64,000 bases of DNA from NCBI GenBank assembly GCA_963681505.1, contig OY811984.1:5579878-5643877 (forward strand), written 5' to 3'. Under the pieces are notes generated by a model that saw nothing but the letters and a program-made list of their open reading frames with translations, had not been told where the DNA came from and searched no databases. Shown here piece by piece: positions 1 through 64,000 of this stretch. Both the position numbers and the translations under genes were made by a program. The first letter of the stretch is position 1. Every line of letters begins with the position of its first letter. Source of the stretch: Eunapius fragilis. Taxonomy: Eukaryota > Porifera > Demospongiae > Spongillida > Spongillidae.

Positions 1-118
1 AACTCCTCTTACCCACCCCTCACCTAACTCCTCTTACCCACCCCTCACCTAACTCCTCTACCCCACCCCATCACCTAACTCCTCTATACCACCCTTTCAC
101 CTAACTACTTATCGACCT
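1..118. repeat. CTCCTCTACCCC minisatellite, right end
   Basis: About four copies of a roughly 25-bp unit (AACTCCTCTACCCCACCCC plus TCACCT) run in from the window edge. The same unit forms arrays at 7,690-8,060, 19,130-19,195 and 29,521-29,850, each followed by the same spacer. It therefore marks the start of each segmental-duplication unit. Confidence 0.9.
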
Positions 119-560
119 AATCATACCCATCCTTTAGCTCCACTTACCTAGGAGCAAGGGATGCCATCCCTCCCTCCGCCCCAAAGGGGGGATCTGGGAG
201 AGGATGGGGAAAATCAACTGGAATGAGCCTAACCACAAAATTTACCAATATATACCTTGAATGAATTATAGTACTTGTGGGTTGTGCACGTACGTTGTAA
301 GGTTTCAATTCTATTAAACTAGCTGGTGTACATAACTTAAGTACTACATGTGCTCCATGATGTGTTATTAAATAATATGCATTTGCACCTATCATTGTCG
401 TATGTTGTATCCATTTTCTATAAGGCTTTTAGATGCTGTTACAAAGTGTGTTTTTTATTGTTAAACTGGACTTGGTCACTGTTAGTGGTTACAGGCTGTT
501 AGTTGGACTCAGACAATAGGTGAAGTTAATTAGGAGACCTTAAAGGCCACTTCAGGCATT
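119..560. repeat. Duplicated spacer block, shortened copy
   Basis: This non-coding block recurs at 8,075-8,960, 19,200-20,110 and 29,865-30,790 with only small differences. Here it lacks the middle section present in the other three copies and joins early to the 'GGCCACTTCAGGCATTTGG' segment that ends each copy. No credible gene is seen. Confidence 0.75.
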
Positions 561-610
561 TGGTTATTACTGTTATCCTGTGTGGATTGAATGAACAGTT
601 ATGGTTACAT

Positions 611-822
611 TCCCTATGAGAACGTTGATGGCATATAGGATTGGAAGGCAAAAGTGATGTAAAAAGGAAGGAAACAAGGGTCTAATAATAAGGGGAAATA
701 TATTTCACCCATTTGTAGGACATTATGTTTAATTTGTGTGCAAAATATTGGACTATTATATTATTATTAGACCCTCTTTTTACACCTTCCAATCTTATAT
801 ACCACCAACGTTCTCATAGAGA
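611..822. mobile_element. MITE-1 copy (CTATGAGAACGTTGG ends)
   Basis: The sequence begins CCCTATGAGAACGTTGATGG and ends with its near reverse complement CCACCAACGTTCTCATAG, so the roughly 210-bp element has long terminal inverted repeats and no coding capacity. Other copies lie at 10,248-10,491, 28,784-28,976 and 44,532-44,726, with a one-sided remnant at 21,629-21,710. I see no clear target duplication, so the superfamily is unresolved. Confidence 0.75.
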
Positions 823-1033
823 AAGCAAATGCAACTGCTATGCTTACTAGATGCTTTGCCTTGGACGTGTAAACTAGGTATTTATATACATATATATTCA
901 TGTTTTAGTGCATGATATTGATGTGCAATATTCTGTACAATAATTGTGAATACAATCCTGTACGTGAATTTATTCCCATTTGTGTATTCTCTTGTATCTT
1001 GTATTCTAAGAATAATAATAATAATACACTGTT

Positions 1034-1200
1034 CTCGCTTCATTGTGCAGAAATGTGCAATCCCCAAAACCCTGCTTAAAGCTCTTGTGGACGTCTCTGC
1101 AGTTGACCTTCATGTGGCCTTTTCAATTCTCCGCATGTGTGGTAGTTACTATAAGTTAGTACATCTAGCCAGAGCCACACCTATGATCCAAAAGATGTGG
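1034..1200 (+). pseudogene. RLE non-LTR retrotransposon fragment, post-RT region
   Basis: The forward translation carries DVSAVDLHVAFSILRMCG followed by KLVHLARATP. The same run lies just downstream of the reverse transcriptase in the longer minus-strand relic at 33,600-35,345. Only this short piece remains, preceded by an (AAT)n tract, and it has no RT or endonuclease. A sister fragment at 11,620-11,745 has lost more. Confidence 0.7.
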
Positions 1201-1427
1201 CAGCATGTCGTCAGGTACTTTGCTAATTGCTGCCACGGAAGAAACATGCATGATGACAGCATTATTATAAGGAAACATATCAAGGGAACCGAAAGATTGA
1301 AATTTCAACAAGCGTTGGCAGAATGAGATAGACTGTTTGGTTTGCATCATCGTTCATGGTCCAAATAGCAGTCCGTTTAGAATCCAAGATTCATATCCAT
1401 TATCCATATTCCATTACATGCTACTGA

Positions 1428-1700
1428 ACTGGTGTATTGCATGTACTGGATTGGTATGTTGCATGTACTGGATTAGTATGTTGCATGTACTGGATTGGTG
1501 TGTTGCATGTACTGGACTGGTGTCCATGTACTGGACTGGTTTGTTGTATGTACTACTGGGTTGATGTGTTGCATTTACTGTACTGGTTTGTTGTACATGG
1601 ACGGATGTGTTGCATGTACTGGACTGGTGTGTTGCATGTACTGGGCTGGTGTGTTGTATGTACTGGGCTGGTGTGTTCTATGTGCTGGACTGGTGTGTTG
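1428..1700 (+). repeat. 22-bp tandem array
   Basis: About a dozen copies of TGTGTTGCATGTACTGGACTGG with scattered substitutions. Because 22 is not a multiple of 3, every frame cycles through the same words, which gives artefactual open frames. The reverse-complement version is at 2,762-3,390 and shorter arrays are at 13,005-13,125 and 22,920-23,060. Confidence 0.9.
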
Positions 1701-1712
1701 CCCAGGGGAATC

Positions 1713-2760
1713 AGTGGAGGCTATGAGGCGGGATCATTATGGGACATGAGCATATACCTATACATGATGTACCACGGCCCACTACATACCCATGTTCCAT
1801 ATTCCATTACATGCTAATGTCCCATAGTACTCACTATCTTTATATCCCATGACTATTACTGATCATCTTTACATGCAATTATAAATTTTGGCGTGGGATT
1901 CGTGCCAAGAGTATATCAGCTCTGCACTATATACACACTGGTTAAATCAATTATGTGTACTGCATTGGGTTCCTGGACTGGTGTCTTGCATGTACTGGAT
2001 TGATGCGTTGTACGTCCAGGCATGTCGTGGAAGCCATGGGACATGAACAACATGTGCATGTAAATGGAGCACCTCCTCTACATGGTCCTGTCCTATAGCC
2101 TTGACTACGGGGGGGGGGGGGGGGGGGGCACAACAAAGAAAAAGTAACACTCCAACAACGAACAATAAAATCATTGGGCCTTTTAAACTAGCTGTTAACT
2201 GTCATATCACATCCCACCATCAAAACCATCTTTCCCCCTTTATATATAGATATATTGATGGTGGGATGTGATATGACCATTAACAGCTAGTTTAAGGCCC
2301 AATGATTCTGATTTTAATGTTCGTTGTTACTTTTCCGTTCCCCTGTACATGGTCCTGTCTCAGAACCCTACTGTAAGTAATTTTTTAAACCTCTCAATGG
2401 TGCGCAGTCTACATTTGAGCATATGTAGTGGAGGCATGAGACGTCAACATGAGCATGTAGTGGAGGCCATGGGACTTCTAGATGTGCTTTAGGTGTGTGC
2501 GTGTGTGAATGTGTGTGTGTGCATGTGTGTGTGTGTGGATATGTACCTAAACTAAAGTGCTCATGGCCAAATATCAATTCTAACAATAATATATAACTGC
2601 ATGTAAAGATGATCAGCAATGGGATATAAAGATAGTGAGTACTATGAGACATGAGCATGTAGTGGGCACTGGTACATCATGTGGGTATATGCTCATGTCC
2701 TGCGGCTTACACTACATGATCCTTGCCTCATAGCCTCCCCTAATACTCTGATGCCCCTTG
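1713..2760. repeat. Large imperfect inverted repeat
   Basis: The left arm (about 1,700-1,890), including GGAGGCTATGAGGCGGGATC, ATGATGTACCA and ATAGTACTCACTATCTTTATATCCCAT, reappears as reverse complement at about 2,590-2,760. The 22-bp arrays lie outside both arms in opposite orientation. The whole region at 1,428-3,390 is thus a head-to-head duplication around a spacer of about 700 bp. Confidence 0.75.
2137..2336. mobile_element. Foldback element in the centre of the inverted repeat
   Basis: Arms of about 85-90 bp (about 2,137-2,225 and 2,252-2,336) are near-perfect reverse complements; each contains AACTAGCTGTTAA and CATATCACATCCCACCATCA. The loop is about 25 bp. There is no coding capacity. 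It looks like a foldback or MITE-type insertion. A run of 20 G (2,109-2,128) lies just to its left. Confidence 0.7.
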
Positions 2761-2761
2761 G

Positions 2762-3390
2762 TAACACCCCAGTTCAGTACATGGAACACACCAGACCAGT
2801 ACGTGCAAACACACCAGTCCAGTACATACGACACACAGTCCAGTACAGGGTTGTGGTCAGACTTTCGAAGGGGGTGGGTCAGATATGTGCAAATGAGTTT
2901 ACTTAGAAAGACCTAGTCTTGGTTCCAGACCCAACGGACACAACTGTGGATGGAATACAGGGAGGTCGTTAGACCCCATCAATTCCCCCCCCCCCCCCCC
3001 CCTCGTTATGACCCTGCAGTACAAAGTTGAAACAACACCAGCCCAGTACATATAACACATCAGCCCAGTACGTGCAACACATCAGTCCAGTACACACATC
3101 ACACCAGTCCAGTACATGCAATACACAAGTCCAGTACATACTACACACCAGCCCAATACATAGGACACCAGCCCATACATGCAACACATCAGTCCAGTGC
3201 ATACAAAACACCAGTCCAGTACATGCAACACACCAGTCCAGTACATGCATCACATCAGTCCAGTGTGCAAAACACATCAGTCCAGTACATGCACATACCT
3301 AAAGCACATCCAGAAGTCCCATGGCCTCCAGTACATGCAGCAGACCAGTTCAGTATATGCAACACATCAGCTCACTCAATATAATGGGAT
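2762..3390 (-). repeat. 22-bp tandem array, reverse orientation
   Basis: Repeats of CAACACATCAGTCCAGTACATG, the complement of the array at 1,428-1,700, occur at 2,762-2,850 and densely at 3,027-3,390. A C18 run (2,985-3,002) separates the two parts. Confidence 0.85.
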
Positions 3391-3429
3391 AAACTGAATC
3401 CCGAGGATGCACTGAGGTATGCAATGGGA

Positions 3430-3865
3430 GCAGTATTTATTTCATGCAAAAAAAAAAAAGAAATAAAAAAACGACTGGTCCCCAGACCAATAGCTATACA
3501 AAATGCGGGGTTGTATACGGCTTTCTTTCTCTATACGTTCCAAATGGGACGCCCGCACAACTTCCCGACAGCGTGACGCAAGCAATTATCCGAAATGACA
3601 AATATATATATTGGGGGCGTCGAGGCACTCGAGATGGTGTGGGTCTGGGTATGGGATACCAACTGCATACCCAGCGGCGGATCCACACCTAAGCCATTGG
3701 GTTCTCCGTGGGTGTAGTATAGCATCCCACACCAGGTAAGGGGTAGTGGGGCTCAGCCCCAGCTCTGTATAGCTTGAACATTTCTTCTTGAGACGCGCAT
3801 GCGATTATTATAGCGCTGATGTTGCACATAAATTCTAGTAGGGGAGGTGGAGGGCACATGCCCCG
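3430..3865. repeat. Duplicated A-rich spacer block
   Basis: An A-run followed by CGACTGGTCCCCAGACCAAT and about 400 bp of non-coding sequence. Equivalent blocks are at 13,245-13,740 and 23,180-23,750. In this unit the block is cut off at about 3,866 where the gag/LTR relic begins. No gene is seen. Confidence 0.7.
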
Positions 3866-4323
3866 TCCCAACCTCTGAGATAATGTCCGGATTGGATCGC
3901 AAGGCTCGACTACATTCATCTGGAACACCAGCTATGAATTGCTGAAACAACAGTTTGTCTTTACTTTCTCCATCCAAGTCTGGTAGGGCGGATTCAAGCA
4001 AGCGTTGAAGATGGTGCAAGTACATTTGTACGGTTTCACCTGGTCTCAATTTACGCGCTTGGAATTTTGCAAAACGAAGAAAATTGATTGGGTTTCAAGG
4101 CACTGCACAGCGATTGTTTGACTTCGTCGTAGTCCTTCCTGGTTTCCTCTGGGATACTTAACCATGCCACGAGTGCTTCCTTTTCCAGCAAGGTTGGAAG
4201 TTTCAACGCCCTTGTTTTCTTATCCCATTCGTTCGCTGCCGCACAAATTTCAAAACGTTCTAACCAGTCCGTGAAGTCCCCATCCGTACACCGACCTGGC
4301 AGGCTGACATGACGATTCTCCAT
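3866..4323 (-). pseudogene. LTR-retrotransposon gag relic, frameshifted
   Basis: The start codon is the complement of 4,321-4,323. The first frame reads as a gag N-terminal domain (DFTDWLERFEICAAANEWD, then KLPTLLEKEALVAWL). The next frame continues with KLRPGETVQMYLHHLQRLL and LFQQFIAGVPDE, typical of Ty3/gypsy capsid proteins. The two are offset by one small indel at about 4,083-4,095. The relic stops abruptly near 3,866 with no protease, RT or integrase behind it. It sits directly downstream of an LTR-like segment and primer-binding site, so it is the 5' end of a truncated element. Confidence 0.75.
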
Positions 4324-4338
4324 CTTCTCCGACTGATT

Positions 4339-4349
4339 CTCTGCTACCA
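4339..4349 (-). other. Primer-binding site complementary to initiator tRNA-Met
   Basis: On the minus strand this reads TGGTAGCAGAG, which pairs with the CTCTGCTACCA 3' end of animal initiator tRNA-Met. It lies one base inside the LTR end and 16 bases before the gag ATG, as expected for a Ty3/gypsy element. Confidence 0.65.
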
Positions 4350-4350
4350 G

Positions 4351-4586
4351 TGTAACGCCGCGTTTCGATTTCAACACTCCAACTTACAACGTAATACAAT
4401 TGAACTGAACTCATACACACATACAAAATGTTGATATTTACACATGCAAGACAAAGGCACAATAACACAGGCTGTTGGTAGGGCAAGGTACATCGCACGC
4501 CCCATAGCGCCGATGCTCCAAGAGCCATACTATTCACGGAAACCAGTGCACACAATAGGAATACATTGTCACCTCCGTTAGTCACA
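4351..4586 (-). mobile_element. 5' LTR of the truncated gypsy-like element
   Basis: Read on the minus strand, the segment starts TGTGAC and ends GTTACA, giving TG..CA ends with a short inverted repeat, and is about 236 bp. The primer-binding site follows after one base. No second LTR is present, so the boundaries rest on these terminal motifs. It lies about 80 bp upstream of the promoter motifs of gene copy 1 and replaces the upstream block found before copies 2-4. Confidence 0.55.
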
Positions 4587-4619
4587 TTACATAAGTAATG
4601 TTTACGTTACATTTTAAAA

Positions 4620-4820
4620 ATCTACAAATGCGGCATGGCGTAATATGTACGCGTCGCGTTCCTACCCAAATTTGGAATATGGCCGGCCATGACTCTACTG
4701 TAATGCGCATGCGCAAAGTGACGGCCGTAGGGTCATATGGATTATGGCCTCGGGGCGCGCGTTTATCTGCCCTGCGTGCAGGATGACGGTGGCTCCCCGT
4801 CAATTAATATATAAATTCAA
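4620..4820 (+). promoter_or_regulatory. Promoter of YWTD-EGF gene copy 1
   Basis: A CpG-rich block in AT-rich surroundings carries CCAAATTTGG (4,666-4,675, exact CArG consensus), TGCGCATGCGCA (4,704-4,715, exact NRF1-type palindrome) and TATATAAA (4,808-4,815), 95 bp before the ATG. The block is conserved before all four gene copies. Motif meaning is from known consensus sequences; binding is inferred. Confidence 0.6.
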
Positions 4821-4902
4821 GCCACGCTTCGGCATAATAAAAGCGTATACGCCTGCAAACCTATATATCTCTATCTACTGTCAGTGAATTTGAACGATCA
4901 GT

Positions 4903-7634
4903 ATGACCATTCCATTGTTCTTGGCGATCTTTCTTTGCCTCATATTCGTTGAAGCAGCGCAGGAAGGTATGGATGAGACGGTCAGCCTTGGCAAATTGAA
5001 AACTGATGCCTTCTCTCCCCCGCCCGCACCCCCCCCCCCCCCCCAATCTGCATTCCGTGTATAGAACCCACGGAACAACCTGCTCCTTTGAATTCAAAGG
5101 CTCAGTGGACTGCTTTGAATCCGAACAAGATTAGTTCTTCATTCTTAAGCCGGGAAAAGTCTTCACAGGCTAAAGCTAAACGACAAACGGCAAGTACCGG
5201 TAAGATATATCCGTCAATCCGTCGCATAATTATAATGTTATACTCAATATAGCAGATGCAGACGCGTCGCTACTTTTTACTAATCGAAGATATCTAGCAG
5301 TTTTAAGCTTGAATGGATCATTGCTATCTGCGCTTGATCTAGGCATCGGTGCCAATGCCATTGGCGTGGACTTCGATATCAGGTATAATACATGCATGTA
5401 CACGCGAGTTTGGATGATTTTGTACGTCCTCTTCGTCCCGCATATGATCTGCTGCAGGAAAAACTACGTTCTTTTCAGCGATGTTAGTCAGGGGTTGGTA
5501 GTACGACTTTACAATAATCAGAATGGGTTGATTCTCACGTCAAAGGCCCTCACAACTCCTGGTAATTTTTTTTTTAAATTAAGTTCCTAATTGAGATCTC
5601 AATTAATGTATTACAATCGCTTGTAAACAGACGGCATCGCCTGGGACTGGATCAACGAAAAAATTTACTGGACGGATGCTATTGAGAAAGAGATTGAGGT
5701 TCTAGATCCCGCCAGTGGATTACGTGCAGTTCTAGTCGACAACGGTGTATCAAGCATCCCACGTGCTATTGTTTTGGATCCAACAACACGGTATGTCAAT
5801 TATTCTTATATGCTTTCGCTCTTATTAAATCTGATACCTATAAGTCCAGCTAGCTATTTAGCTTGCACGTGTACAGAATGCATCACTACACTGCATGCTG
5901 ACTTATAAGGTTATAGAGTTAGCGTTTAGTACAATTACCACACAAAGTAAAACTGATGTACATGTGCTTACAATATCATGCATGCACTGTACGCGTATTA
6001 ATTTTATCACTCAAAATGTGGTATAGATTGTCTAAACATATGTGTTTCATAGGATTTAAAACTTTTATGTACGTATATGGCCGGAGTGTTTCAAGTCACA
6101 TTTCTTCCCCTATGTAGGACCATGTTCTGGACTGACTGGGGAAGCTCACCTAGAATAGAAAGAGCATCAATGTCAGGAAATGACAGATTTGTTTTACATA
6201 GCACCAACTTGGTGTGGCCAAATGGACTGACAATTGACTATGACACCCAGAATATCTACTGGGTGGATGGTTCATTCCACAGACTGGAGACATCAAAGAG
6301 TGATGGCAGCCAGAGAAGACTTCTGACAACGATTGGTTTGGTACATCCTTTTGGAATAACAGTTTGCGCAGGCATGCTTTACTGGACTGACTGGTCATAT
6401 AGTGCAGTCCTGCAAGCACCAATAGCAGCTCCTTCAAACGTCAGTTTTCTCTTTGACAACCTTGCCAACAACCCAATGGCCATACAGTGTGTTTCAGCCC
6501 GCAGACAACCATTAGGTTTGCCTAGTGATTAGCTTACTATAACAACGCATGCATGCAATGCCACTAAACTGGAGGGAGCATGCAATTCATGTTAAGTTTT
6601 ATTTACTCCCCCTACCTGCTCCAAATTCATGCACTAGTTAAATGTAATTTATTATCTCTCGCTTTCTAACTTTTTCCTGTATGTTGAGTAATTTATTTCT
6701 CTCTGTTTTACCTAATTTTCAGTCTCAAAACCATGTAAAAACAATAATGGAAATTGCAGCCACCTGTGTCTTCTAAGCTCTACATCTCCTACGAACTACA
6801 CATGTTCCTGTCCAGCAGGATTAATGTTGGGAAGCAACCAACTGACCTGCACAGGTATATAACTCATTATTCTGTACTCTGATAATGTCAATTTGGTCTT
6901 GTATTTGAATTAATCATTAATAGAGCATAATCTTAATAGTAATTAAAGTATTTGTCTGTTTGCAATCATTTCGAGCAGACACATCCTGTTAATGTTTTCA
7001 TTGTTGAATATTTCCATTTGCACAGATGCTACATGTAAATTGCCATGTCAAAATGATGGAACATGTGTGAGAGAAATATGTGTATGCACCAAGCAGTGGA
7101 CTGGATCTCAGTGTTCTCAACGTGAGTAGAGTCATTTTATTTATTGTCTGTTGCCGGCATGTAGTGACAAATATCAAGTTTCATCGGTCGCTTTGCTCTA
7201 TATAACACCCTGTAGCTCTTTGCTTCACTCCTACTGGTTGTCTTAATGGTGGAGTCTGCACTAGTCCTAACAACTGCACTTGTTCTTCTCAGTGGACAGG
7301 AGCAAACTGCCTAACTCGTACAGGCTATATAATTGACTTCATAAACGTTTTATTTATCTTCTTTTTTACTGATAGCTGTTTGCAGTCCTGCTTGTGTGAA
7401 TGGAAACTGTACTCCCCCCAACGTTTGCAATTGCATCACGGGATGGTATGGAGCTTCCTGTAACAAAGGTTAGGAAATCCATGTACTACATATGCAATTA
7501 GTCTTCTCATCACATGACAATCTGCACCCCTTACAGCCATTTGCAATCCCCCATGCCAAAATGGAGGGCTGTGTACCTCTCCTGGTGTATGCAGATGCCT
7601 ACCAGGTCAAAGTGGATCTCAATGCCAAAATTAG
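4903..7634 (+). CDS. YWTD beta-propeller / EGF secreted protein, copy 1
   Basis: Eleven exons: 4903-4966, 5065-5199, 5253-5382, 5458-5561, 5631-5790, 6118-6515, 6723-6854, 7026-7121, 7216-7317, 7376-7468, 7537-7634 (503 residues). Residues 1 to about 19 form a signal peptide ([15 protein letters not shown]). Residues 22-66 are polar and end in AKAKRQ, a possible processing site. Residues about 67-330 are six LDL-receptor class B blades (IYWTDA, MFWTDWG, IYWVDG, LYWTDWS). Residues 331-503 are five EGF modules, one per exon. There is no membrane segment, so the product is probably secreted. The fold matches the LRP/nidogen propeller, which binds ligands; the ligand is unknown. All borders are GT-AG. 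This copy shares SDVSQG in blade 2 with copy 4. Confidence 0.85.
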
Positions 7635-7689
7635 AACGCTGTGTGACTTTTAGACAGTTTTTGATTAATGCTCCCTCCTCCTCCCCTCC

Positions 7690-8060
7690 CTGCTTCCCTC
7701 CCACCACTTCCTTCCTCACCCCTCACCCAACTCCTCTACCCCACCCCTCACCTAATTCCCTAACCACCCACACCTAACTCCTCTACCCGCCCTCACCCAA
7801 CTCCTCTACCCCACCCCTCACCTAATTCCCTAACCACCCACACCTAACTCCTCTACCCACCCTCACCTAACTCCTCTACCCCACCCCCTCACCTAATTCC
7901 CTACCCACCTTCACCTAACTCCTCCACCCCTTACCTTACCTAACTCCTCTACCCCACCCCTTACCTTACCTAACTCCTCTACCCCACCCCTCACCTAACT
8001 CCTCTACCCCACCCCTCACCTAACTCCTCTACCCCACCCCCTCACCAAACTCCTCTATAC
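7690..8060. repeat. CTCCTCTACCCC minisatellite
   Basis: About 14 units of the 25-bp repeat follow the stop codon of copy 1 by roughly 60 bp, replacing the 38-bp repeat and tail found after copies 2 and 4. It marks the junction to the next duplication unit. Confidence 0.9.
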
Positions 8061-8074
8061 CATCCTCTCACCTA

Positions 8075-8960
8075 ACTACTTATCCACCTAATCATACCCA
8101 TCCTTTAGCTCCACTTACCTAGGAGCAAGGGATGCCATTCCTCCCTCAGCCCCAAAGGGGGGATCCCGGAGAGGGATGGGGAAAATCAAACCTACCTGGA
8201 ATAAGCCAAACCACAAAATTTACCAATATATACCTTGAATGAGTTATAGTACTTGTGGGTTGTGCATGTACGTATACTTCGTTGTAAGGTTTCAATTCTA
8301 TTAAACTGGCTGGTGTACATAACTTAGTACAATATTTACTATGATCTATGATGTGTTATTAAATAATATGCATTGCACCTATCATTGTCGTATGATGTTG
8401 TATCCATTTTCTATAAGGCTTTTAGATGCTGTTACAAAGTGTTTTTGACCATACTTGGTCACTGTTAGTGACTCAGACAATAGGCAAAGTTAATTATGAG
8501 AAGCTACAAGGAGTGTAGACCATTGAATTGTTCTATTTTTATTTCATACTAGAGATTACATATGTAACAATACAAAGGGTGTGCACAGCCAGTTAACTGC
8601 TCAATTCATGCCAAAGATTTTGGCACCCTCCTCCCATAGGTGCAATTCTAGCCCATTTGCGGGGAAGGGGGAGCTTTTCTACGCCTTTGAATTACAGCCT
8701 TTTTTGTTGGTAATCCACCATGAGGTAGTCATCAGAAGGGAGAAGTTGTTTCTACACATGCCATCATCAGTTTTATTCATTTGCATTTTGTGGAAACTTC
8801 ATGGGAACATATACGGGGGTGGGGTTAAACCTCCCTTAACATTTATTGACCAGGTACATATTTTTTTGGAATGGTACGAAATAAGAAATTTTAAAAAAAC
8901 TTCCTCCCTTCCCCTTCCCCTCTGGCTGAAGCTTAAAGGCCACTTCAGGCATTTGGTTAT
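8075..8960. repeat. Duplicated spacer block, full copy
   Basis: Nearly identical to 19,200-20,110 and 29,865-30,790. It includes AGGAGCAAGGGATGCCAT near its start and GGCCACTTCAGGCATTTGG near its end. Short open frames occur but change between copies, so I see no gene. Confidence 0.75.
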
Positions 8961-8999
8961 TACTGTTATCCTGTGTGGATTGAATGAACAGTTATGATT

Positions 9000-10118
9000 A
9001 CAACTCTTTGGTCCTCCCATCTGATGTCATTTCAGTAGAGTCTGTTCTCCAGAGCTCGTCTTCTCTCTGAGCCAGCTCCTCATGCTGCTTCTTGGCTCTC
9101 AGTCACTCCTTCTGTACAGCTTGGGCTCCACTTTGATCCAAATGAGCTGCAAATACAGTTTAAGGTACTTAAACCTAGTTAACTGACCACCGCGCCTCAT
9201 TACCAAGACAATCACGTGAGACGTGACACGCATGCGCAGTCAGTAGTGCGAAACGGTGGTGCGGAATAATTTTCTTTTCTTTTAACTGACTTCTCCATCA
9301 CCATCCGGGATGATGTGAGTCTGTGGGCGGGGATATGGCACGGTACGAGTGGGTGGTGCCATATCACCACACACCCCCAAACTTGCCGCGCCACGCGTAC
9401 CCTGGCCCAGACCCCTGCCAAGAGCATGTAGACCCAAATCAGTGCTGGCCATACAACAATATCGTGATAGAGAAGGTTAAACTGCAATAAAGTGGTGGCT
9501 GGGATTAAATACGTCTGGTGGATCCATGTGTTTGCTTTGCCCAGATACTGCTCTGGACACCCTGGGACATCATACAGTCCCTTGCAGAAGGGGTGGAGAT
9601 GTGGTTACACGCCATAACTGTTTGCGTGACACTTTTGTAGACCTTTGCCGCAGCGCACATCTTAGTGTCCAAGTAGAGGTTGGGAATAACCTCACATTTG
9701 GACAACTCCTGCCCGGCTGACATCTTGGTGGGCAATTGGGATAGGGGGAAACCTGCCGCATTTGACTTTACAGTTTCTTCTCCCCTATCATCTGCCATCT
9801 TATCTGAGGGTAGTGCTAACACAGGTGCAGCCGCCCGATCAGCTGAGGAACGCAAGCACAGAGCTAATGATGTGAAGTGTGCTGAGCTGGGCTGGTCCTG
9901 TGTTCCACTTGCCATGGAGACCTATGGAGCCTGGGGTGATGAGGCACAATGCACCTTTTCTCGCCTGGCTTCTCTTCTCTCTGTGGGATCTGCTTTGGCC
10001 CAAGGGTAAGGTTCTATCTGACATTTATGGCCATCTTAACTTCAAACTTATGCGTGTCACTGCAAGAGCTTTGCTAGCCAGGTCTCCACCAATCCTGGCT
10101 CAGCTGGACAGTGGTTAA
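9000..10118 (+). pseudogene. RLE non-LTR retrotransposon 3' piece
   Basis: Forward frames give MCLLCPDTALDTLGHH then TCRRGGDVVTRHN, a CCHC zinc-knuckle (C-x2-C, H, C) followed by PADILVGNWDRGKPAAFDFT, the PD..D core of a restriction-like endonuclease as in R2-type elements. The C-terminal AELGWSCVPLAMETYGAWG and IYGHLNFKLMRVTARALLA follow. At least two frameshifts are present (one near 9,700, one near 10,010). RT is absent: this is a typical 5' truncation. A 320-bp insertion (9,160-9,480) interrupts it. Confidence 0.75.
9160..9480. other. TTAA-bounded insertion in the RLE relic
   Basis: The sister copies at 20,270 and 30,945 run straight from GAGCTGCAAAC to GCAATAAAGTGG. Here about 320 bp intervenes, with TTAA at 9,160-9,163 and again at 9,477-9,480. 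The insert is CpG- and GC-rich and has no open frame I trust. I see no terminal inverted repeats, so assignment to a TTAA-targeting transposon is not justified. Confidence 0.6.
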
Positions 10119-10133
10119 ATGCGTGTGTTAGTA

Positions 10134-10232
10134 CCATAGTCATGTATCATGTAGTTTTGTAAATTCAAATATGATTAAAAGTTAGTTCCATAGTCATGTA
10201 TCATGTAGTTTTGTAAATTCAAATATGATTAC
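10134..10232. repeat. 54-bp repeat, two copies
   Basis: Two copies of the unit beginning GTTAGTTCCATAGTCATGTA. The same array has about seven copies at 20,928-21,290 in the next unit, so copy number changed after duplication. Confidence 0.9.
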
Positions 10233-10247
10233 AAGTAATAAAAACAT

Positions 10248-10491
10248 TCTCTATGAGAACATTGGTGGCATATAGGATTTGAAGGCAATAGTGGTGTAAA
10301 AAGGAAGGAAACAAGGGTCTAATAATAAGGGGAAGTATAGTAGTCCTATATTTCGCCCATTTGTAGGACATTATGTTTGTGTGCGAAATATAGGACTATT
10401 ATATTTCCCCTTCTTATTAGACCCTTGTTTCCTTCCTTTTTACACCACTACTACCTTCCAATCCTATATGCCACCAACGTTCTCATAGAGA
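10248..10491. mobile_element. MITE-1, best-preserved copy
   Basis: The terminal inverted repeats are long: TCTCTATGAGAACATTGGTGGCATATAGGATT on the left pairs with AATCCTATATGCCACCAACGTTCTCATAGAGA on the right, and further internal pairing (AAACAAGGGTCTAATAA / TTATTAGACCCTTGTTT) covers most of the length. It is a nearly complete palindrome of about 244 bp with a central TAGGACATTATG region. Confidence 0.8.
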
Positions 10492-10619
10492 AAGCAAATG
10501 CAACTGCTATATTTACTAGATGCTTTGCCTTGGACGTGTAAACTGTTTAGATTAGGTAGTTTCTAAATATATTCATGTTTTACATTGATGTGTAGTATTC
10601 TAGTATTTGACTTGTCCGG

Positions 10620-11245
10620 CCCCCAGCCACATCCAACCTCAAGGTGAGCTGATAAAGATGCATGGCGAAATGTGCTGAACAATGCATTTCGAAGCATGTT
10701 GTGCCTGTTTGTTACATCCCTCCACACTTGCAGCTTGTACAGTGATAGCCTAAAGTGTCCAATGCTTTGTCAGGACAAAGAGGACAAACTAGAGGATTAC
10801 CCTCAGGATTGTATCACAATTATTGTAGACCAGCTGATATCTTAGTCTCCAACTGGGAAGGCAGTGCCTCTGCAGCATTTGACATCAGTGTGACATCCCC
10901 GCTAAATTCATCATTAGCTGTGGAAGCGGCATGTCATCTGGTGTGCTGCTAGAGCTGCAGAGAAAAGGAAGCACTTGCAAAATGATGCTAAGTGCAAACA
11001 GTTAGGCTGGCGGTGCATTCCTTTAGTGGTGGAAACCTATGGTGCATGGGGAGCTGAAGCCATTGAGGTGTTTTCAACTGTGGCATCATGACTGGCTGTC
11101 CAGACTAATTCCACCAAGTCAAGAGCTCTGGCCACCCTCTATGGTCGTCTCAGCATGATTTTGGTACTGGCCAATGCTGGAGCTATTCTGATGCGATCAT
11201 ACCTGCCATCATCTGCGTTTAATGACATTATTTTGGACTTATGAT
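10620..11245 (+). pseudogene. Second RLE retrotransposon relic, divergent subfamily
   Basis: RPADILVSNW followed by SAAFDISVTSPLNSS gives the endonuclease core, then scattered matches to the same C-terminal region (ATLYGRLSMILVLANAGA) with many stops. It differs clearly from the piece at 9,000-10,118, so it belongs to another subfamily. Strongly decayed. Confidence 0.6.
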
Positions 11246-11393
11246 AGTAACATCAGTGTTATAGCTGTAGTTTAGTGGTGTTATGTGTAGACTTAATAAT
11301 AAAAATTATGGTTGCATATGTTTATTATTATTGAAATGTATAATTGTACAATCCTGTACATGCATTTATTCCCATTCTTGTATTCTCTTGTAT

Positions 11394-11590
11394 CTTTTAT
11401 TTTATTTTATTTTTTTAACACAATTCAATGCATTACACATATAAGTACACTATAAACTAACATATATGGCTTACAACAACACAACCTAACATATACTCAT
11501 ACTAACGCACTCAATCACTCAAAAACAGAACTAAAAGTCATCTAAGCCATCAAAGGAACTTAATGGTCCCAAGATGGAGGTGGAAGTTTC
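11394..11590 (-). mobile_element. Short retro-insertion with A-rich tail and target duplication
   Basis: Flanked by TCTCTTGTAT at 11,384-11,393 and again at 11,591-11,600. The related sequence near 990 has this site uninterrupted. The minus strand ends in an A-rich tail (AAAAAAATAAAATAAAATAAAA), as expected for an RT-mediated insertion. About 197 bp, no open frame; SINE or truncated LINE 3' end. Confidence 0.6.
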
Positions 11591-11755
11591 TCTCTTGTAT
11601 TCTAAGAATAATAATAATAATGTTCTCGCTTCATTGCAGATCGAGAAATGTGCAATCCCCATAAAGCTCTTGTAAACGTCTCTGCAGTTGACGTTTTCAA
11701 TTCTCCGCATGTGTGGTAGTTACTGTAAGTTAGTACATCTCTGCTGACAAGAGAA

Positions 11756-12820
11756 GTGTTCGTTTGCACAGCCTTCAATCAAGTATTTGGGATGCACTTT
11801 GTCCAGCAATGGAATCGCAAAGTGGATGTAATTCAGCTGATGCCAGTGCCTACAGATGTTTCCAGCCCCCATTCATTTCTAGGATCCATGCAGTTCTATG
11901 GTAAGTTTGGCTATAGTTACGGAACCACTCTACCATGTCACGAAGATGTCAAGAGGAGTTGGGGCCCTTCCGAGCATGCTGCATTCACCAAGCTGAAAGA
12001 AATGCTGACAGCAGATACAGTATTGGCACATCTCTACCAGCGGGCATCTCTTAAGACGCTTCAGACACAGGTCAGGGCACAGTACTTTTCCATAGGTGTC
12101 CTGATGGCAGTGGACGACCAGTGGCCAACGTCTCTAAGACACTTACAGACACCAAAAGATGCTACAGCCAGATTCAGGAGGCACTGGCTATAGTCTTTGC
12201 TCTTCATAAGTTCCATCAATTCCTCTACAGCCCCTTGTGTCAGACCACAAACCCCTGCTGTCACTTTTCAGTCCAAACAAGGCAACACCAGCTAACCGAC
12301 CAGCTCGTTGGGCCCTATTCCTGAGCCAGTACAATTACACCATAGAATACTGCAAGACTAGTCTTCATGGAAATGCAGATGCTCTGAGTCGACTTCCAAG
12401 GGGCCCTGACATTATCTTTGGTGGGTGATATGGTCTGTACTGTTAAGACTATTGGCTCTGAACTTAACCATACAGACCCAGGTGTACTGGTCAAGGAGTC
12501 ATCACGGGACCCTGTCATCGCAAATGTCATGCAGTACACACGGGAGGGACGATCCCCTCAAAGATGCAGGATCTAGCTGGCATGGAGGATTTCAGGAGGA
12601 TTTCAAGTTCTTTATCAACAGTTCACGGGTGCCCGTTGTGGGTGGTGATCCCACCAGGTCTGCAGGTTCAGGTTAGGTAGAAGCAGGTATGCCGTAACCC
12701 ACAACAACCAACTGGGGAGGAGTATGGCCCAAACGCCCTCAAAGATCTCAGAGGCATAAGATTTGAAATTTGCTTTTTACCCCTGGTTTCAAGGCTAACA
12801 GGGGAGGTGTTGTGGAGGGT
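11756..12820 (+). pseudogene. Ty3/gypsy RT-end and RNase H relic
   Basis: Pieces in different frames read PSIKYLGCTLSSNGIA and SFLGSMQFYGKF (end of reverse transcriptase), then ISYDASDTGQG, YSQIQEALAIVFALHKFH and VSDHKPLLSLF (RNase H with D, E and D residues) and NADALSRLPRG. A further stretch gives ESSRDPVIANVMQYTREG. At least two frameshifts occur. Upstream RT, gag and most of the integrase are missing. A purine-rich run near 12,800 (AACAGGGGAGG before TGTTGTGG) may be the polypurine tract and LTR start. The sister copy is at 21,713-22,730. Confidence 0.75.
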
Positions 12821-13004
12821 CAAGTTGGAACAATTGATCACATCTAAACTCTGTATTATTTGCACGCATTTTTTCTTGTTCTAGAACATTCAGATAGGCG
12901 TATGTATGTGTTCTTCAGTCCCTTGGTGCATTCTCTATTACCATTCATTTTAAGTGTAAAATCCTTGCATGTCCTTGCCTCATAGCCTCCACTGATATTC
13001 TGAT

Positions 13005-13125
13005 GCCCCTTGGCAACACTCCAGTCCAGAACATGCAACACTCCAGTCCAGTACATACAATACATCAGCCCAGTGCGCAAAACACATCAGTCCAGTACCC
13101 AGTTTAGTATATGCAACACATCAGC
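13005..13125 (-). repeat. 22-bp array, short copy
   Basis: Four to five units of CAACACTCCAGTCCAGTACAT type, preceded by CCTTGCCTCATAGCCTCCACTGAT. This is the same order as in the right arm of the inverted repeat at 2,720-2,850. Confidence 0.8.
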
Positions 13126-13244
13126 TCACTCAATGGGAAGGTATATACTGAATCCCGAGGATGCACTGAGGTATTCAGAGTTTGTATGTCCCTTGGTCGA
13201 GAGGGGGAGGGGGCAACCATTGCTAAGTAATGGGGAGCAGTATT

Positions 13245-14290
13245 AGCACAAAAAAAAAAAAAAAAAAAAACGATGGCTCATCTGGTCCCCAGATCAATTG
13301 CTATATAAAATGTACGGCTTTCACGTTCCAAATGGGATGCCCGCACACAACTTCCCAAAGTGGTAACAGCGTGACTCAAGCAATTATCCCAAACGACGCG
13401 TACACAAATATATATATTAGGGGCGTCGAGACACTCGGGGTCTGGGTATGGAACACCAAATGCGAAATTAATGCCTAAGCCATTAGGGTCTCCGTGGGTG
13501 TAGTATAGCATCCCATGCCAGGTAAGGAGTATGGGGCTCAGCCCCAGAAGCTCTATATAGCTTGAACATTTCTTGAGACGTGCATGCAATTATTAATATA
13601 GCGCTGATGTTGTGCATACATTCTTGAAGAGGAGGGGAGTGCACGTGCCCCGCACCACGCTCCCCACCCGTAACCCACCCCTGGATCCGTAACGCGGAGG
13701 TCCCCAATGTGGAGGATGCGCTGAGGTGTGTTGTATAAGAATTGAGGGGTATATATACCTATAATGAATGGAGGTACATGCTTATCCTTTTAAAGATTCG
13801 CTAAGAAGTCAGCTATCACACGCATCATTTTTGTTGTATTTACGACGAAGCGTTCGTAACGGATTTCCGGTCAACTTGTGAGCGCTGTTCCATCTGCGCA
13901 TGCAGGATTATAATTACCAGGATAACTGGCGGCGAAGGTGGAATATAGTTATAGGCATTACCAACTTTTTGTGATAAATAAACATGTATACCCACTACGT
14001 ACATGTGCATGGCGGGCGTCAGTGGTAGACATGCACAGTTTAACCGACTAACATCGGAATATTTTTGTTTAACTAAAGTATAGGGCTGTCAACAAAACAC
14101 CTAAATGAGGCAGCAGAGGAATATTAGGTAGCTGGAAGGGGTTTCAACAACATAATCGGATGCCGTGAGCATGAGTAACTTCAAACTGGTATAATTTTTC
14201 AAAGGGTCTGGAAGAATTCATTGGTAATGGTAAACACATTTTTGACGCATCTCGGCGGTAATCGGTTAAAAACATATATCGCCAAGACTG
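13245..14290. repeat. Duplicated spacer upstream of gene copy 2
   Basis: An A20 run and the GGTCCCCAGATCAAT block to about 13,740, then AATGAATGGAGGTACATGC through CCGGTCAACTTGTGAGCGCTG. It is repeated at 23,180-24,300 and, from TTAAAGATTCGCTAAG on, at 37,205-37,480. No gene is seen. Confidence 0.7.
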
Positions 14291-14329
14291 AATTTTTGTT
14301 GTGTGTGTGCGTGTGTGTGTGTATTATAA

Positions 14330-14578
14330 TATGGAACAGTGTCCAGCAAAATCACTCTTGTGATACTTCCAGGACAAGCAGAAGAAAAGTAACACTCGCA
14401 TTGAAATGTATGGCTAATCATTAATTCAGTGCCTAATAACTTTATGATGGATAGTCCAATTTAGGATGCGTAAGGACCATTTGATAGAAGCTCTTTGGAG
14501 TTCACGGAAAATCAAAAAATTTGAAAACTTGATAAGCTATCTATCCAGAAGGGTGATTTTGCTGGACACTGTCCCATA
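14330..14578. mobile_element. MITE-2 (ACAGTGTCCAGCAAAATCAC ends)
   Basis: Terminal inverted repeats of about 30 bp, TATGGAACAGTGTCCAGCAA on the left and the complement of TATGGGACAGTGTCCAGCAA on the right. About 249 bp, non-coding. A second copy is at 24,334-24,592; the equivalent position at about 37,490 in the copy-4 unit lacks it. Confidence 0.75.
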
Positions 14579-14599
14579 ATACATATATACAGGCACAGG

Positions 14600-15235
14600 C
14601 TATAATAGCAGTTACGAGGGTGGGAGCTCGATGGCTCTGGCGATGGAACGAACCAGAGTCATATTCAACCGGCCATAGATCTCTGCCACCACAGATGACT
14701 TTGGGGATGACTGGTGAATGGCAATGGCCAGGTAGGATGCCAGCCTGGAGAAGGTATCGTGGGCCTACTTGCAATTACCATACGTCTCCACTGCCAATGG
14801 AATGCAGGACCAGCCCAACTCTAACTTTGCATTTGGGTCCATTGGAGTGGAGTTTGCGGACCTCTGCTGCCAGGGCTGCCGCACCAGCCTGGTGACATGA
14901 CTCACTCAATATGGCAGAGCAGAGTGGTGAAGTGATGGGTCAGGTCAAGCGCCACAGGTTTGCCTCTGTCCCAGCCAGCAATAAGGATGTCAGCAGGTCT
15001 GGTGTGGGCCAAGTCTCTGGTGAGACCATGACCTCTCTCCAAACTCACACTCAGATGGGCACGATGACAGATGTCTCATATCTCATCCTGTAGTCGATTA
15101 TGGCGTATGACCGCGTCTCCCCATGCCTGCAGGTCACCACATGGTGACCAATAGGTTCAAGAGCAGTATCAGGGCAGAATGGGCACATGGATCGACCGGA
15201 AGTATCCAACCCCAGCCACCACCTAATGGCCATAT
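14600..15235 (-). pseudogene. RLE retrotransposon piece, antisense to the gene
   Basis: On the minus strand, AIRWWLGLDTSGRSMCPFCPD and LEPIGHHVVTCRHG give the zinc-knuckle. ADILIAGWDRGK lies downstream in another frame, then GWSCIPLAVETYGNW and IYGRLNMTLVRSIARAI-type words. At least two frame changes. The 5' truncation lies next to a (TG)n tract. Equivalent copies: 24,610-25,245 and 37,525-38,112. Confidence 0.75.
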
Positions 15236-15265
15236 ATATATATATATATTATTATATCATAATAA

Positions 15266-15345
<80 letters not shown>
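15236..15345. repeat. (AT)n then (TG)n microsatellite
   Basis: A short TA run, then about 37 TG dinucleotides (15,270-15,344). Equivalent tracts at 25,276-25,385 (about 55) and 38,189-38,268 (about 40) differ in length, so the tract varies between duplicates. Confidence 0.95.
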
Positions 15346-15348
<3 letters not shown>

Positions 15349-15459
15349 AATCATAGATTATTATATGGTTTAAATGATTTGAGTCGCCATTTTGTTGTTT
15401 ACGAACAATCTAGTACATTAGCTGCCTAAATTTTTAAAAATCTATAAGTGCTCGCTGGC

Positions 15460-15660
15460 GCGGCATGGCGTAATATGTACGCCGGTACGCGTCGCGCGTC
15501 CTATACCCAAATTTGGAATATGGCCGGCCATGACTCTACAATAATGCGCACGCGCAACGTGATCAAAAGGATTATGGCTTCGGGGCGCGCGTTGATCTGC
15601 TCTGCGGGCAGGATGAGGTGGCTTCCCGCCAATTATTATATAAATTCAAGACACGCTTCG
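15460..15660 (+). promoter_or_regulatory. Promoter of YWTD-EGF gene copy 2
   Basis: CCAAATTTGG at 15,507-15,516 (CArG), TGCGCACGCGCA at 15,545-15,556 (NRF1-type) and TATATAAA at 15,637-15,644, 97 bp before the ATG. Spacing matches copies 1 and 3. Binding is inferred from consensus only. Confidence 0.6.
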
Positions 15661-15733
15661 GAATCATAAAAGCGTATACGCCTGCAAACCTATATATATC
15701 TCTATCTACTGTCAGTGCATTTGAACGATCAGT

Positions 15734-18460
15734 ATGACCATTCCATTGCTCTTGGCGATCTTTCTTTCCCTCATATTCGTTGCAGCATCGCAGGAAGGTA
15801 CGCATGAAGACGGTCAGTCTTGGCAAATTGAAAATGCCTTCTCTTCCCTCCCCCCCCCCCGACTGCATTCCGTGTATAGAACCCACGGAACAACCTGCTC
15901 CTTTGAATTCAAAGGCTCAGTGGACTGCTTTGAATCCGAACAAGATTAGTTCTTCATTCTTAAGCCGGGAAAAGTCTTCACAGGCTAAAGCTAAACGACA
16001 AACGGCAAGTACCGGTAAGATATATCCGTCAATCCGTCGCATAATTATAATGTTATACTCAATATAGCAGATGCAGACGCGTCGCTACTTTTTACTAATC
16101 GAAGATATCTAGCGGCTATAAGCTTGAATGGATCATTGCTATCTGCGCTCGATCTAGGCATCGGTGCCAATGCCATTGGCGTGGACTTCGATATCAGGTA
16201 TCAGTAACACATGCATGTACACGCGAGTTTGCAGGATGATTTTGTATGTCCTCTTCGTCCCGCATATGATCTGCTGCAGGAAAAACTACTTTCTTTTCAG
16301 CGATGCTAATCGGAGGTTGATAGTGCGACTTTACAATAATCAGAATGGGTTGATTCTCACTTCAAAGGCCCTCACCACTCCTGGTAATTAAAAAAAAAAA
16401 TTAAATTCCTCATTGAGATCTCAATTATATTGCAATCGCTTGTAAACAGACGGCATCGCCTGGGACTGGATCAACGAAAAAATTTACTGGACGGATGCTG
16501 ATGAGAAAGAGATTGAGGTTCTAGACCCCGCCAGTGGATTACGTGCAGTTCTGGTCGACACCGGTGCATCAAGCAACCCACGTGCTATTGTTTTGGATCC
16601 AACAACACGGTATGTCAATTATATTCTTCGCTCTTATTAAATCTGACACCTATAAGTCCAGCTAGCTATTGAACTTGCACGTGTACAGGATTCATCACTG
16701 CACTGCATGTTGACTTATAAGGTTATAGAGTTAGGGTTTAGTACAATTACTACATAATGTAAAACTGACGTATATGTACATGTACTTACTATATAACTTG
16801 TGCGTATGCATGCACTGTACGCATATTAATTTTACCACTCAAAATGTGGTATAGATTGTCTAAATATATGTGTTTCATAGGATTTAAAACTTTTATGTAT
16901 GTATATGGCCGGAGTGTTTCAAGTCACGTTTTTTCCCCTATGTAGGACCATGTTCTGGACTGACTGGGGAAGCTCACCTAGAATAGAAAGAGCATCAATG
17001 TCAGGAAATGACAGATTTGTTTTACATAGCACCAACTTGGTGTGGCCAAATGGACTGACAATTGACTATGACACCCAGAATATCTACTGGGTGGATGGTT
17101 CATTGCACAGACTGGAGACATCAAAGAGTGATGGCAGCCAGAGAAGACTTCTGACAACGATTGGTTTGGCACATCCTTTCGGAATAACAGTTTGTGCAGG
17201 CATGCTTTACTGGACTGACTGGTCATATAGTGCAGTCCTGCAAGCACCAATAGCAGCTCCTTCAAACGTCAGTTTTCTTTTTGGCAACCTTGCCAACAAC
17301 CCAATGGCCATACAGTGTGTTTCAGCCCGCAGACAACCATTAGGTTTGCCTAGTGATTAGCTTACTATAACAATGCATGCATGCAATGCCATCAAACTGG
17401 AGGGAGCATGCAATTCATGTTAAGTTTTATTTACTCCCCCTACCTGCTCCACATTCATGCACCAGTTAAATGTAATTTATCTCTCACTTTCTAACTTTTC
17501 CTGTATGTTGAGTAATTTATTTCTCTCTGTTTTACCTAATTTTCAGTTTCAAATCCATGTACAAACAATAATGGAAATTGTAGCCACCTGTGTCTTCTAA
17601 GCTCTACATCTCCTACGAACTACACATGTTCCTGTCCAGCAGGATTAATGTTGGGAAGCAACCAACTGACCTGCACTGGTATATAACTCATTATTCTGTA
17701 CTCTGATGTCAATTTGGTCTTGTATTTGAATTTTAATCTTAATAGTAATTAAAGTATTTGTCTGTTTGTAGTCATTTCGAGCAGATACATCCTGTTAATG
17801 TTTTCATAGTTGAATATTTCCATTTTCACAGATGCTACATGTAAATTGCCATGTCAAAATGGTGGAACATGTGTGAGAGGAATATGTGTATGCACCAAAC
17901 AGTGGACTGGATCTCAGTGTTCTCAACGTGAGTAGAGTCATTTTGGTATATTTGACTGCTGCCGGCATGTGGTGACTAATTAATATCAAATATCATGTTT
18001 CATCTGTGGCTTTGCTATTATAACACCCTGTAGCTCTTTGCTTCACTCCTACTGGTTGCCTTAATGGTGGAGTCTGCACTAGTCCTAACAACTGCACTTG
18101 TTCTTCTCAGTGGACAGGAGCAAACTGCCTAACTCGTACAGGCTATATAATTGCCTTTCATAAACGTTGTATTTATCCTTTTTTTTTTTTTTTACTGATA
18201 GCTGTTTGCAGTCCTGCTTGTGTGAATGGAAACTGTACTCTCCCCAATGTTTGCAATTGCATCACGGGATGGTATGGAGCTTCCTGTAACAAAGGTTAGG
18301 AAATCCATGTACTACATATGCAATTAGTCTTCTCATCACATGACAATCTGCACCACTTACAGCCATTTGCAATCCCCCATGCCAAAATGGAGGGCTGTGT
18401 ACTTCTCCTGGTGTATGCAGATGCCTACCAGGCCAAAGTGGACCCCAATGCCAAAATTAG
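15734..18460 (+). CDS. YWTD beta-propeller / EGF secreted protein, copy 2
   Basis: Exons 15734-15797, 15880-16014, 16068-16197, 16280-16383, 16450-16609, 16946-17343, 17547-17678, 17832-17927, 18034-18135, 18202-18294, 18363-18460; the sum is 1,512 nt, 504 codons. Same layout as copy 1: signal peptide, basic segment, six-blade propeller (blade 2 reads FLFSDANRRLIVRLY, closer to canonical class B than copies 1 and 4), then five EGF modules ending [12 protein letters not shown]. The first EGF ([17 protein letters not shown]) is the type that closes LRP propellers. Intron 1 carries a poly-C run; splicing it from GAAG/GTACGC to TATAG/AACCC keeps the frame. Closest to copy 3. Confidence 0.87.
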
Positions 18461-18575
18461 AACGCTGTGTGACTTTTAGACTGTTTCTGTTTAACGCTGT
18501 GTGACTTTTAGACTGCTTCTGATTAACGCTGTGTGACTTTTAGACTGTTTCTGATTAACATTGTGTGACTTTTAA
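18461..18575. repeat. 38-bp tandem repeat after the stop codon
   Basis: Three to four copies of AACGCTGTGTGACTTTTAGACTG plus TTTCTGATT. A more degenerate version follows copy 4 at 41,375-41,490. It probably lies in the 3' UTR. Confidence 0.85.
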
Positions 18576-18579
18576 ATTG

Positions 18580-19110
18580 AGAATGTGCATCTGTACAATC
18601 CAGCTTTGAAAATTACATCTGAACACAATGTTCAAACCAGCATGCATGCATGCATACATGCTGTATTGTTTATGCCAGCTTGGGGCAAAACAAATAAAAT
18701 CTCTGCTCTGATGGACTCGCAGAAATCAGTGAACTGTAACTTCATGAGACTAATTTCCAGTGCGTAAGAAAGAAGTTGTAGAGGACATAGGTGTCTCATA
18801 GAAAATGAAATAATATGCGCTAGGTCCCTTTTCGCTGCCACGATCCATCATATTGTTTTGTATAATATAGTGCATGTTTTAACTTCCGCTCCTCTCGCAA
18901 CAACGTTCGTACGATGGCTCAGGTAAAAAGTGTCATGGTAGAGCTCTATCAGTAAAAGAGAATGGACTCATCGATTTCTCGACGGAAGAACAGAATCTGG
19001 ACCAAATTGCGTTTTGTGGCTTTCTTTAACCAGACGAGACCTTCAGACCCAAGCCGCACTTACAAAACCGAAAAATTCATTGTGCAAGTTTTACGACTGC
19101 ATATGTATAC
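18580..19110. repeat. Downstream tail of the gene unit
   Basis: Homologous to 41,493-41,990 after copy 4. It includes ACGTTCGTACGATGGCTCAG and GCAAGTTTTACGACTGCA; the latter parts belong to a dispersed repeat also seen around 36,880-37,010 in reverse orientation. No convincing gene. Confidence 0.65.
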
Positions 19111-19129
19111 ATGCGCTAATTAGTTTTGA

Positions 19130-19195
19130 TTAACTCCTCTACCCCCCCCCCCCCCCCTCACCTAACTCCTCTATACCACCCTCTCACCTAACTAC
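19130..19195. repeat. CTCCTCTACCCC minisatellite, contracted
   Basis: Only about two units remain, with a C16 run in the first. The start of the third duplication unit. Confidence 0.85.
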
Positions 19196-19199
19196 TTAT

Positions 19200-20110
19200 C
19201 CACCTAATCATACCCATCCTTTAGCTCCACTTACCTAGGAGCAAGGGATGCCATCCCTCCCTCGGCCCCAAAGGGGGGATCCGGGAGAGGGAAGGGGAAA
19301 TCAACTTACCTGGAATAAGCCAAACCACAAAATTTACCAATATATACCTTGAATGAATTATAGTACTTGTGGGTTGTGCACGTACGTATACTTCGTTGTA
19401 AGGTTTCAATTCTATTAAACTGGCCAGTGTACATAACTTAGTACGACATGTACTATGATGTGTTATTAAATAATATGCATTGCACCTATCATTGTCGTAT
19501 GTTGTATCCATTTTCTATAAGGCTTTTAGATGCTGTTACAAAGTGTTTTTTTTTAAATTTTTTTAACCAGACTTTGTCACTGTTAGTGACTCAGACAATA
19601 GGCGAAGTTAATTATGAGAAGCTACAAGGAGTGTAGACCATTGAATTGTTCTATTTTTATTCCATCAACTAGAGATTACATATGTAACTGTTCAAAGGGT
19701 GTGCACAGCCAGTTAACTGCTCAATTCATGCCAAAGATTTTGGCACCCTCCTCCCATAGGTGCAATTCTAGCCCATTTGCGGGGAAGGGGAGCTTTTCTA
19801 CGCCTTTGAATTACAGCCATTTTTGTTGGTAATCCACCATGAGGTAGTCATCAGAAGGGAGAAGTTGTTTCTACACATGCCATCTTCAGTTTAATTCATT
19901 TGCATTTTGTGGAAACTTCAAGGGAACATATACGGGGGTGGGGTTAAACCTCCCTTAACATTTATTGACCAGGTACATATTTTTTTGGAATGGTAATACA
20001 TAAGAAATTAAAAAAAAACTTCCTCCCTTCCCCTTCCCCTCTGGCTGAAGCTTAAAGGCCACTTCAGGCATTTGGTTATTACTGTTATCCTGTGTGGATT
20101 GAATGAACAG
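19200..20110. repeat. Duplicated spacer block
   Basis: A near-identical copy of 8,075-8,960. No gene supported. Confidence 0.75.
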
Positions 20111-20119
20111 TTATGATTA

Positions 20120-20908
20120 CAACTCTTTGGTGCTCCCATCTGATGTCATTTCAGTAGAGTCTGTGCTCCAGAGCTCGTCTTCTCTCTGAGTCAGCTCCTC
20201 ATGCTGCTTCTTGGCTCTCAGTCACTCCTTCTGTACAGCTTGGGCTCCACCTTGATCCAAATGAGCTGCAAACAGCAATAAAGTGGTGGCTGGGATTAGA
20301 TACGTCTGGTGGATCCATGTGTTTGCTTTGCCCAGATACTGCTCTGGACACCCTGGGACATCATGCAGTCACTTGCAGAAGGGGTGGAGATGTGGTTACA
20401 TGCCACAACTGTTTGCGTGACACTTTTGTAGACCTTTGCCGCAGCGCACATCTTAGTGTCCAAGTAGAGGTTGGGAATAACCTCACATTGGACAACTCCT
20501 GCCCGGCTGACATATTGGTGGGCAATTGGGATAGGGGGAAACCTGCCGCATTTGATTTTACAGTTTCTTCTCCCCTATCATCTGCCATCTTATCTGAGGC
20601 TAGTGCTAACACAGGTGCAGCCGCCCGATCAGCTGAGGAACGCAAGCACAGAGCTAATGATGTGAAGTGTGCTGAGCTGGGCTGGTCATGTGTTCTACTT
20701 GCCGTGGAGACCTATGGAGCCTGGGGTGATGAGGCACAATGCACCTTTTCTCGCCTGGCTTCTCTTCTCTCTGTGGGATCTGCTTTGGCCCAAGGGTAAG
20801 GTTCTATCTGACATTTATGGCCATCTTAACTTCAAACTTATGCGTGTCACTGCAAGAGCTTTGCTAGCCAGATCTCCACCAATCCTGGCTCAGCTGGACA
20901 GTGGTTAA
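20120..20908 (+). pseudogene. RLE retrotransposon 3' piece with a 160-codon open frame
   Basis: Sister of 9,000-10,118 without the 320-bp insertion. The frame 20,317-20,799 is open through MCLLCPDTALDTLGHH, CPADILVGNWDRGKPAAFDFT and LGWSCVLLAVETYGAWGDE, so zinc-knuckle and endonuclease core lie in one ORF. It stops at LAQG where the parent protein continues in the next frame (YGHLNFKLMRVTARALLA). The same stop occurs near 10,009, so the break predates duplication. Reverse transcriptase is absent. Confidence 0.75.
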
Positions 20909-20927
20909 ATGCGTGTGTTAGTACCAT

Positions 20928-21290
20928 AGTCATGTATCATGTAGTTTTGTAAATTCAAATATGATTACAAGTTAGTTCCATAGTCATGTATCATGTAGTT
21001 TTGTAAATTCAAATATGATTACAAGTTAGTTCCATAGTCATGTATCATGTAGTTTTGTAAATTCAAATATGATTACAAGTTAGTTCCATAGTCATGTATC
21101 ATGTAGTTTTGTAAATTCAAATATGATTACAAGTTAGTTCCATAGTCATGTATCATGTAGTTTTGTAAATTCAAATATGATTACAAGTTAGTTCCATAGT
21201 CATGTATCATGTAGTTTTGTAAATTCAAATATGATTACAAGTTAGTTCCATAGTCATGTATCATGTAGTTTTGTAAATTCAAATATGATT
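20928..21290. repeat. 54-bp repeat, about seven copies
   Basis: Units starting GTTAGTTCCATAGTCATGTA are almost identical to each other, which points to recent expansion from the two-copy state at 10,134-10,232. Confidence 0.95.
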
Positions 21291-21520
21291 ATCCCTGAAC
21301 AATGCCAGTGCATCTATGGGGGCAGCAGCTTATGCTGACCACCCCATTACAAGACCACGAAACACATCACACGACCACCCTACCCATCACATTACCCGTA
21401 CCCCACCACATGACTACCCACCCATCACATGACCACCCCATCACATAATCACCCCATCACATTATAACCCCATCACATGACCACCCCACCACATGAACAC
21501 TCATCACATGACCACCCCAA
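21291..21520 (+). repeat. RLE fragment running into CACCCCATCACATGAC minisatellite
   Basis: The first 60 bp (CCCTGAACAATGCCAGTGCATC) match the end of the chimeric RLE ORF at 31,629. Then degenerate copies of a roughly 17-bp CACCCCATCACATGACC unit follow, as at 31,665-31,845. Confidence 0.8.
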
Positions 21521-21561
21521 GATGCCTTCACTGCTGACAAGAGAAGTGTTCGTTTGCACAG

Positions 21562-21762
21562 CCTTCAATCAAGTATTTGGGATGCACTTTGTCCAGCAAT
21601 GGAATCGCAAAGTGGACAAGTAAAACATTCTCTACGAGAAAGTTGGTGGGATATAGGATTTGATTATGACATTGGTGGTGTAAAAAGCAAGGAAACAAGG
21701 TCTTATCCTTCAATCAAGTATTTGGGATGCACTTTGTCCAGCAATGGAATCGCAAAGTGGAT
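21562..21762. repeat. 52-bp direct repeat flanking a MITE-1 remnant
   Basis: CCTTCAATCAAGTATTTGGG through CGCAAAGTGGA occurs at about 21,563-21,616 and again at 21,710-21,762. Between them is a one-ended MITE-1 piece starting TCTCTACGAGAAAGTTGGTGG. Units at 11,775 and 31,884 have the 52-bp sequence once. Confidence 0.75.
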
Positions 21763-22730
21763 GTAATTCAGCTGATGCCAGTGCCTACAGATGTTTCCAG
21801 CCCCCATTCATTTCTAGGATCCATGCAGTTCTATGGTAAGTTTGGCTATAGTTACGGAACCACTCTACCATGTCACGAAGATGTCAAGAGGAGTTGGGGC
21901 CCTTCCGAGCATGCTGCATTCACCAAGCTGAAAGAAATGCTGACAGCAGATACAGTATTGGCACATCTCTACCAGTGGGCATCTCTTATGACGCTTCAGA
22001 CACAGGTCAGGGCACAGTACTTTTCCATAGGTGTCCTGATGGCAGTGGACGACCAGTGGCCAACGTCTCTAAGACACTTACAGACACCAAAAGATGCTAC
22101 AGCCAGATTCAGGAGGCACTGGCTATAGTCTTTGCTCTTCATAAGTTCCATCAATTCCTCTACAGCCGCCTGTTCACCCTTGTGTCAGACCACAAACCCC
22201 TGCTGTCACTTTTCAGTCCAAACAAGGCAACACCAGCTAACCGACCAGCTCGTTGGGCCCTATTCCTGAGCCAGTACAATTATACCATAGAATACTGCAA
22301 GACCAGTCTTCATGGAAATGGCCCTGACATCATCTTTTGTGGGTGATATGGTCTGTACTGTTAAGACTATTGGCTCTGAACTTAACTCCCAGGTGTACTG
22401 GTCAATGAGTCATCACGGGACCCTGTCATCGCAAATGTCATGCAGTACACACAGGAGGGATGATCCCCTCAAAGTTGCAGGATCTAGCTGGCATGGAGGA
22501 TTTCAGGAGGATTTCAAGTTCTTTATCAACAGTTCACGGGTGCCCGTTGTGGGTGGTGATCCCACCAGGTCTGCAGGTTCAGGTTAGGTAGAAGCAGGTA
22601 TGCCGTAACCCACAACAACCAACTGGGGAGGAGTATGGCCCAAACGCCCTCAAAGGTCTCAGAGGCACAAGATTTGAAATTTGCTTTTTACCCCTGGTTT
22701 CAAGGCTAACAGGGGAGGTGTTGTGGAGGG
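21713..22730 (+). pseudogene. Ty3/gypsy RT-end and RNase H relic, second copy
   Basis: Near-identical to 11,756-12,820. Here the RNase H frame is longer: ISYDASDTGQG, CYSQIQEALAIVFALHKFHQ and RLFTLVSDHKPLLSLF stay in one frame (21,870-22,346). A short deletion then removes the NADALSRLPR codons present in the other copy. Not functional. Confidence 0.75.
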
Positions 22731-22919
22731 TCAAGTTTGAACAATTGATCACATCTAAACTCTGTATTATTTGCACGCATTTTTTCTTGTTCTAGAACAT
22801 TCAGATAGGCGTATGTATGTGTTCTTCAGTCCCTTGGTGCATTCTCTATTACAATTCATTTTAAGTGTAAAATCCTTACATGTCCTTGCCTCATAGCCTC
22901 CACTGATATTCTGATGCCC

Positions 22920-24300
22920 CTTGGCAACACTCCAGTCCAGAACATGCAACACATCAGTCCAGTACATACAACACACCAGTCCAGTACATACATCACATCA
23001 GCCCAGTGCGCAAAACACATCAGTCCAGTACCCAGTTTAGTATATGCAACACATCAGCTCACTCAATGGGAAGGTATATACTGAATCCCGAGGATGCACT
23101 GAGGTATTCAGAGTATGTATGTCCCTTGGTCGAGAGGGGGAGGGGGCAACCATTGCTAAGTAATGGGGAGCAGTATTAGCACAAAAAAAAAAAAAAAAAA
23201 AACGATGGCTTATCTGGTTCCCAGACCAATTGCTATATAAAATGTACGGCTTTCACGTTCCAAATGGGATGCCCGCACACAACTTCCCATAGCCGTAACA
23301 GCGTGACTCAAGCAATTATCCCAAACGACACGTACACAAATATATATATTGGGGGCGTCGAGACACTCGGGGTCTGGGTACGGAACACCAAATGCGAAAT
23401 TAATGCCTAAGCCATTAGGGTCTCCGTGGGTGTAGTATAGCATCCCATGCCAGGTAAGGAGTATGGGGCTCAGCCCCAGAAGCTCTGCATAGCTTGAACA
23501 TTTCTTGAGACGTGCATGCAATTATTAATATAACGCTGATGTTGTGCATACATTCTTGAAGAGGAGGGGAGAGCACGTGCCCCGCACCACGCCCCCACCC
23601 GTAACCCACCCCTGGATCCGTAACGCGGAGGTATATACCCAAATTGGACCCAATGCGGAGGTACTGATACATATACCCAATGCAGAGGAATATACACCCA
23701 ATGTGGAGGATGCGCTGAGGTGTGTTGTATAAGAATTGAGGGGTATATATACCTATAATGAATGGAGGTACATGCTTATCCTTTTAAAGATTCGCTAAGA
23801 AGTCAACTATCACACACATCATTTTTGTTGTATTTACGACGAAGCGTTCGTAACGGATTTCCGGTCAACTTGTGAGCGCTGTTCCATCTGCGCATGCAGG
23901 ATTATAATTACCAGGATAACTGGCGGCGAAGGTGGAATATAGTTATAGGCATTACCAACTTTTTGTGATAAATAAACATGTATACCCACTACGTACATGT
24001 GCATGGCGGGCGTCAGTGGTAGACATGTAACAGTTTAACCGATTAACGTTGGAATATTTTTGTTTAACTAAAGTAGGGTTGTCCAAAAACAACTATAAAT
24101 GAGGCAGTAGGGGAATCTTAGGAAGCTGGAAGGGGTTTCAACAATAAAATCTGATGCCGTGAACATGAGTAACTTCAAACTGGTATAATTTTTCAAAGGG
24201 TCTGGAAGAATTCATTGGTAACGGTAAACACATTTTTGACGCAGACAAGCGTATCTCGGCGGTAATCGGTTAAAAACATATATCGTCAAGACTGAATTTT
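22920..24300. repeat. 22-bp array and spacer upstream of copy 3
   Basis: About five 22-bp units (22,920-23,060), then the A-run block and AACTTGTGAGCGCTG spacer as at 13,005-14,290. An extra short repeat (ACCCAATGCGGAGG type) lies at about 23,630-23,710. No gene. Confidence 0.7.
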
Positions 24301-24333
24301 TGTTGTTTGTGTGCGGGTGTGTGTGTATTATAA

Positions 24334-24592
24334 TATGGAACAGTGTCCAGCAAAATCACCCTTGTGATACTTTTTCAAAATTTCCAGGACAAGCAGAAGA
24401 AAAGTAACGCTCGCATTGAAATGTATGGCTAATTATAAATTCAGTGCCTAATAACTTTATGATGGATAGTCCAATTTAGGATGCGTAAGGACCATTTGAT
24501 AGAAGCTCTTTGGAGTTCACGGAAAATCAAAAATTTGAAAACTTGATAAGCTATCTATCCAGAAGGGTGATTTTGCTGGACACTGTCCCATA
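24334..24592. mobile_element. MITE-2, second copy
   Basis: Same terminal inverted repeats as 14,330-14,578, with a small internal insertion (TTTTTCAAAATTTCC near 24,370). Confidence 0.75.
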
Positions 24593-24609
24593 ATACATAC
24601 ACAGGCACA

Positions 24610-25245
24610 GGCTAATAGCAGTTACGAGGGTGGGAGCTCGATGGCTCTGGCGATGGAACGAACCAGAGTCATATTCAACCGGCCATAGATCTCTGCAACC
24701 ACTGATGACTCTGGGGATGACTGGTGAATGGCAATGGCCAGGTAGGACGCCAGCCTGGAGAAGGTATCGTGGGCCTACTTGCAATTACCATACGTCTCCA
24801 CTGCCAATGGAATGCAGGACCAGCCCAACTCTAACTTGGCATTTGGATCCATTGGAGTGGAGTTTGCGGACCTCTGCTGCTAGGGCTGCTGCACCAGCCT
24901 GGTGACATGACTCACTCAATATGGCAGAGCAGAGTGGTGAAGTGATGGGTCAGGTCAAGCGCCACAGGTTTGCCTCTGTCCCAGCCAGCAATAAGGATGT
25001 CAGCAGGTCTGGTGTGGGCAAAGTCTCTGGTGAGACCATGACCTCTCTCCAAACTCACACTCAGATGGGCACGATGACAGATGTCGGATATCTCATCCTG
25101 TAGTCGATTATGGCGTATGACCGCGTCTCCCCATGCCTGCAGGTCACCACATGGTGACCAATAGGTTCAAGAGCAGTATCAGGGCAGAATGGGCACATGG
25201 ATCGACCGGAAGTATCCAACCCCAGCCACCACCTAATGGCCATAT
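24610..25245 (-). pseudogene. RLE retrotransposon piece, antisense, second copy
   Basis: The minus-strand zinc-knuckle LGLDTSGRSMCPFCPD and GHHVVTCRHG, as at 14,600-15,235, with the same frame breaks. The copies were therefore duplicated together with the host unit. Confidence 0.75.
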
Positions 25246-25273
25246 ATATATATATAATTATATCATAATAATA

Positions 25274-25388
<115 letters not shown>

Positions 25389-25499
25389 AATCATAGATTA
25401 TTATCAGTATGGTTTAAATGATTTGAGTCGCCATTTTGTTGTTTACGAACAATCTAGTACAGTAGCTGCCTAAATTTTTAAAAATCTATAAGTGCTCGC

Positions 25500-25700
25500 T
25501 GGCGCGGCATGGCGTAATATGTACGCCGGTACGCGTCGCGCGTCCTATACCCAAATTTGGAATATGGCCGGCCATGACTCTACAATAATGCGCACGCGCA
25601 ACGTGATCAAAAGGATTATGGCTTCGGGGCGCGCGTTGATCTGCTCTGCGGGCAGGATGACGGTGGCTTCCCGCCAATTATTATATAAATTCAAGACACG
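25500..25700 (+). promoter_or_regulatory. Promoter of YWTD-EGF gene copy 3
   Basis: CCAAATTTGG at 25,551-25,560, TGCGCACGCGCA at 25,589-25,600 and TATATAAA at 25,682-25,689 are all intact although the gene is truncated. The truncated gene may still be transcribed (inference). Confidence 0.55.
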
Positions 25701-25776
25701 CTTCGGAATCATAAAAGCGTATACGCCTGCAAACCTATATATCTCTATCTACTGTCAGTGCATTTGAACGATCAGT

Positions 25777-27442
25777 ATGACCATTCCATTGCTCTTGGCG
25801 ATCTTTCTTTGCCTCATATTCGTTGCAGCATCGCAGGAAGGTACGCATGAAGACGGTCAGTCTTGGCAAATTGAAAATGCCTTCTCTCCCCCCCCCCCCC
25901 CCCCTCCCCCCCCAAACTGCATTCCGTGTATAGAACCCACGGAACAACCTGCTCCTTTGAATTCAAAGGCTCAGTGGACTGCTTTGAATCCGAACAAGAT
26001 TAGTCCTTCATTCTTAAGCCGGGAAAAGTCTTCACAGGCTAAAGCTAAACGACAAACGGCAAGTACCGGTAAGATATATCCGTCAATCCGTCGCATAATT
26101 ATAATGTTATACTCAATATAGCAGATGCAGACGCGTCGCTACTTTTTACTAATCGAAGATATCTAGCGGCTATAAGCTTGAATGGATCATTGCTATCTGC
26201 GCTCGATCTAGGCATCGGTGCCAATGCCATTGGCGTGGACTTCGATATCAGGTATAATACATGCATGTACATGCGAGTTTGCAGGACGATTTTGTATGTC
26301 CTCTTCGTCCCGCATATGATCTGCTGCAGGAAAAACTACTTTCTTTTCAGCGATGCTAATCGGAGGTTGATAGTGCGACTTTACAATAATCAGAATGGGT
26401 TGATTCTCACGTCAAAGGCCCTCACCACTCCTGGTAATTAAAAAAAAAAATTAAATTCCTCATTGAGATCTCAATTATATTGCAATCGCTTGTAAACAGA
26501 CGGCATCGCCTGGGACTGGATCAACGAAAAAATTTACTGGACGGATGCTGATGAGAAAGAGATTGAGGTTCTAGACCCCGCCAGTGGATTACGTGCAGTT
26601 CTGGTCGACACCGGTGCATCAAGCAACCCACGTGCTATTGTTTTGGATCCAACAACACGGTATGTCAATTATATTCTTCGCTCTTATTAAATCTGACACC
26701 TATAAGTCCAGCTAGCTATTGAACTTGCACGTGTACAGGATTCATCACTGCACTGCATGTTGACTTATAAGGTTATATAGAGTTAGGGTTTAGTACAATT
26801 ACTACATAAAGTAAAACTGACGTACATGTACATGTACTTACTATATAACTTGTGCGTATGCATGCACTGTACGCATATTAATTTTACCACTCAAAATGTG
26901 GTATAGATTGTCTAAATATATGTGTTTCATAGGATTTAAAACTTTTATGTATGTATATGGCCGGGGTGTTTCAAGTCACATTTCTTCCCCTATGTAGGAC
27001 CATGTTCTGGACTGACTGGGGAAGCTCGCCTAGAATAGAAAGAGCATCAATGTCAGGAAATGACAGATTTGTTTTACATAGCACCAACTTGGTGTGGCCA
27101 AATGGACTGACAATTGACTATGACACCCAGAATATCTACTGGGTGGATGGTTCATTGCCCTCCCTACATCCCTCCCTCCCCTCCCTCCATCCCTCCCTCC
27201 CCTCCCTCCATCCCTCCCTCCCCTCCCTCCATCCCTCCCTCCCCTCCCTCCATCCCTCCCTCCCCTCCCTCCATCCCTCCCTCCCCTCCCTCCATCCTGC
27301 TCTCCCCTCCCTCCCTCCCTCCCTCCCTCCCTCCCTCCCTCCCCCTTCCCTCCCTCCCTCCCTCCCTCCCCCTTCCCTCCCTCCCTCCCTTCTTCCTTCC
27401 CTCCCTCCTTTCCTGAAGGACTGGGTATTGGTAGGTTTCTAG
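25777..27442 (+). pseudogene. YWTD-EGF gene copy 3, truncated in exon 6
   Basis: Exons 25777-25840, 25934-26068, 26122-26251, 26330-26433, 26500-26659 match the intact copies in length. Exon 6 starts at 26,998, but after 27,158 (IYWVDGSL) it enters a CCCTCCCTCCAT tract. The frame stays open as a [12 protein letters not shown] tail to a stop at 27,442. The last blade and all five EGF modules are gone. The product would be an incomplete propeller with a low-complexity tail, probably non-functional. The break point lies next to a block that follows a CCCT tract downstream of copy 4, which suggests a deletion. Confidence 0.8.
27159..27414. repeat. (CCCT)n / CCCTCCCTCCAT low-complexity tract
   Basis: Pyrimidine-only tract of CCCTCCCTCCATCC units passing into CCTCCCTCCC. 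It is strand-asymmetric and could form H-DNA. Apparent ORFs on both strands are repeat artefacts. Confidence 0.9.
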
Positions 27443-28172
27443 TCACCCACTCAAGCTTGTTCAAATGGGGTGATTGTAATCTTTACCTGCATGAGAAACT
27501 CTTGAAGTGCAGCCTTAGGTTGGAGTGAGGACTTAACGAGAGCTTGTGAAGTATAGTGCAGGGAAGTGATTTGTGGGAGTAATTTTTTTGTTTGTCTGTT
27601 AGTTTGTTTTGCTTTTTTTTGGGAGAGGGGGGGGGGGGGGGGGGGGGGGATTAATGCCTTAGGGGTCAGTGCCACATTTCACCACTGAACTGCATTATTA
27701 TTTAATTTTGTAATAAAATTCATCCTCTGCTGAATGATGTAGTCTTTGTGGATGTGGACGTCGAGGACTCTTTGGAGTCTCCTTACACTGAGGATCGGAA
27801 CAGTATCCCTGTCGATATCATTGCCAATCTAAAGCGTGTCCTTAACTGAGAAGTGCAACATTGGCTATGGAGACAACCTAGCCAAGGCCTTCATGTGGCT
27901 AGGCTCAGGCAGTACAGGAGTGCCCTGAAACTGAAACAGGTACTGCATGTGCAATTACAGAAATGAGATGGGAGAGAGGGGAGGAGGGAGGGGAGGTGTT
28001 GGCTGCATTGAGGGGGAGGACTGCATGCTGTGATAGTAGGTGCACATCTAGAAAGAGGGAGGGGATGGGGACATAGGGGATAGGGGACACGAAGGGGAGA
28101 GGAATAGAAATAGGGGATAGCTGCTCACTGGAGAGGGAATTAGTGCACAATTTAACTGATTGTTATAATTGG
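27415..28172. repeat. Post-gene block E, first half
   Basis: From CTGAAGGACTGGGTATTGGT on, this matches 43,117-44,010. It contains a run of about 22 G (27,628-27,649). Short coding-like words appear in the plus frame (EDSLESPYTEDRNSIPVDII; then HVARLRQYRSALKLKQ before a GTACTG donor). I do not recognise a gene, and the frames are interrupted. Confidence 0.55.
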
Positions 28173-28345
28173 AAGTGGTGGTGGTGGTGGTGGTGGTGGT
28201 GGTGGTGGTGGTGGTGGTGGTGGTGGTGGTGGTGGTGGTGGTGGTGGTGGTGGTGGTGGTGGTGGTGGTGGTGGTGGTGGTGGTGGTGGTGGTGGTGGTG
28301 GTGGTGGTGGTGGTGGTGGTGGTGTGGTGGTGGTGGTGGTGGTAG
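28173..28345. repeat. (GTG)n microsatellite, about 56 units
   Basis: Nearly perfect GTG repeats that read as poly-Trp or poly-Pro in the two strands. The duplicate block at 44,010-44,125 has a shorter, interrupted version, so this tract has expanded. Confidence 0.95.
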
Positions 28346-29346
28346 TGGTACCTCTACTGTAGCCCAGGGCCAAGCTCAAATTAGCGGACCTGTTTGGTGA
28401 CTTAGTGAAGCTGGTGAAGACCAAAGAGGGGAAGCAGCTTAGTTGAGTTTGCCATGGTACACGTAGGTTTCTTTTCTTTTTTAAAGTTTTTGTTTGCACC
28501 AGAAATGTTGTTTGTTGGGAAATATTTTCATTGAATTTTTACGTAATTCTTATCATTTTTGAAAATAAATTATGTTGAGTACATTTTTTGCCAGTTCTTA
28601 TGGGGGAGGGGGGGGGGGCCTGCAAAGAACAAGGTATGTTTGACTAAGCCACTAAAAATGTTTGTATTAGTGAGACTGTAAGATGATGTGATGATGATGT
28701 GGTCACCAACAAGGTGTGACACTGAGGGTCTGTTAATACAACAGAGTGTCTTGCAAAAAACGAATTCTTATTAAACAAGAACATTCTTTATGAGAAAGTT
28801 GCTGTTATATAGGATTTCAAGGCAATAGAGGTGTAAACAAGGGTCTGATAATCAGGGACTATGTAATAATCTTATATTTAGCACATTTGTAGTAAATATG
28901 AGACTATTATATTTTTCTTAATTATTTGACCCTTGATTACACCACCATTGCCTTCAAACTCTATATACCACCAACGATGACTAAACATGAATGGGAATAA
29001 TTGGACCAAATGTTAACCTGACCCACCCTAGCCTGGTCCCAGCACACATAAGCAGCTTTGATGTACGAGATAGTAAAGAGGCTGGATCCTTTGATGTGTA
29101 AATTGCTTGTGAACAACATAGGCTTAGTCTCATTCCCAGACCAGACATTAGGCTGAGGTGTTCCTTGTTAGGCACATTTGGCATGTTTATAAATATTGAG
29201 TCATATGGTCCTAAGGAGGTCGAGTTTTAATCAACTTCACTAACCAAGAAACACCAAAGACATCTTGTGTTAGTCTTGGTGCAAGACCTTTATAATTAGA
29301 TGTAGATAATAAATAATTATAAAGGGTCTGGTACCCAGACTAATCT
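28346..29346. repeat. Post-gene block E, second half, with MITE-1 variant
   Basis: Matches 44,125-45,060. A plus-frame word RAKLKLADLFGDLVKLVKT ending KEGKQLS-stop at about 28,368-28,447 is conserved in frame in the other copy, which hints at a gene end I cannot name. A MITE-1 variant occupies 28,784-28,976. The block ends with a palindromic GGGTCTGGTACCCAGACT. Confidence 0.5.
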
Positions 29347-29520
29347 TGTATGCTGAAGCGATTAGTGTTGTAGGCGCTCTTCAACATCGTTTCTAGCTTG
29401 AGGACTTCCTGACGAAAGGAAGAAGGAAAATGGCGGCGAAGAATGGTACAAGGTGGGCACGAGCACATTTTTGTTCTCTAAAAGCACATGCTGTTATGAC
29501 ACGGAACCAACGCCGAACTG
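29347..29520. repeat. Dispersed repeat F, 5' part
   Basis: GAAGCGATTAGTG through ATGGCGGCGAAGAATGG to CGCCGAACTGTTCTTT, shared with 35,421-35,720 and 45,185-45,505. It is cut off here where the minisatellite begins. Confidence 0.7.
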
Positions 29521-29850
29521 TTCTTTTATACCCCACCCCCTCACCTAACTCCTCTAGACCAACCTCTCACATAACTCCTCTACCCCACCCCTCACTTCAT
29601 CTAATGCCTCTACCCCCCTCACCTAAACCTACCTAACTCCTCTACCCCACCCCTTACCTAACTCCTCTACCCACCCCCTCACCTAACTCCTCTACCCCAC
29701 CCCTCGCCCAACTCCTCTACCTACCCCTCACCCAACTCCTCTACCCCACCCCACCCCCTCACCTAACTCCTCTACCCCACCCCCTCACCTAACTCCTCAA
29801 CCTCACCCCTCACCTAACTCCTCTACCTCACCTAACTCCTCTATACCACC
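29521..29850. repeat. CTCCTCTACCCC minisatellite
   Basis: About 13 units of the 25-bp repeat open the fourth duplication unit. Confidence 0.9.
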
Positions 29851-29864
29851 CTCTCACCTAACTA

Positions 29865-30790
29865 CTTATCCACATAATCATACCCATCCCTTAGCTCCAC
29901 TTACCTAGGAGCAAGGGATGCCAGCCCTCCCTCGGCCCCAAAGGGGGGATCTGGGAGAGGGATGGGGAAAATCAACTTACCTGGAATAAGCCTAACCACA
30001 AAATTTACCAATATATACCTTGAAATGAATTATAGTACTTGTGGGTTGTGCACGTACGTATACTTCGTTGTAAGGTTTCAATTCTATTAAACTGGCCGGT
30101 GTACATAACTTAGTACGACATGTACTATGATGTGTTATTAGCATTGCACCTATCATTGTCATATGTTGTATTCATTTTCTATAAGGCTTTTAGATGCTGT
30201 TACAAAGTGTTTTTTTATTTTATTTTATTTTTTAACCGGACTTGGTCACTGTTAGTGACTCAGACAATAGGCAAAGTTAATTATGAGAAGCTACAAGGAG
30301 TGTAGACCATTGAAATGTTCTATTTTTATTTCATCAACTAGAGATTACATATGTAACTGTTCAAAGGGTGTGCACAGCCAGTTAACTGCTCAATTCATGC
30401 CAAAGATTTTGGCACCCTCCTCCCATAGGTGCAATTTTAGCCCATACTTCATACATCTGCGGGGAGGGGAGAGCTTTTCTACGCCTTTGAATTACAGCCT
30501 TTTTTGTTGGTAATCCACCATGAGGTAGTCATCAGAAGGGAGAAGTTGTTTCTACACATGCCATCTTCAGTTTTATTCATTTGCATTTTGTGGAAACTTC
30601 AAGGGAACATATACGGTGGTGGGGTTAAACCTCCCTTAACATTTATTGACCAGTTACATATTTTTTTGGAATGGTACGAAATAATTAAAAAAACTTCCTC
30701 CCTTCCCCTTCCCCTCAGGCTGAAGCTTAAAGGCCACTTCAGGCATTTGGTTATTACTGTTATCCTGTGTGGATTGAATGAACAGTTATG
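29865..30790. repeat. Duplicated spacer block
   Basis: The fourth copy of the 8,075-8,960 block, with small indels. No gene. Confidence 0.75.
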
Positions 30791-30799
30791 ATTACAACT

Positions 30800-31662
30800 C
30801 TTTGGTGCTCCCATCTGATGTCATTTCAGTAGAGTCTGTTCTCCAGAGCTCGTCTTCTCTCTGAGTCAGCTCCTCATGCTGCTTCTTGGCTCTCAGTCAC
30901 TCCTTCTGTACAGCTTGGGCTCCACTTTGATCCGAATGAGCTGCAAACTGCAATAAAGTGGTGGCTGGGATTAGATACGTCTGGTGGATCCATGTGTTTG
31001 CTTTGCCCAGATACTGCTCTGGACACCCTGGGACATCATACAGTCACTTGCAGAAGGGGTGGAGATGTGGTTACACGCCACAACTGTTTACGTGACACTT
31101 TTGTAGACCTTTGCCGCAGTGCACATCTTAGTGTCCAAGCTCTGTCTAAGAAGCTGGATAATCATGCTTTCCAATCTCTGCTATCTTCCTCCTCCCAAGT
31201 AAATAAGGCTCGAATCCTTTTGGTGTCTGCCCCTCGTGCAGGTTCTTGGATTGCAGCAATCCCTTCTACTGGTCTGGATTTGCATCTGGACTCTGCTGAA
31301 TGTCAGGTAGAACTTAGATGGTGGTTAGGTCTTGACACATCAGGCAGCTCCCTGTGCCCTCTTTGTCCCAACATTGCCCTTGACCTTCTAGGTCACCATG
31401 CAGCCTCTTGCAGACATGTTGGTGATGTGGTTGCACAGCACAACCACTTGCAAGACATCTTTGCCAACTTCTGTCATCGGGCCCATCTTTCTGTGCGGGT
31501 TGAAGGGGGATATGGCTTAGCTAGGGACCATATCAACTCCCGTCCTGCAGATATCCTGGTTCAGGGATGGGACAGGGGAAAGCCAGCAGCCTTTGATGTT
31601 ACGGTCACTTCACACCTTACTCCCGTATCCCTGAACAATGCCAGTGCATCTATGGGGGCAGC
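30800..31662 (+). pseudogene. Chimeric RLE piece: two zinc-knuckles in one 254-codon frame
   Basis: The frame 30,992-31,756 starts like the copies at 9,526 and 20,317 (CLLCPDTALDTLGHH to AHLSVQ). At about 31,140 it switches to an upstream part of a different subfamily (ALSKKLDNHAFQSLL, ILLVSAPRAGSW, LRWWLGLDTSGSS), then a second knuckle (CPLCPNIALDLLGHH) and a full endonuclease core (SRPADILVQGWDRGKPAAFDV). It runs out into the CACCCCATCACATGAC minisatellite. The join falls inside the same conserved motif, so recombination or template switching between relatives is likely. It has no RT. Confidence 0.7.
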
Positions 31663-31664
31663 AA

Positions 31665-31845
31665 CTTATGCTGACCACCCCATTACAAGACCACGAAGCA
31701 CATCACACGACCACCCTACCCATACCCCACCACATGACTACCCACCCATCACATGACCACCCCATCACATAATCACCCCGTCACATTATAACCCATCATA
31801 TGACCACCCCACCACATGAACACTCATCACATGACCACCCCAAGA
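31665..31845. repeat. CACCCCATCACATGAC minisatellite
   Basis: Degenerate 16-18-bp units as at 21,335-21,520, read in frame as the tail of the chimeric ORF. Confidence 0.8.
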
Positions 31846-31883
31846 TGCCTTCGCTGCTGACATGAGAAGTGTTCGTTTGCACA

Positions 31884-31945
31884 GCCTTCAATCAAGTATT
31901 TGGGATGCACTTTGTCCAGCAATGGAATCGCAAAGTGGATGTAAT
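31884..31945 (+). pseudogene. Ty3/gypsy RT fragment, minimal
   Basis: The first 60 bp of the relic seen at 11,775 and 21,713 (YLGCTLSSNGIA region). It then joins unrelated sequence and the antisense RLE relic. Confidence 0.6.
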
Positions 31946-31994
31946 TCAGCTGTATTACAACATTACTGTAATGACACACACAAACAACGTCAAG

Positions 31995-33135
31995 TCACTA
32001 GATCTGGTGTTCCCTTGCCAGGATGGCTCTGGCAATGGATCTAGCCAAAGTGATATTCAACCTGCCATAAATGTCTGCCAAGATGGAAGGTTTGGGAGAG
32101 GACATGCTGATGGCAAGGTGGGATGCCAACCTAGAGAAAGTGAGGTGAACCTCCTTACCCCAGTTGCAGAAGGTCTCCACCGCTAAGGGAATGCAAGTCC
32201 ACCCCAATTCCTGACATTTGGGGCCATTGCTGAGTAGCTTACGGGTCTCCGCTGCTGTAGAAGCTGCACCAGACATTCGACATGAATCCCTCAGTATGGC
32301 TGGGCAGAGAGGTGACGTTACTGTGACGTCAAACGCTGCAGGCTTTCCTCTGTCCCACCCCGCAATGAGCACATCAGCAGGTCAGGTGTGGTTGTGGTCC
32401 CTGGTAAGACCATGGCCCTTCTCCACGGTCACACTTAGATGAGCTCGCCGACAGAAATCGACAATGACATCACGCAAGTGATTATGCCTAACCACCACAT
32501 CTCCCCCATGCCTGCATGTTGCAGCATGGTGACCCAGGGGATCAAGGGCAACCTCTGGGCAAAAGGGACACACAGATCTACCAACACCCACACCTAGCCA
32601 CCACCTCATTGCGATCTGGAACTCATTGGGCTCCATATGTAAACCTAAGCCCTTGGAAGGGACCACTGACACCCATGAAGGTGAATATAGACAGCAGTCG
32701 GGCCTTGTTGGCTGGGGAGGCTGCTTCTTATAAAGGTTTGAATTGCTCCTCATCAATCTTGCTGGAAAGCTCTCTCTGCGGAATGGGAGAAGCAAGGACA
32801 GACTCAACCGTGATTGTGTTATGAGAGGCGACTTTGGAGTTATAGGCCGTAACTGCCTGCTGAAGATGGAGATTGTGCAATCTGCCCAGGCCTGATGAAG
32901 AAAGTGAGGAAATGAAGGCAGCAGCAGCATGGCATGAGAGAGAACGAAGGCCTAAGCCCCCGAACCTCAAACTAAGCTGAGCCTGTTTCCAGGCCGTATC
33001 TGAGACTTCAATAGCTGAGCAGAGCACAAAGCACTGCCTCACATCTTCATCAAACGACACAAGGGCATCAGAAGCCAAACTAGCAGGAGTGACCCTGGTT
33101 AGGTGGACCATTTTGCAAAACCCTCCACACATGCG
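31995..33135 (-). pseudogene. RLE non-LTR retrotransposon relic A
   Basis: Minus strand, in order: MCGGFCKMVHLTRVTP and FDEDVRQCFVLC (post-RT), LSLRFGGLGLRSLSCHAAA, then RWWLGVGVGRSVCPFCPEVA and GHHAATCRHGGDVVVRHNHL (zinc-knuckle and first endonuclease motif), IAGWDRGKPAAFDVTVTSPL (PD..D core) and a C-terminus ending RSIARAILAREHQI. Only about two frame changes in over 1.1 kb, so it is younger than most pieces here. 5'-truncated just before the post-RT motif at an (AAT)n run. Confidence 0.75.
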
Positions 33136-33144
33136 CAGTAATGT

Positions 33145-33595
33145 GAATCTTATTATTATTATTGTTTATTTATTTTGTTCACAATAAATTTTCTTTTCAG
33201 CATGAAATACTAGAATGAGAACAAATGTACATAAAAATTAAATTAAATAAATAATAAAGACGAGACCAAATGAAAAATTGTTCAGTGGACCTTTGCCTCT
33301 GCACACTGAGGCCAAAGCTATAGAATGGTGTTGTGAGTGGGAATGAAAAGACCTGGTTCCTCGAAGGCACATGATTGCTGAGCGGAGTAATGAAAAACTT
33401 AGTTTGCATTGCAACCAAAAAAGAGTGGTAGATTATTATTATTGATATATAATTATATGAATGAAGAATAAATGGACATACACAAATACACCGATATATA
33501 AACATATACAACTAGACTACACACAATGTACACAAAATGCTAACTATATCTACCCTACATCACTATGACCAATGCTACAGGCAAGGATGGCAATT
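33145..33595. other. AT-rich stretch between retrotransposon relics
   Basis: Begins with a TTATTATTATTATTG run and contains no gene I can support. It could be the 3' UTR of relic B, which is read on the minus strand from 35,345 to 33,600. Confidence 0.4.
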
Positions 33596-33599
33596 GCAT

Positions 33600-35345
33600 T
33601 ATCTCATACCAGGTGAAGGTTCAGCCGCCCCTAGAGTTTGGTAAGAACCACTGACTTTGCCTTGGACGAGCAAGTGGCTAGTCGAGAAGTTAGCTGGGAG
33701 TAGACTCCAAAGCCTCCTTTCCCCAGGCTGCATACGACTCCACCACCAATGGTACACAGACCCAGTCCAGTTCCTTACATTTGGCGTCATTAGATGAGTG
33801 CTTTTTCAGCTCAGTGGTCAGTGCAGCTACTCCTGTTGTCACATCCGCTTCCAAAAGAGTTGTAGGATTAAGCGGAGATGTGACAGACAAGTCAAAAGCT
33901 GGTGGCTTGTCCAAGACCCAGTTTGGAACTAAAAGGTCAGCTGGACGGGTGTGGCTGTGATTGGTGAGATTATTACCCATTTCCACCTGGGCACCCAGAT
34001 GAGCTCGCCGGCAGGACTCCGCAAGGATATCACGCAGTTTGTTGTGGCGGGAAACCACATCACCACCCCTTTTGCAGGTAATAGCATGATGGCCAAATGG
34101 ATTCCAAGGCAATCTCAGGGCACAGTGGGCAGCATGAACCATAGGAAAGGTCCAGGCCAAGCCACCACTTAATAGCAACCTGAAATTGGGAAGGGTCAAG
34201 ATGGAGTCCAAGACCCTCTGAAGGAGTAACGGACAGCCACGAACCTGCATGAGGGGAGGAAACAGACAGCAAGCGAGCCTTGTCAGCGATGGAGGACATA
34301 TCCAGGAGAACCTTGAAGAGGTAGTCATCCAGCTTGGAGGAGAGGCTCTTTTGGGTGACTGGAGTCAACAGAGCCTCTGCGTTAATAGCCTCTGATGGTG
34401 GTAGAAAAGAATTAAACATTTGAGTTGCTGTGACAAGGTGGTGTTGAGACTGGGGGCCAAAGCCCAAGGTACAAAGTGAGGCAATGTAAGCTGCAGCGGA
34501 GTGTTGTGAGAGAGAACGCAGACCCAGACCACCTCTACTCAGGCTCAGCATAGCCTGGTACCAGGCATGATCAGAAGTGTCCAGAGCAGTGCATTGTGCA
34601 AAGCACTTACGTACATCCTCATCAAATATCTGAAAGGCTTTTGGGGTATGCAAAGGAGGTGTAGTGCGAGCCAGATGGACAAGTTTACAGAAACCTCCAC
34701 AGATACAAAGGAGTGTAAAGGCCACATGAGGATCAACTGCTCCAACCACTTCCAGACTGGACAGGATTGTTTAACAGCAACAAGTTTTTTTAAAGATGAA
34801 GGCGGAGCAGAAGTCAGCAGTACCAATAGGAACTCCCAAAATATCCAGATTAGGCTCACTCGACTGTTTCATCTCAGGGGGAAAGGAGCTTACACCCTTG
34901 CAGCTGAATACCTGCACACTTAGAGATGTTAATGTGGAGGCCTAAGGAAGGACCCAGCTCATGGATCAATTTCAGGACTGAACACAAAGATGACCTTGGA
35001 CCAGCAAGTGCACTGTCATCAAGATACCAGTATAGAGGACAACCGCTATCTTTGGCAATTGCTGTAATTAGAACATTCAGCACAAGGGAAAAAAAAAAAC
35101 AGAGAACTGAGAGGATCACCTTGCTGCACCCCGGACTTAGATCTCAGTCGCCCTAAGGGATGCCACAAAAAAGGTTGTTGGCTGTAGCACCAGCTTGCCC
35201 AGGGTAGCAGCTCTGGGAAATGCTTTGCACACTCAGAAAGGAGTGACTGCCGGGATACCACATTGAAGGCATTCCTCGTGTCAATCTTCAACACAGCAAA
35301 GTCATCATCACCCCAGTGCTCATCAATACATGCCCGCAGGCCATG
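33600..35345 (-). pseudogene. RLE non-LTR retrotransposon relic B with reverse transcriptase
   Basis: Minus strand, in order: KIDTRNAFNVVSRQSLL and GVQQGDPLSS, then YWYLDDSAL (the RT Y-x-D-D active site), HINISKCAGIQLQG, then DPHVAFTLLCICGGFCKLVHL, LSLSRGGLGLRSLS, the knuckle CCPLCPEIAL / GHHAITCKRGGDVVSRHN and the core TRPADLLVPNWVLDKPPAFDL. The fingers region of RT is missing. Frame changes occur at an A-run near 35,090, near 34,860 and near 34,090. The domain order RT, knuckle, RLE is that of R2/R4/NeSL/Utopia-type elements; I cannot assign the clade by eye. Confidence 0.8.
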
Positions 35346-35420
35346 TGCTTATATCTCATTATTAAATAGAACTTGATATATCTGTGTCTATATGACATGT
35401 AAGGATAACGTGCCGGTAAA

Positions 35421-35830
35421 TTTCGAAGCGATCGGTACTATTGCCGTTCTTCAAAACCGTTCGTAGCTCGAGTTATACCTTCCTAAGAAGAAGAAGAAGA
35501 ATAAGAATTATTTTAGGACTGGGCACGAGAGACAGGAAATTGTCAGTTTCTCTATAACCACACCGTTTTATGACACGGAACCAACGTAGAACTGTAGATC
35601 GTTGTGCTCTCATTCCACCGCGATAAAGAGATAAACGATCCATTTCTCCATTGTCCCTCCAGACGCTAGTGAAGTTTTATTAATGACTTCATTAACCCTC
35701 ATATACATGTATTGAACCTGCTGCCGCAGGTTCAGATTAGCGAGTTGGCAAAAAAAACAAGTGTGTGAAATCACTAAACCAGCGCCATGTGTCTGGGGAA
35801 ACGTTTACATTGCAGTCTGGTGACTTGACC
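35421..35830. repeat. Dispersed repeat F, left half, with conserved hairpin
   Basis: Homologous to 45,185-45,505. It contains GAACCTGC-TGCC-GCAGGTTC (35,717-35,736), whose stem is identical in the other copy while the loop differs. It continues into the sequence that flanks the THAP element and is matched in reverse at 42,060-42,140. Confidence 0.65.
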
Positions 35831-35931
35831 ACAAGCACGTATAGAGCTCTTTCATGGTCACGTGACAAAAAGCAATTAATCACGTAAATGTAATGACGTT
35901 ATCGTGTCCGCCATATTGGTGCTCGGCTGAA

Positions 35932-36363
35932 ATGGGAGTCTGCGTTGTCGACCAGTGTTTGACCAATTCTATGGTAGGCAAGGGCACAAGATTGTACGGG
36001 ATACCTAAAGTAAGAGCCCAGTATGGTGAATATGAGCTAGAATTGTCACAGAGACGAAGGAACGGCTTCCTGGCTGCAATCGGTCGTAAAGACTCGGCGT
36101 CACTTCATAACGCTTGGATATGTTCCCTGCCCTTCATCAAGGGCAAACCAGCGCAGTCACTGTATAGTGAATTAGTCCCAGATTGGCTGCCTTCACTGAA
36201 TCTTCCGGGTATATGTAAGAAAAGCCCAAGTAACAGCGACATTGAACGGCCCTTAGGTACTCGAAAAGACGGCGCGCAGCTACTAAGCGAGAACAAAATG
36301 CGAATAAAAAGTGCAGTGTACCAGGAGTTGCGGCAAAGTCAAAGGCTGTGGATAGTGAGCTGA
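35932..36363 (+). pseudogene. THAP-domain protein, zinc ligand changed
   Basis: 143 residues starting MGVCVVDQC. The THAP pattern is clear: C-x4-C at the N-terminus, RRNGFLAAIGRKD (usually R..W...I.R), then AWICSLPFIKGKPA and DWLPSLNL. In a working THAP zinc finger the third and fourth ligands are C-x2-H. Here the histidine is proline (CSLP), and the usual Trp is Phe. The fold is therefore probably broken, or this copy is decaying. THAP domains bind DNA in P-element and related transposases. Its start lies about 75 bp inside the terminal repeat. Confidence 0.7.
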
Positions 36364-36403
36364 ATGAAAGTAGCGGGGGTATGTCCACCGAGACGATGTG
36401 CGT

Positions 36404-36673
36404 TTGTAGTATGTCTTTCACCCATCCACTAACAAACTGGTTATAAGCCTCCAGAGATTTATGGGCTTTGAACTGTTTGCTAGTTATAAAACTGGTCTGC
36501 AATACTAAATACGATACCAAATCGCATCCACTAACTGGTGGTACAACGTCCGATTTTTCTCCAACGAAGTCAGATGAGAACGGATCTAACCCACCAATGC
36601 TTTCGATTTTATCCATATATCGAGTCTTTGCGTCTGGAGGCAAGCTATCTGCATACAAAGACAGCTTTGACAT
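36404..36673 (-). CDS. N-terminal exon of a YqaJ/SWIM-type transposon-associated protein
   Basis: Minus-strand ATG at 36,673. Residues 1-20 (MSKLSLYADSLPPDAKTRYM), DLVSYLVLQTSF (51-62) and KAHKSLEAYNQFVSGWVKD (69-87) are the hallmark start of a protein family common in sponge, cnidarian and mollusc genomes, whose full members carry a SWIM zinc finger and a YqaJ-type exonuclease. That assignment is from memory of the family. Similarity ends after residue about 87; the frame stays open to 36,137 but is antisense to the THAP ORF there. The rest is missing, so this is a partial gene. Confidence 0.6.
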
Positions 36674-36799
36674 GCTTTACGTTTAAAGAGCGGAATACCC
36701 GAGCACCAATATGGCGGATAATTGATTACGTCAACTAATATATCACATGATTGCTGCTACGGATCACGCGATGAAAGAGCTCTATACATGCGCAACGTA

Positions 36800-37190
36800 A
36801 AAAATAAATTTAAAAAAGCACATCGGATCTCGCATCAGATTATATTGTTATAGATTTTGATCTAACATGTACATGCACCCTTCAGTCGTAAAACTTGAAT
36901 TATTCGGTTTTTAAGTCAACAAAGAATGTGCGACCTGGATCAGAAGGTCTCATGGGGTTGAAGAATGCCACAAAACGTAATTTGGTCCAGATAAATCAAG
37001 GAATCGACACGTTTTAAACATGGTCACAATTCGATTTCAGGTCACAAAGCTGGCATAATGCAGATCAAAGCTACAAGTCATTTGGTAATATATAGGTCAT
37101 AGAGATGGACCTTTTACCGCTGACGTCGCAATGAATTGGGGGGGGGGGGGGGGCAACTTTAAAATAGTATAATTTCATCATCATAGCTCC
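36800..37190. repeat. Right half of the interrupted dispersed repeat, then G-run
   Basis: GCGCAACGTAAAAAATAAAT through GAAGGTCTCATGGGGTTGAAG matches, in reverse, 41,880-42,050. A run of about 16 G lies at 37,139-37,154. No gene. Confidence 0.6.
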
Positions 37191-37204
37191 TACATACTTA
37201 TCCT

Positions 37205-37510
37205 TTTAAAGATTCGCTAAGAAGTCAATTATCGCACACATCATTTTTGTTGTATTTACGTAATACGACGAAGCGTTTGTCAATAGTAATGGATTTCCGG
37301 TCAGCTTGTGAGCGCTGTTCCATCTGCAGGATAACTGGCGGGGCGAAGGAGGAATATTGATATAGGCATTACCAACTTTTTGTGATAAATAAACATGTAT
37401 ACCCACTACGTACATGTGCATGGCAGGCGTCAGTGGTAAGCATGCAACAGACATATATCGTCAAGACTGAATTTTTGTTGTGTGTGTGCATGTGTATACA
37501 TATATATTTA
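37205..37510. repeat. Duplicated spacer upstream of copy 4
   Basis: Matches 13,790-14,300 and 23,780-24,310 but lacks MITE-2 and several hundred bases around it. Confidence 0.7.
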
Positions 37511-37524
37511 TATACACAGGCACA

Positions 37525-38112
37525 AGCTAATAGCAGTTAGGAGGGTGAGAGCTCTCTGGCAAGATGGCTCTGGTGATGGAACGAACCAGAGTCATATTCA
37601 ACCGGCCATAGATCTCTGCCACCACTGGGGAGGACTGGTGAATGGCCAGGTAGGACGCCAACCTGGAGAAGGTATCATGGGCTTGCTTGCCCCAATTACC
37701 ATACGTCTTCACTGCCAATAGAATCAGTACAGGACCAGCCCAACTCTTGGCATTTGGGGCATTGGAGTGGAGTTTGCGGACCTCTGCTGCTAGAGCTGCT
37801 GCATCAGCCTGGTGACATGACTCAATCAATATGGCAGAGCAGAATGGTGAAGTGATGGCCAGGTCAAGCACTGCAGGTTTGCCTCTGTCCCAGCCAGCAA
37901 TAAGGATGTCAGCAGGTCTGGTGTGGGCAAGGTCTCTGGTGAGACCATGACCTCTCTCCAAACGCACATGCACTCATGACAGCAGATGTCGAATATCGGG
38001 CGTAGTTGATTATGGCGTATGACTATGTCTCCCCCATGCCTGCAGGTCACCGTATGGTGGCCAAGAGGATCAGGAGTAGTATTGGGGCAGAATGGGCACA
38101 TGGATCAACCGG
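37525..38112 (-). pseudogene. RLE retrotransposon piece, antisense, third copy
   Basis: Minus strand: MCPFCPNTTPDPLGHHTVTC and RHGGDIVIRHNQLR, then TRPADILIAGWDRGKPAVLDL in the shifted frame, and IYGRLNMTLVRSITRAILPE. Same position relative to the gene as 14,600 and 24,610, with a slightly better preserved frame. Confidence 0.75.
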
Positions 38113-38184
38113 AAGTATCCAAACCCAGCCACCACCTAATGGCCATATATATAATAATATCATGATAATAATGTGAGTGTGTGG

Positions 38185-38268
<84 letters not shown>
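38185..38268. repeat. (TG)n microsatellite
   Basis: About 40 TG units upstream of copy 4. Confidence 0.95.
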
Positions 38269-38270
<2 letters not shown>

Positions 38271-38369
38271 AATCATAGATTTTTTAATGAGTTTTAAATA
38301 ATTGAGTCGCCATTTTGTTGTTTACGAACAACTTAGTACAGTAGCTGCCTAAATTTTTTAAATCTATAA

Positions 38370-38560
38370 GTGCGGCATGGCGTAGTATTTACGCGGCGCG
38401 TTCCTACACAAATTTGGAATATGGCCGGCCATGACTCTACTATAATGCGCATACGCAACGTGACGGCCGTAGGATCATATGGAATATGGCCTCGGGGCGC
38501 GCGTTCATCTGCAGGATGACGGTGGCTCCCCACCAATGAATATCTAAATTCAAGCCACGC
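38370..38560 (+). promoter_or_regulatory. Promoter of YWTD-EGF gene copy 4, motifs altered
   Basis: The block aligns with the other three, but the CArG site reads ACAAATTTGG (38,408-38,417), the NRF1-type site TGCGCATACGCA (38,446-38,457) and the TATA element TATCTAAA (38,541-38,548). Each has one substitution at a consensus position. Confidence 0.55.
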
Positions 38561-38631
38561 TTCGGCATAATAAAAGCGTATACGCCTGCAAACCTATTAC
38601 TATCTACTGTCACTGCATTTGAACGATGAGT

Positions 38632-41374
38632 ATGACCATTCCATTGTTCTTGGCGATCTTTCTTTCCCTCATATTCGTTGCAGCATCGCAGGAAGGTATG
38701 CATGAAGACGGTCAGTCTTGGCAAATTGAAAATGCATTCTCTTCCCCCCCCCCCCCCCCCCCCCCCCCCTCCCCAACTGCATTCTGTGTATAGAACCCAC
38801 GGAACAACCTGCTCCTTTGAATTCAAAGGCTCAGTGGACTGCTTTGAATCCGAACAAGATTAGTTCTTCATTCTTAAGCCGGGAAAAGTCTTCACAGGCT
38901 AAAGCTAAACGACAAGCGGCAAGTACTGGTAAGATATTCTATTATATATCCGTATTATGCATAATTATAATGTTATACCTAATAAAGCAGATGCTGACGC
39001 GTCGCTAATTTTTACTAGTCGAAGATATCTAGCGGTTGTAAGCTTGGATGGGTCATTGCTCGCTGCGCTCGATCTAGGCATCGGTGCCAATGCCATTGGC
39101 GTGGACTTCGATATCAGGTATAACACATGCATGTACACGCGAGTTTGGATGATTTTGTATGTCCGCCTGCTGCAGGAGAAACTACTTTCTTTTCAGCGAT
39201 GTTAGTCAGGGGGTGATAGTACGACTTTACAATAATCAGAATGGGTTGATTCTCACGTCAAAGGCCCTCACCACTCCTGGTAATTTTTTTTTTAAATTAA
39301 GGTCCTAATTGAGATCTTAATTATATTGCAATCGCTTGTAAACAGACGGCATCGCCTGGGACTGGATCAACGAAAAAATTTACTGGACGGATGCTGATGA
39401 GAAAGAGATTGAGGTTCTAGATCCCGCCAGTGGATTACGTGCTGTTCTGGTCGACACGGGTGCATCAAGCATCCCACGTGCTATTGTTTTGGATCCAACA
39501 ACACGGTACGTCAATTATTCTTACATGCTTTCACTCTTATTAAATCTGATACCTATAAGTCCAGCTAGCTATTTAGCATGCACGTGCACAGGATGCATCA
39601 CTGCACTGCATGTTGACTTATAAGGTTATAGAGTTAGGATTTAGTACAATTACCACACAAAGTAAAACTGATGTACATGTCATGTACTTACAATACAACT
39701 TGTGTGTATACATGCATGCACTGTACGTATATTAATTTTATCACTCAAAATGTGGTATAGATTGTCTAAACATATGTGTTTCATAGGATTTAAAACTTTT
39801 ATGTATGTATATGGTCGGAGTGTTTCAAGTCACATTTCTTCCCCTATGTAGGACCATGTTCTGGACTGACTGGGGAAGCTCACCTAGAATAGAAAGAGCA
39901 TCAATGTCAGGAAATGACAGATTTGTTTTACATAGCACCAACTTGGTGTGGCCAAATGGACTGACAATTGACTATGACACCCAGAATATTTACTGGGTGG
40001 ATGGTTCATTGCACAGACTGGAGACATCAAAGAGTGATGGCAGCCAGAGAAGACTTCTGACAACGATTGGTTTGGCACATCCTTTCGGAATAACAGTTTG
40101 TGCAGGCATGCTTTACTGGACTGACTGGTCATATAGTGCAGTCCTGCAAGCACCAATAGCAGCTCCTTCAAACGTCAGTTTTCTCTTTGACAACCTTGCC
40201 AACAACCCAATGGCCATACAGTGTGTTTCAGCCCGCAGACAACCATTAGGTTTGCCTAGTGATTAGCTTACTATAACAATGCATGCATGCAATGCCATCA
40301 AGCTGGAGGGAGCATGCAATTCATGTTAAGTTTTATTTACTCCCCTTACCTGCTCCAAATTCATGCACTAGTTAAATGTAATTTATTATCTCTCGCTTTC
40401 TAACTTTTACTGTATGTTGAGTAATTTATTTCTCTCTGTTTTACCTAATTTTCAGTTTCAAATCCATGTAAAAACAATAATGGAAATTGCAGCCACTTGT
40501 GTCTTCTAAGCTCTACATCTCCTAAGAACTACACATGTTCCTGTCCAGCAGGATTAATGTTGGGAAGCAACCAACTGACCTGCACTGGTATATAACTCAT
40601 TATTCTGTACTCTGATAATGTCAATTTGGTTTTGTATTTTAATTAATCATTAATAGAGCATAATCTTAATAGTATTTGTCTGTTTACAATCATTTCGAGC
40701 AGACATCTCCTGTTAATGTTTTCATTGTTGAATATTTCCATTTTCACAGATGCTACATGTAAATTGCCATGTCAAAATGGTGGAACATGTGTGAGAGGAA
40801 TATGTGTATGCACCAAGCAGTGGACTGGATCTCAGTGTTCTCAACGTGAGTAGAGTCATTTTGTATATTTGTCTGTTGCTGGCACGTGGTGACTAATTAA
40901 TATCAAATATCAAGTTTCATCGGTCGCTTTGCTCTATATAACACCCTGTAGCTCTTTGCTTCACTCCTACTGGTTGTCTTAATGGTGGAGTCTGCACTAG
41001 TCCTAACAACTGCACTTGTTCTTCTCAGTGGACAGGAGCAAACTGCCTAACTCGTACAGGCTATATAATTGACTTCATAAACGTTTTATTTATCCTTTTT
41101 TTATTTTACTGATAGCTGTTTGCAGTCCTGCTTGTGTGAATGGATACTGTACTCTCCCCAATGTTTGCAATTGCATCAAGGGATGGTATGGAGCTTCCTG
41201 TAACAGAGGTTAGGAAATCCATGTACTACATATGCAATTAGTCTTCTCATCACATGACAATCTGCACCCCTTACAGCCATTTGCAATCCCCCATGCCAAA
41301 ATGGAGGGCTGTGTACCTCTCCTGGTGTATGCAGATGCCTACCAGGCCAAAGTGGACCCCAATGCCAAAATTAG
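38632..41374 (+). CDS. YWTD beta-propeller / EGF secreted protein, copy 4
   Basis: Exons 38632-38695, 38794-38928, 38988-39117, 39176-39279, 39346-39505, 39852-40249, 40456-40587, 40750-40845, 40952-41053, 41116-41208, 41277-41374; 504 codons with exon lengths identical to copies 1 and 2. Signal peptide, KRQ-containing linker, six propeller blades and five EGF modules as in copy 1. Distinct residues include [17 protein letters not shown] in blade 1, [13 protein letters not shown] in blade 2 and GYC for GNC in EGF 4. All EGF cysteines are kept. The upstream motifs are altered, so expression may differ. After the stop comes the degenerate 38-bp repeat and the tail found after copy 2. Confidence 0.86.
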
Positions 41375-42240
41375 AACGCTTTGTGACTTTTAGACTGTTT
41401 CTGATTAATGCTGCATGTGTGACTTTAGACTATTTTGATTAACGCTTGTGACTTTTAGACAGTTTTTGATCAATGCTGTGTGACTTGGAAATGTGCATTG
41501 GTACAATCCAGCTTTGAAAATTACATCTGAACACAATGTTCAAACCTGCATGCATGCATGTATACATGCTATATTGTTTATACCAGCTTGGGGCGAAACA
41601 AATAAAATCTCTGCTCTTATGGACTCGCAGAAATCAATGAACTGTAACTCCATGATGGACAGACTAATTTCCAGTGCGTCAGAAAGAAGTTGTAGAGGAC
41701 ATAGGTGTCTCATAGAAAATGAAATAATATGCGCTAGGTCCCTTTACGATCCATAATATTTATATAATATAGTGCATGTTTTAACTTGATAATTTCCGCT
41801 CCTCTCGCAACAACGTTCGTACGATGGCTCAGGTAAAAAGTGAGCTCTATCAGTAAATGAGAATGGACGCATCGATTTCTTGGTGGAACAGGATCTGAGT
41901 TTTGTGGCTTTCTTCAACCAGACGAGACCTTCTAATCCAGGCCGCACTTACAAAAATTCGTTGTGCAAGTTTTACGACTGCAAAGGTATACATGTACACG
42001 TAGACCAAAATCCAACTATATAATTATCGATGCACTTCACGTTGCGCTTGTATAAGTGCTTGTGGTCAAGTCACCAGACTGCAATGTAAACGTTTCCCAC
42101 ACATGGCCCTGGTTAGTGATATTCACACACTTGTTTTTGTTTCTACAACCGCTAATATAGTTTTGATTTCATGCGTTGCAATATCAATCTGTTCCTGTTG
42201 TAAAATATCATTTTCTGTAGTTTGAATGATAGTGAATTAG
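41375..42240. repeat. 38-bp repeat, gene tail and empty site of the THAP element
   Basis: 41,375-41,490 is the degenerate 38-bp repeat; 41,493-41,990 matches 18,580-19,100. From about 41,880 to 42,140 the reverse strand matches the repeat that the THAP element interrupts; the uninterrupted junction is at 42,045-42,062. No gene. Confidence 0.7.
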
Positions 42241-42453
42241 ACAGAAAATATGCTCTTGTGAGAATGCATATATATGGATGCATGCAGGGACGTAATGTGC
42301 ATAGAATTGGGTAGATGCATGGCTGCAGGGTCAGTCAGGTGATGTGTAGGGATTGGTGGAATACAGGTTGCAGTGTCATCCCAGGAAGAGCGATGGCCAT
42401 GTTTTTTAGTGTCCCTAGTTCTGTTACAGGTTGTAAATAATCTGAAACATTCT

Positions 42454-43110
42454 CCCCTCCCCTCCCCTCCCCTCCCCTCCCCTCCCCTCCCCTCCCCTCC
42501 CCTCCCCTCCCCTCCCCTCCCCTCCCCTCCCCTCCCCTCCCCTCCCCTCCCCTCCCCTCCCCTCCCCTCCCCTCCCCTCCCCTCCCCTCCCCTCCCCTCC
42601 CCTCCCCTCCCCTCCTCTCCTTCCCACCCTTCACTCCCTCCTCCCCTCCTTTCCTCCCCTTCCCTCCTTTCCTCCCCTTCCCTCCTTTCCTCCCCTTCCC
42701 TCCTTCCTCCCCTCCCTCCCTCCCCTTTCTCCATCCCTCCCTCCCTCTCTCCGTCCCTCCCTCCCTCCCTCCCTCCCTCCCTCCCTCCCTCCCTCCCTCC
42801 CTCCCTCCCTCCCTCCCTCCCTCCCTCCCTCCCTCCCTCCCTCCCTCCCTCCCTCCCTCCCTCCCTCCCTCCTTCCCTCCCTCCCTCCCTCCCTCCTCCC
42901 TCCCTCCCCCTCCCTCCCTCCCTTTCCTCCCTCCCTCCCTCCCCTTTCCTCCCTCCCTCCCTTCCTCTCTCCCCTGCTTCCCTCCCTTCGTCCCTCCCCT
43001 GCTTCCCTTCCTTCCTCCCCTGTTTCCCTCCCTTCCTCCCCTGCTTCCCTCCCTTCCTCCCCTGCTTCCCTTCCTCCCTCCTCTGCTTCCCTCCCTTCCT
43101 CCCTCCTCTG
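42454..43110. repeat. (CCCCT)n and (CCCT)n tracts
   Basis: About 32 CCCCT units (42,454-42,617), mixed C/T sequence, then about 35 CCCT units (42,735-42,870) and degenerate CTCCCTTCC to 43,110. One strand is pure pyrimidine for more than 600 bp. Long open frames here on both strands are low-complexity artefacts. Confidence 0.95.
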
Positions 43111-43116
43111 CTTCCC

Positions 43117-45060
43117 CGAAGGACTGGGTATTGGTAGGTTTCTAGTCACCCACTCAAGCTTGTTCAAATGGGGTGATTGTAATCTTTACCTGGAGCAATG
43201 AAGTATAGTGCAGGGAAGAGATTTGTGGGAGTAATTTTTTGGGGTTTTTTTTGTTTGTCTGTTAGTTAGTTTTTTGTTAGCTTGCTTTTTTGGGGAGAGG
43301 AATTAATGCCTCAGGGACCAGTGTCACATTTCACCACTGAACTGCATTGTTATTTAATTTTCATCATCTGCTGAATGATGCGGTCGTTGTGGATGTGGAC
43401 GAGGACTCTTTGGAGTCTCCTTACACCGAGGATCGGAACAGCATCCCTGCCAATATCATTGCCAATCTGAAGCGTGTCCTTAACTGAGAAGCGCAACATT
43501 GGCTATGGAGACAACCTAGCCAAGGCCTTCATGTGGCTATGGAGACAACCTAGCCAAGGCCTTCATGTGGCTATGGAGACAACCTAGCCAAGGCCTTCAT
43601 GTGGCTATGGAGACAACCTAGCCAAGGCCTTCATGTGGCTATGGAGACAACCTAGCCAAGGCCTTCATGTGGCTATGGAGACAACCTAGCCAAGGCCTTC
43701 ATGTGGCTATGGAGACAACCTAGCCAAGGCCTTTGTGTGGCTATGCTCAGGCGTTACAGGAGTGCCCTGAAACTGAAACAGGTACTGCATGTGCAATTAT
43801 TGAAATGAGATGGGAGAGAGGGGAGGAGGGAGGGGAAGTGTTGGCTGCATTTTGGGGGAGGACTGCCATGCTGTGATAGTAGGTGCACATCTAAAAAGAG
43901 GGAGGGGATGGGGACATAGGGGATAGAGGACATGAGGGGGAGAGGAATAGAAATAGGGAATAGCTGCTCACTGGAGAGGGAAATTAGTGCACAATTTAAC
44001 TGATTGTTATAGGTGGTGGGTGGTGGTGGTGGTGCATGGTGGTGGTGGCAGGGTGATGGTACTGTAGTGATGGTGGTGGTGGTGGTGTGATGGTGGTGGT
44101 GGTGGTGGTGGTGGTGGTGGTGGTGCAGCCCAGGGCCAAGCTCAAATTAGCTGACCCGTTTAGTGACTTAGTGAAGCTGGCGAAGGCCAAAGAGGGGAAG
44201 CAGCTTAGTTGAGTTTGCCATGTTACATGTAGGTTTCTTTTAATGTTGCTGTTGCACCAGAAATGTTGTCTGTTGGGAAATATTTTCATTGAATTTTTAT
44301 GTAATTCTTTGAAAATAAATTATGATTATATGTTGAGTACATTTTTGGCAGTCCTATGGGGGAGGGGGGCCTGCAAAGAACAAATTATGTTTGACTAAGC
44401 CACTAAAAATGCTTGTATTAGTGAGACTGTAAGGTGATGTGATGATGATGTGGTCACCAACAAGTGATAACACAACAGAATGTCTTGCAAAAAACTGAAT
44501 TCTTATTTTAAAAACAAGAAAATAAAAAACATTATTTATGAGAAAGTGGATCGTATAGAGGATTTCAAGGCAATAGTGGTGTAAACAAGGGTCTAATAAT
44601 CAGGGAATATGTAATAATCCTATATTTAGCACATGTGTAGTAAATATGGGACTATTATATTTTCCTTTATTATTTGACCCTTCATTACACCACCATTGCC
44701 TTCAAATCCTATATACCACCAACGATGACTAAAAATGAACGGGAATAATTGGACCAAATATTAACCTGACCCACCCTAGCCTGGTCCCAGCGCACATAAG
44801 CAGCTTTGATGTACGAGATAGTAAAGAGGCTCTGGATACTTTGATGTGTAAATTGCTTGTGAACAACATAGGCTTAGTCTCATTCCCAGACCAGACATAC
44901 ATACTAGCATGTTTATAAACATTGAGTCATATGGTCCTAAGGAGGTCGATTTTTAATCAACTTCACTAACCAAGAAACACCAAAGACATCTTGTGTTAGT
45001 CTGGGTGCAAGACCTTTATAATTAGATGTAAATAATAAATAATTATAAAGGGTCTGGTGC
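43117..45060. repeat. Post-gene block E, second copy
   Basis: Matches 27,415-29,346. Differences: a 34-bp unit (GGCTATGGAGACAACCTAGC plus CAAGGCCTTCATGT) is present seven times at 43,500-43,738 versus once at 27,863; the GTG tract (44,010-44,125) is short and interrupted; a MITE-1 variant is at 44,532-44,726. Confidence 0.8.
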
Positions 45061-45184
45061 CCAGACTAATCTTGTAATTGCATCGGTGAATTACATAGTA
45101 AGTTTTTATTAGGTGCTACTCACTTTTGTATTTCGCCCGGTGTATCATACATGTATCTGATCCCTAAAGTTAAAATCCGGATAT

Positions 45185-45505
45185 ATGCTGAAGCGATTGG
45201 TGCTGTTGGCGCTCTGCAACATCGTTTTTAGCTCGAGGTCTTCCTGACGAAAGAAAGAAGGAAAATGGCGGCGAAGAATGGTACAAGGTGGGCACGAGCA
45301 CATTTTTGTTTTCTAAAAGCGCGCGCTGTTATGACACGGAACCAACGCCGAACTGTTCTTTTTTGTGTTATCGTTCGATAGCGACAAAGAGGGACGTGAT
45401 CCTATTCACGGTCGTCCCTTCAGACGTTTCTAAAATGACTTCATTACTGTATGCGGCATCAGTCCTTTATTGCATGTATGGAACCTGCTTCCGCAGGTTC
45501 CGATT
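45185..45505. repeat. Dispersed repeat F, with hairpin
   Basis: The best copy of repeat F. It ends near GAACCTGC-TTCC-GCAGGTTC (45,481-45,500). A short frame starting ATGGCGGCGAAGAATGG is shared with 29,430 but soon stops, so I do not call a gene. Confidence 0.65.
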
Positions 45506-45509
45506 GGCA

Positions 45510-46015
45510 ACGAATCATACTAGCATAGGAAGAAATTATTTTTGGTTTTAATCTCGGTGGTTGATTTTAAAAACTCCACAATCAAGGCACACTGTTGAAG
45601 CAAATTTTACTCGACAAACGAGATTAGTTAATTAATTTTAACCTACAGCTTTTGCTAAGCCAAATTGAACTAAAGGTTGGTGCTGTCTTTTAATGATTGA
45701 AACAGTTTTTCTTTTTTGTGACACCATCCTTTACATTAAATGTACATTAGAAGTAAGAATAGTTAGATGGTCTGGGACCGAGGCTAAGTCGTGGTACGGT
45801 CTAAAGTGCCTTGGCATGATCGTATGAGCCATGGCAAGATTGAAGTAAAACCTTTATAATAATTAATATTATACCATTCACACAAACACATGATACCAGA
45901 ACTACCTATGACAAGATGAGTCAGTGAAATAAAGACCTAGCCTAATATAGCCCTTGCAGTGGCTCTAGGGCGATGTTTAGCCTTTCATATAACCCAGACA
46001 CGGCAGTAGACTTTG
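45510..46015. other. Unique AT-rich stretch
   Basis: No gene, and no homology to other parts of the window seen. GGTCTGGGACCGAGGC at about 45,770 resembles the ends of the small MITE-3 repeats. Confidence 0.4.
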
Positions 46016-46019
46016 GCAC

Positions 46020-46860
46020 GAGCAGTGCAAGTGGCGATATGTGCAGCAAGTCTGTCTCGTGTACTGTCTTCACCTCAACAGCCATACGTCTGCACAGCTA
46101 AAGGAATGCAAACCCAGCTCCTAATGGTTGCATTTCTCGTCATTGGTGGTGTGTTTGCAGTGGATCTAGCCATTCATTAAAAAATAATACTGTTTAGCAG
46201 TGATGTAATAGTGAAATCTTCCATCTTCGTCTTGGTTACTGTCTGCCTCAAGTTCCCCTCCAATACATGCCTGCTTACAGGATTCCCAAAAGGTGTCACG
46301 CAGGGTATTGTGCCTTGTATGATTAAGTCACCCCCACTTTTACACGTAAGAGCAGGTGACCCAGGGGATCACGCGCATGAGAGGGACAGAAGGAACAGCA
46401 GATGTGTCCATTCCGAGCCACCATTTGAGTGCCACCTGAAATTAATGTGGCTCTAAGTGTAAGTTGGGGCATAGACATGACTGAAAGTCAAGCTGAGGTG
46501 TGGGGAGATGACACTGAGAGGAGATGAGCACTGGGCCGGTGATGAAGATAAGTTTAACACAATCTTCAGCTGATGTTCTTCGATCTTGGATGACAAGTTC
46601 CTCTGGCAAAGTGGAGCATCAAGGATGTCCTGAACACAAATAGCCTTGGAGTCCGCAATGATGAGATTGAAAGGAGATTGAAGTCATCAATGGACTGCTC
46701 CAAGTGGTAGACCAGCTAGGTCTGACTAGGGCCTAATGGAAGCTATGAAACAAGCACTGGAGTGGTGATGAAGACTGCAAAGACTCAGGCCTCCCTTACT
46801 ATGGCTCAGTTGAGCCTGGTGCCTAGCAACGTCGGCTTTCCGTGAAACAGCGAGGATGTG
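46020..46860 (-). pseudogene. RLE retrotransposon relic, highly decayed
   Basis: Read on the minus strand, ARHQAQLSHSKGGLSLCSLH-like words near 46,830, then fragments matching the knuckle region (complement of 46,340-46,400) and GWVCIPLAVQTYGC-like words near 46,110, in the same order as relics A and B. Many stops and indels. It lies outside the tandem duplication, so the family is spread more widely. Confidence 0.6.
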
Positions 46861-46947
46861 AGTCGAATATCAGTTTTTAAATTATTTTACATGTACCGTA
46901 ATTGGGATTAATGAAATGAGGCCACCTCCCCCTTTATTTATCATCAC

Positions 46948-47673
46948 ATGTTTTCGTGGTCGATTCACGTTGCTGGCTGCGTCATCGCCTTTTTGCCGTT
47001 GCTGAAGCCATCTTGCGCGGAGATACTTCCCCCCGTCTTGCCGGTGCAGTTCCTGGGCCAGTTCACCGAGTATTATGCACCCCTCGCACCATCGCCGCCG
47101 TACGAAAACGGGCTGCCCCCGGCCCCACTGACCGCCACGCGAGGCAACGTGTTCTACGACTGGACCCTCAAGAACATGATAGAGGAGCGTCTCGATTACT
47201 GCGTGAATATCTTTCCCTTTGGTAACGACTTCCCGTGCACGTTTCAGAACGTGAACGGCACGAGTTACCTAATCACGTTCAACAAGACCGCTGACCTGCC
47301 TCCATGCTGCGTGTTTGGACAGCCGTGGTACCCTCCAGAGCCTGACTTCCTACGCAAGAACGTGACGGCGGTGCTCAAAGGCGAGGTGGAGTGGTCCTGC
47401 AAGAAATCGAACTGGTGGGAGGTGTCGGGTATTGCACCGCCGACGGGACCTTTCTGGTACGCCTTTCAAAGTGATGTGGATCCGTCGGTTCCGCAGGTGT
47501 ACCAAAGCTTCTCGTTCCCCGGAATGAAAGGCTGGGTCCAGCAGGACTTCTTTAACATTGCCCTAAAGGCCCCACCAACGTCTGTGTGGGATTTGCCGCG
47601 TGGGTGTCTGCCGATCGAGACGCTACCCAATTGTGGATTCTTCTTCAAGAGGCCACAGGGAAAAAACTTTTGA
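46948..47673 (+). CDS. Intronless secreted cysteine-containing protein, GC-rich
   Basis: 241 residues; ATG at 46,948, stop at 47,671-47,673. Residues 1 to about 24 are a signal peptide (FSWSIHVAGCVIAFLPLL, ending SCAE). No membrane segment follows. Features: FYDWTLKNMIEERLDYCVN, a CTF/NVNGTSYLITF segment with N-glycosylation sites, a CC pair (LPPCCVFGQPWYPPEPDFL), EVEWSCKKSNWWEV and FWYAFQSDV. FYDW, the CC pair and PEPDFL faintly recall LVN1.2/ependymin-like secreted proteins, but I am not sure. Codons are GC-rich with strong C/G third positions, unlike the YWTD-EGF genes and the AT-rich flanks. A T14 run follows the stop. The single exon and composition suggest recent acquisition or retrocopy origin. 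Confidence 0.75.
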   Translation: MFSWSIHVAGCVIAFLPLLKPSCAEILPPVLPVQFLGQFTEYYAPLAPSPPYENGLPPAPLTATRGNVFYDWTLKNMIEERLDYCVNIFPFGNDFPCTFQNVNGTSYLITFNKTADLPPCCVFGQPWYPPEPDFLRKNVTAVLKGEVEWSCKKSNWWEVSGIAPPTGPFWYAFQSDVDPSVPQVYQSFSFPGMKGWVQQDFFNIALKAPPTSVWDLPRGCLPIETLPNCGFFFKRPQGKNF

Positions 47674-47736
47674 TTCAATAATAGTTTTTTTTTTTTTTCA
47701 ATTGTCGCTTGTGATTAGTTGATTCTACGCTTAGAA

Positions 47737-47829
47737 AATCATACTATGATTCTTTAAAAATCACGTAATGATTTTTTAACGGATCATTAAATCAAGCGTT
47801 GATTTTCCAATTGCACATGAATCATGTGC
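47737..47829. repeat. Cluster of four short hairpins
   Basis: AATCAT-act-ATGATT (47,737-47,751), AATCA-cgtaa-TGATT (47,759-47,773), AATCAA-gcg-TTGATT (47,790-47,804) and GCACATGA-a-TCATGTGC (47,813-47,829), spaced about 22-31 bp, 60-160 bp after the stop codon of the GC-rich gene. Confidence 0.7.
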
Positions 47830-47879
47830 TGGATTTTACAGACGATACATCAATGCTACCTTTAATTCAGGTAGTTCCA

Positions 47880-50010
47880 CAAATGCACACACACACATCA
47901 GCACTAAAACATGCGCTTGTGCTTGCTTTAATTAGGAGGCATTGCTGAGTCGTGTTAATAGTTTGGATACATTTAGCTCAAGCTGTGGTGGGACAGTTAT
48001 GTAATACCACTTGCCAGGTATGTATTTTAGATTACATGTACACTGTAGGGCTAAAACAGCCAAGTAGAAAAATAAAATGGTGGCCACAGGTTTAGCTGCG
48101 AGTGTCGATACTCAAATCAGAAAGACATTAAGACCACACGTGGCAGCAATATTTGAATCAATTTGCATGTGACCTCCATTATGAAAACTGCTTTAAGCAA
48201 AGTACCATTTTTTATTCACTACCCTGAAAATGAATGAAAGAATCACATCGTTTAGTCCTACTAAGAATGCGAATTTTCACCAGTATCTGCATTTGTTATG
48301 AGTCCACCAAGCAGCAAAAAATCAATTATTCAGGTTGATGTATTTCGTAAACCATCAAGTTTGAAACTTTATATCAAGGCAAATAAGAAGTTACAACAAT
48401 ATCTGGGAAGAGAATAAGTGATCGCGACACATAGTGGAATGACCCTTACAACATGCATACATATGCATTCTGAGGATTTCCTAATACTTCAGTGTGCCTG
48501 CAGTTTAATAACTGTTTTCATCTGCTCTGCATTTCTTACATGCAGTTTTCTTTGCCTTTTCCTTTCAACAAGCTACTACCATAAGCCCAGCAGCAGTACG
48601 TATGTATACATGATTCCATGTAGCGAGGGAGGTTTATTGGATGAGCACATCACATGTTGTATGTGTCATCAATCGCGTCAAATATACAGTTCTGCAGATT
48701 TACTTCTATTGCTTGTACTTCTCTCATGAGCTCTTTAGATAACCTTGTAGCTGTGCACAACACTGTATCAATATGCACAAGTATATGTACAGTGCGACGC
48801 TTATGGCAGTGTAGCTTCAACAATCCAATATTTATTATATACATATACTGTTTCCCACTCATGATAACATCTTTCCTGGCTTAGTTCCTTCCTATGGGTA
48901 AATTCATCAGGGTGATCAATATCTCTCCTGTCCAGTAGCTGAATGAACTGCTATAATGCTACAGCCATGCCACGTATTCTTGTTTTGGTGCAAAGTGTAT
49001 TGAGGCATTGATGACATGCAGAACCTGTTAGTGGCAGTAGTTCTGATCAAATAAATGCAATAATGACATACCTCTTGAATTGATGGTTGTACAGCAATGA
49101 AGGACTTTAAAAGATATTCAGTTGTTTTGGACTCTTAATTCACTATGATATGATTGCCTAGCTCGAACTTCTGGAGCTACAATGCCTTCAATATAATCTG
49201 ATCTTCACTACAAGTGATGTGGAAAAAAAGTCTGAATATCAAATGTCTGTGCACTATATTGCATTCCTCAAGTGCACATGCAATTATCATGCATAATGTG
49301 TAGTAAGTCTCGTATCATCCTGCTTGAGTCCAACTGCCAGTTCATATCTGTATCTATTTAGATAGAGCCATGTCCTCGAATTTTTTTTTCCAATAGAAAG
49401 AGCAACAGGGAATGTTGTGACTGCTATCTTCAACAAATCATCCATCACATCAAGTTCTACATGAGGAGAGTCTGCAGCACAAAAGATACACCTACACTGG
49501 AACCTTTATAAGAAATGAATCATGCCCTGTATAAATAGTGTACCATGGGTCATCAGCTGTTAGCCTGTCCAGGATGAATTCATTAGCACTGATTAAAGGT
49601 ATGCGTCTTGCAGATATCTTGTGACAGTGAATTTTTTATAGAACTACCCCAAAATATTTCTATTAGCATTTGTTTGAATTTAATTTAACTTCGATGTTGC
49701 TTGGATCATCATATGCATCTTAAATGGCTGCTACTTCAGTTAGGAAAGATATGAGGCCTTTCTCTAGGTTACCACAAACAGCAAGTGAAATCTTTAATAA
49801 TCTAGTCATTCCTCTATTGTGACGACCATATACAACTGGGACTGCCACACTACCACACCACATCGCCGATGAATGGATTCATAGAACATAAGATAAGATA
49901 ACTCCTGCTAAAGGAATGAATGATATGTTTAAGAATATCATTTGCTTTGGATGTAAGATCCATACCAAGGCAAAAAAAAAATAGCGCACATTCCCAGCAA
50001 TTCGCCTAAT
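47880..50010. other. No recognisable gene
   Basis: AT-rich sequence without convincing open frames. Minus-strand words around 49,390-49,480 (DDLLKIAVTTFPVALSIGKK) suggest a decayed ORF continuing from 50,213 downwards, but I cannot name it. Confidence 0.35.
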
Positions 50011-50015
50011 TCCAG

Positions 50016-50213
50016 TTAGTACCATGTGAAGATGATTTGGTAAAAAGGTAGTACTTCTACTAGTGACAAGACTCTACCAAAACCAAGTTTTTGAATTATC
50101 TCTGGAATCACTACATACTCTTGCTCTTCTAATGCAATGTGAGCTCCATTGGTTTTGAAAAGTAAATTGGGACCAAGAACAACAAACTCATGCCTGGTTG
50201 TCGACCCATGCAC
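50016..50213 (-). pseudogene. Unrecognised minus-strand ORF fragment
   Basis: Reads MHGSTTRHEFVVLGPNLLFK then EEQEYVVIPEIIQKLGFG, with protein-like composition. It belongs with coding-like words further down on the same strand, with stops between. Possibly part of a decayed transposon gene; no domain recognised. Confidence 0.3.
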
Positions 50214-50655
50214 ACAACAGGCTTGAATACTGTCTGCCGTTCATCTGATGTTCAACATCATGGAAACTAAAATTTATTTAAAGAATTGCATCCAGTAATC
50301 TACTTGCTCTAATCTTTCCCAAAGATCTTGCTAGCAGCGGTAGTGCATAACATTGGCAGTGTGATAAGACACAAGACGTCGTTGACAGGTGATGCACTCA
50401 GGGCGTAGGTGGAACGAAAAGGTTTGAGCATAACGTACTTGATGTATCTAGTGCTAAATCCAGTTCACTGGTCAGATTTTAAACACTCTTGGGTTAACAT
50501 GTTATGTACAGCTTCAATATCTATTTCAGAACCTTTGACCGGCTTTATTGCGTCTCTTTCAAATTTTGATGGTCAGTTAGAGACCCTGGCATACGTTGAG
50601 TGGCATAAGCAGCAGCATCACAATCCTAACTCCATATGAGCAATCAGCCATGTGA

Positions 50656-50729
50656 TAGTCTCGTACCAGACCCTGATTCCCACAGCAGTGGGTGGATTAC
50701 ATAACTGCTACATGGAAAGAGGGTCTGGA
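50656..50729. mobile_element. MITE-3, about 75 bp
   Basis: TAGTCTCGTACCAGACCC at the left and GGGTCTGG at the right, with GCAGTGGGTGGATTACAT inside. The same arrangement is at 61,794-61,864, and isolated GGGTCTGGTACCCAGACT palindromes occur at 29,328 and 45,048. Confidence 0.55.
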
Positions 50730-50861
50730 AGAATGCTCGCATCCAGTCATTCAGCTTGTGCCTGATTTTTGGCGCACAATCAGAATGAAGAGCACTCATG
50801 ATGTCACGCAGGGCACACTAATTTGTAGGCTCATTTGTTAATTATTGGTTATTGCAGTATC

Positions 50862-51290
50862 ATGGACATTGAAGCAGCTATCGTATGCGCTAGCGACAGA
50901 TTGGGCTACACCTCAATACGTCCTAACCAGCACAAAGCTGTTAGGAACTTTATGGACCGCAAGGACATGTTTATAAGCCTTCCGACAGGGAGCGGAAAAT
51001 TGTTTTGTTTCGCAGTGCTGCCCTTGGCGTTTGACAATCTCTACCAATCCGTTGGTAGCATCGTGATTGTTGTGTCACCACTAATTGCTTTTATGAAAGA
51101 TCAGGTACAAGATGATCGTATAGCGCGTGCATTTTGTTCAGGTGTACTGGGATGTGTGCTGTACATCTGTGTTTATAGGTAGCAAATCTTAATGCGGAGG
51201 GTTGAAGGGTTGAAGGCTGCCTATTTGAGTAGCCAGTTGGCTGCTATAGGATCAGTTGAAGATAGGATCTTGGCAGATAGCTGCCTTGTG
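50862..51290 (+). pseudogene. RecQ-family helicase, N-terminal remnant
   Basis: Exon 1 (50,862-51,102) gives ASDRLGYTSIRPNQHKAVRN, then MFISLPTGSGK (Walker A), VGSIVIVVSPLIAFMKDQ and a GTACAAG donor. A second exon at about 51,179 would begin VANLNAEG, but an 8-bp tandem duplication (GTTGAAGG twice) shifts the frame before LKAAYLSSQLAAIG. In active RecQ proteins Walker A continues GKSLCY; here it reads GKLFCF, so the residue after Lys is wrong. DEAH box, helicase C domain and everything after are absent. RecQ-like genes are part of some invertebrate element families, so this may be mobile-element cargo. Confidence 0.7.
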
Positions 51291-51579
51291 TCTACAACAC
51301 CCACAGTCCGAATAGCAGCTGCTATGACATGACCAGTCTAGTAACTCCTCACAAGCAGTGAGACTTCAGACACTACATTATACACCTGGTGATGACATTC
51401 TTTAGCTGAAATAGCTTTCCTCCATCAAGAATTGAGCAGGACTTGTGCAGTCTATCACCTGTGGTGATGATTTCATAGCAATGAAATCATTAACACATTT
51501 CAAGGCTCTGCATGTGGTCAACACTTCATTACTACGATATGCATCCGCTCATTTATTTCCAGGGAAGCTTTCGATGCCC

Positions 51580-52110
51580 TTATATATTTATGCACAGCAT
51601 GGTCCAGACTGCTTCAATGCATGATCGAGTAGGGGCCCCATCCTCAAAGCCCAGGCCACTCCTCCACTTTACTCTAGAACCCCTTATGCATAGGCTGACT
51701 GCTCTGATGATGGCAAACAAAAGCCTTGCTCTGATGTAGCCACACGTTTGTGCATAAGTCTTTTTCCATTTGCCTGCAACACATGTAGCCATTCTCTCAA
51801 GGAAGTGTTCAGCTTCCTGATGCAGAAGTCCATCTACTGAAGTCATAAAGGGTGCAAATGTATCTCTACGATCTTCCACTGCATGTTTGTACATCCTCTT
51901 TTTTTCCTGAGCTCCCGATTCAAGAACTGATTCTGGCATACGGATAGGTAGAATACATGGATTGGAAACGCCATACCTAAATACGGATGTGACGTCATTT
52001 CCCACGTACACAACAAAAAAATTTTGCCCCGGTACAGGCCCATATTTCTTTCCAATACGGCACACTACTATTGGAATACAACCTCGTGTACTAAGCTCGG
52101 CTTGACTCAT
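51580..52110 (-). pseudogene. C-terminal domain typical of invertebrate transposon-associated ORFs
   Basis: 176 residues, minus strand. EKKRMYKHAVEDRRDTFAPF, HFLERMATCVAGKWKKTY and GYIRARLLFAIIRAVSLCIRGSR follow the pattern EKKR.Y..RV..VE...FTPLV, F..RLA..I..KR...Y, W+R.RLSFALLR..+LCIRGSR that I know from retroelement-linked proteins of cnidarians and sponges. No RT is seen next to it. Probably a relic. Confidence 0.45.
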
Positions 52111-52654
52111 TTACGGTACTTGGCCTTGGTCCTCGCTGCATCGCACTGTTAGGACCAGGGTCAGTCCCTGCACTGACTCAGCCCCAATTTATTTATTTGA
52201 AAGCACATGGGCGTAGCAGGATGTGTGATCTATAAACATGATACCCTATCTTTTCCAAAACCTGCATGCGGAAAGGTATGTGGTTAATCAATCCTGGTCC
52301 CTAAATCCTATGCTGTTTCTTGTACTAAGTCCCAAATTTAACATATCCATGTACCTTCAAGTTACATGTATGCTCATAACGTTTACTCCTTACTGCATAA
52401 TTCATATTCTTTTTTCGAAATACGATACAATTCGAGTGCATGTATCATCAGTAATCACGCAACAGTTTTAGAGTTAATCATCTTTCTCTGCAGTATGCTG
52501 TTCCTCTTCTGTACTGATTAATGTAGGTGTAGCACTGATGACCACATAGTCAAACCATAGATTGTGCGATATCTCCAAGTTCTTGTGAAGTAGGATCGCC
52601 ATTAAAGACTTCAGTTATCCATTTTCCAAACTTTTTGTACGTGTTAGCTTTAGC

Positions 52655-52760
52655 CCTGGAAATGCTTACAGTACGTACAAATGTACGCTATGCATATCAT
52701 TTATTAGTAAAAATGCTTACAGTACGTACAAATGTACGCTATGCATATCATTTATTAGTA
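52655..52760. repeat. 52-bp direct repeat, two copies
   Basis: ATGCTTACAGTACGTACAAA through CATATCATTTATTAGTAA occurs twice in tandem with no differences, suggesting a recent duplication. Confidence 0.9.
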
Positions 52761-53404
52761 ACAATTGAAAGCACATGCAAGAATATCTTTATAATCTTAA
52801 ATCTTACCAAAAGAGCAAGATTTTTGATGCATATATCCAAGCATTCCTTTCCTTCAAATGCGACAAGAAACCTTTTTGAAAAGTCTTTGGGTCTTTATGT
52901 TTATGAAGGCTTGACATGGTTTTACACCTAATAACTGCAAGTATGGAAAAATATTTTTTCTTTATATTTATTCCCTGACCCTACGTCACTCCTCAGACCA
53001 CAAATCAGTTAATCTTTTGCTGCAGAAAGTGAGTGCCTTCTGGAGCTTTGATGTTTCAAGGGCTTCTGCACCCATCATTTTCCCCGTTTTATGCATCATA
53101 ACCTGAGAAGTTAAATTTTTAACTCACACTAATTGCAGCTTTTGAAGGCTGTCGGCGAAGGTCTTTGCAAAACAATTCAGCAAGTTGTGTGCAAAGCTCT
53201 GCCTAATAATTACAGCTTAACAAAGTGCACAGATGGTATGTAAAGGCTTCCTTTGAAGGGACTGCTTTGGAATTACACACAGACGATATTGAAGAACAAA
53301 TTGAATGCGATCCTTCTGTCCTGAAAGGCTCCTCTTGAACTCGGAGACGTCTTTTTTCACTTCGCTTCGCTTACAAATTTCTTTCAATTGCAAATGAAGC
53401 TGTG

Positions 53405-53746
53405 CTAATATTTCTCAGAGTGCTGTTGATATTGCTCTGCTCTGTCTGTCCCCAGCTTTTTAAATTCTTTTAGTTCAGTCAAGATACTTGAAAGAATTCG
53501 ATAGAAAGGATGATTCATGGCTGCCGCAGAGTCTGCTGAGGATGTGACTGTCTGTGAAGCAGAGAAGGATGCCGTGGAATTTCTGTGGGAAACTTGTACA
53601 CTTGTATTTGGAAAAGAAGATACCACATTTAAAATGTCCCCATTACGTGAGCTCAATGATGAAGTACTTGCTGACAGCAATGCATGCTGAGATGATTGCC
53701 CTTGTAAGGTACCTAGATTTCCGCTGTATGCAGCCACACGATTCAT
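53405..53746 (-). other. Unrecognised Ser-rich minus-strand ORF
   Basis: 113 residues, Ser/Thr-rich (SASTSSLSSRNGDILNVVSS), then MNHPFYRILSSILTELKEFK, a helical segment. It precedes, on the same strand, the relic at 51,580-52,110, so it could be the N-terminus of one decayed element. No domain recognised. Confidence 0.3.
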
Positions 53747-53879
53747 TGGTGGCTTGATGTTGGCACACGCTGCGGAAAAAATTAATACAGTCTGTGAATA
53801 ATTCGGTTTTCGGATTCAGTAATGGCAGCGTGTTTAGGTACTGGGGGAATCGGATGACAGCTATGTATTAACATAAGGT

Positions 53880-54980
53880 TGCTTTTTTACTGCAACATAT
53901 GTAAGAAAGGGTTCCCGTTAAAGCGAAATCTGGACAGGCACTTAAAGGGACAAGCATCACACTCCAGCAGAAAGTTTATCTGTTGTAGTGCATCAATTGG
54001 GGATCAAATCTTGTCCGCAGGTAAGCCTGCTTAAGTAGAGCCACTCATCCATGCATGTATAATACAATGTACTCCAAAGTATGACGTTCATTTCTCGCTT
54101 TTTTTTCTACCATACTTCAGTCTGAAGAGATGGAGGAAGAGCAGGCACACACGTGCATTGACATTGAAGATGGTGATGCTAACTGCTATTGCTGTGTATG
54201 ATAATGATGACGTTGATGATGAGACACATGGATGATGGTATGCAACTAATTGTTTATATGCTCTTACGATGGGTCCCATGGATGGGGTATCGTAGTGTCT
54301 CTGCAAGAACTCTTGCAATGCTTAGAAGCCTCAGGACAGACAAGTTCTAATCCTTTTCCAAGCCATCTTTTTGTTTGCTCTGCTCTTCTTCCTCAGCCCT
54401 CATCCTCTGGTATTTTAGTGACACAACAATGTGGCGTGTATGTCCCATTATTCAGGGCACTTCCAACCTAACATTTTTCTGGTTTATTCTGAGGACAGCA
54501 GGCCTTGTTGTGTCTAGCATGAATGCGGTAAAAACCTTTAAACTGCCAGGTTACCTTCCACCTACACATGTAATATTTGTATTTTTTCAATGCAATTATT
54601 ACTTTTTTCTTTCTCAGTGCTTGTCTCACAAGGTTATCCCTACTATTACATTTCCATCATCTCCCATCGTCTTGGAACTCACCAACTAGCTTCCAGCTTG
54701 GTTCACTACCCAGTTGAGTCAACAAACACCTTTAGGTAAGGTATCCATAATCAGTGTTTGGGTAATATAATTCTAATTGTTACAGTATTGAATGTGCAGG
54801 GAGATTTACGATGGGACTCGATGGAACACAGACACTCGTTTTTCTGCTCGGATGGTTTCAGTGTCACATGACATCCCTGTGTTTCTGAGGGACTGTGTCA
54901 CTTTTCTCCATCCACAGGTGGGACTTACTACTGGAATAGTTGTTCAATTCTTCCTAAAGGTATATGTAAATATGTAATGT
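53880..54980 (+). pseudogene. 5' part of a Plavaka/KDZ-like transposase region
   Basis: YCNICKKGFPLKRNLDRHLK at 53,888-53,947 is a C2H2-type finger, as found at the N-terminus of Plavaka-type CACTA transposases. About 0.9 kb later CREIYDGTRWNTDTRFSARM (from 54,798) resembles the conserved region before their catalytic part. The connecting sequence is degenerate. Assignment depends on the clearer domain downstream. Confidence 0.4.
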
Positions 54981-54984
54981 TCTG

Positions 54985-55045
54985 GGCATGTGTTGTGGGG
55001 CATGTGTTGTGGGGCATGTGTTGTGGGGCATGTGTTGTGGGGCAT
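54985..55045. repeat. 15-bp tandem repeat
   Basis: Four copies of GGGGCATGTGTTGTG. Confidence 0.85.
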
Positions 55046-55559
55046 GTTTTACTTCGCAGGGTACAGGAAATTTTTTGGTATTGTACCGGTAACATATCAT
55101 GCATTATATTTGATTTTGCATTTTTAATTGTTTTGTTAAAGGTAATAAAATTTTATTTCCACAGCCTTCTTAAATAGTTGTATGTAAATAAGGAATTGTT
55201 TTTGATTAAAAATCTTTCAGTTCTTATGTGGACACCCTGCAGTTTTTTTTACATGACAAATACATTTCATTGCAGGACTCGAGTGTTGATGCTCATGCAA
55301 AGGTTGATGTGCTATTACACAATTCAAGGCGGTGGTACCAAGCAGTTGTATCTATTATCTCCCTGAAAACACCCTGATAGTTTGTAGCAGAACATTAATA
55401 TTGTGATGAAATTGTACTGTCCACATCAGCGATAATATCACTTCAACAAAAACCACTGGATATAGTGAGATGAAATACATTTTCTTGTTTGTGTCAAAGG
55501 GTTGCATGTCATTGTACAATACCATTTGTCAATTTTCTATCCTTCTAAAGGAGTCTGCT

Positions 55560-57300
55560 GTTTACTTGTCTCTGCACCCTTTGAAAGCAAAAGCTGCAGG
55601 AAGAAAGGTTGTGATGCTGCCACTGATCCTTTATGCTGATGACACCAGTGGAATAAAAGTAAAAAGTGGCACAAGTTTGAAGGCTGGTATCTCCTTGCTG
55701 GCCTGCCGCGTCATGAGAATGCAAAGCCTGAGAACATTCATTTACTATGCAGCTCTGACAGCATGTCTACATTGGACATGACAACCCAAATTGCCGATGA
55801 GTTGATACGACTAGAGAGATGTGGTTGTCTATGATGCATATCAGAATGAGCATGTTTTAGTGATTGCTCCACTGCTATGCATCATATGTGACTATCCAAT
55901 GGCACCCCAGTTGCTCAACCATTTTGGTGGTTTGGCTAACATGTATTGTGATTGTGTATGGTACGCAATGAGTGTATTTTAGTGGGATTCAGTATACAGT
56001 ATTCTATTTTCTAAACTGTAGGCAGAGTTGAGTCTCCACACTTATACACGTTTCGGTTGAATGTAGTGAATTAGACAGAAACTATGCTTCCTCCGTATGT
56101 GATTGGTTGTACAGCACGTGATGTGACCACGTGGCGGTAGAGGTATATAAGGTTATAGGAGTGGGAAGAATATCAGTCTACGTTGCCAGTGCACATTCTG
56201 TAAACTTCACATATTTTGTATGTTATGTGCAGCCGGATGGCTGGTTCATGGATGGATAGATTGCATTCTGTCGTTGATTGCAGCCCGGTGTGTGGCTGGT
56301 GTATGTGCAATTGATTGTGTTTCAGCCGGGTCGCTGGGGATGTGTAGAGAGTGAATGCCTCTTTGCACTGTCAATTTTTTATTTTTTTTAATTTTTTTAT
56401 GTGATACATGTAATGTTTCATATGCATATGATTCCTTAATGATCACTTTCATACAGATGAAAGCTGGAGACCCGTGACGGAGGAGCCTGTTATGTATAGT
56501 CTATGTTGTGCGTATATCTGTATGTTCGTGGTGTCCAGAGCAGTTTGTAGAACGGTTTTTTCCTCACTCTGTGAGGTTTTTTCCCCCCGAGGTGGTGTGG
56601 ACCCACCACCTCTAAATATATTAGGTTAAAATCAAATGTAGCCGTAGGTAGTTGGTCCCTGCTCTGCGTGTTCATGGTCATATTTGATTGTGATTATCAG
56701 TATGTGTATTTTCATATGTGGAGGTTGTATGCTGCTGCTTATATGAATAGTTGGCAGTCGTGCACAGGCGACGCTGCACCAATATTAATATTCATGGGGT
56801 AAGGGTGGTACGAGGAGGGAGGATCTGTGCTGAAAGAACCATACAAGACACTCTACAGCAGGTGGCTGTGATTCGTTCCCAACCAACACAATAATTGAGA
56901 GATGATCACCGTAACATTGTTTGGTGTGAGAGAGGACCCCAATCCAATGTTGCATATTCCCATACAGGTGAGATAATTATGCACAACACAGTACTGCTAT
57001 CAATACATTTGTTTATGCACATATACCAATGAAGGTATTACATACACATACTGCTGGATGCTTCTTGAAACACGTAATGCCCACCCAGCTTGTCCAAAGG
57101 CAAAAGGCAGAAATACTAGCTCGGATCACTGCATTCTGCTTTTCTCGTTTTCGTGTTAAGGTTCATGGTAATGTATGCTACCATTACAAATCATTTGTAG
57201 GGACAGACTATAAAGCTTGGTCTCAGATGGCTCTCTTTATCTGAAGTCCATACTTAGGAGAAGGAGAACGGAAAGTGTTACTGGCTTTGTCAAAAGTAAG
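55560..57300 (+). pseudogene. Plavaka/KDZ-like (CACTA-type) transposase core, frameshifted
   Basis: The frame gives LPLILYADDTSG, then after a one-base shift KSKKWHKFEGWYLLLAGLPR and NIHLLCSS, then after another shift VYDAYQNEHVLVIAPLL and LLNHFGGLANMYC. The order ILYADDTSGN-KSKKWNK-AGLPR-NIHF.CS is diagnostic of this transposase group. Further on, EILARITAFCFSRFRVKVHG and DYKAWSQMALFI (57,100-57,240) continue it. At least three frameshifts make it inactive. No terminal repeats identified. Confidence 0.65.
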
Positions 57301-57639
57301 TGTGCACTAGTTATTAATATTTAGTTAAATGTGATGCTTCACTATTTTTGATAGGTTTTTTTGCATTGCAGGAAAATGCATGGCAACAGATCTGTGTTGA
57401 TTTAGTGTGCATTCCGCGAGAGAATTTATTATGCCCATTCTGTTGTGCTAACAGAAGATTCATTACCTTTTCCATCTTGTTGAGTGTAGGAAAATTTTTT
57501 ATGGTCCGTCATCTGCCTTTAGTGCCGAACGGTATGTGCATGTACATTTTCATCCAAAATAAGTATAATTATGATCTTACCTTTAGGTGTGAATCATCTA
57601 ACTGCTGTGCGTTTGCAAAACATTTTTGGCAATAAGCAG

Positions 57640-58700
57640 GCACTTAGTCATGATATTGCAAACCACTTGTGTTGTTGTGGAGCACTTGCACTACATATGT
57701 AATGGAGGCATCTATAACAACAATGAAAAGTAGGTCATATATATGTGTTATGCACGTGTGCTCAATTTGTCAACTGGACATCTGGTTAATTAACCGGATG
57801 TCCAGTTTAGTTACAGGCTGACCGGTTAATCCGGACATTGACATATGCTTGTATACATCCGTTTAATTACAGGTATAGTAAAGGCCTTCTTTACAACTCA
57901 CATCAAGTTCAGAGTTTTTTTTTAACTTAGTACCAAGCAAGGTTCTCAAAGCCGACAGAGAAATTTATAAGCCAGGCAAAGCAAGAATGGTGAGTGGCTA
58001 TCAGGATAGGATGCTTTTGAGCATTAGCTACCCATAGGCAGCTTCATACCATGGCTGATTCAGTACACTCAATCCACTCTACCACAATTGATGGAACAAT
58101 AGAAGAACTTCAGCAACAGAATCCTCCATTTACTGTTATTATAGGAACTTTAGATGGTGACATAAAGGAATATAGAACTGTTGTCACTCAGAGCTCTGAT
58201 TTAGTTCATTCTGGAGATTATGTGAAATTGCACCCAGTATTTTGTCAGGCAAAGAAAACAAGTTTGGTGTTTTTGTGTTCACCCTGGCCCTGCCCATTAT
58301 AGTTTACAGATGGCCAGCTTCTGGCTACTATCAAACTGGAGTCAGACCATACTTTGTGCCTTGTGCGAGGTTTTGATCCCTTGGAGCTACCCAATGGACA
58401 GCAATGCTTGAACAGCTTTGAATGCCCTCCGTTCACACTGTCAAAAAAAATCTTCACTGTGGACAGCACAAGAATCGTGACACCAATTTTGATGATTCAC
58501 GAATGTCAAAATCTAAAGAGATTCAGGCTCACACTGTGGTTGAAAGGGAGGACATTTCTAGTACCAAGCTTGTGTTTAAAATTGAAGTAATGTTTAAAAG
58601 TGACGTAGTTCAAGATCAACGCCATGGCCATGTATGGATTGTACGACCTGTTATACAGGTTTTTAATTTGGATTTACAATGTTTTTACTATTAATCAAAT
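57640..58700 (+). pseudogene. Probable 3' part of the Plavaka/KDZ-like element
   Basis: VEHLHYICNGGIY (about 57,690) matches the '+..+R.+..GG' stretch of the family. The frame at 58,051-58,302 (TIDGTIEELQQQNPPFTVII) and that at about 58,530-58,690 (SSTKLVFKIEVMFKSDVVQD) look like coding remnants of the C-terminus. Frames change at least twice. It could also include an unrelated captured exon. Confidence 0.4.
57772..57807. repeat. 36-bp near-perfect palindrome
   Basis: AACTGGACATCTGGTTAATT and the rest to GATGTCCAGTT read the same on both strands except one base pair; there is no loop. A half-site repeats just after it (GACCGGTTAATCCGGACATT, about 57,829-57,848). Confidence 0.85.
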
Positions 58701-59385
58701 GTGGTGCAAATGTGTTAGTAAATATGGTATATGTACATCAACACAATTGTAAATATAAAGGATTCATTTACTATAGCGGAAATGTCACATTACACATTTG
58801 CCGCACCATATTTGAATAATAGTACATATGCATGCAGTGGTTGTTGACAGGCGTTACATGTATCTCCACTGTGGTTAACAGCTGTCTACAAGGTTGTTGC
58901 CCGACAGGCTTGCATTGACTTGTTTAACATTTATCGGAAAGAGGCCCGTGTACCGAGAAAAGTTTTTCGTTGTGTACTCGTTTTCGAGGTACTTGAAATT
59001 CCCTGTAGTCTTTGTCAAGCGTGTTTCATTTCGTGTTTCCAAACTTACTAATATTTCAGATAGCTTTTCTGACACTACAAATAGAAGTTACGTGTTTTGT
59101 ATTGCAGTTCTACATAAGGTATAGGAGAGAAGGCCATAGTTGGGCCGAGTGTTGGGTTGTGTACTTTTCCTCATTGAACATAACAACTCTGCTAGATTTT
59201 TTATGGCCTACTACTTGCTGCTGCACAAGCCCTGTGGTATTTTCAAGGCTTGAAAGGCATCGCATCGCACATGAAGTTACATTCAAAAATAGGTGTCTCT
59301 GTACTACAAATGGTCACTTTTTGTGGATTTTACTCACGAAACATTGGCAAGTCATGAACTGGAGTCTATTTTAAACGGATCTACC
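58700..59385. other. No recognisable gene
   Basis: Short unrelated open frames on both strands; nothing I can support. Confidence 0.4.
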
Positions 59386-59389
59386 TATA

Positions 59390-60065
59390 AGATCTTATTA
59401 AGAATTCGTAAGAATTTTATTAGAAGTTCAGTTCTTATAAGAAAAAGTGTAAGAAAGTGTAAGTGACCTAAGATCCTAAAGCCATATAAGATTCTTGTAA
59501 GATTTTTCCTAAGAACCTAACTGGAATCTTACAGGAATAGACACTGTAGGATTCTTGTAAGCGTCTTGTAAGATTCCTCATAAGAATAAATATGGAATCT
59601 TATAAGAATAAACGGTGTAGGATTCTTGTAGAAGTCTTGTAAGATTCCTCCTAAGAATAAAAATGGAATCTTATAAGAATAGACAATGTAGGATTCTTGT
59701 AAGAGTCTTGTAAGATTCCACGTAGAATAAAAATGGAATCTTATAAGAATAGTAAGAGTCTTGTAAGATTCATCGTAAGAACAAAACTGGAATCATATAA
59801 GAATAGACGCTGCAGGATTCTTGTAAGAGTCTTGTAAGATTCCTTGTAAGAATAAAAATGGAATCTACACTGTAGGATTCTTGTAAGAGTCTTGTAATTG
59901 GAATAAAAGTGGAATCTTATAAGAATAGACGCTGTAGGATTCTTGTAAGAGTCTTGTAAGATTTTTCTCCTAAGAATAAAAATGGAATCTTATAAGAATA
60001 GACGCTGTAGGATTCTTGTAAGAGTCTTGTAAGAATAAAAATGGAATCTTATAAGAATAGACACT
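59390..60065. repeat. About 70-bp minisatellite with palindromic core
   Basis: Eight to nine copies of a unit containing TAGGATTCTTGTAAGAGTCT, TGTAAGATTCC and GGAATCTTATAAGAATAGAC. GGAATCTTATAAGAATA and ATTCTTGTAAGATTCC pair with each other, so each unit can fold and neighbouring units can cross-pair. Unit length varies through small deletions. Confidence 0.9.
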
Positions 60066-60069
60066 GTAC

Positions 60070-61790
60070 AGCTACTGCCAAGTGATTGCTAGGCCAGCTG
60101 TGATTCTTGTTCTGCACTCACTGTAATCCCTGACTCCACCACCAATGAATGCTTCCTATTTTGATCACTGATCACTTAATAGATTTTAATTCTCAGGTAG
60201 TTAGTCCCTAAGTTATGCACAAGGTCCACTCTGGAAACCTTCATTACAGTGTTGTCATGCTGACTGATGTGGTTGCTAAGGCTTGTGGTTATTCCCTAAC
60301 AGACATGCATGTAATGAAGAGTCAAGCTATTTTTTGACTAGGTTTGTGCCATTGTCGATATTACAAAACATCTAGGGTCTCAGATGCCATATACATATCT
60401 ATAGCTGATGTTTGACTTCAAGCCCAGAGCATTCACTCTGCTACAATGTTTAATACCAAGCTAGGTATCTAGGGGGTAACAGTGCTGTGTCATAACAATA
60501 GGGATGTGTTATACAACTACAAATACATTTGCTTGATGCAGCTCCAGAGGCTGCCTACCTCTCTATAAACATAAGCAAAGAGAAGGCACAACACATACTT
60601 TAGAATTGACATGAAAGTTTGTCACCTGCATGATGTATGTGAGTGCATTGTGCAGATTGACAAGAGCATTATGATGGGGGGTGTGAAATAGTGCTAATGT
60701 ACTTTTAAGGCTTAATAGCACACCCTTAATTAATTAGCTGGCCTGGTGAACCACTCTTTTCCACTGGCATGCTTCAGTTGTGGACATGAAGTGTTACAAA
60801 ACCTGTGTATAATTATGCATAGCATCTTATTTACTGGTCAATGACATTAACATCGTACTCTTATGTTTTAGCTATTAATTAATGAAGAAGACAACAATTT
60901 GATACTAGCATTTGAAATCATCAAGTTGCTTGCAGGAGCTACACTATTAGCTGGGCTTTGGGGATATACATGGCCATGCATCTCCTCAGAGTGAAATGCC
61001 ACACCAGGCAAGGCCTGAATACTTGTATATGGTGCCCTTTTTGCTTGCTCTCTTATAAGACATGCGTTTTCACACTCTGCAATGCAGCTGAACGTGTTGG
61101 CAATGGTACTCCATTGTACGTATCATGATTATTCATAGATAACGGGCAGCACTTTCAAGCCGAAAACAGCCGGCAGCGCTTATAGTGGACGACATAAACC
61201 AACTACTTGAAGTTTTCACATGGCCTGTATGTCAAACTTATATGTAGAAAAATTGGCAGCTACACGCCATTCGCGCATCTTTCATACCTATAGCAGTGTC
61301 ATCCCCACACCACGTCACCGACATGTTTTTTGTTATTTTTACGTCATGATTTATTACCAAGTGTGGCGCCTGCAAGCGAGCACGTACAATGCCTATGCTT
61401 TTCTGCGCTTTGAGGTGCTTAAGAAAAAAGGATGAAGTATACGTCTATTTCGTCGGATGGATTTCAGAGGAAACGATGGATTGCAGCGATCGGATTCATC
61501 AGTCACACCCATTGCCGTATATAAACATTTCGTTACAGAGATCGAGAAAAGAAAAAAGAACGCATTCCAACATACTGTTGTTTTGTTTACCTAGGGCGAC
61601 CATCTCAGGACCCCCAGTCACATTGAGTTTATGCCGTCTCCATTTGTCGCTATAGGCAACAGCTCGCGTGCTCGCGGCGCCACACTTCTTTTTAATAAAT
61701 CATGACGTAAACATAGTTAAACATGGCGGCGAGTGAGTCGACGTAAAGTGTGAACCTTTCCGGGATGACACTCTATCCGTACATCATATG
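60070..61790. other. No recognisable gene
   Basis: Mixed-composition sequence. A coding-like word run (MHKVHSGNLHYSVVMLTDVV near 60,213) and ORFs at 61,220-61,655 carry no recognisable domain. No support for a gene call. Confidence 0.35.
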
Positions 61791-61793
61791 CCT

Positions 61794-61864
61794 TAGTCTC
61801 GTATCCAGACCCACGCCACAGCAGTGGATGGATTACATCACCACTACGTGGAGTAGGGTCTGGA
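61794..61864. mobile_element. MITE-3, second copy
   Basis: TAGTCTCGTATCCAGACCC and GGGTCTGG ends with GCAGTGGATGGATTACAT inside, matching 50,656-50,729. Confidence 0.55.
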
Positions 61865-61869
61865 GAATC

Positions 61870-62810
61870 TCTCGGCAAAATCGTGCCGTTCGACAACTTT
61901 GAAGCATTTATCAAGCACCCGAAAGCATCCCATGCAAAGCTCGTTAAAAGGTACATCGTCTATTCCATCGAACAGGCGCCTCAGCTGAGCAAGGGTATCA
62001 CGTGCACCGTAGAGGCGCTATGCAATACCCTTCTCTGTTTCTTCACAAACTCAATGCCACACAACGCTAGGTAGTTGACAAAATCACGTACGCGGGTCCG
62101 TAAATAGTTGATCCAAAAGTACGTCAAAAATTGGACTGGAATTTGTGAAATTTTGAGAAGTATACAAAGAAGCCTAGAAACTTGCTCCGTTACTTGAGTG
62201 GCTTACCCGACTTCATTGCTCGATCGTGGAAGGTAATTGGTTGTAGAATGAAGTGCGATTGCCTAAATTCAAGCTACTTCGCGATCCAACGATATCAGGC
62301 GCATTCAATTTATAGTAAAATTTTGCGAATGAATCTTGACTTTGTCTTTTGATGCACAATCACAGAATAGTAATTTTTATTTACTATAGGTTCAAGTTAA
62401 TTACACTATAGAATTTCAGGAGATTTGGATGGTGTTCAAAGGGTGCTTTAATGGTCTAGGCGTTTTGTATTGGCCTGCTTGAAAACACAGATCATTTTAT
62501 TTAAAAATACTATTTTTCTGCTTCAGCATAATAGATTTGCTTATATTTCATATCTACAAAGCTTAACCAAGTAGTTATTTTTTGTAACACAATTTTTTGT
62601 GACAACTCTATTTATTACACACCCTATTCTTTGAAGCACATAGTTGTAAACCAAATCCACTTTTAAAGTGCTAACAGAGTAGTCTATGTTTATTGTTTTA
62701 GATTTTTAATAAGATGGTGCCCACATGGAGGTATTATAAGCCTTTTATTCATATTTTATTATGTGTATACGCATGCATGCAAAAAGTAACGTTCCAACCT
62801 GCTTTGTTGC
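61870..62810. other. AT-rich stretch, one short ORF
   Basis: An ORF at 61,883-62,074 (KLVKRYIVYSIEQAPQLSKG) has protein-like composition but no domain. Nothing else is supported. Confidence 0.3.
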
Positions 62811-62817
62811 TATTCAG

Positions 62818-63830
62818 AATGAAGACTGTTCTTGATCTAGAGTGCCTCATTGAAGAATATAAAAATGATTTAAGTGAGCATGCTCCTGTATTAAGGAATG
62901 GGTTAGTTTTGTATAATTAACCAATGACAACCCAAATGAAACAGCCAAAATAGTTGACAAACTAGCAACAGAGCATATCAACCTAAAGGCATTGTGCACT
63001 TCCATTCGTCGCTTGCTTCAAATTGTCAAGGATATGAAGAAGCACCTTTCTAGAGCTCGGGATGATATTGTTTTGTATCTAAATCTGCCATTTGGACTTC
63101 CATTTGATAATCCCCAAAGTACATGCACATATCCAACCTTTTCACGGCTTTCAGTTCATTCTGTACACAGCAGTCAACCAAGCACTTCCTGTCCCATGCC
63201 AACTACGCTTAGATCAGACTGCAGTAATTGTGGAAAAAGAAGAAGTGCAGTACGGCAATTGCTCACTTCAAATGAAGCTCTCAAGGCTAAGCTCCGAGTA
63301 CTTGCTGCTGTTAAAATGCAGAACTGCTATCTTAAAAAAAAAGTAAGTAGGAAGCCAACAATTAAAAAAAACTACGTTCTATAAATTGAAATGATGGCAA
63401 GTAATGCAATGGTTAAGAAGTTGACAGAGGAAAATGTATTATTAAGAAATGAAAGCAGTTCGGCTGAAGTGAGGCAATTTAAAAAAACCACTGGTCGAAT
63501 TGAGATATTCTTATCGCAGATTCAAAATAACTTCTAAAAATAGAGAACGTAATTTGAAAAGTATGAAAAACATAAAACAAACTATAGGAAAGTCAGGCTG
63601 CGTGCCAAGTGCATGAGCAAAGCATTGCAAAAATACAGGATCAACGACAAAAACGCATGAATCAAAAGAAGGAAGACAGTTTTAGAAGAAATATTGAAAG
63701 AAATTACATTCTTTTGCAGAAAATTTAGAAAATTTGGAGAAAGTGTTTCCAGAACTGTCTGAGGCTCAGAGAAGTACAATACTAACTGTTATGTCAGATA
63801 GTTCATCCCTTAATGGCCTGTTTGGTATGT
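62818..63830 (+). CDS. Unrecognised helical protein, incomplete at right edge
   Basis: Coding signal runs from MKTVLDLECLIEEYKNDLSE (62,818) through IVDKLATEHINLKAL and RRLLQIVKDMKKHLSRARDD (to 63,383). A CSNCGKRR knuckle-like motif is at about 63,220. After it, KKLTEENVLLRNESSS, KVRLRAKCMSKALQKYR and, behind a good acceptor (TTCTTTTGCAG at 63,719), ENLENLEKVFPELSEAQRST to a GTATGT donor near 63,823. The content is mainly helix-forming and coiled-coil-like. One frame change at about 62,905 and others after 63,390 may be introns or decay. I do not recognise the family. Confidence 0.4.
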
Positions 63831-64000
63831 AAATGAACATAATGTACTCTATAATGGACACATCATTTTTGTGAAACCTTTAACAAAATCTAAAATTCCA
63901 AAAGTCATGTCACATAATGTTACAATTACAACATATGGGCTACTAGCAGATGATATTGCTGGTGACCTTAACTTAAGTGGTGGACTTAATCCGTGAACTT

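Follow-up and report, generated by a model that had tools for sequence, protein, structure and literature searches.

The stretch of DNA analysed here (64,000 nucleotides of Eunapius fragilis, the window) contains an element that is very probably a non-autonomous deletion derivative of a cut-and-paste transposon of the ISL2EU group (PHIS, or Harbinger-like). An earlier note, made from the letters alone, had described an element with inverted ends, in which the start of a THAP gene and the start of a YqaJ gene read inwards from the two sides, and this is confirmed. The element is real, and its limits, placed in the note at 35839..36787, are corrected to 35843-36783 (Table 1). The observation made from the sequence is sound, and the interpretation placed upon it is partly supported.

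Table 1. Features of the element and of its empty site, in window coordinates.
Feature	Position	Strand	Remarks
Whole element, classed as an internally deleted non-autonomous ISL2EU-type transposon	35843..36783		941 bp
Left target-site duplication AT (target T|AT|A)	35841..35842		Site survey; single TATA at empty site
Right target-site duplication AT	36784..36785		Site survey
Left TIR tip AGAGCTCTTTCAT (13-mer)	35843..35855	+	Inverted-repeat comparison
Right TIR tip AGAGCTCTTTCAT	36771..36783	-	Inverted-repeat comparison
Left subterminal repeat TCCGCCATATTGGTGCTCGG	35907..35926	+	YY1 motif CGCCATNTT inside; 5 bp before transposase ATG
Right subterminal repeat	36699..36718	-	YY1 motif inside; 25 bp before YqaJ-gene ATG
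Transposase gene remnant, THAP region	35932..36363	+	Zinc-ligand His to Pro, frame lost downstream; HTH and DDE gone
Deletion junction CCGA	36388..36391		4 bp present at both break points (L039 element positions 393 and 3819); alignments overlap here
Remnant exon 1 of the SWIM-YqaJ-PHD gene	36388..36673	-	About 95 codons from ATG; compared with L039:592-912
Paralogous empty site (copy of the flank that lacks the element)	41966..42156	-	Target TATA once, 42051-42054

The outer arms of the inverted repeat are 21 nt in length (35835-35855 and 36771-36791) with 95% identity, and the inner arms (i.e. the 20-nt subterminal repeats) are 100% identical. The 13-mer AGAGCTCTTTCAT is separated from the exact 20-mer TCCGCCATATTGGTGCTCGG by 51 bp on the left and 52 bp on the right, in inverted orientation. 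Within the window the 20-mer occurs at these two places only (mean of 0.00 in shuffled sequences). In the 219-Mb genome (24 contigs) it has 315+324 copies with three or fewer mismatches, compared to 1+5 for the reversed control, and there are 199+197 exact copies of ATAGAGCTCTTTCAT (i.e. the tip with the preceding AT), compared to 0 for its reversed control. The genome search with the inverted ends proposed in the earlier note thus returns hundreds of copies, and the possibility raised there that these ends occur only here is false. By itself the 12-mer tip is found at chance level when two mismatches are allowed (6 in the window against 5.6 expected); its two exact copies in the window are the two ends of the element. 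We note that loci L001-L008 and L040-L058 were retrieved by searching for the 20-mer core, and conservation of the core across these short copies is therefore set aside as evidence of function.

The empty site that had been suggested near 42,045-42,062 is also real. The left flank aligns over about 108 bp and the right flank in two shorter pieces (17/19 and 50/62 bases), with a single TATA at the target. The insertion flanks (35736-35840 and 42055-42156) are one duplicated stretch, inverted and 6 kb apart. A long CCCTC-type tandem array (42451-42800) adjoins the empty-site paralogue.

The target-site duplication was determined from a survey of 32 distinct insertion sites at which both ends are present. 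Seven of these were damaged and were set aside, and in the other 25 the left side has retained ATA and the right side TAT. Their tetranucleotides are TATA/TATA (18 sites), AATA/TATA (four), TATA/TATT (two) and TATA/TATG (one). The presence of AT on both sides belongs to the selection of the sites, so that the informative part is the unequal outer bases. Duplication of TATA, as suggested in the earlier note, would need equal tetranucleotides and is therefore excluded, failing at 7/25 of the well-preserved sites; duplication of the 2 bp TA was rejected because the outer bases are unequal at 7/25. Duplication of AT, with the element beginning AGAGCTC, is compatible with 25/25. The outer base ahead of AT is T at 320/396 perfect tips, indicating that T|AT|A is preferred. 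In the sibling family L010-L017 the tip at the YqaJ end is AGACC, preceded by W-AT in 8/8 copies; in L017, of which both ends were seen, one is preceded by T-AT and the second by A-AT. In the sibling families L030-L033 and L037-L038 the tip directly follows AT in 4/6 copies, and in the other two (L032 and L037) it reads ATAAGACC with one extra A.

The earlier note had supposed that the window copy was related to a larger element with two genes and had undergone an internal deletion, and such an element was found at locus L039 (contig C3). It is 4,369 bp in length with both ends present and AT on the flanks. Its genes are convergent, as had been anticipated for long members, encoding THAP-HTH-DDE_Tnp_4 on one side and SWIM-YqaJ-PHD on the other. 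The transposase is an intact 735-aa open frame (L039:2592-4799, minus strand) with Pfam matches to DDE_Tnp_4 (2.1e-51), HTH_Tnp_4 (7.8e-19) and THAP (7e-5, exactly the Pfam cut-off). The second gene lies on the plus strand, with an exon from 592 and then a frame running to 2500; L039 898-955 reads as a 58-bp intron between the exon and the main YqaJ frame. The protein matches YqaJ (2.9e-22) and has a C-terminal PHD finger (2.1e-5). SWIM is absent from the Pfam matches of L039, and the SWIM label rests on a motif search that found a SWIM-like CxCx(n)CxH in the second protein. The nuclease-core motif GASPD...EIKCPY was found in L019, which is the same locus as L039. The solved protein nearest to the nuclease part is R354 (8.7e-8), which we take to be a mimivirus protein; no PDB relative of the transposase was found at E <= 1.

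Searching the genome with the transposase protein gave at least 65 matches (62 of 600 candidates scored). Among the matches listed there is one full-length stop-free frame (that of L039) and one broken relative on C1 (90-92%). Matches to the catalytic part elsewhere have 69% identity or less, and matches to the N-terminal part have 81-95%, those that were checked being deletion derivatives. That the L039 family appears to have a single stop-free transposase frame among these matches counts against our best explanation. The region C1:22234000-22240900 (L040) was considered as a long element and rejected; it holds two short copies, and between them there is no element match and no long matching ORF.

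The window copy corresponds to element positions 1-393 of L039 joined to 3819-4367, with 97% identity over 549 bp at the transposase end and 98% over 396 bp at the YqaJ end. The THAP and YqaJ/SWIM labels of the earlier note are correct, and the evidence is this comparison with full-length L039 rather than the window itself, where neither fragment had a THAP or YqaJ match in Pfam. Six other window ORFs also had no Pfam match. In the THAP remnant the histidine of C2CH is replaced by proline and the frame breaks further on, and the YqaJ remnant ends ahead of the SWIM-like motif and the nuclease domain. Judged from its frames, the window copy is non-coding in practice.

About 3.4 kb has been lost between the two CCGA words, which form a microhomology of 4 bp. 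There are at least 57 matches to the window copy in the genome (40 of 84 candidates scored); 16 of the 57 listed extend from one end to the other (query 1-3 to 937-939), and 29 are unbroken over the junction (query 530-560). These junction-spanning and end-to-end copies indicate one deletion that was then multiplied. Deletion derivatives with different break points are present at L043, L053 and L054. The 3.4-kb loss generated a form of ~940 bp that retains both TIRs and exists in many copies; the deletion itself would fit aborted gap repair following excision. With no working gene, this form would be mobile only with proteins supplied in trans.

Taken alone, the window copy might suggest a new superfamily in which a THAP protein and a YqaJ/SWIM protein form the transposition enzyme, having THAP and YqaJ ends only and no DDE. 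This is extremely improbable. The idea is refuted by the DDE_Tnp_4 transposase in the THAP frame of L039, and such a transposase is also found at 30/30 sibling loci (the best 30 of 118). The earlier note knew of no described superfamily with this pairing, but THAP with YqaJ has already been published as ISL2EU (in the available text of PMC4482050). There is equally little to be said for membership of the P elements, Kolobok or another family of THAP transposases with TATA- or TTAA-type duplications. The N-terminal THAP, which the earlier note had recognized from P-like transposases, and the apparent TATA on both sides at 18/25 well-preserved sites could be read that way, but the catalytic domain is DDE_Tnp_4 (E 2.1e-51), i.e. 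the THAP belongs here to a Harbinger-type transposase. Moreover the tetranucleotides are unequal at 7/25 sites, whereas AT fits 25/25.

The element has many relatives in the same genome. There are 118 YqaJ matches (150 candidates scored), and the 30 best-scoring loci (L009-L038) make up the sibling survey, a choice that favours preserved copies. At 30/30 of these best loci a DDE_Tnp_4-type transposase related to that of L039 lies convergently downstream of YqaJ. On the basis of 80% DNA identity over 800 bp the 30 loci comprise 13 families, which are probably all of ISL2EU type, in one 219-Mb genome. One sibling family has a THAP match of 1.1e-12. Several families have near-identical copies, e.g. 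the 630-aa YqaJ frame of L010, L012, L013 and L015-L017, which suggests recent activity.

A PHD finger, scored by its first six zinc ligands, is present in 24/30 of the best loci and 11/13 families; a stricter pattern with tight ligand spacing gave 0/30. Ten of the 11 PHD families show the last two ligands as well, so that all eight are kept in these. In the L009/L018 family the PHD-matching copy (L018) is without the end of the finger, and L033 has a stop inside it. The six loci with no PHD match are two whole families (L026/L027/L034 and L035) together with L009 and L037, sister copies of which have the finger. The two PHD-less families are grouped in the DDE tree (99/98) and lie apart in the YqaJ tree, which is weakly resolved. 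L035 has a 622-aa frame (1321-3186, minus strand) with a SAP domain and a near-threshold SWIM-like finger before YqaJ. The SWIM and nuclease-core motifs were each found at 15/30 loci, both being tight and untuned patterns. Every one of the 20 PDB sequences that best match the L039 PHD belongs to the ING/YNG/PHO23 kind (with E from 1.2e-18 to 1.6e-12, the next being 7e-6), and for the PHDs of two other families the first 20 are likewise of ING kind. ING PHD fingers bind H3K4me3.

The subterminal repeat of the window element holds the YY1 motif CGCCATNTT at both ends, upstream of the two start codons. The motif is written in this form in PMC7481187, where YY1 is reported to bind it in the TIRs of lancelet ProtoRAG and to affect transcription and recombination (available text). 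In the sponge the host YY1 orthologue has 91-95% identity over the zinc fingers. The motif or a near form precedes the YqaJ match by 869-926 bp, in one orientation, in 4/13 families, as CGCCATNTT in L009/L018, L019 and L025 and as the near form GGCCATTTTG in L010-L017. This clustered motif is missing in 9/13 families: in L023 the word at -994 is GCCATTTTG and points the opposite way, and eight have no motif at that upstream place, GCCATGTTG being present further in for two of them (L030 and L036). The transposase end of the L010/L017 family has GCAGCCATTTTG, and in the two families of which both ends were seen each end has the motif or a near form. With the reversed control there was a match at one site in two copies (L010 and L017), not near the ends. 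When the 110 bp preceding the start codon were scored in eight families, L013, L019 and L025 were matched by no more than 1/500 shuffles, L020 was weak (24/500), and four families gave 126/500 or more; 5/8 families were no better than shuffles and the sixth (L020) was weak. CGCCATTTTG is present three more times in the window, and since these copies belong to another repeat the word alone is not specific. Another interspersed repeat has three copies, at window positions 15385, 25429 and 38308; all contain CGCCATTTTGTTGTTTACGAACAA and lie beside long (GT)n tracts. Our literature search found no paper joining YY1, Harbinger and terminal inverted repeat.

These features can be assembled into a possible mechanism. 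The transposase would bind the ends, THAP/HTH contacting the TIR tip, the subterminal repeat or both, cut at W|AT|W and reinsert, generating the AT duplications. The YqaJ exonuclease could act on DNA ends in gap repair or end joining, and the C-terminal ING-type PHD finger might recruit the complex to chromatin with methylated H3K4. Before each gene, the subterminal repeat may serve both as a promoter element directed inwards and as a host YY1 site. We infer these roles for PHD, SWIM, YqaJ and YY1 from sequence.

The ING-type PHD and the YY1 motif lead us to a RAG-like plan of organization as a testable idea. A second, unrelated lineage of two-gene transposons might have converged on the RAG plan, with convergent genes, a YqaJ accessory protein whose H3K4me3-reading ING-type PHD steers the complex to open chromatin, and host YY1 sites in both TIRs controlling both genes and perhaps synapsis. 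We put this forward tentatively, with the chances lying against it. It is a serious possibility, though short of an even chance, that the PHD of these ISL2EU elements is carried along passively and that the YY1-like word is only a binding site for the transposase or a chance occurrence, so that the resemblance to RAG is coincidental. The absence of the clustered motif from 9/13 families, the two families without PHD, the short copies that retain the core with no gene to transcribe and the three occurrences of CGCCATTTTG in another window repeat all point towards coincidence. Against this, the first six PHD ligands are kept in 11/13 families, and all eight in 10, despite ~33-64% identity to L039 in YqaJ/DDE; and the motif or near form has one place and one orientation in 4/13 families and is at both ends in the two families with both ends seen. 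The question of THAP with YqaJ is settled, the pairing having been described already, and the useful part is the full-length relatives, where 11/13 families have an ING-like chromatin-reader domain fused to a nuclease. If the reader works, these elements would allow the presence of a PHD finger in RAG2 and the transposons related to it to be tested independently, the idea being that an accessory histone reader is a general means by which a cut-and-paste transposon chooses or senses active chromatin.

ISL2EU is characterized by Han et al. 2015 (PMC4482050) by a DDE+HTH+THAP transposase with a YqaJ exonuclease ORF and an AT duplication, with 25 families in 14 animal species; the two-ORF plan is repeated in PMC9179366. 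Within PHIS (PIF/Harbinger-ISL2EU-Spy) the element shares with this group the DDE+HTH+THAP transposase (the L039 THAP being just at cut-off), the YqaJ second ORF, the AT duplication, the TIRs and a length of 4-5 kb. The target-site duplication is a feature that defines groups in PMC4482050, according to the available text. Two features that are typical but not group-defining differ: the TIR begins AG (a 13-bp tip plus 20-bp subterminal repeat) where ISL2EU TIRs usually begin GG, and the target is mostly T|AT|A where that published is A|AT|T. To judge from the sequence, the element is a non-autonomous, ISL2EU-type deletion derivative of a cut-and-paste DNA transposon, and its family is a new one within a known group. 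The main text of PMC4482050 is without the words PHD, SWIM, convergent and orientation, and in the available text of PMC9179366 SWIM is absent and PHD occurs only as a degree; the remaining mentions of PHD found in the literature on ISL2EU were a methylation-gene legend, a studentship and theses, and Repbase reports, which lie outside the search, may record PHD. The ING-type PHD, the YY1 motif and the convergent genes go beyond the available text of these two papers. In the scallop genome THAP, YqaJ and HTH_Tnp_4 genes are listed as separate families contracted together (available text of PMC10225492), a joint contraction that ISL2EU would explain.

PIF/Harbinger elements proper have in common a DDE-type transposase with HTH and a two-protein plan, but differ in a Myb/SANT second protein and a TWA duplication (PMC4482050), neither of which is found here. 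Rehavkus (a MULE outgroup, PMC6446971) is also a DNA transposon with a PHD finger, but there it lies in the transposase and the duplication is 9 bp. The RAG-like transposons and ProtoRAG share a convergent DDE transposase and accessory gene (PMC7204232, PMC7481187, PMC8355894). As far as the available texts go, the RAG-like accessory protein usually has a C-terminal PHD finger, as in the SWIM-YqaJ-PHD protein, and RAG1L and RAG2L are convergent with PHD in every invertebrate RAG2L except that of amphioxus (PMC7204232). ProtoRAG has the YY1 motif CGCCATNTT inside both TIRs, as in the window element; amphioxus ProtoRAG itself has YY1 sites but no PHD. The transposases are unrelated (Transib/RAG1 compared to Harbinger-type); in place of the RAG1/Transib-type transposase, kelch core of RAG2 and 5-bp duplication, the element family has DDE_Tnp_4, YqaJ and a 2-bp duplication. 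The likeness to RAG is thus one of working, and not of membership.
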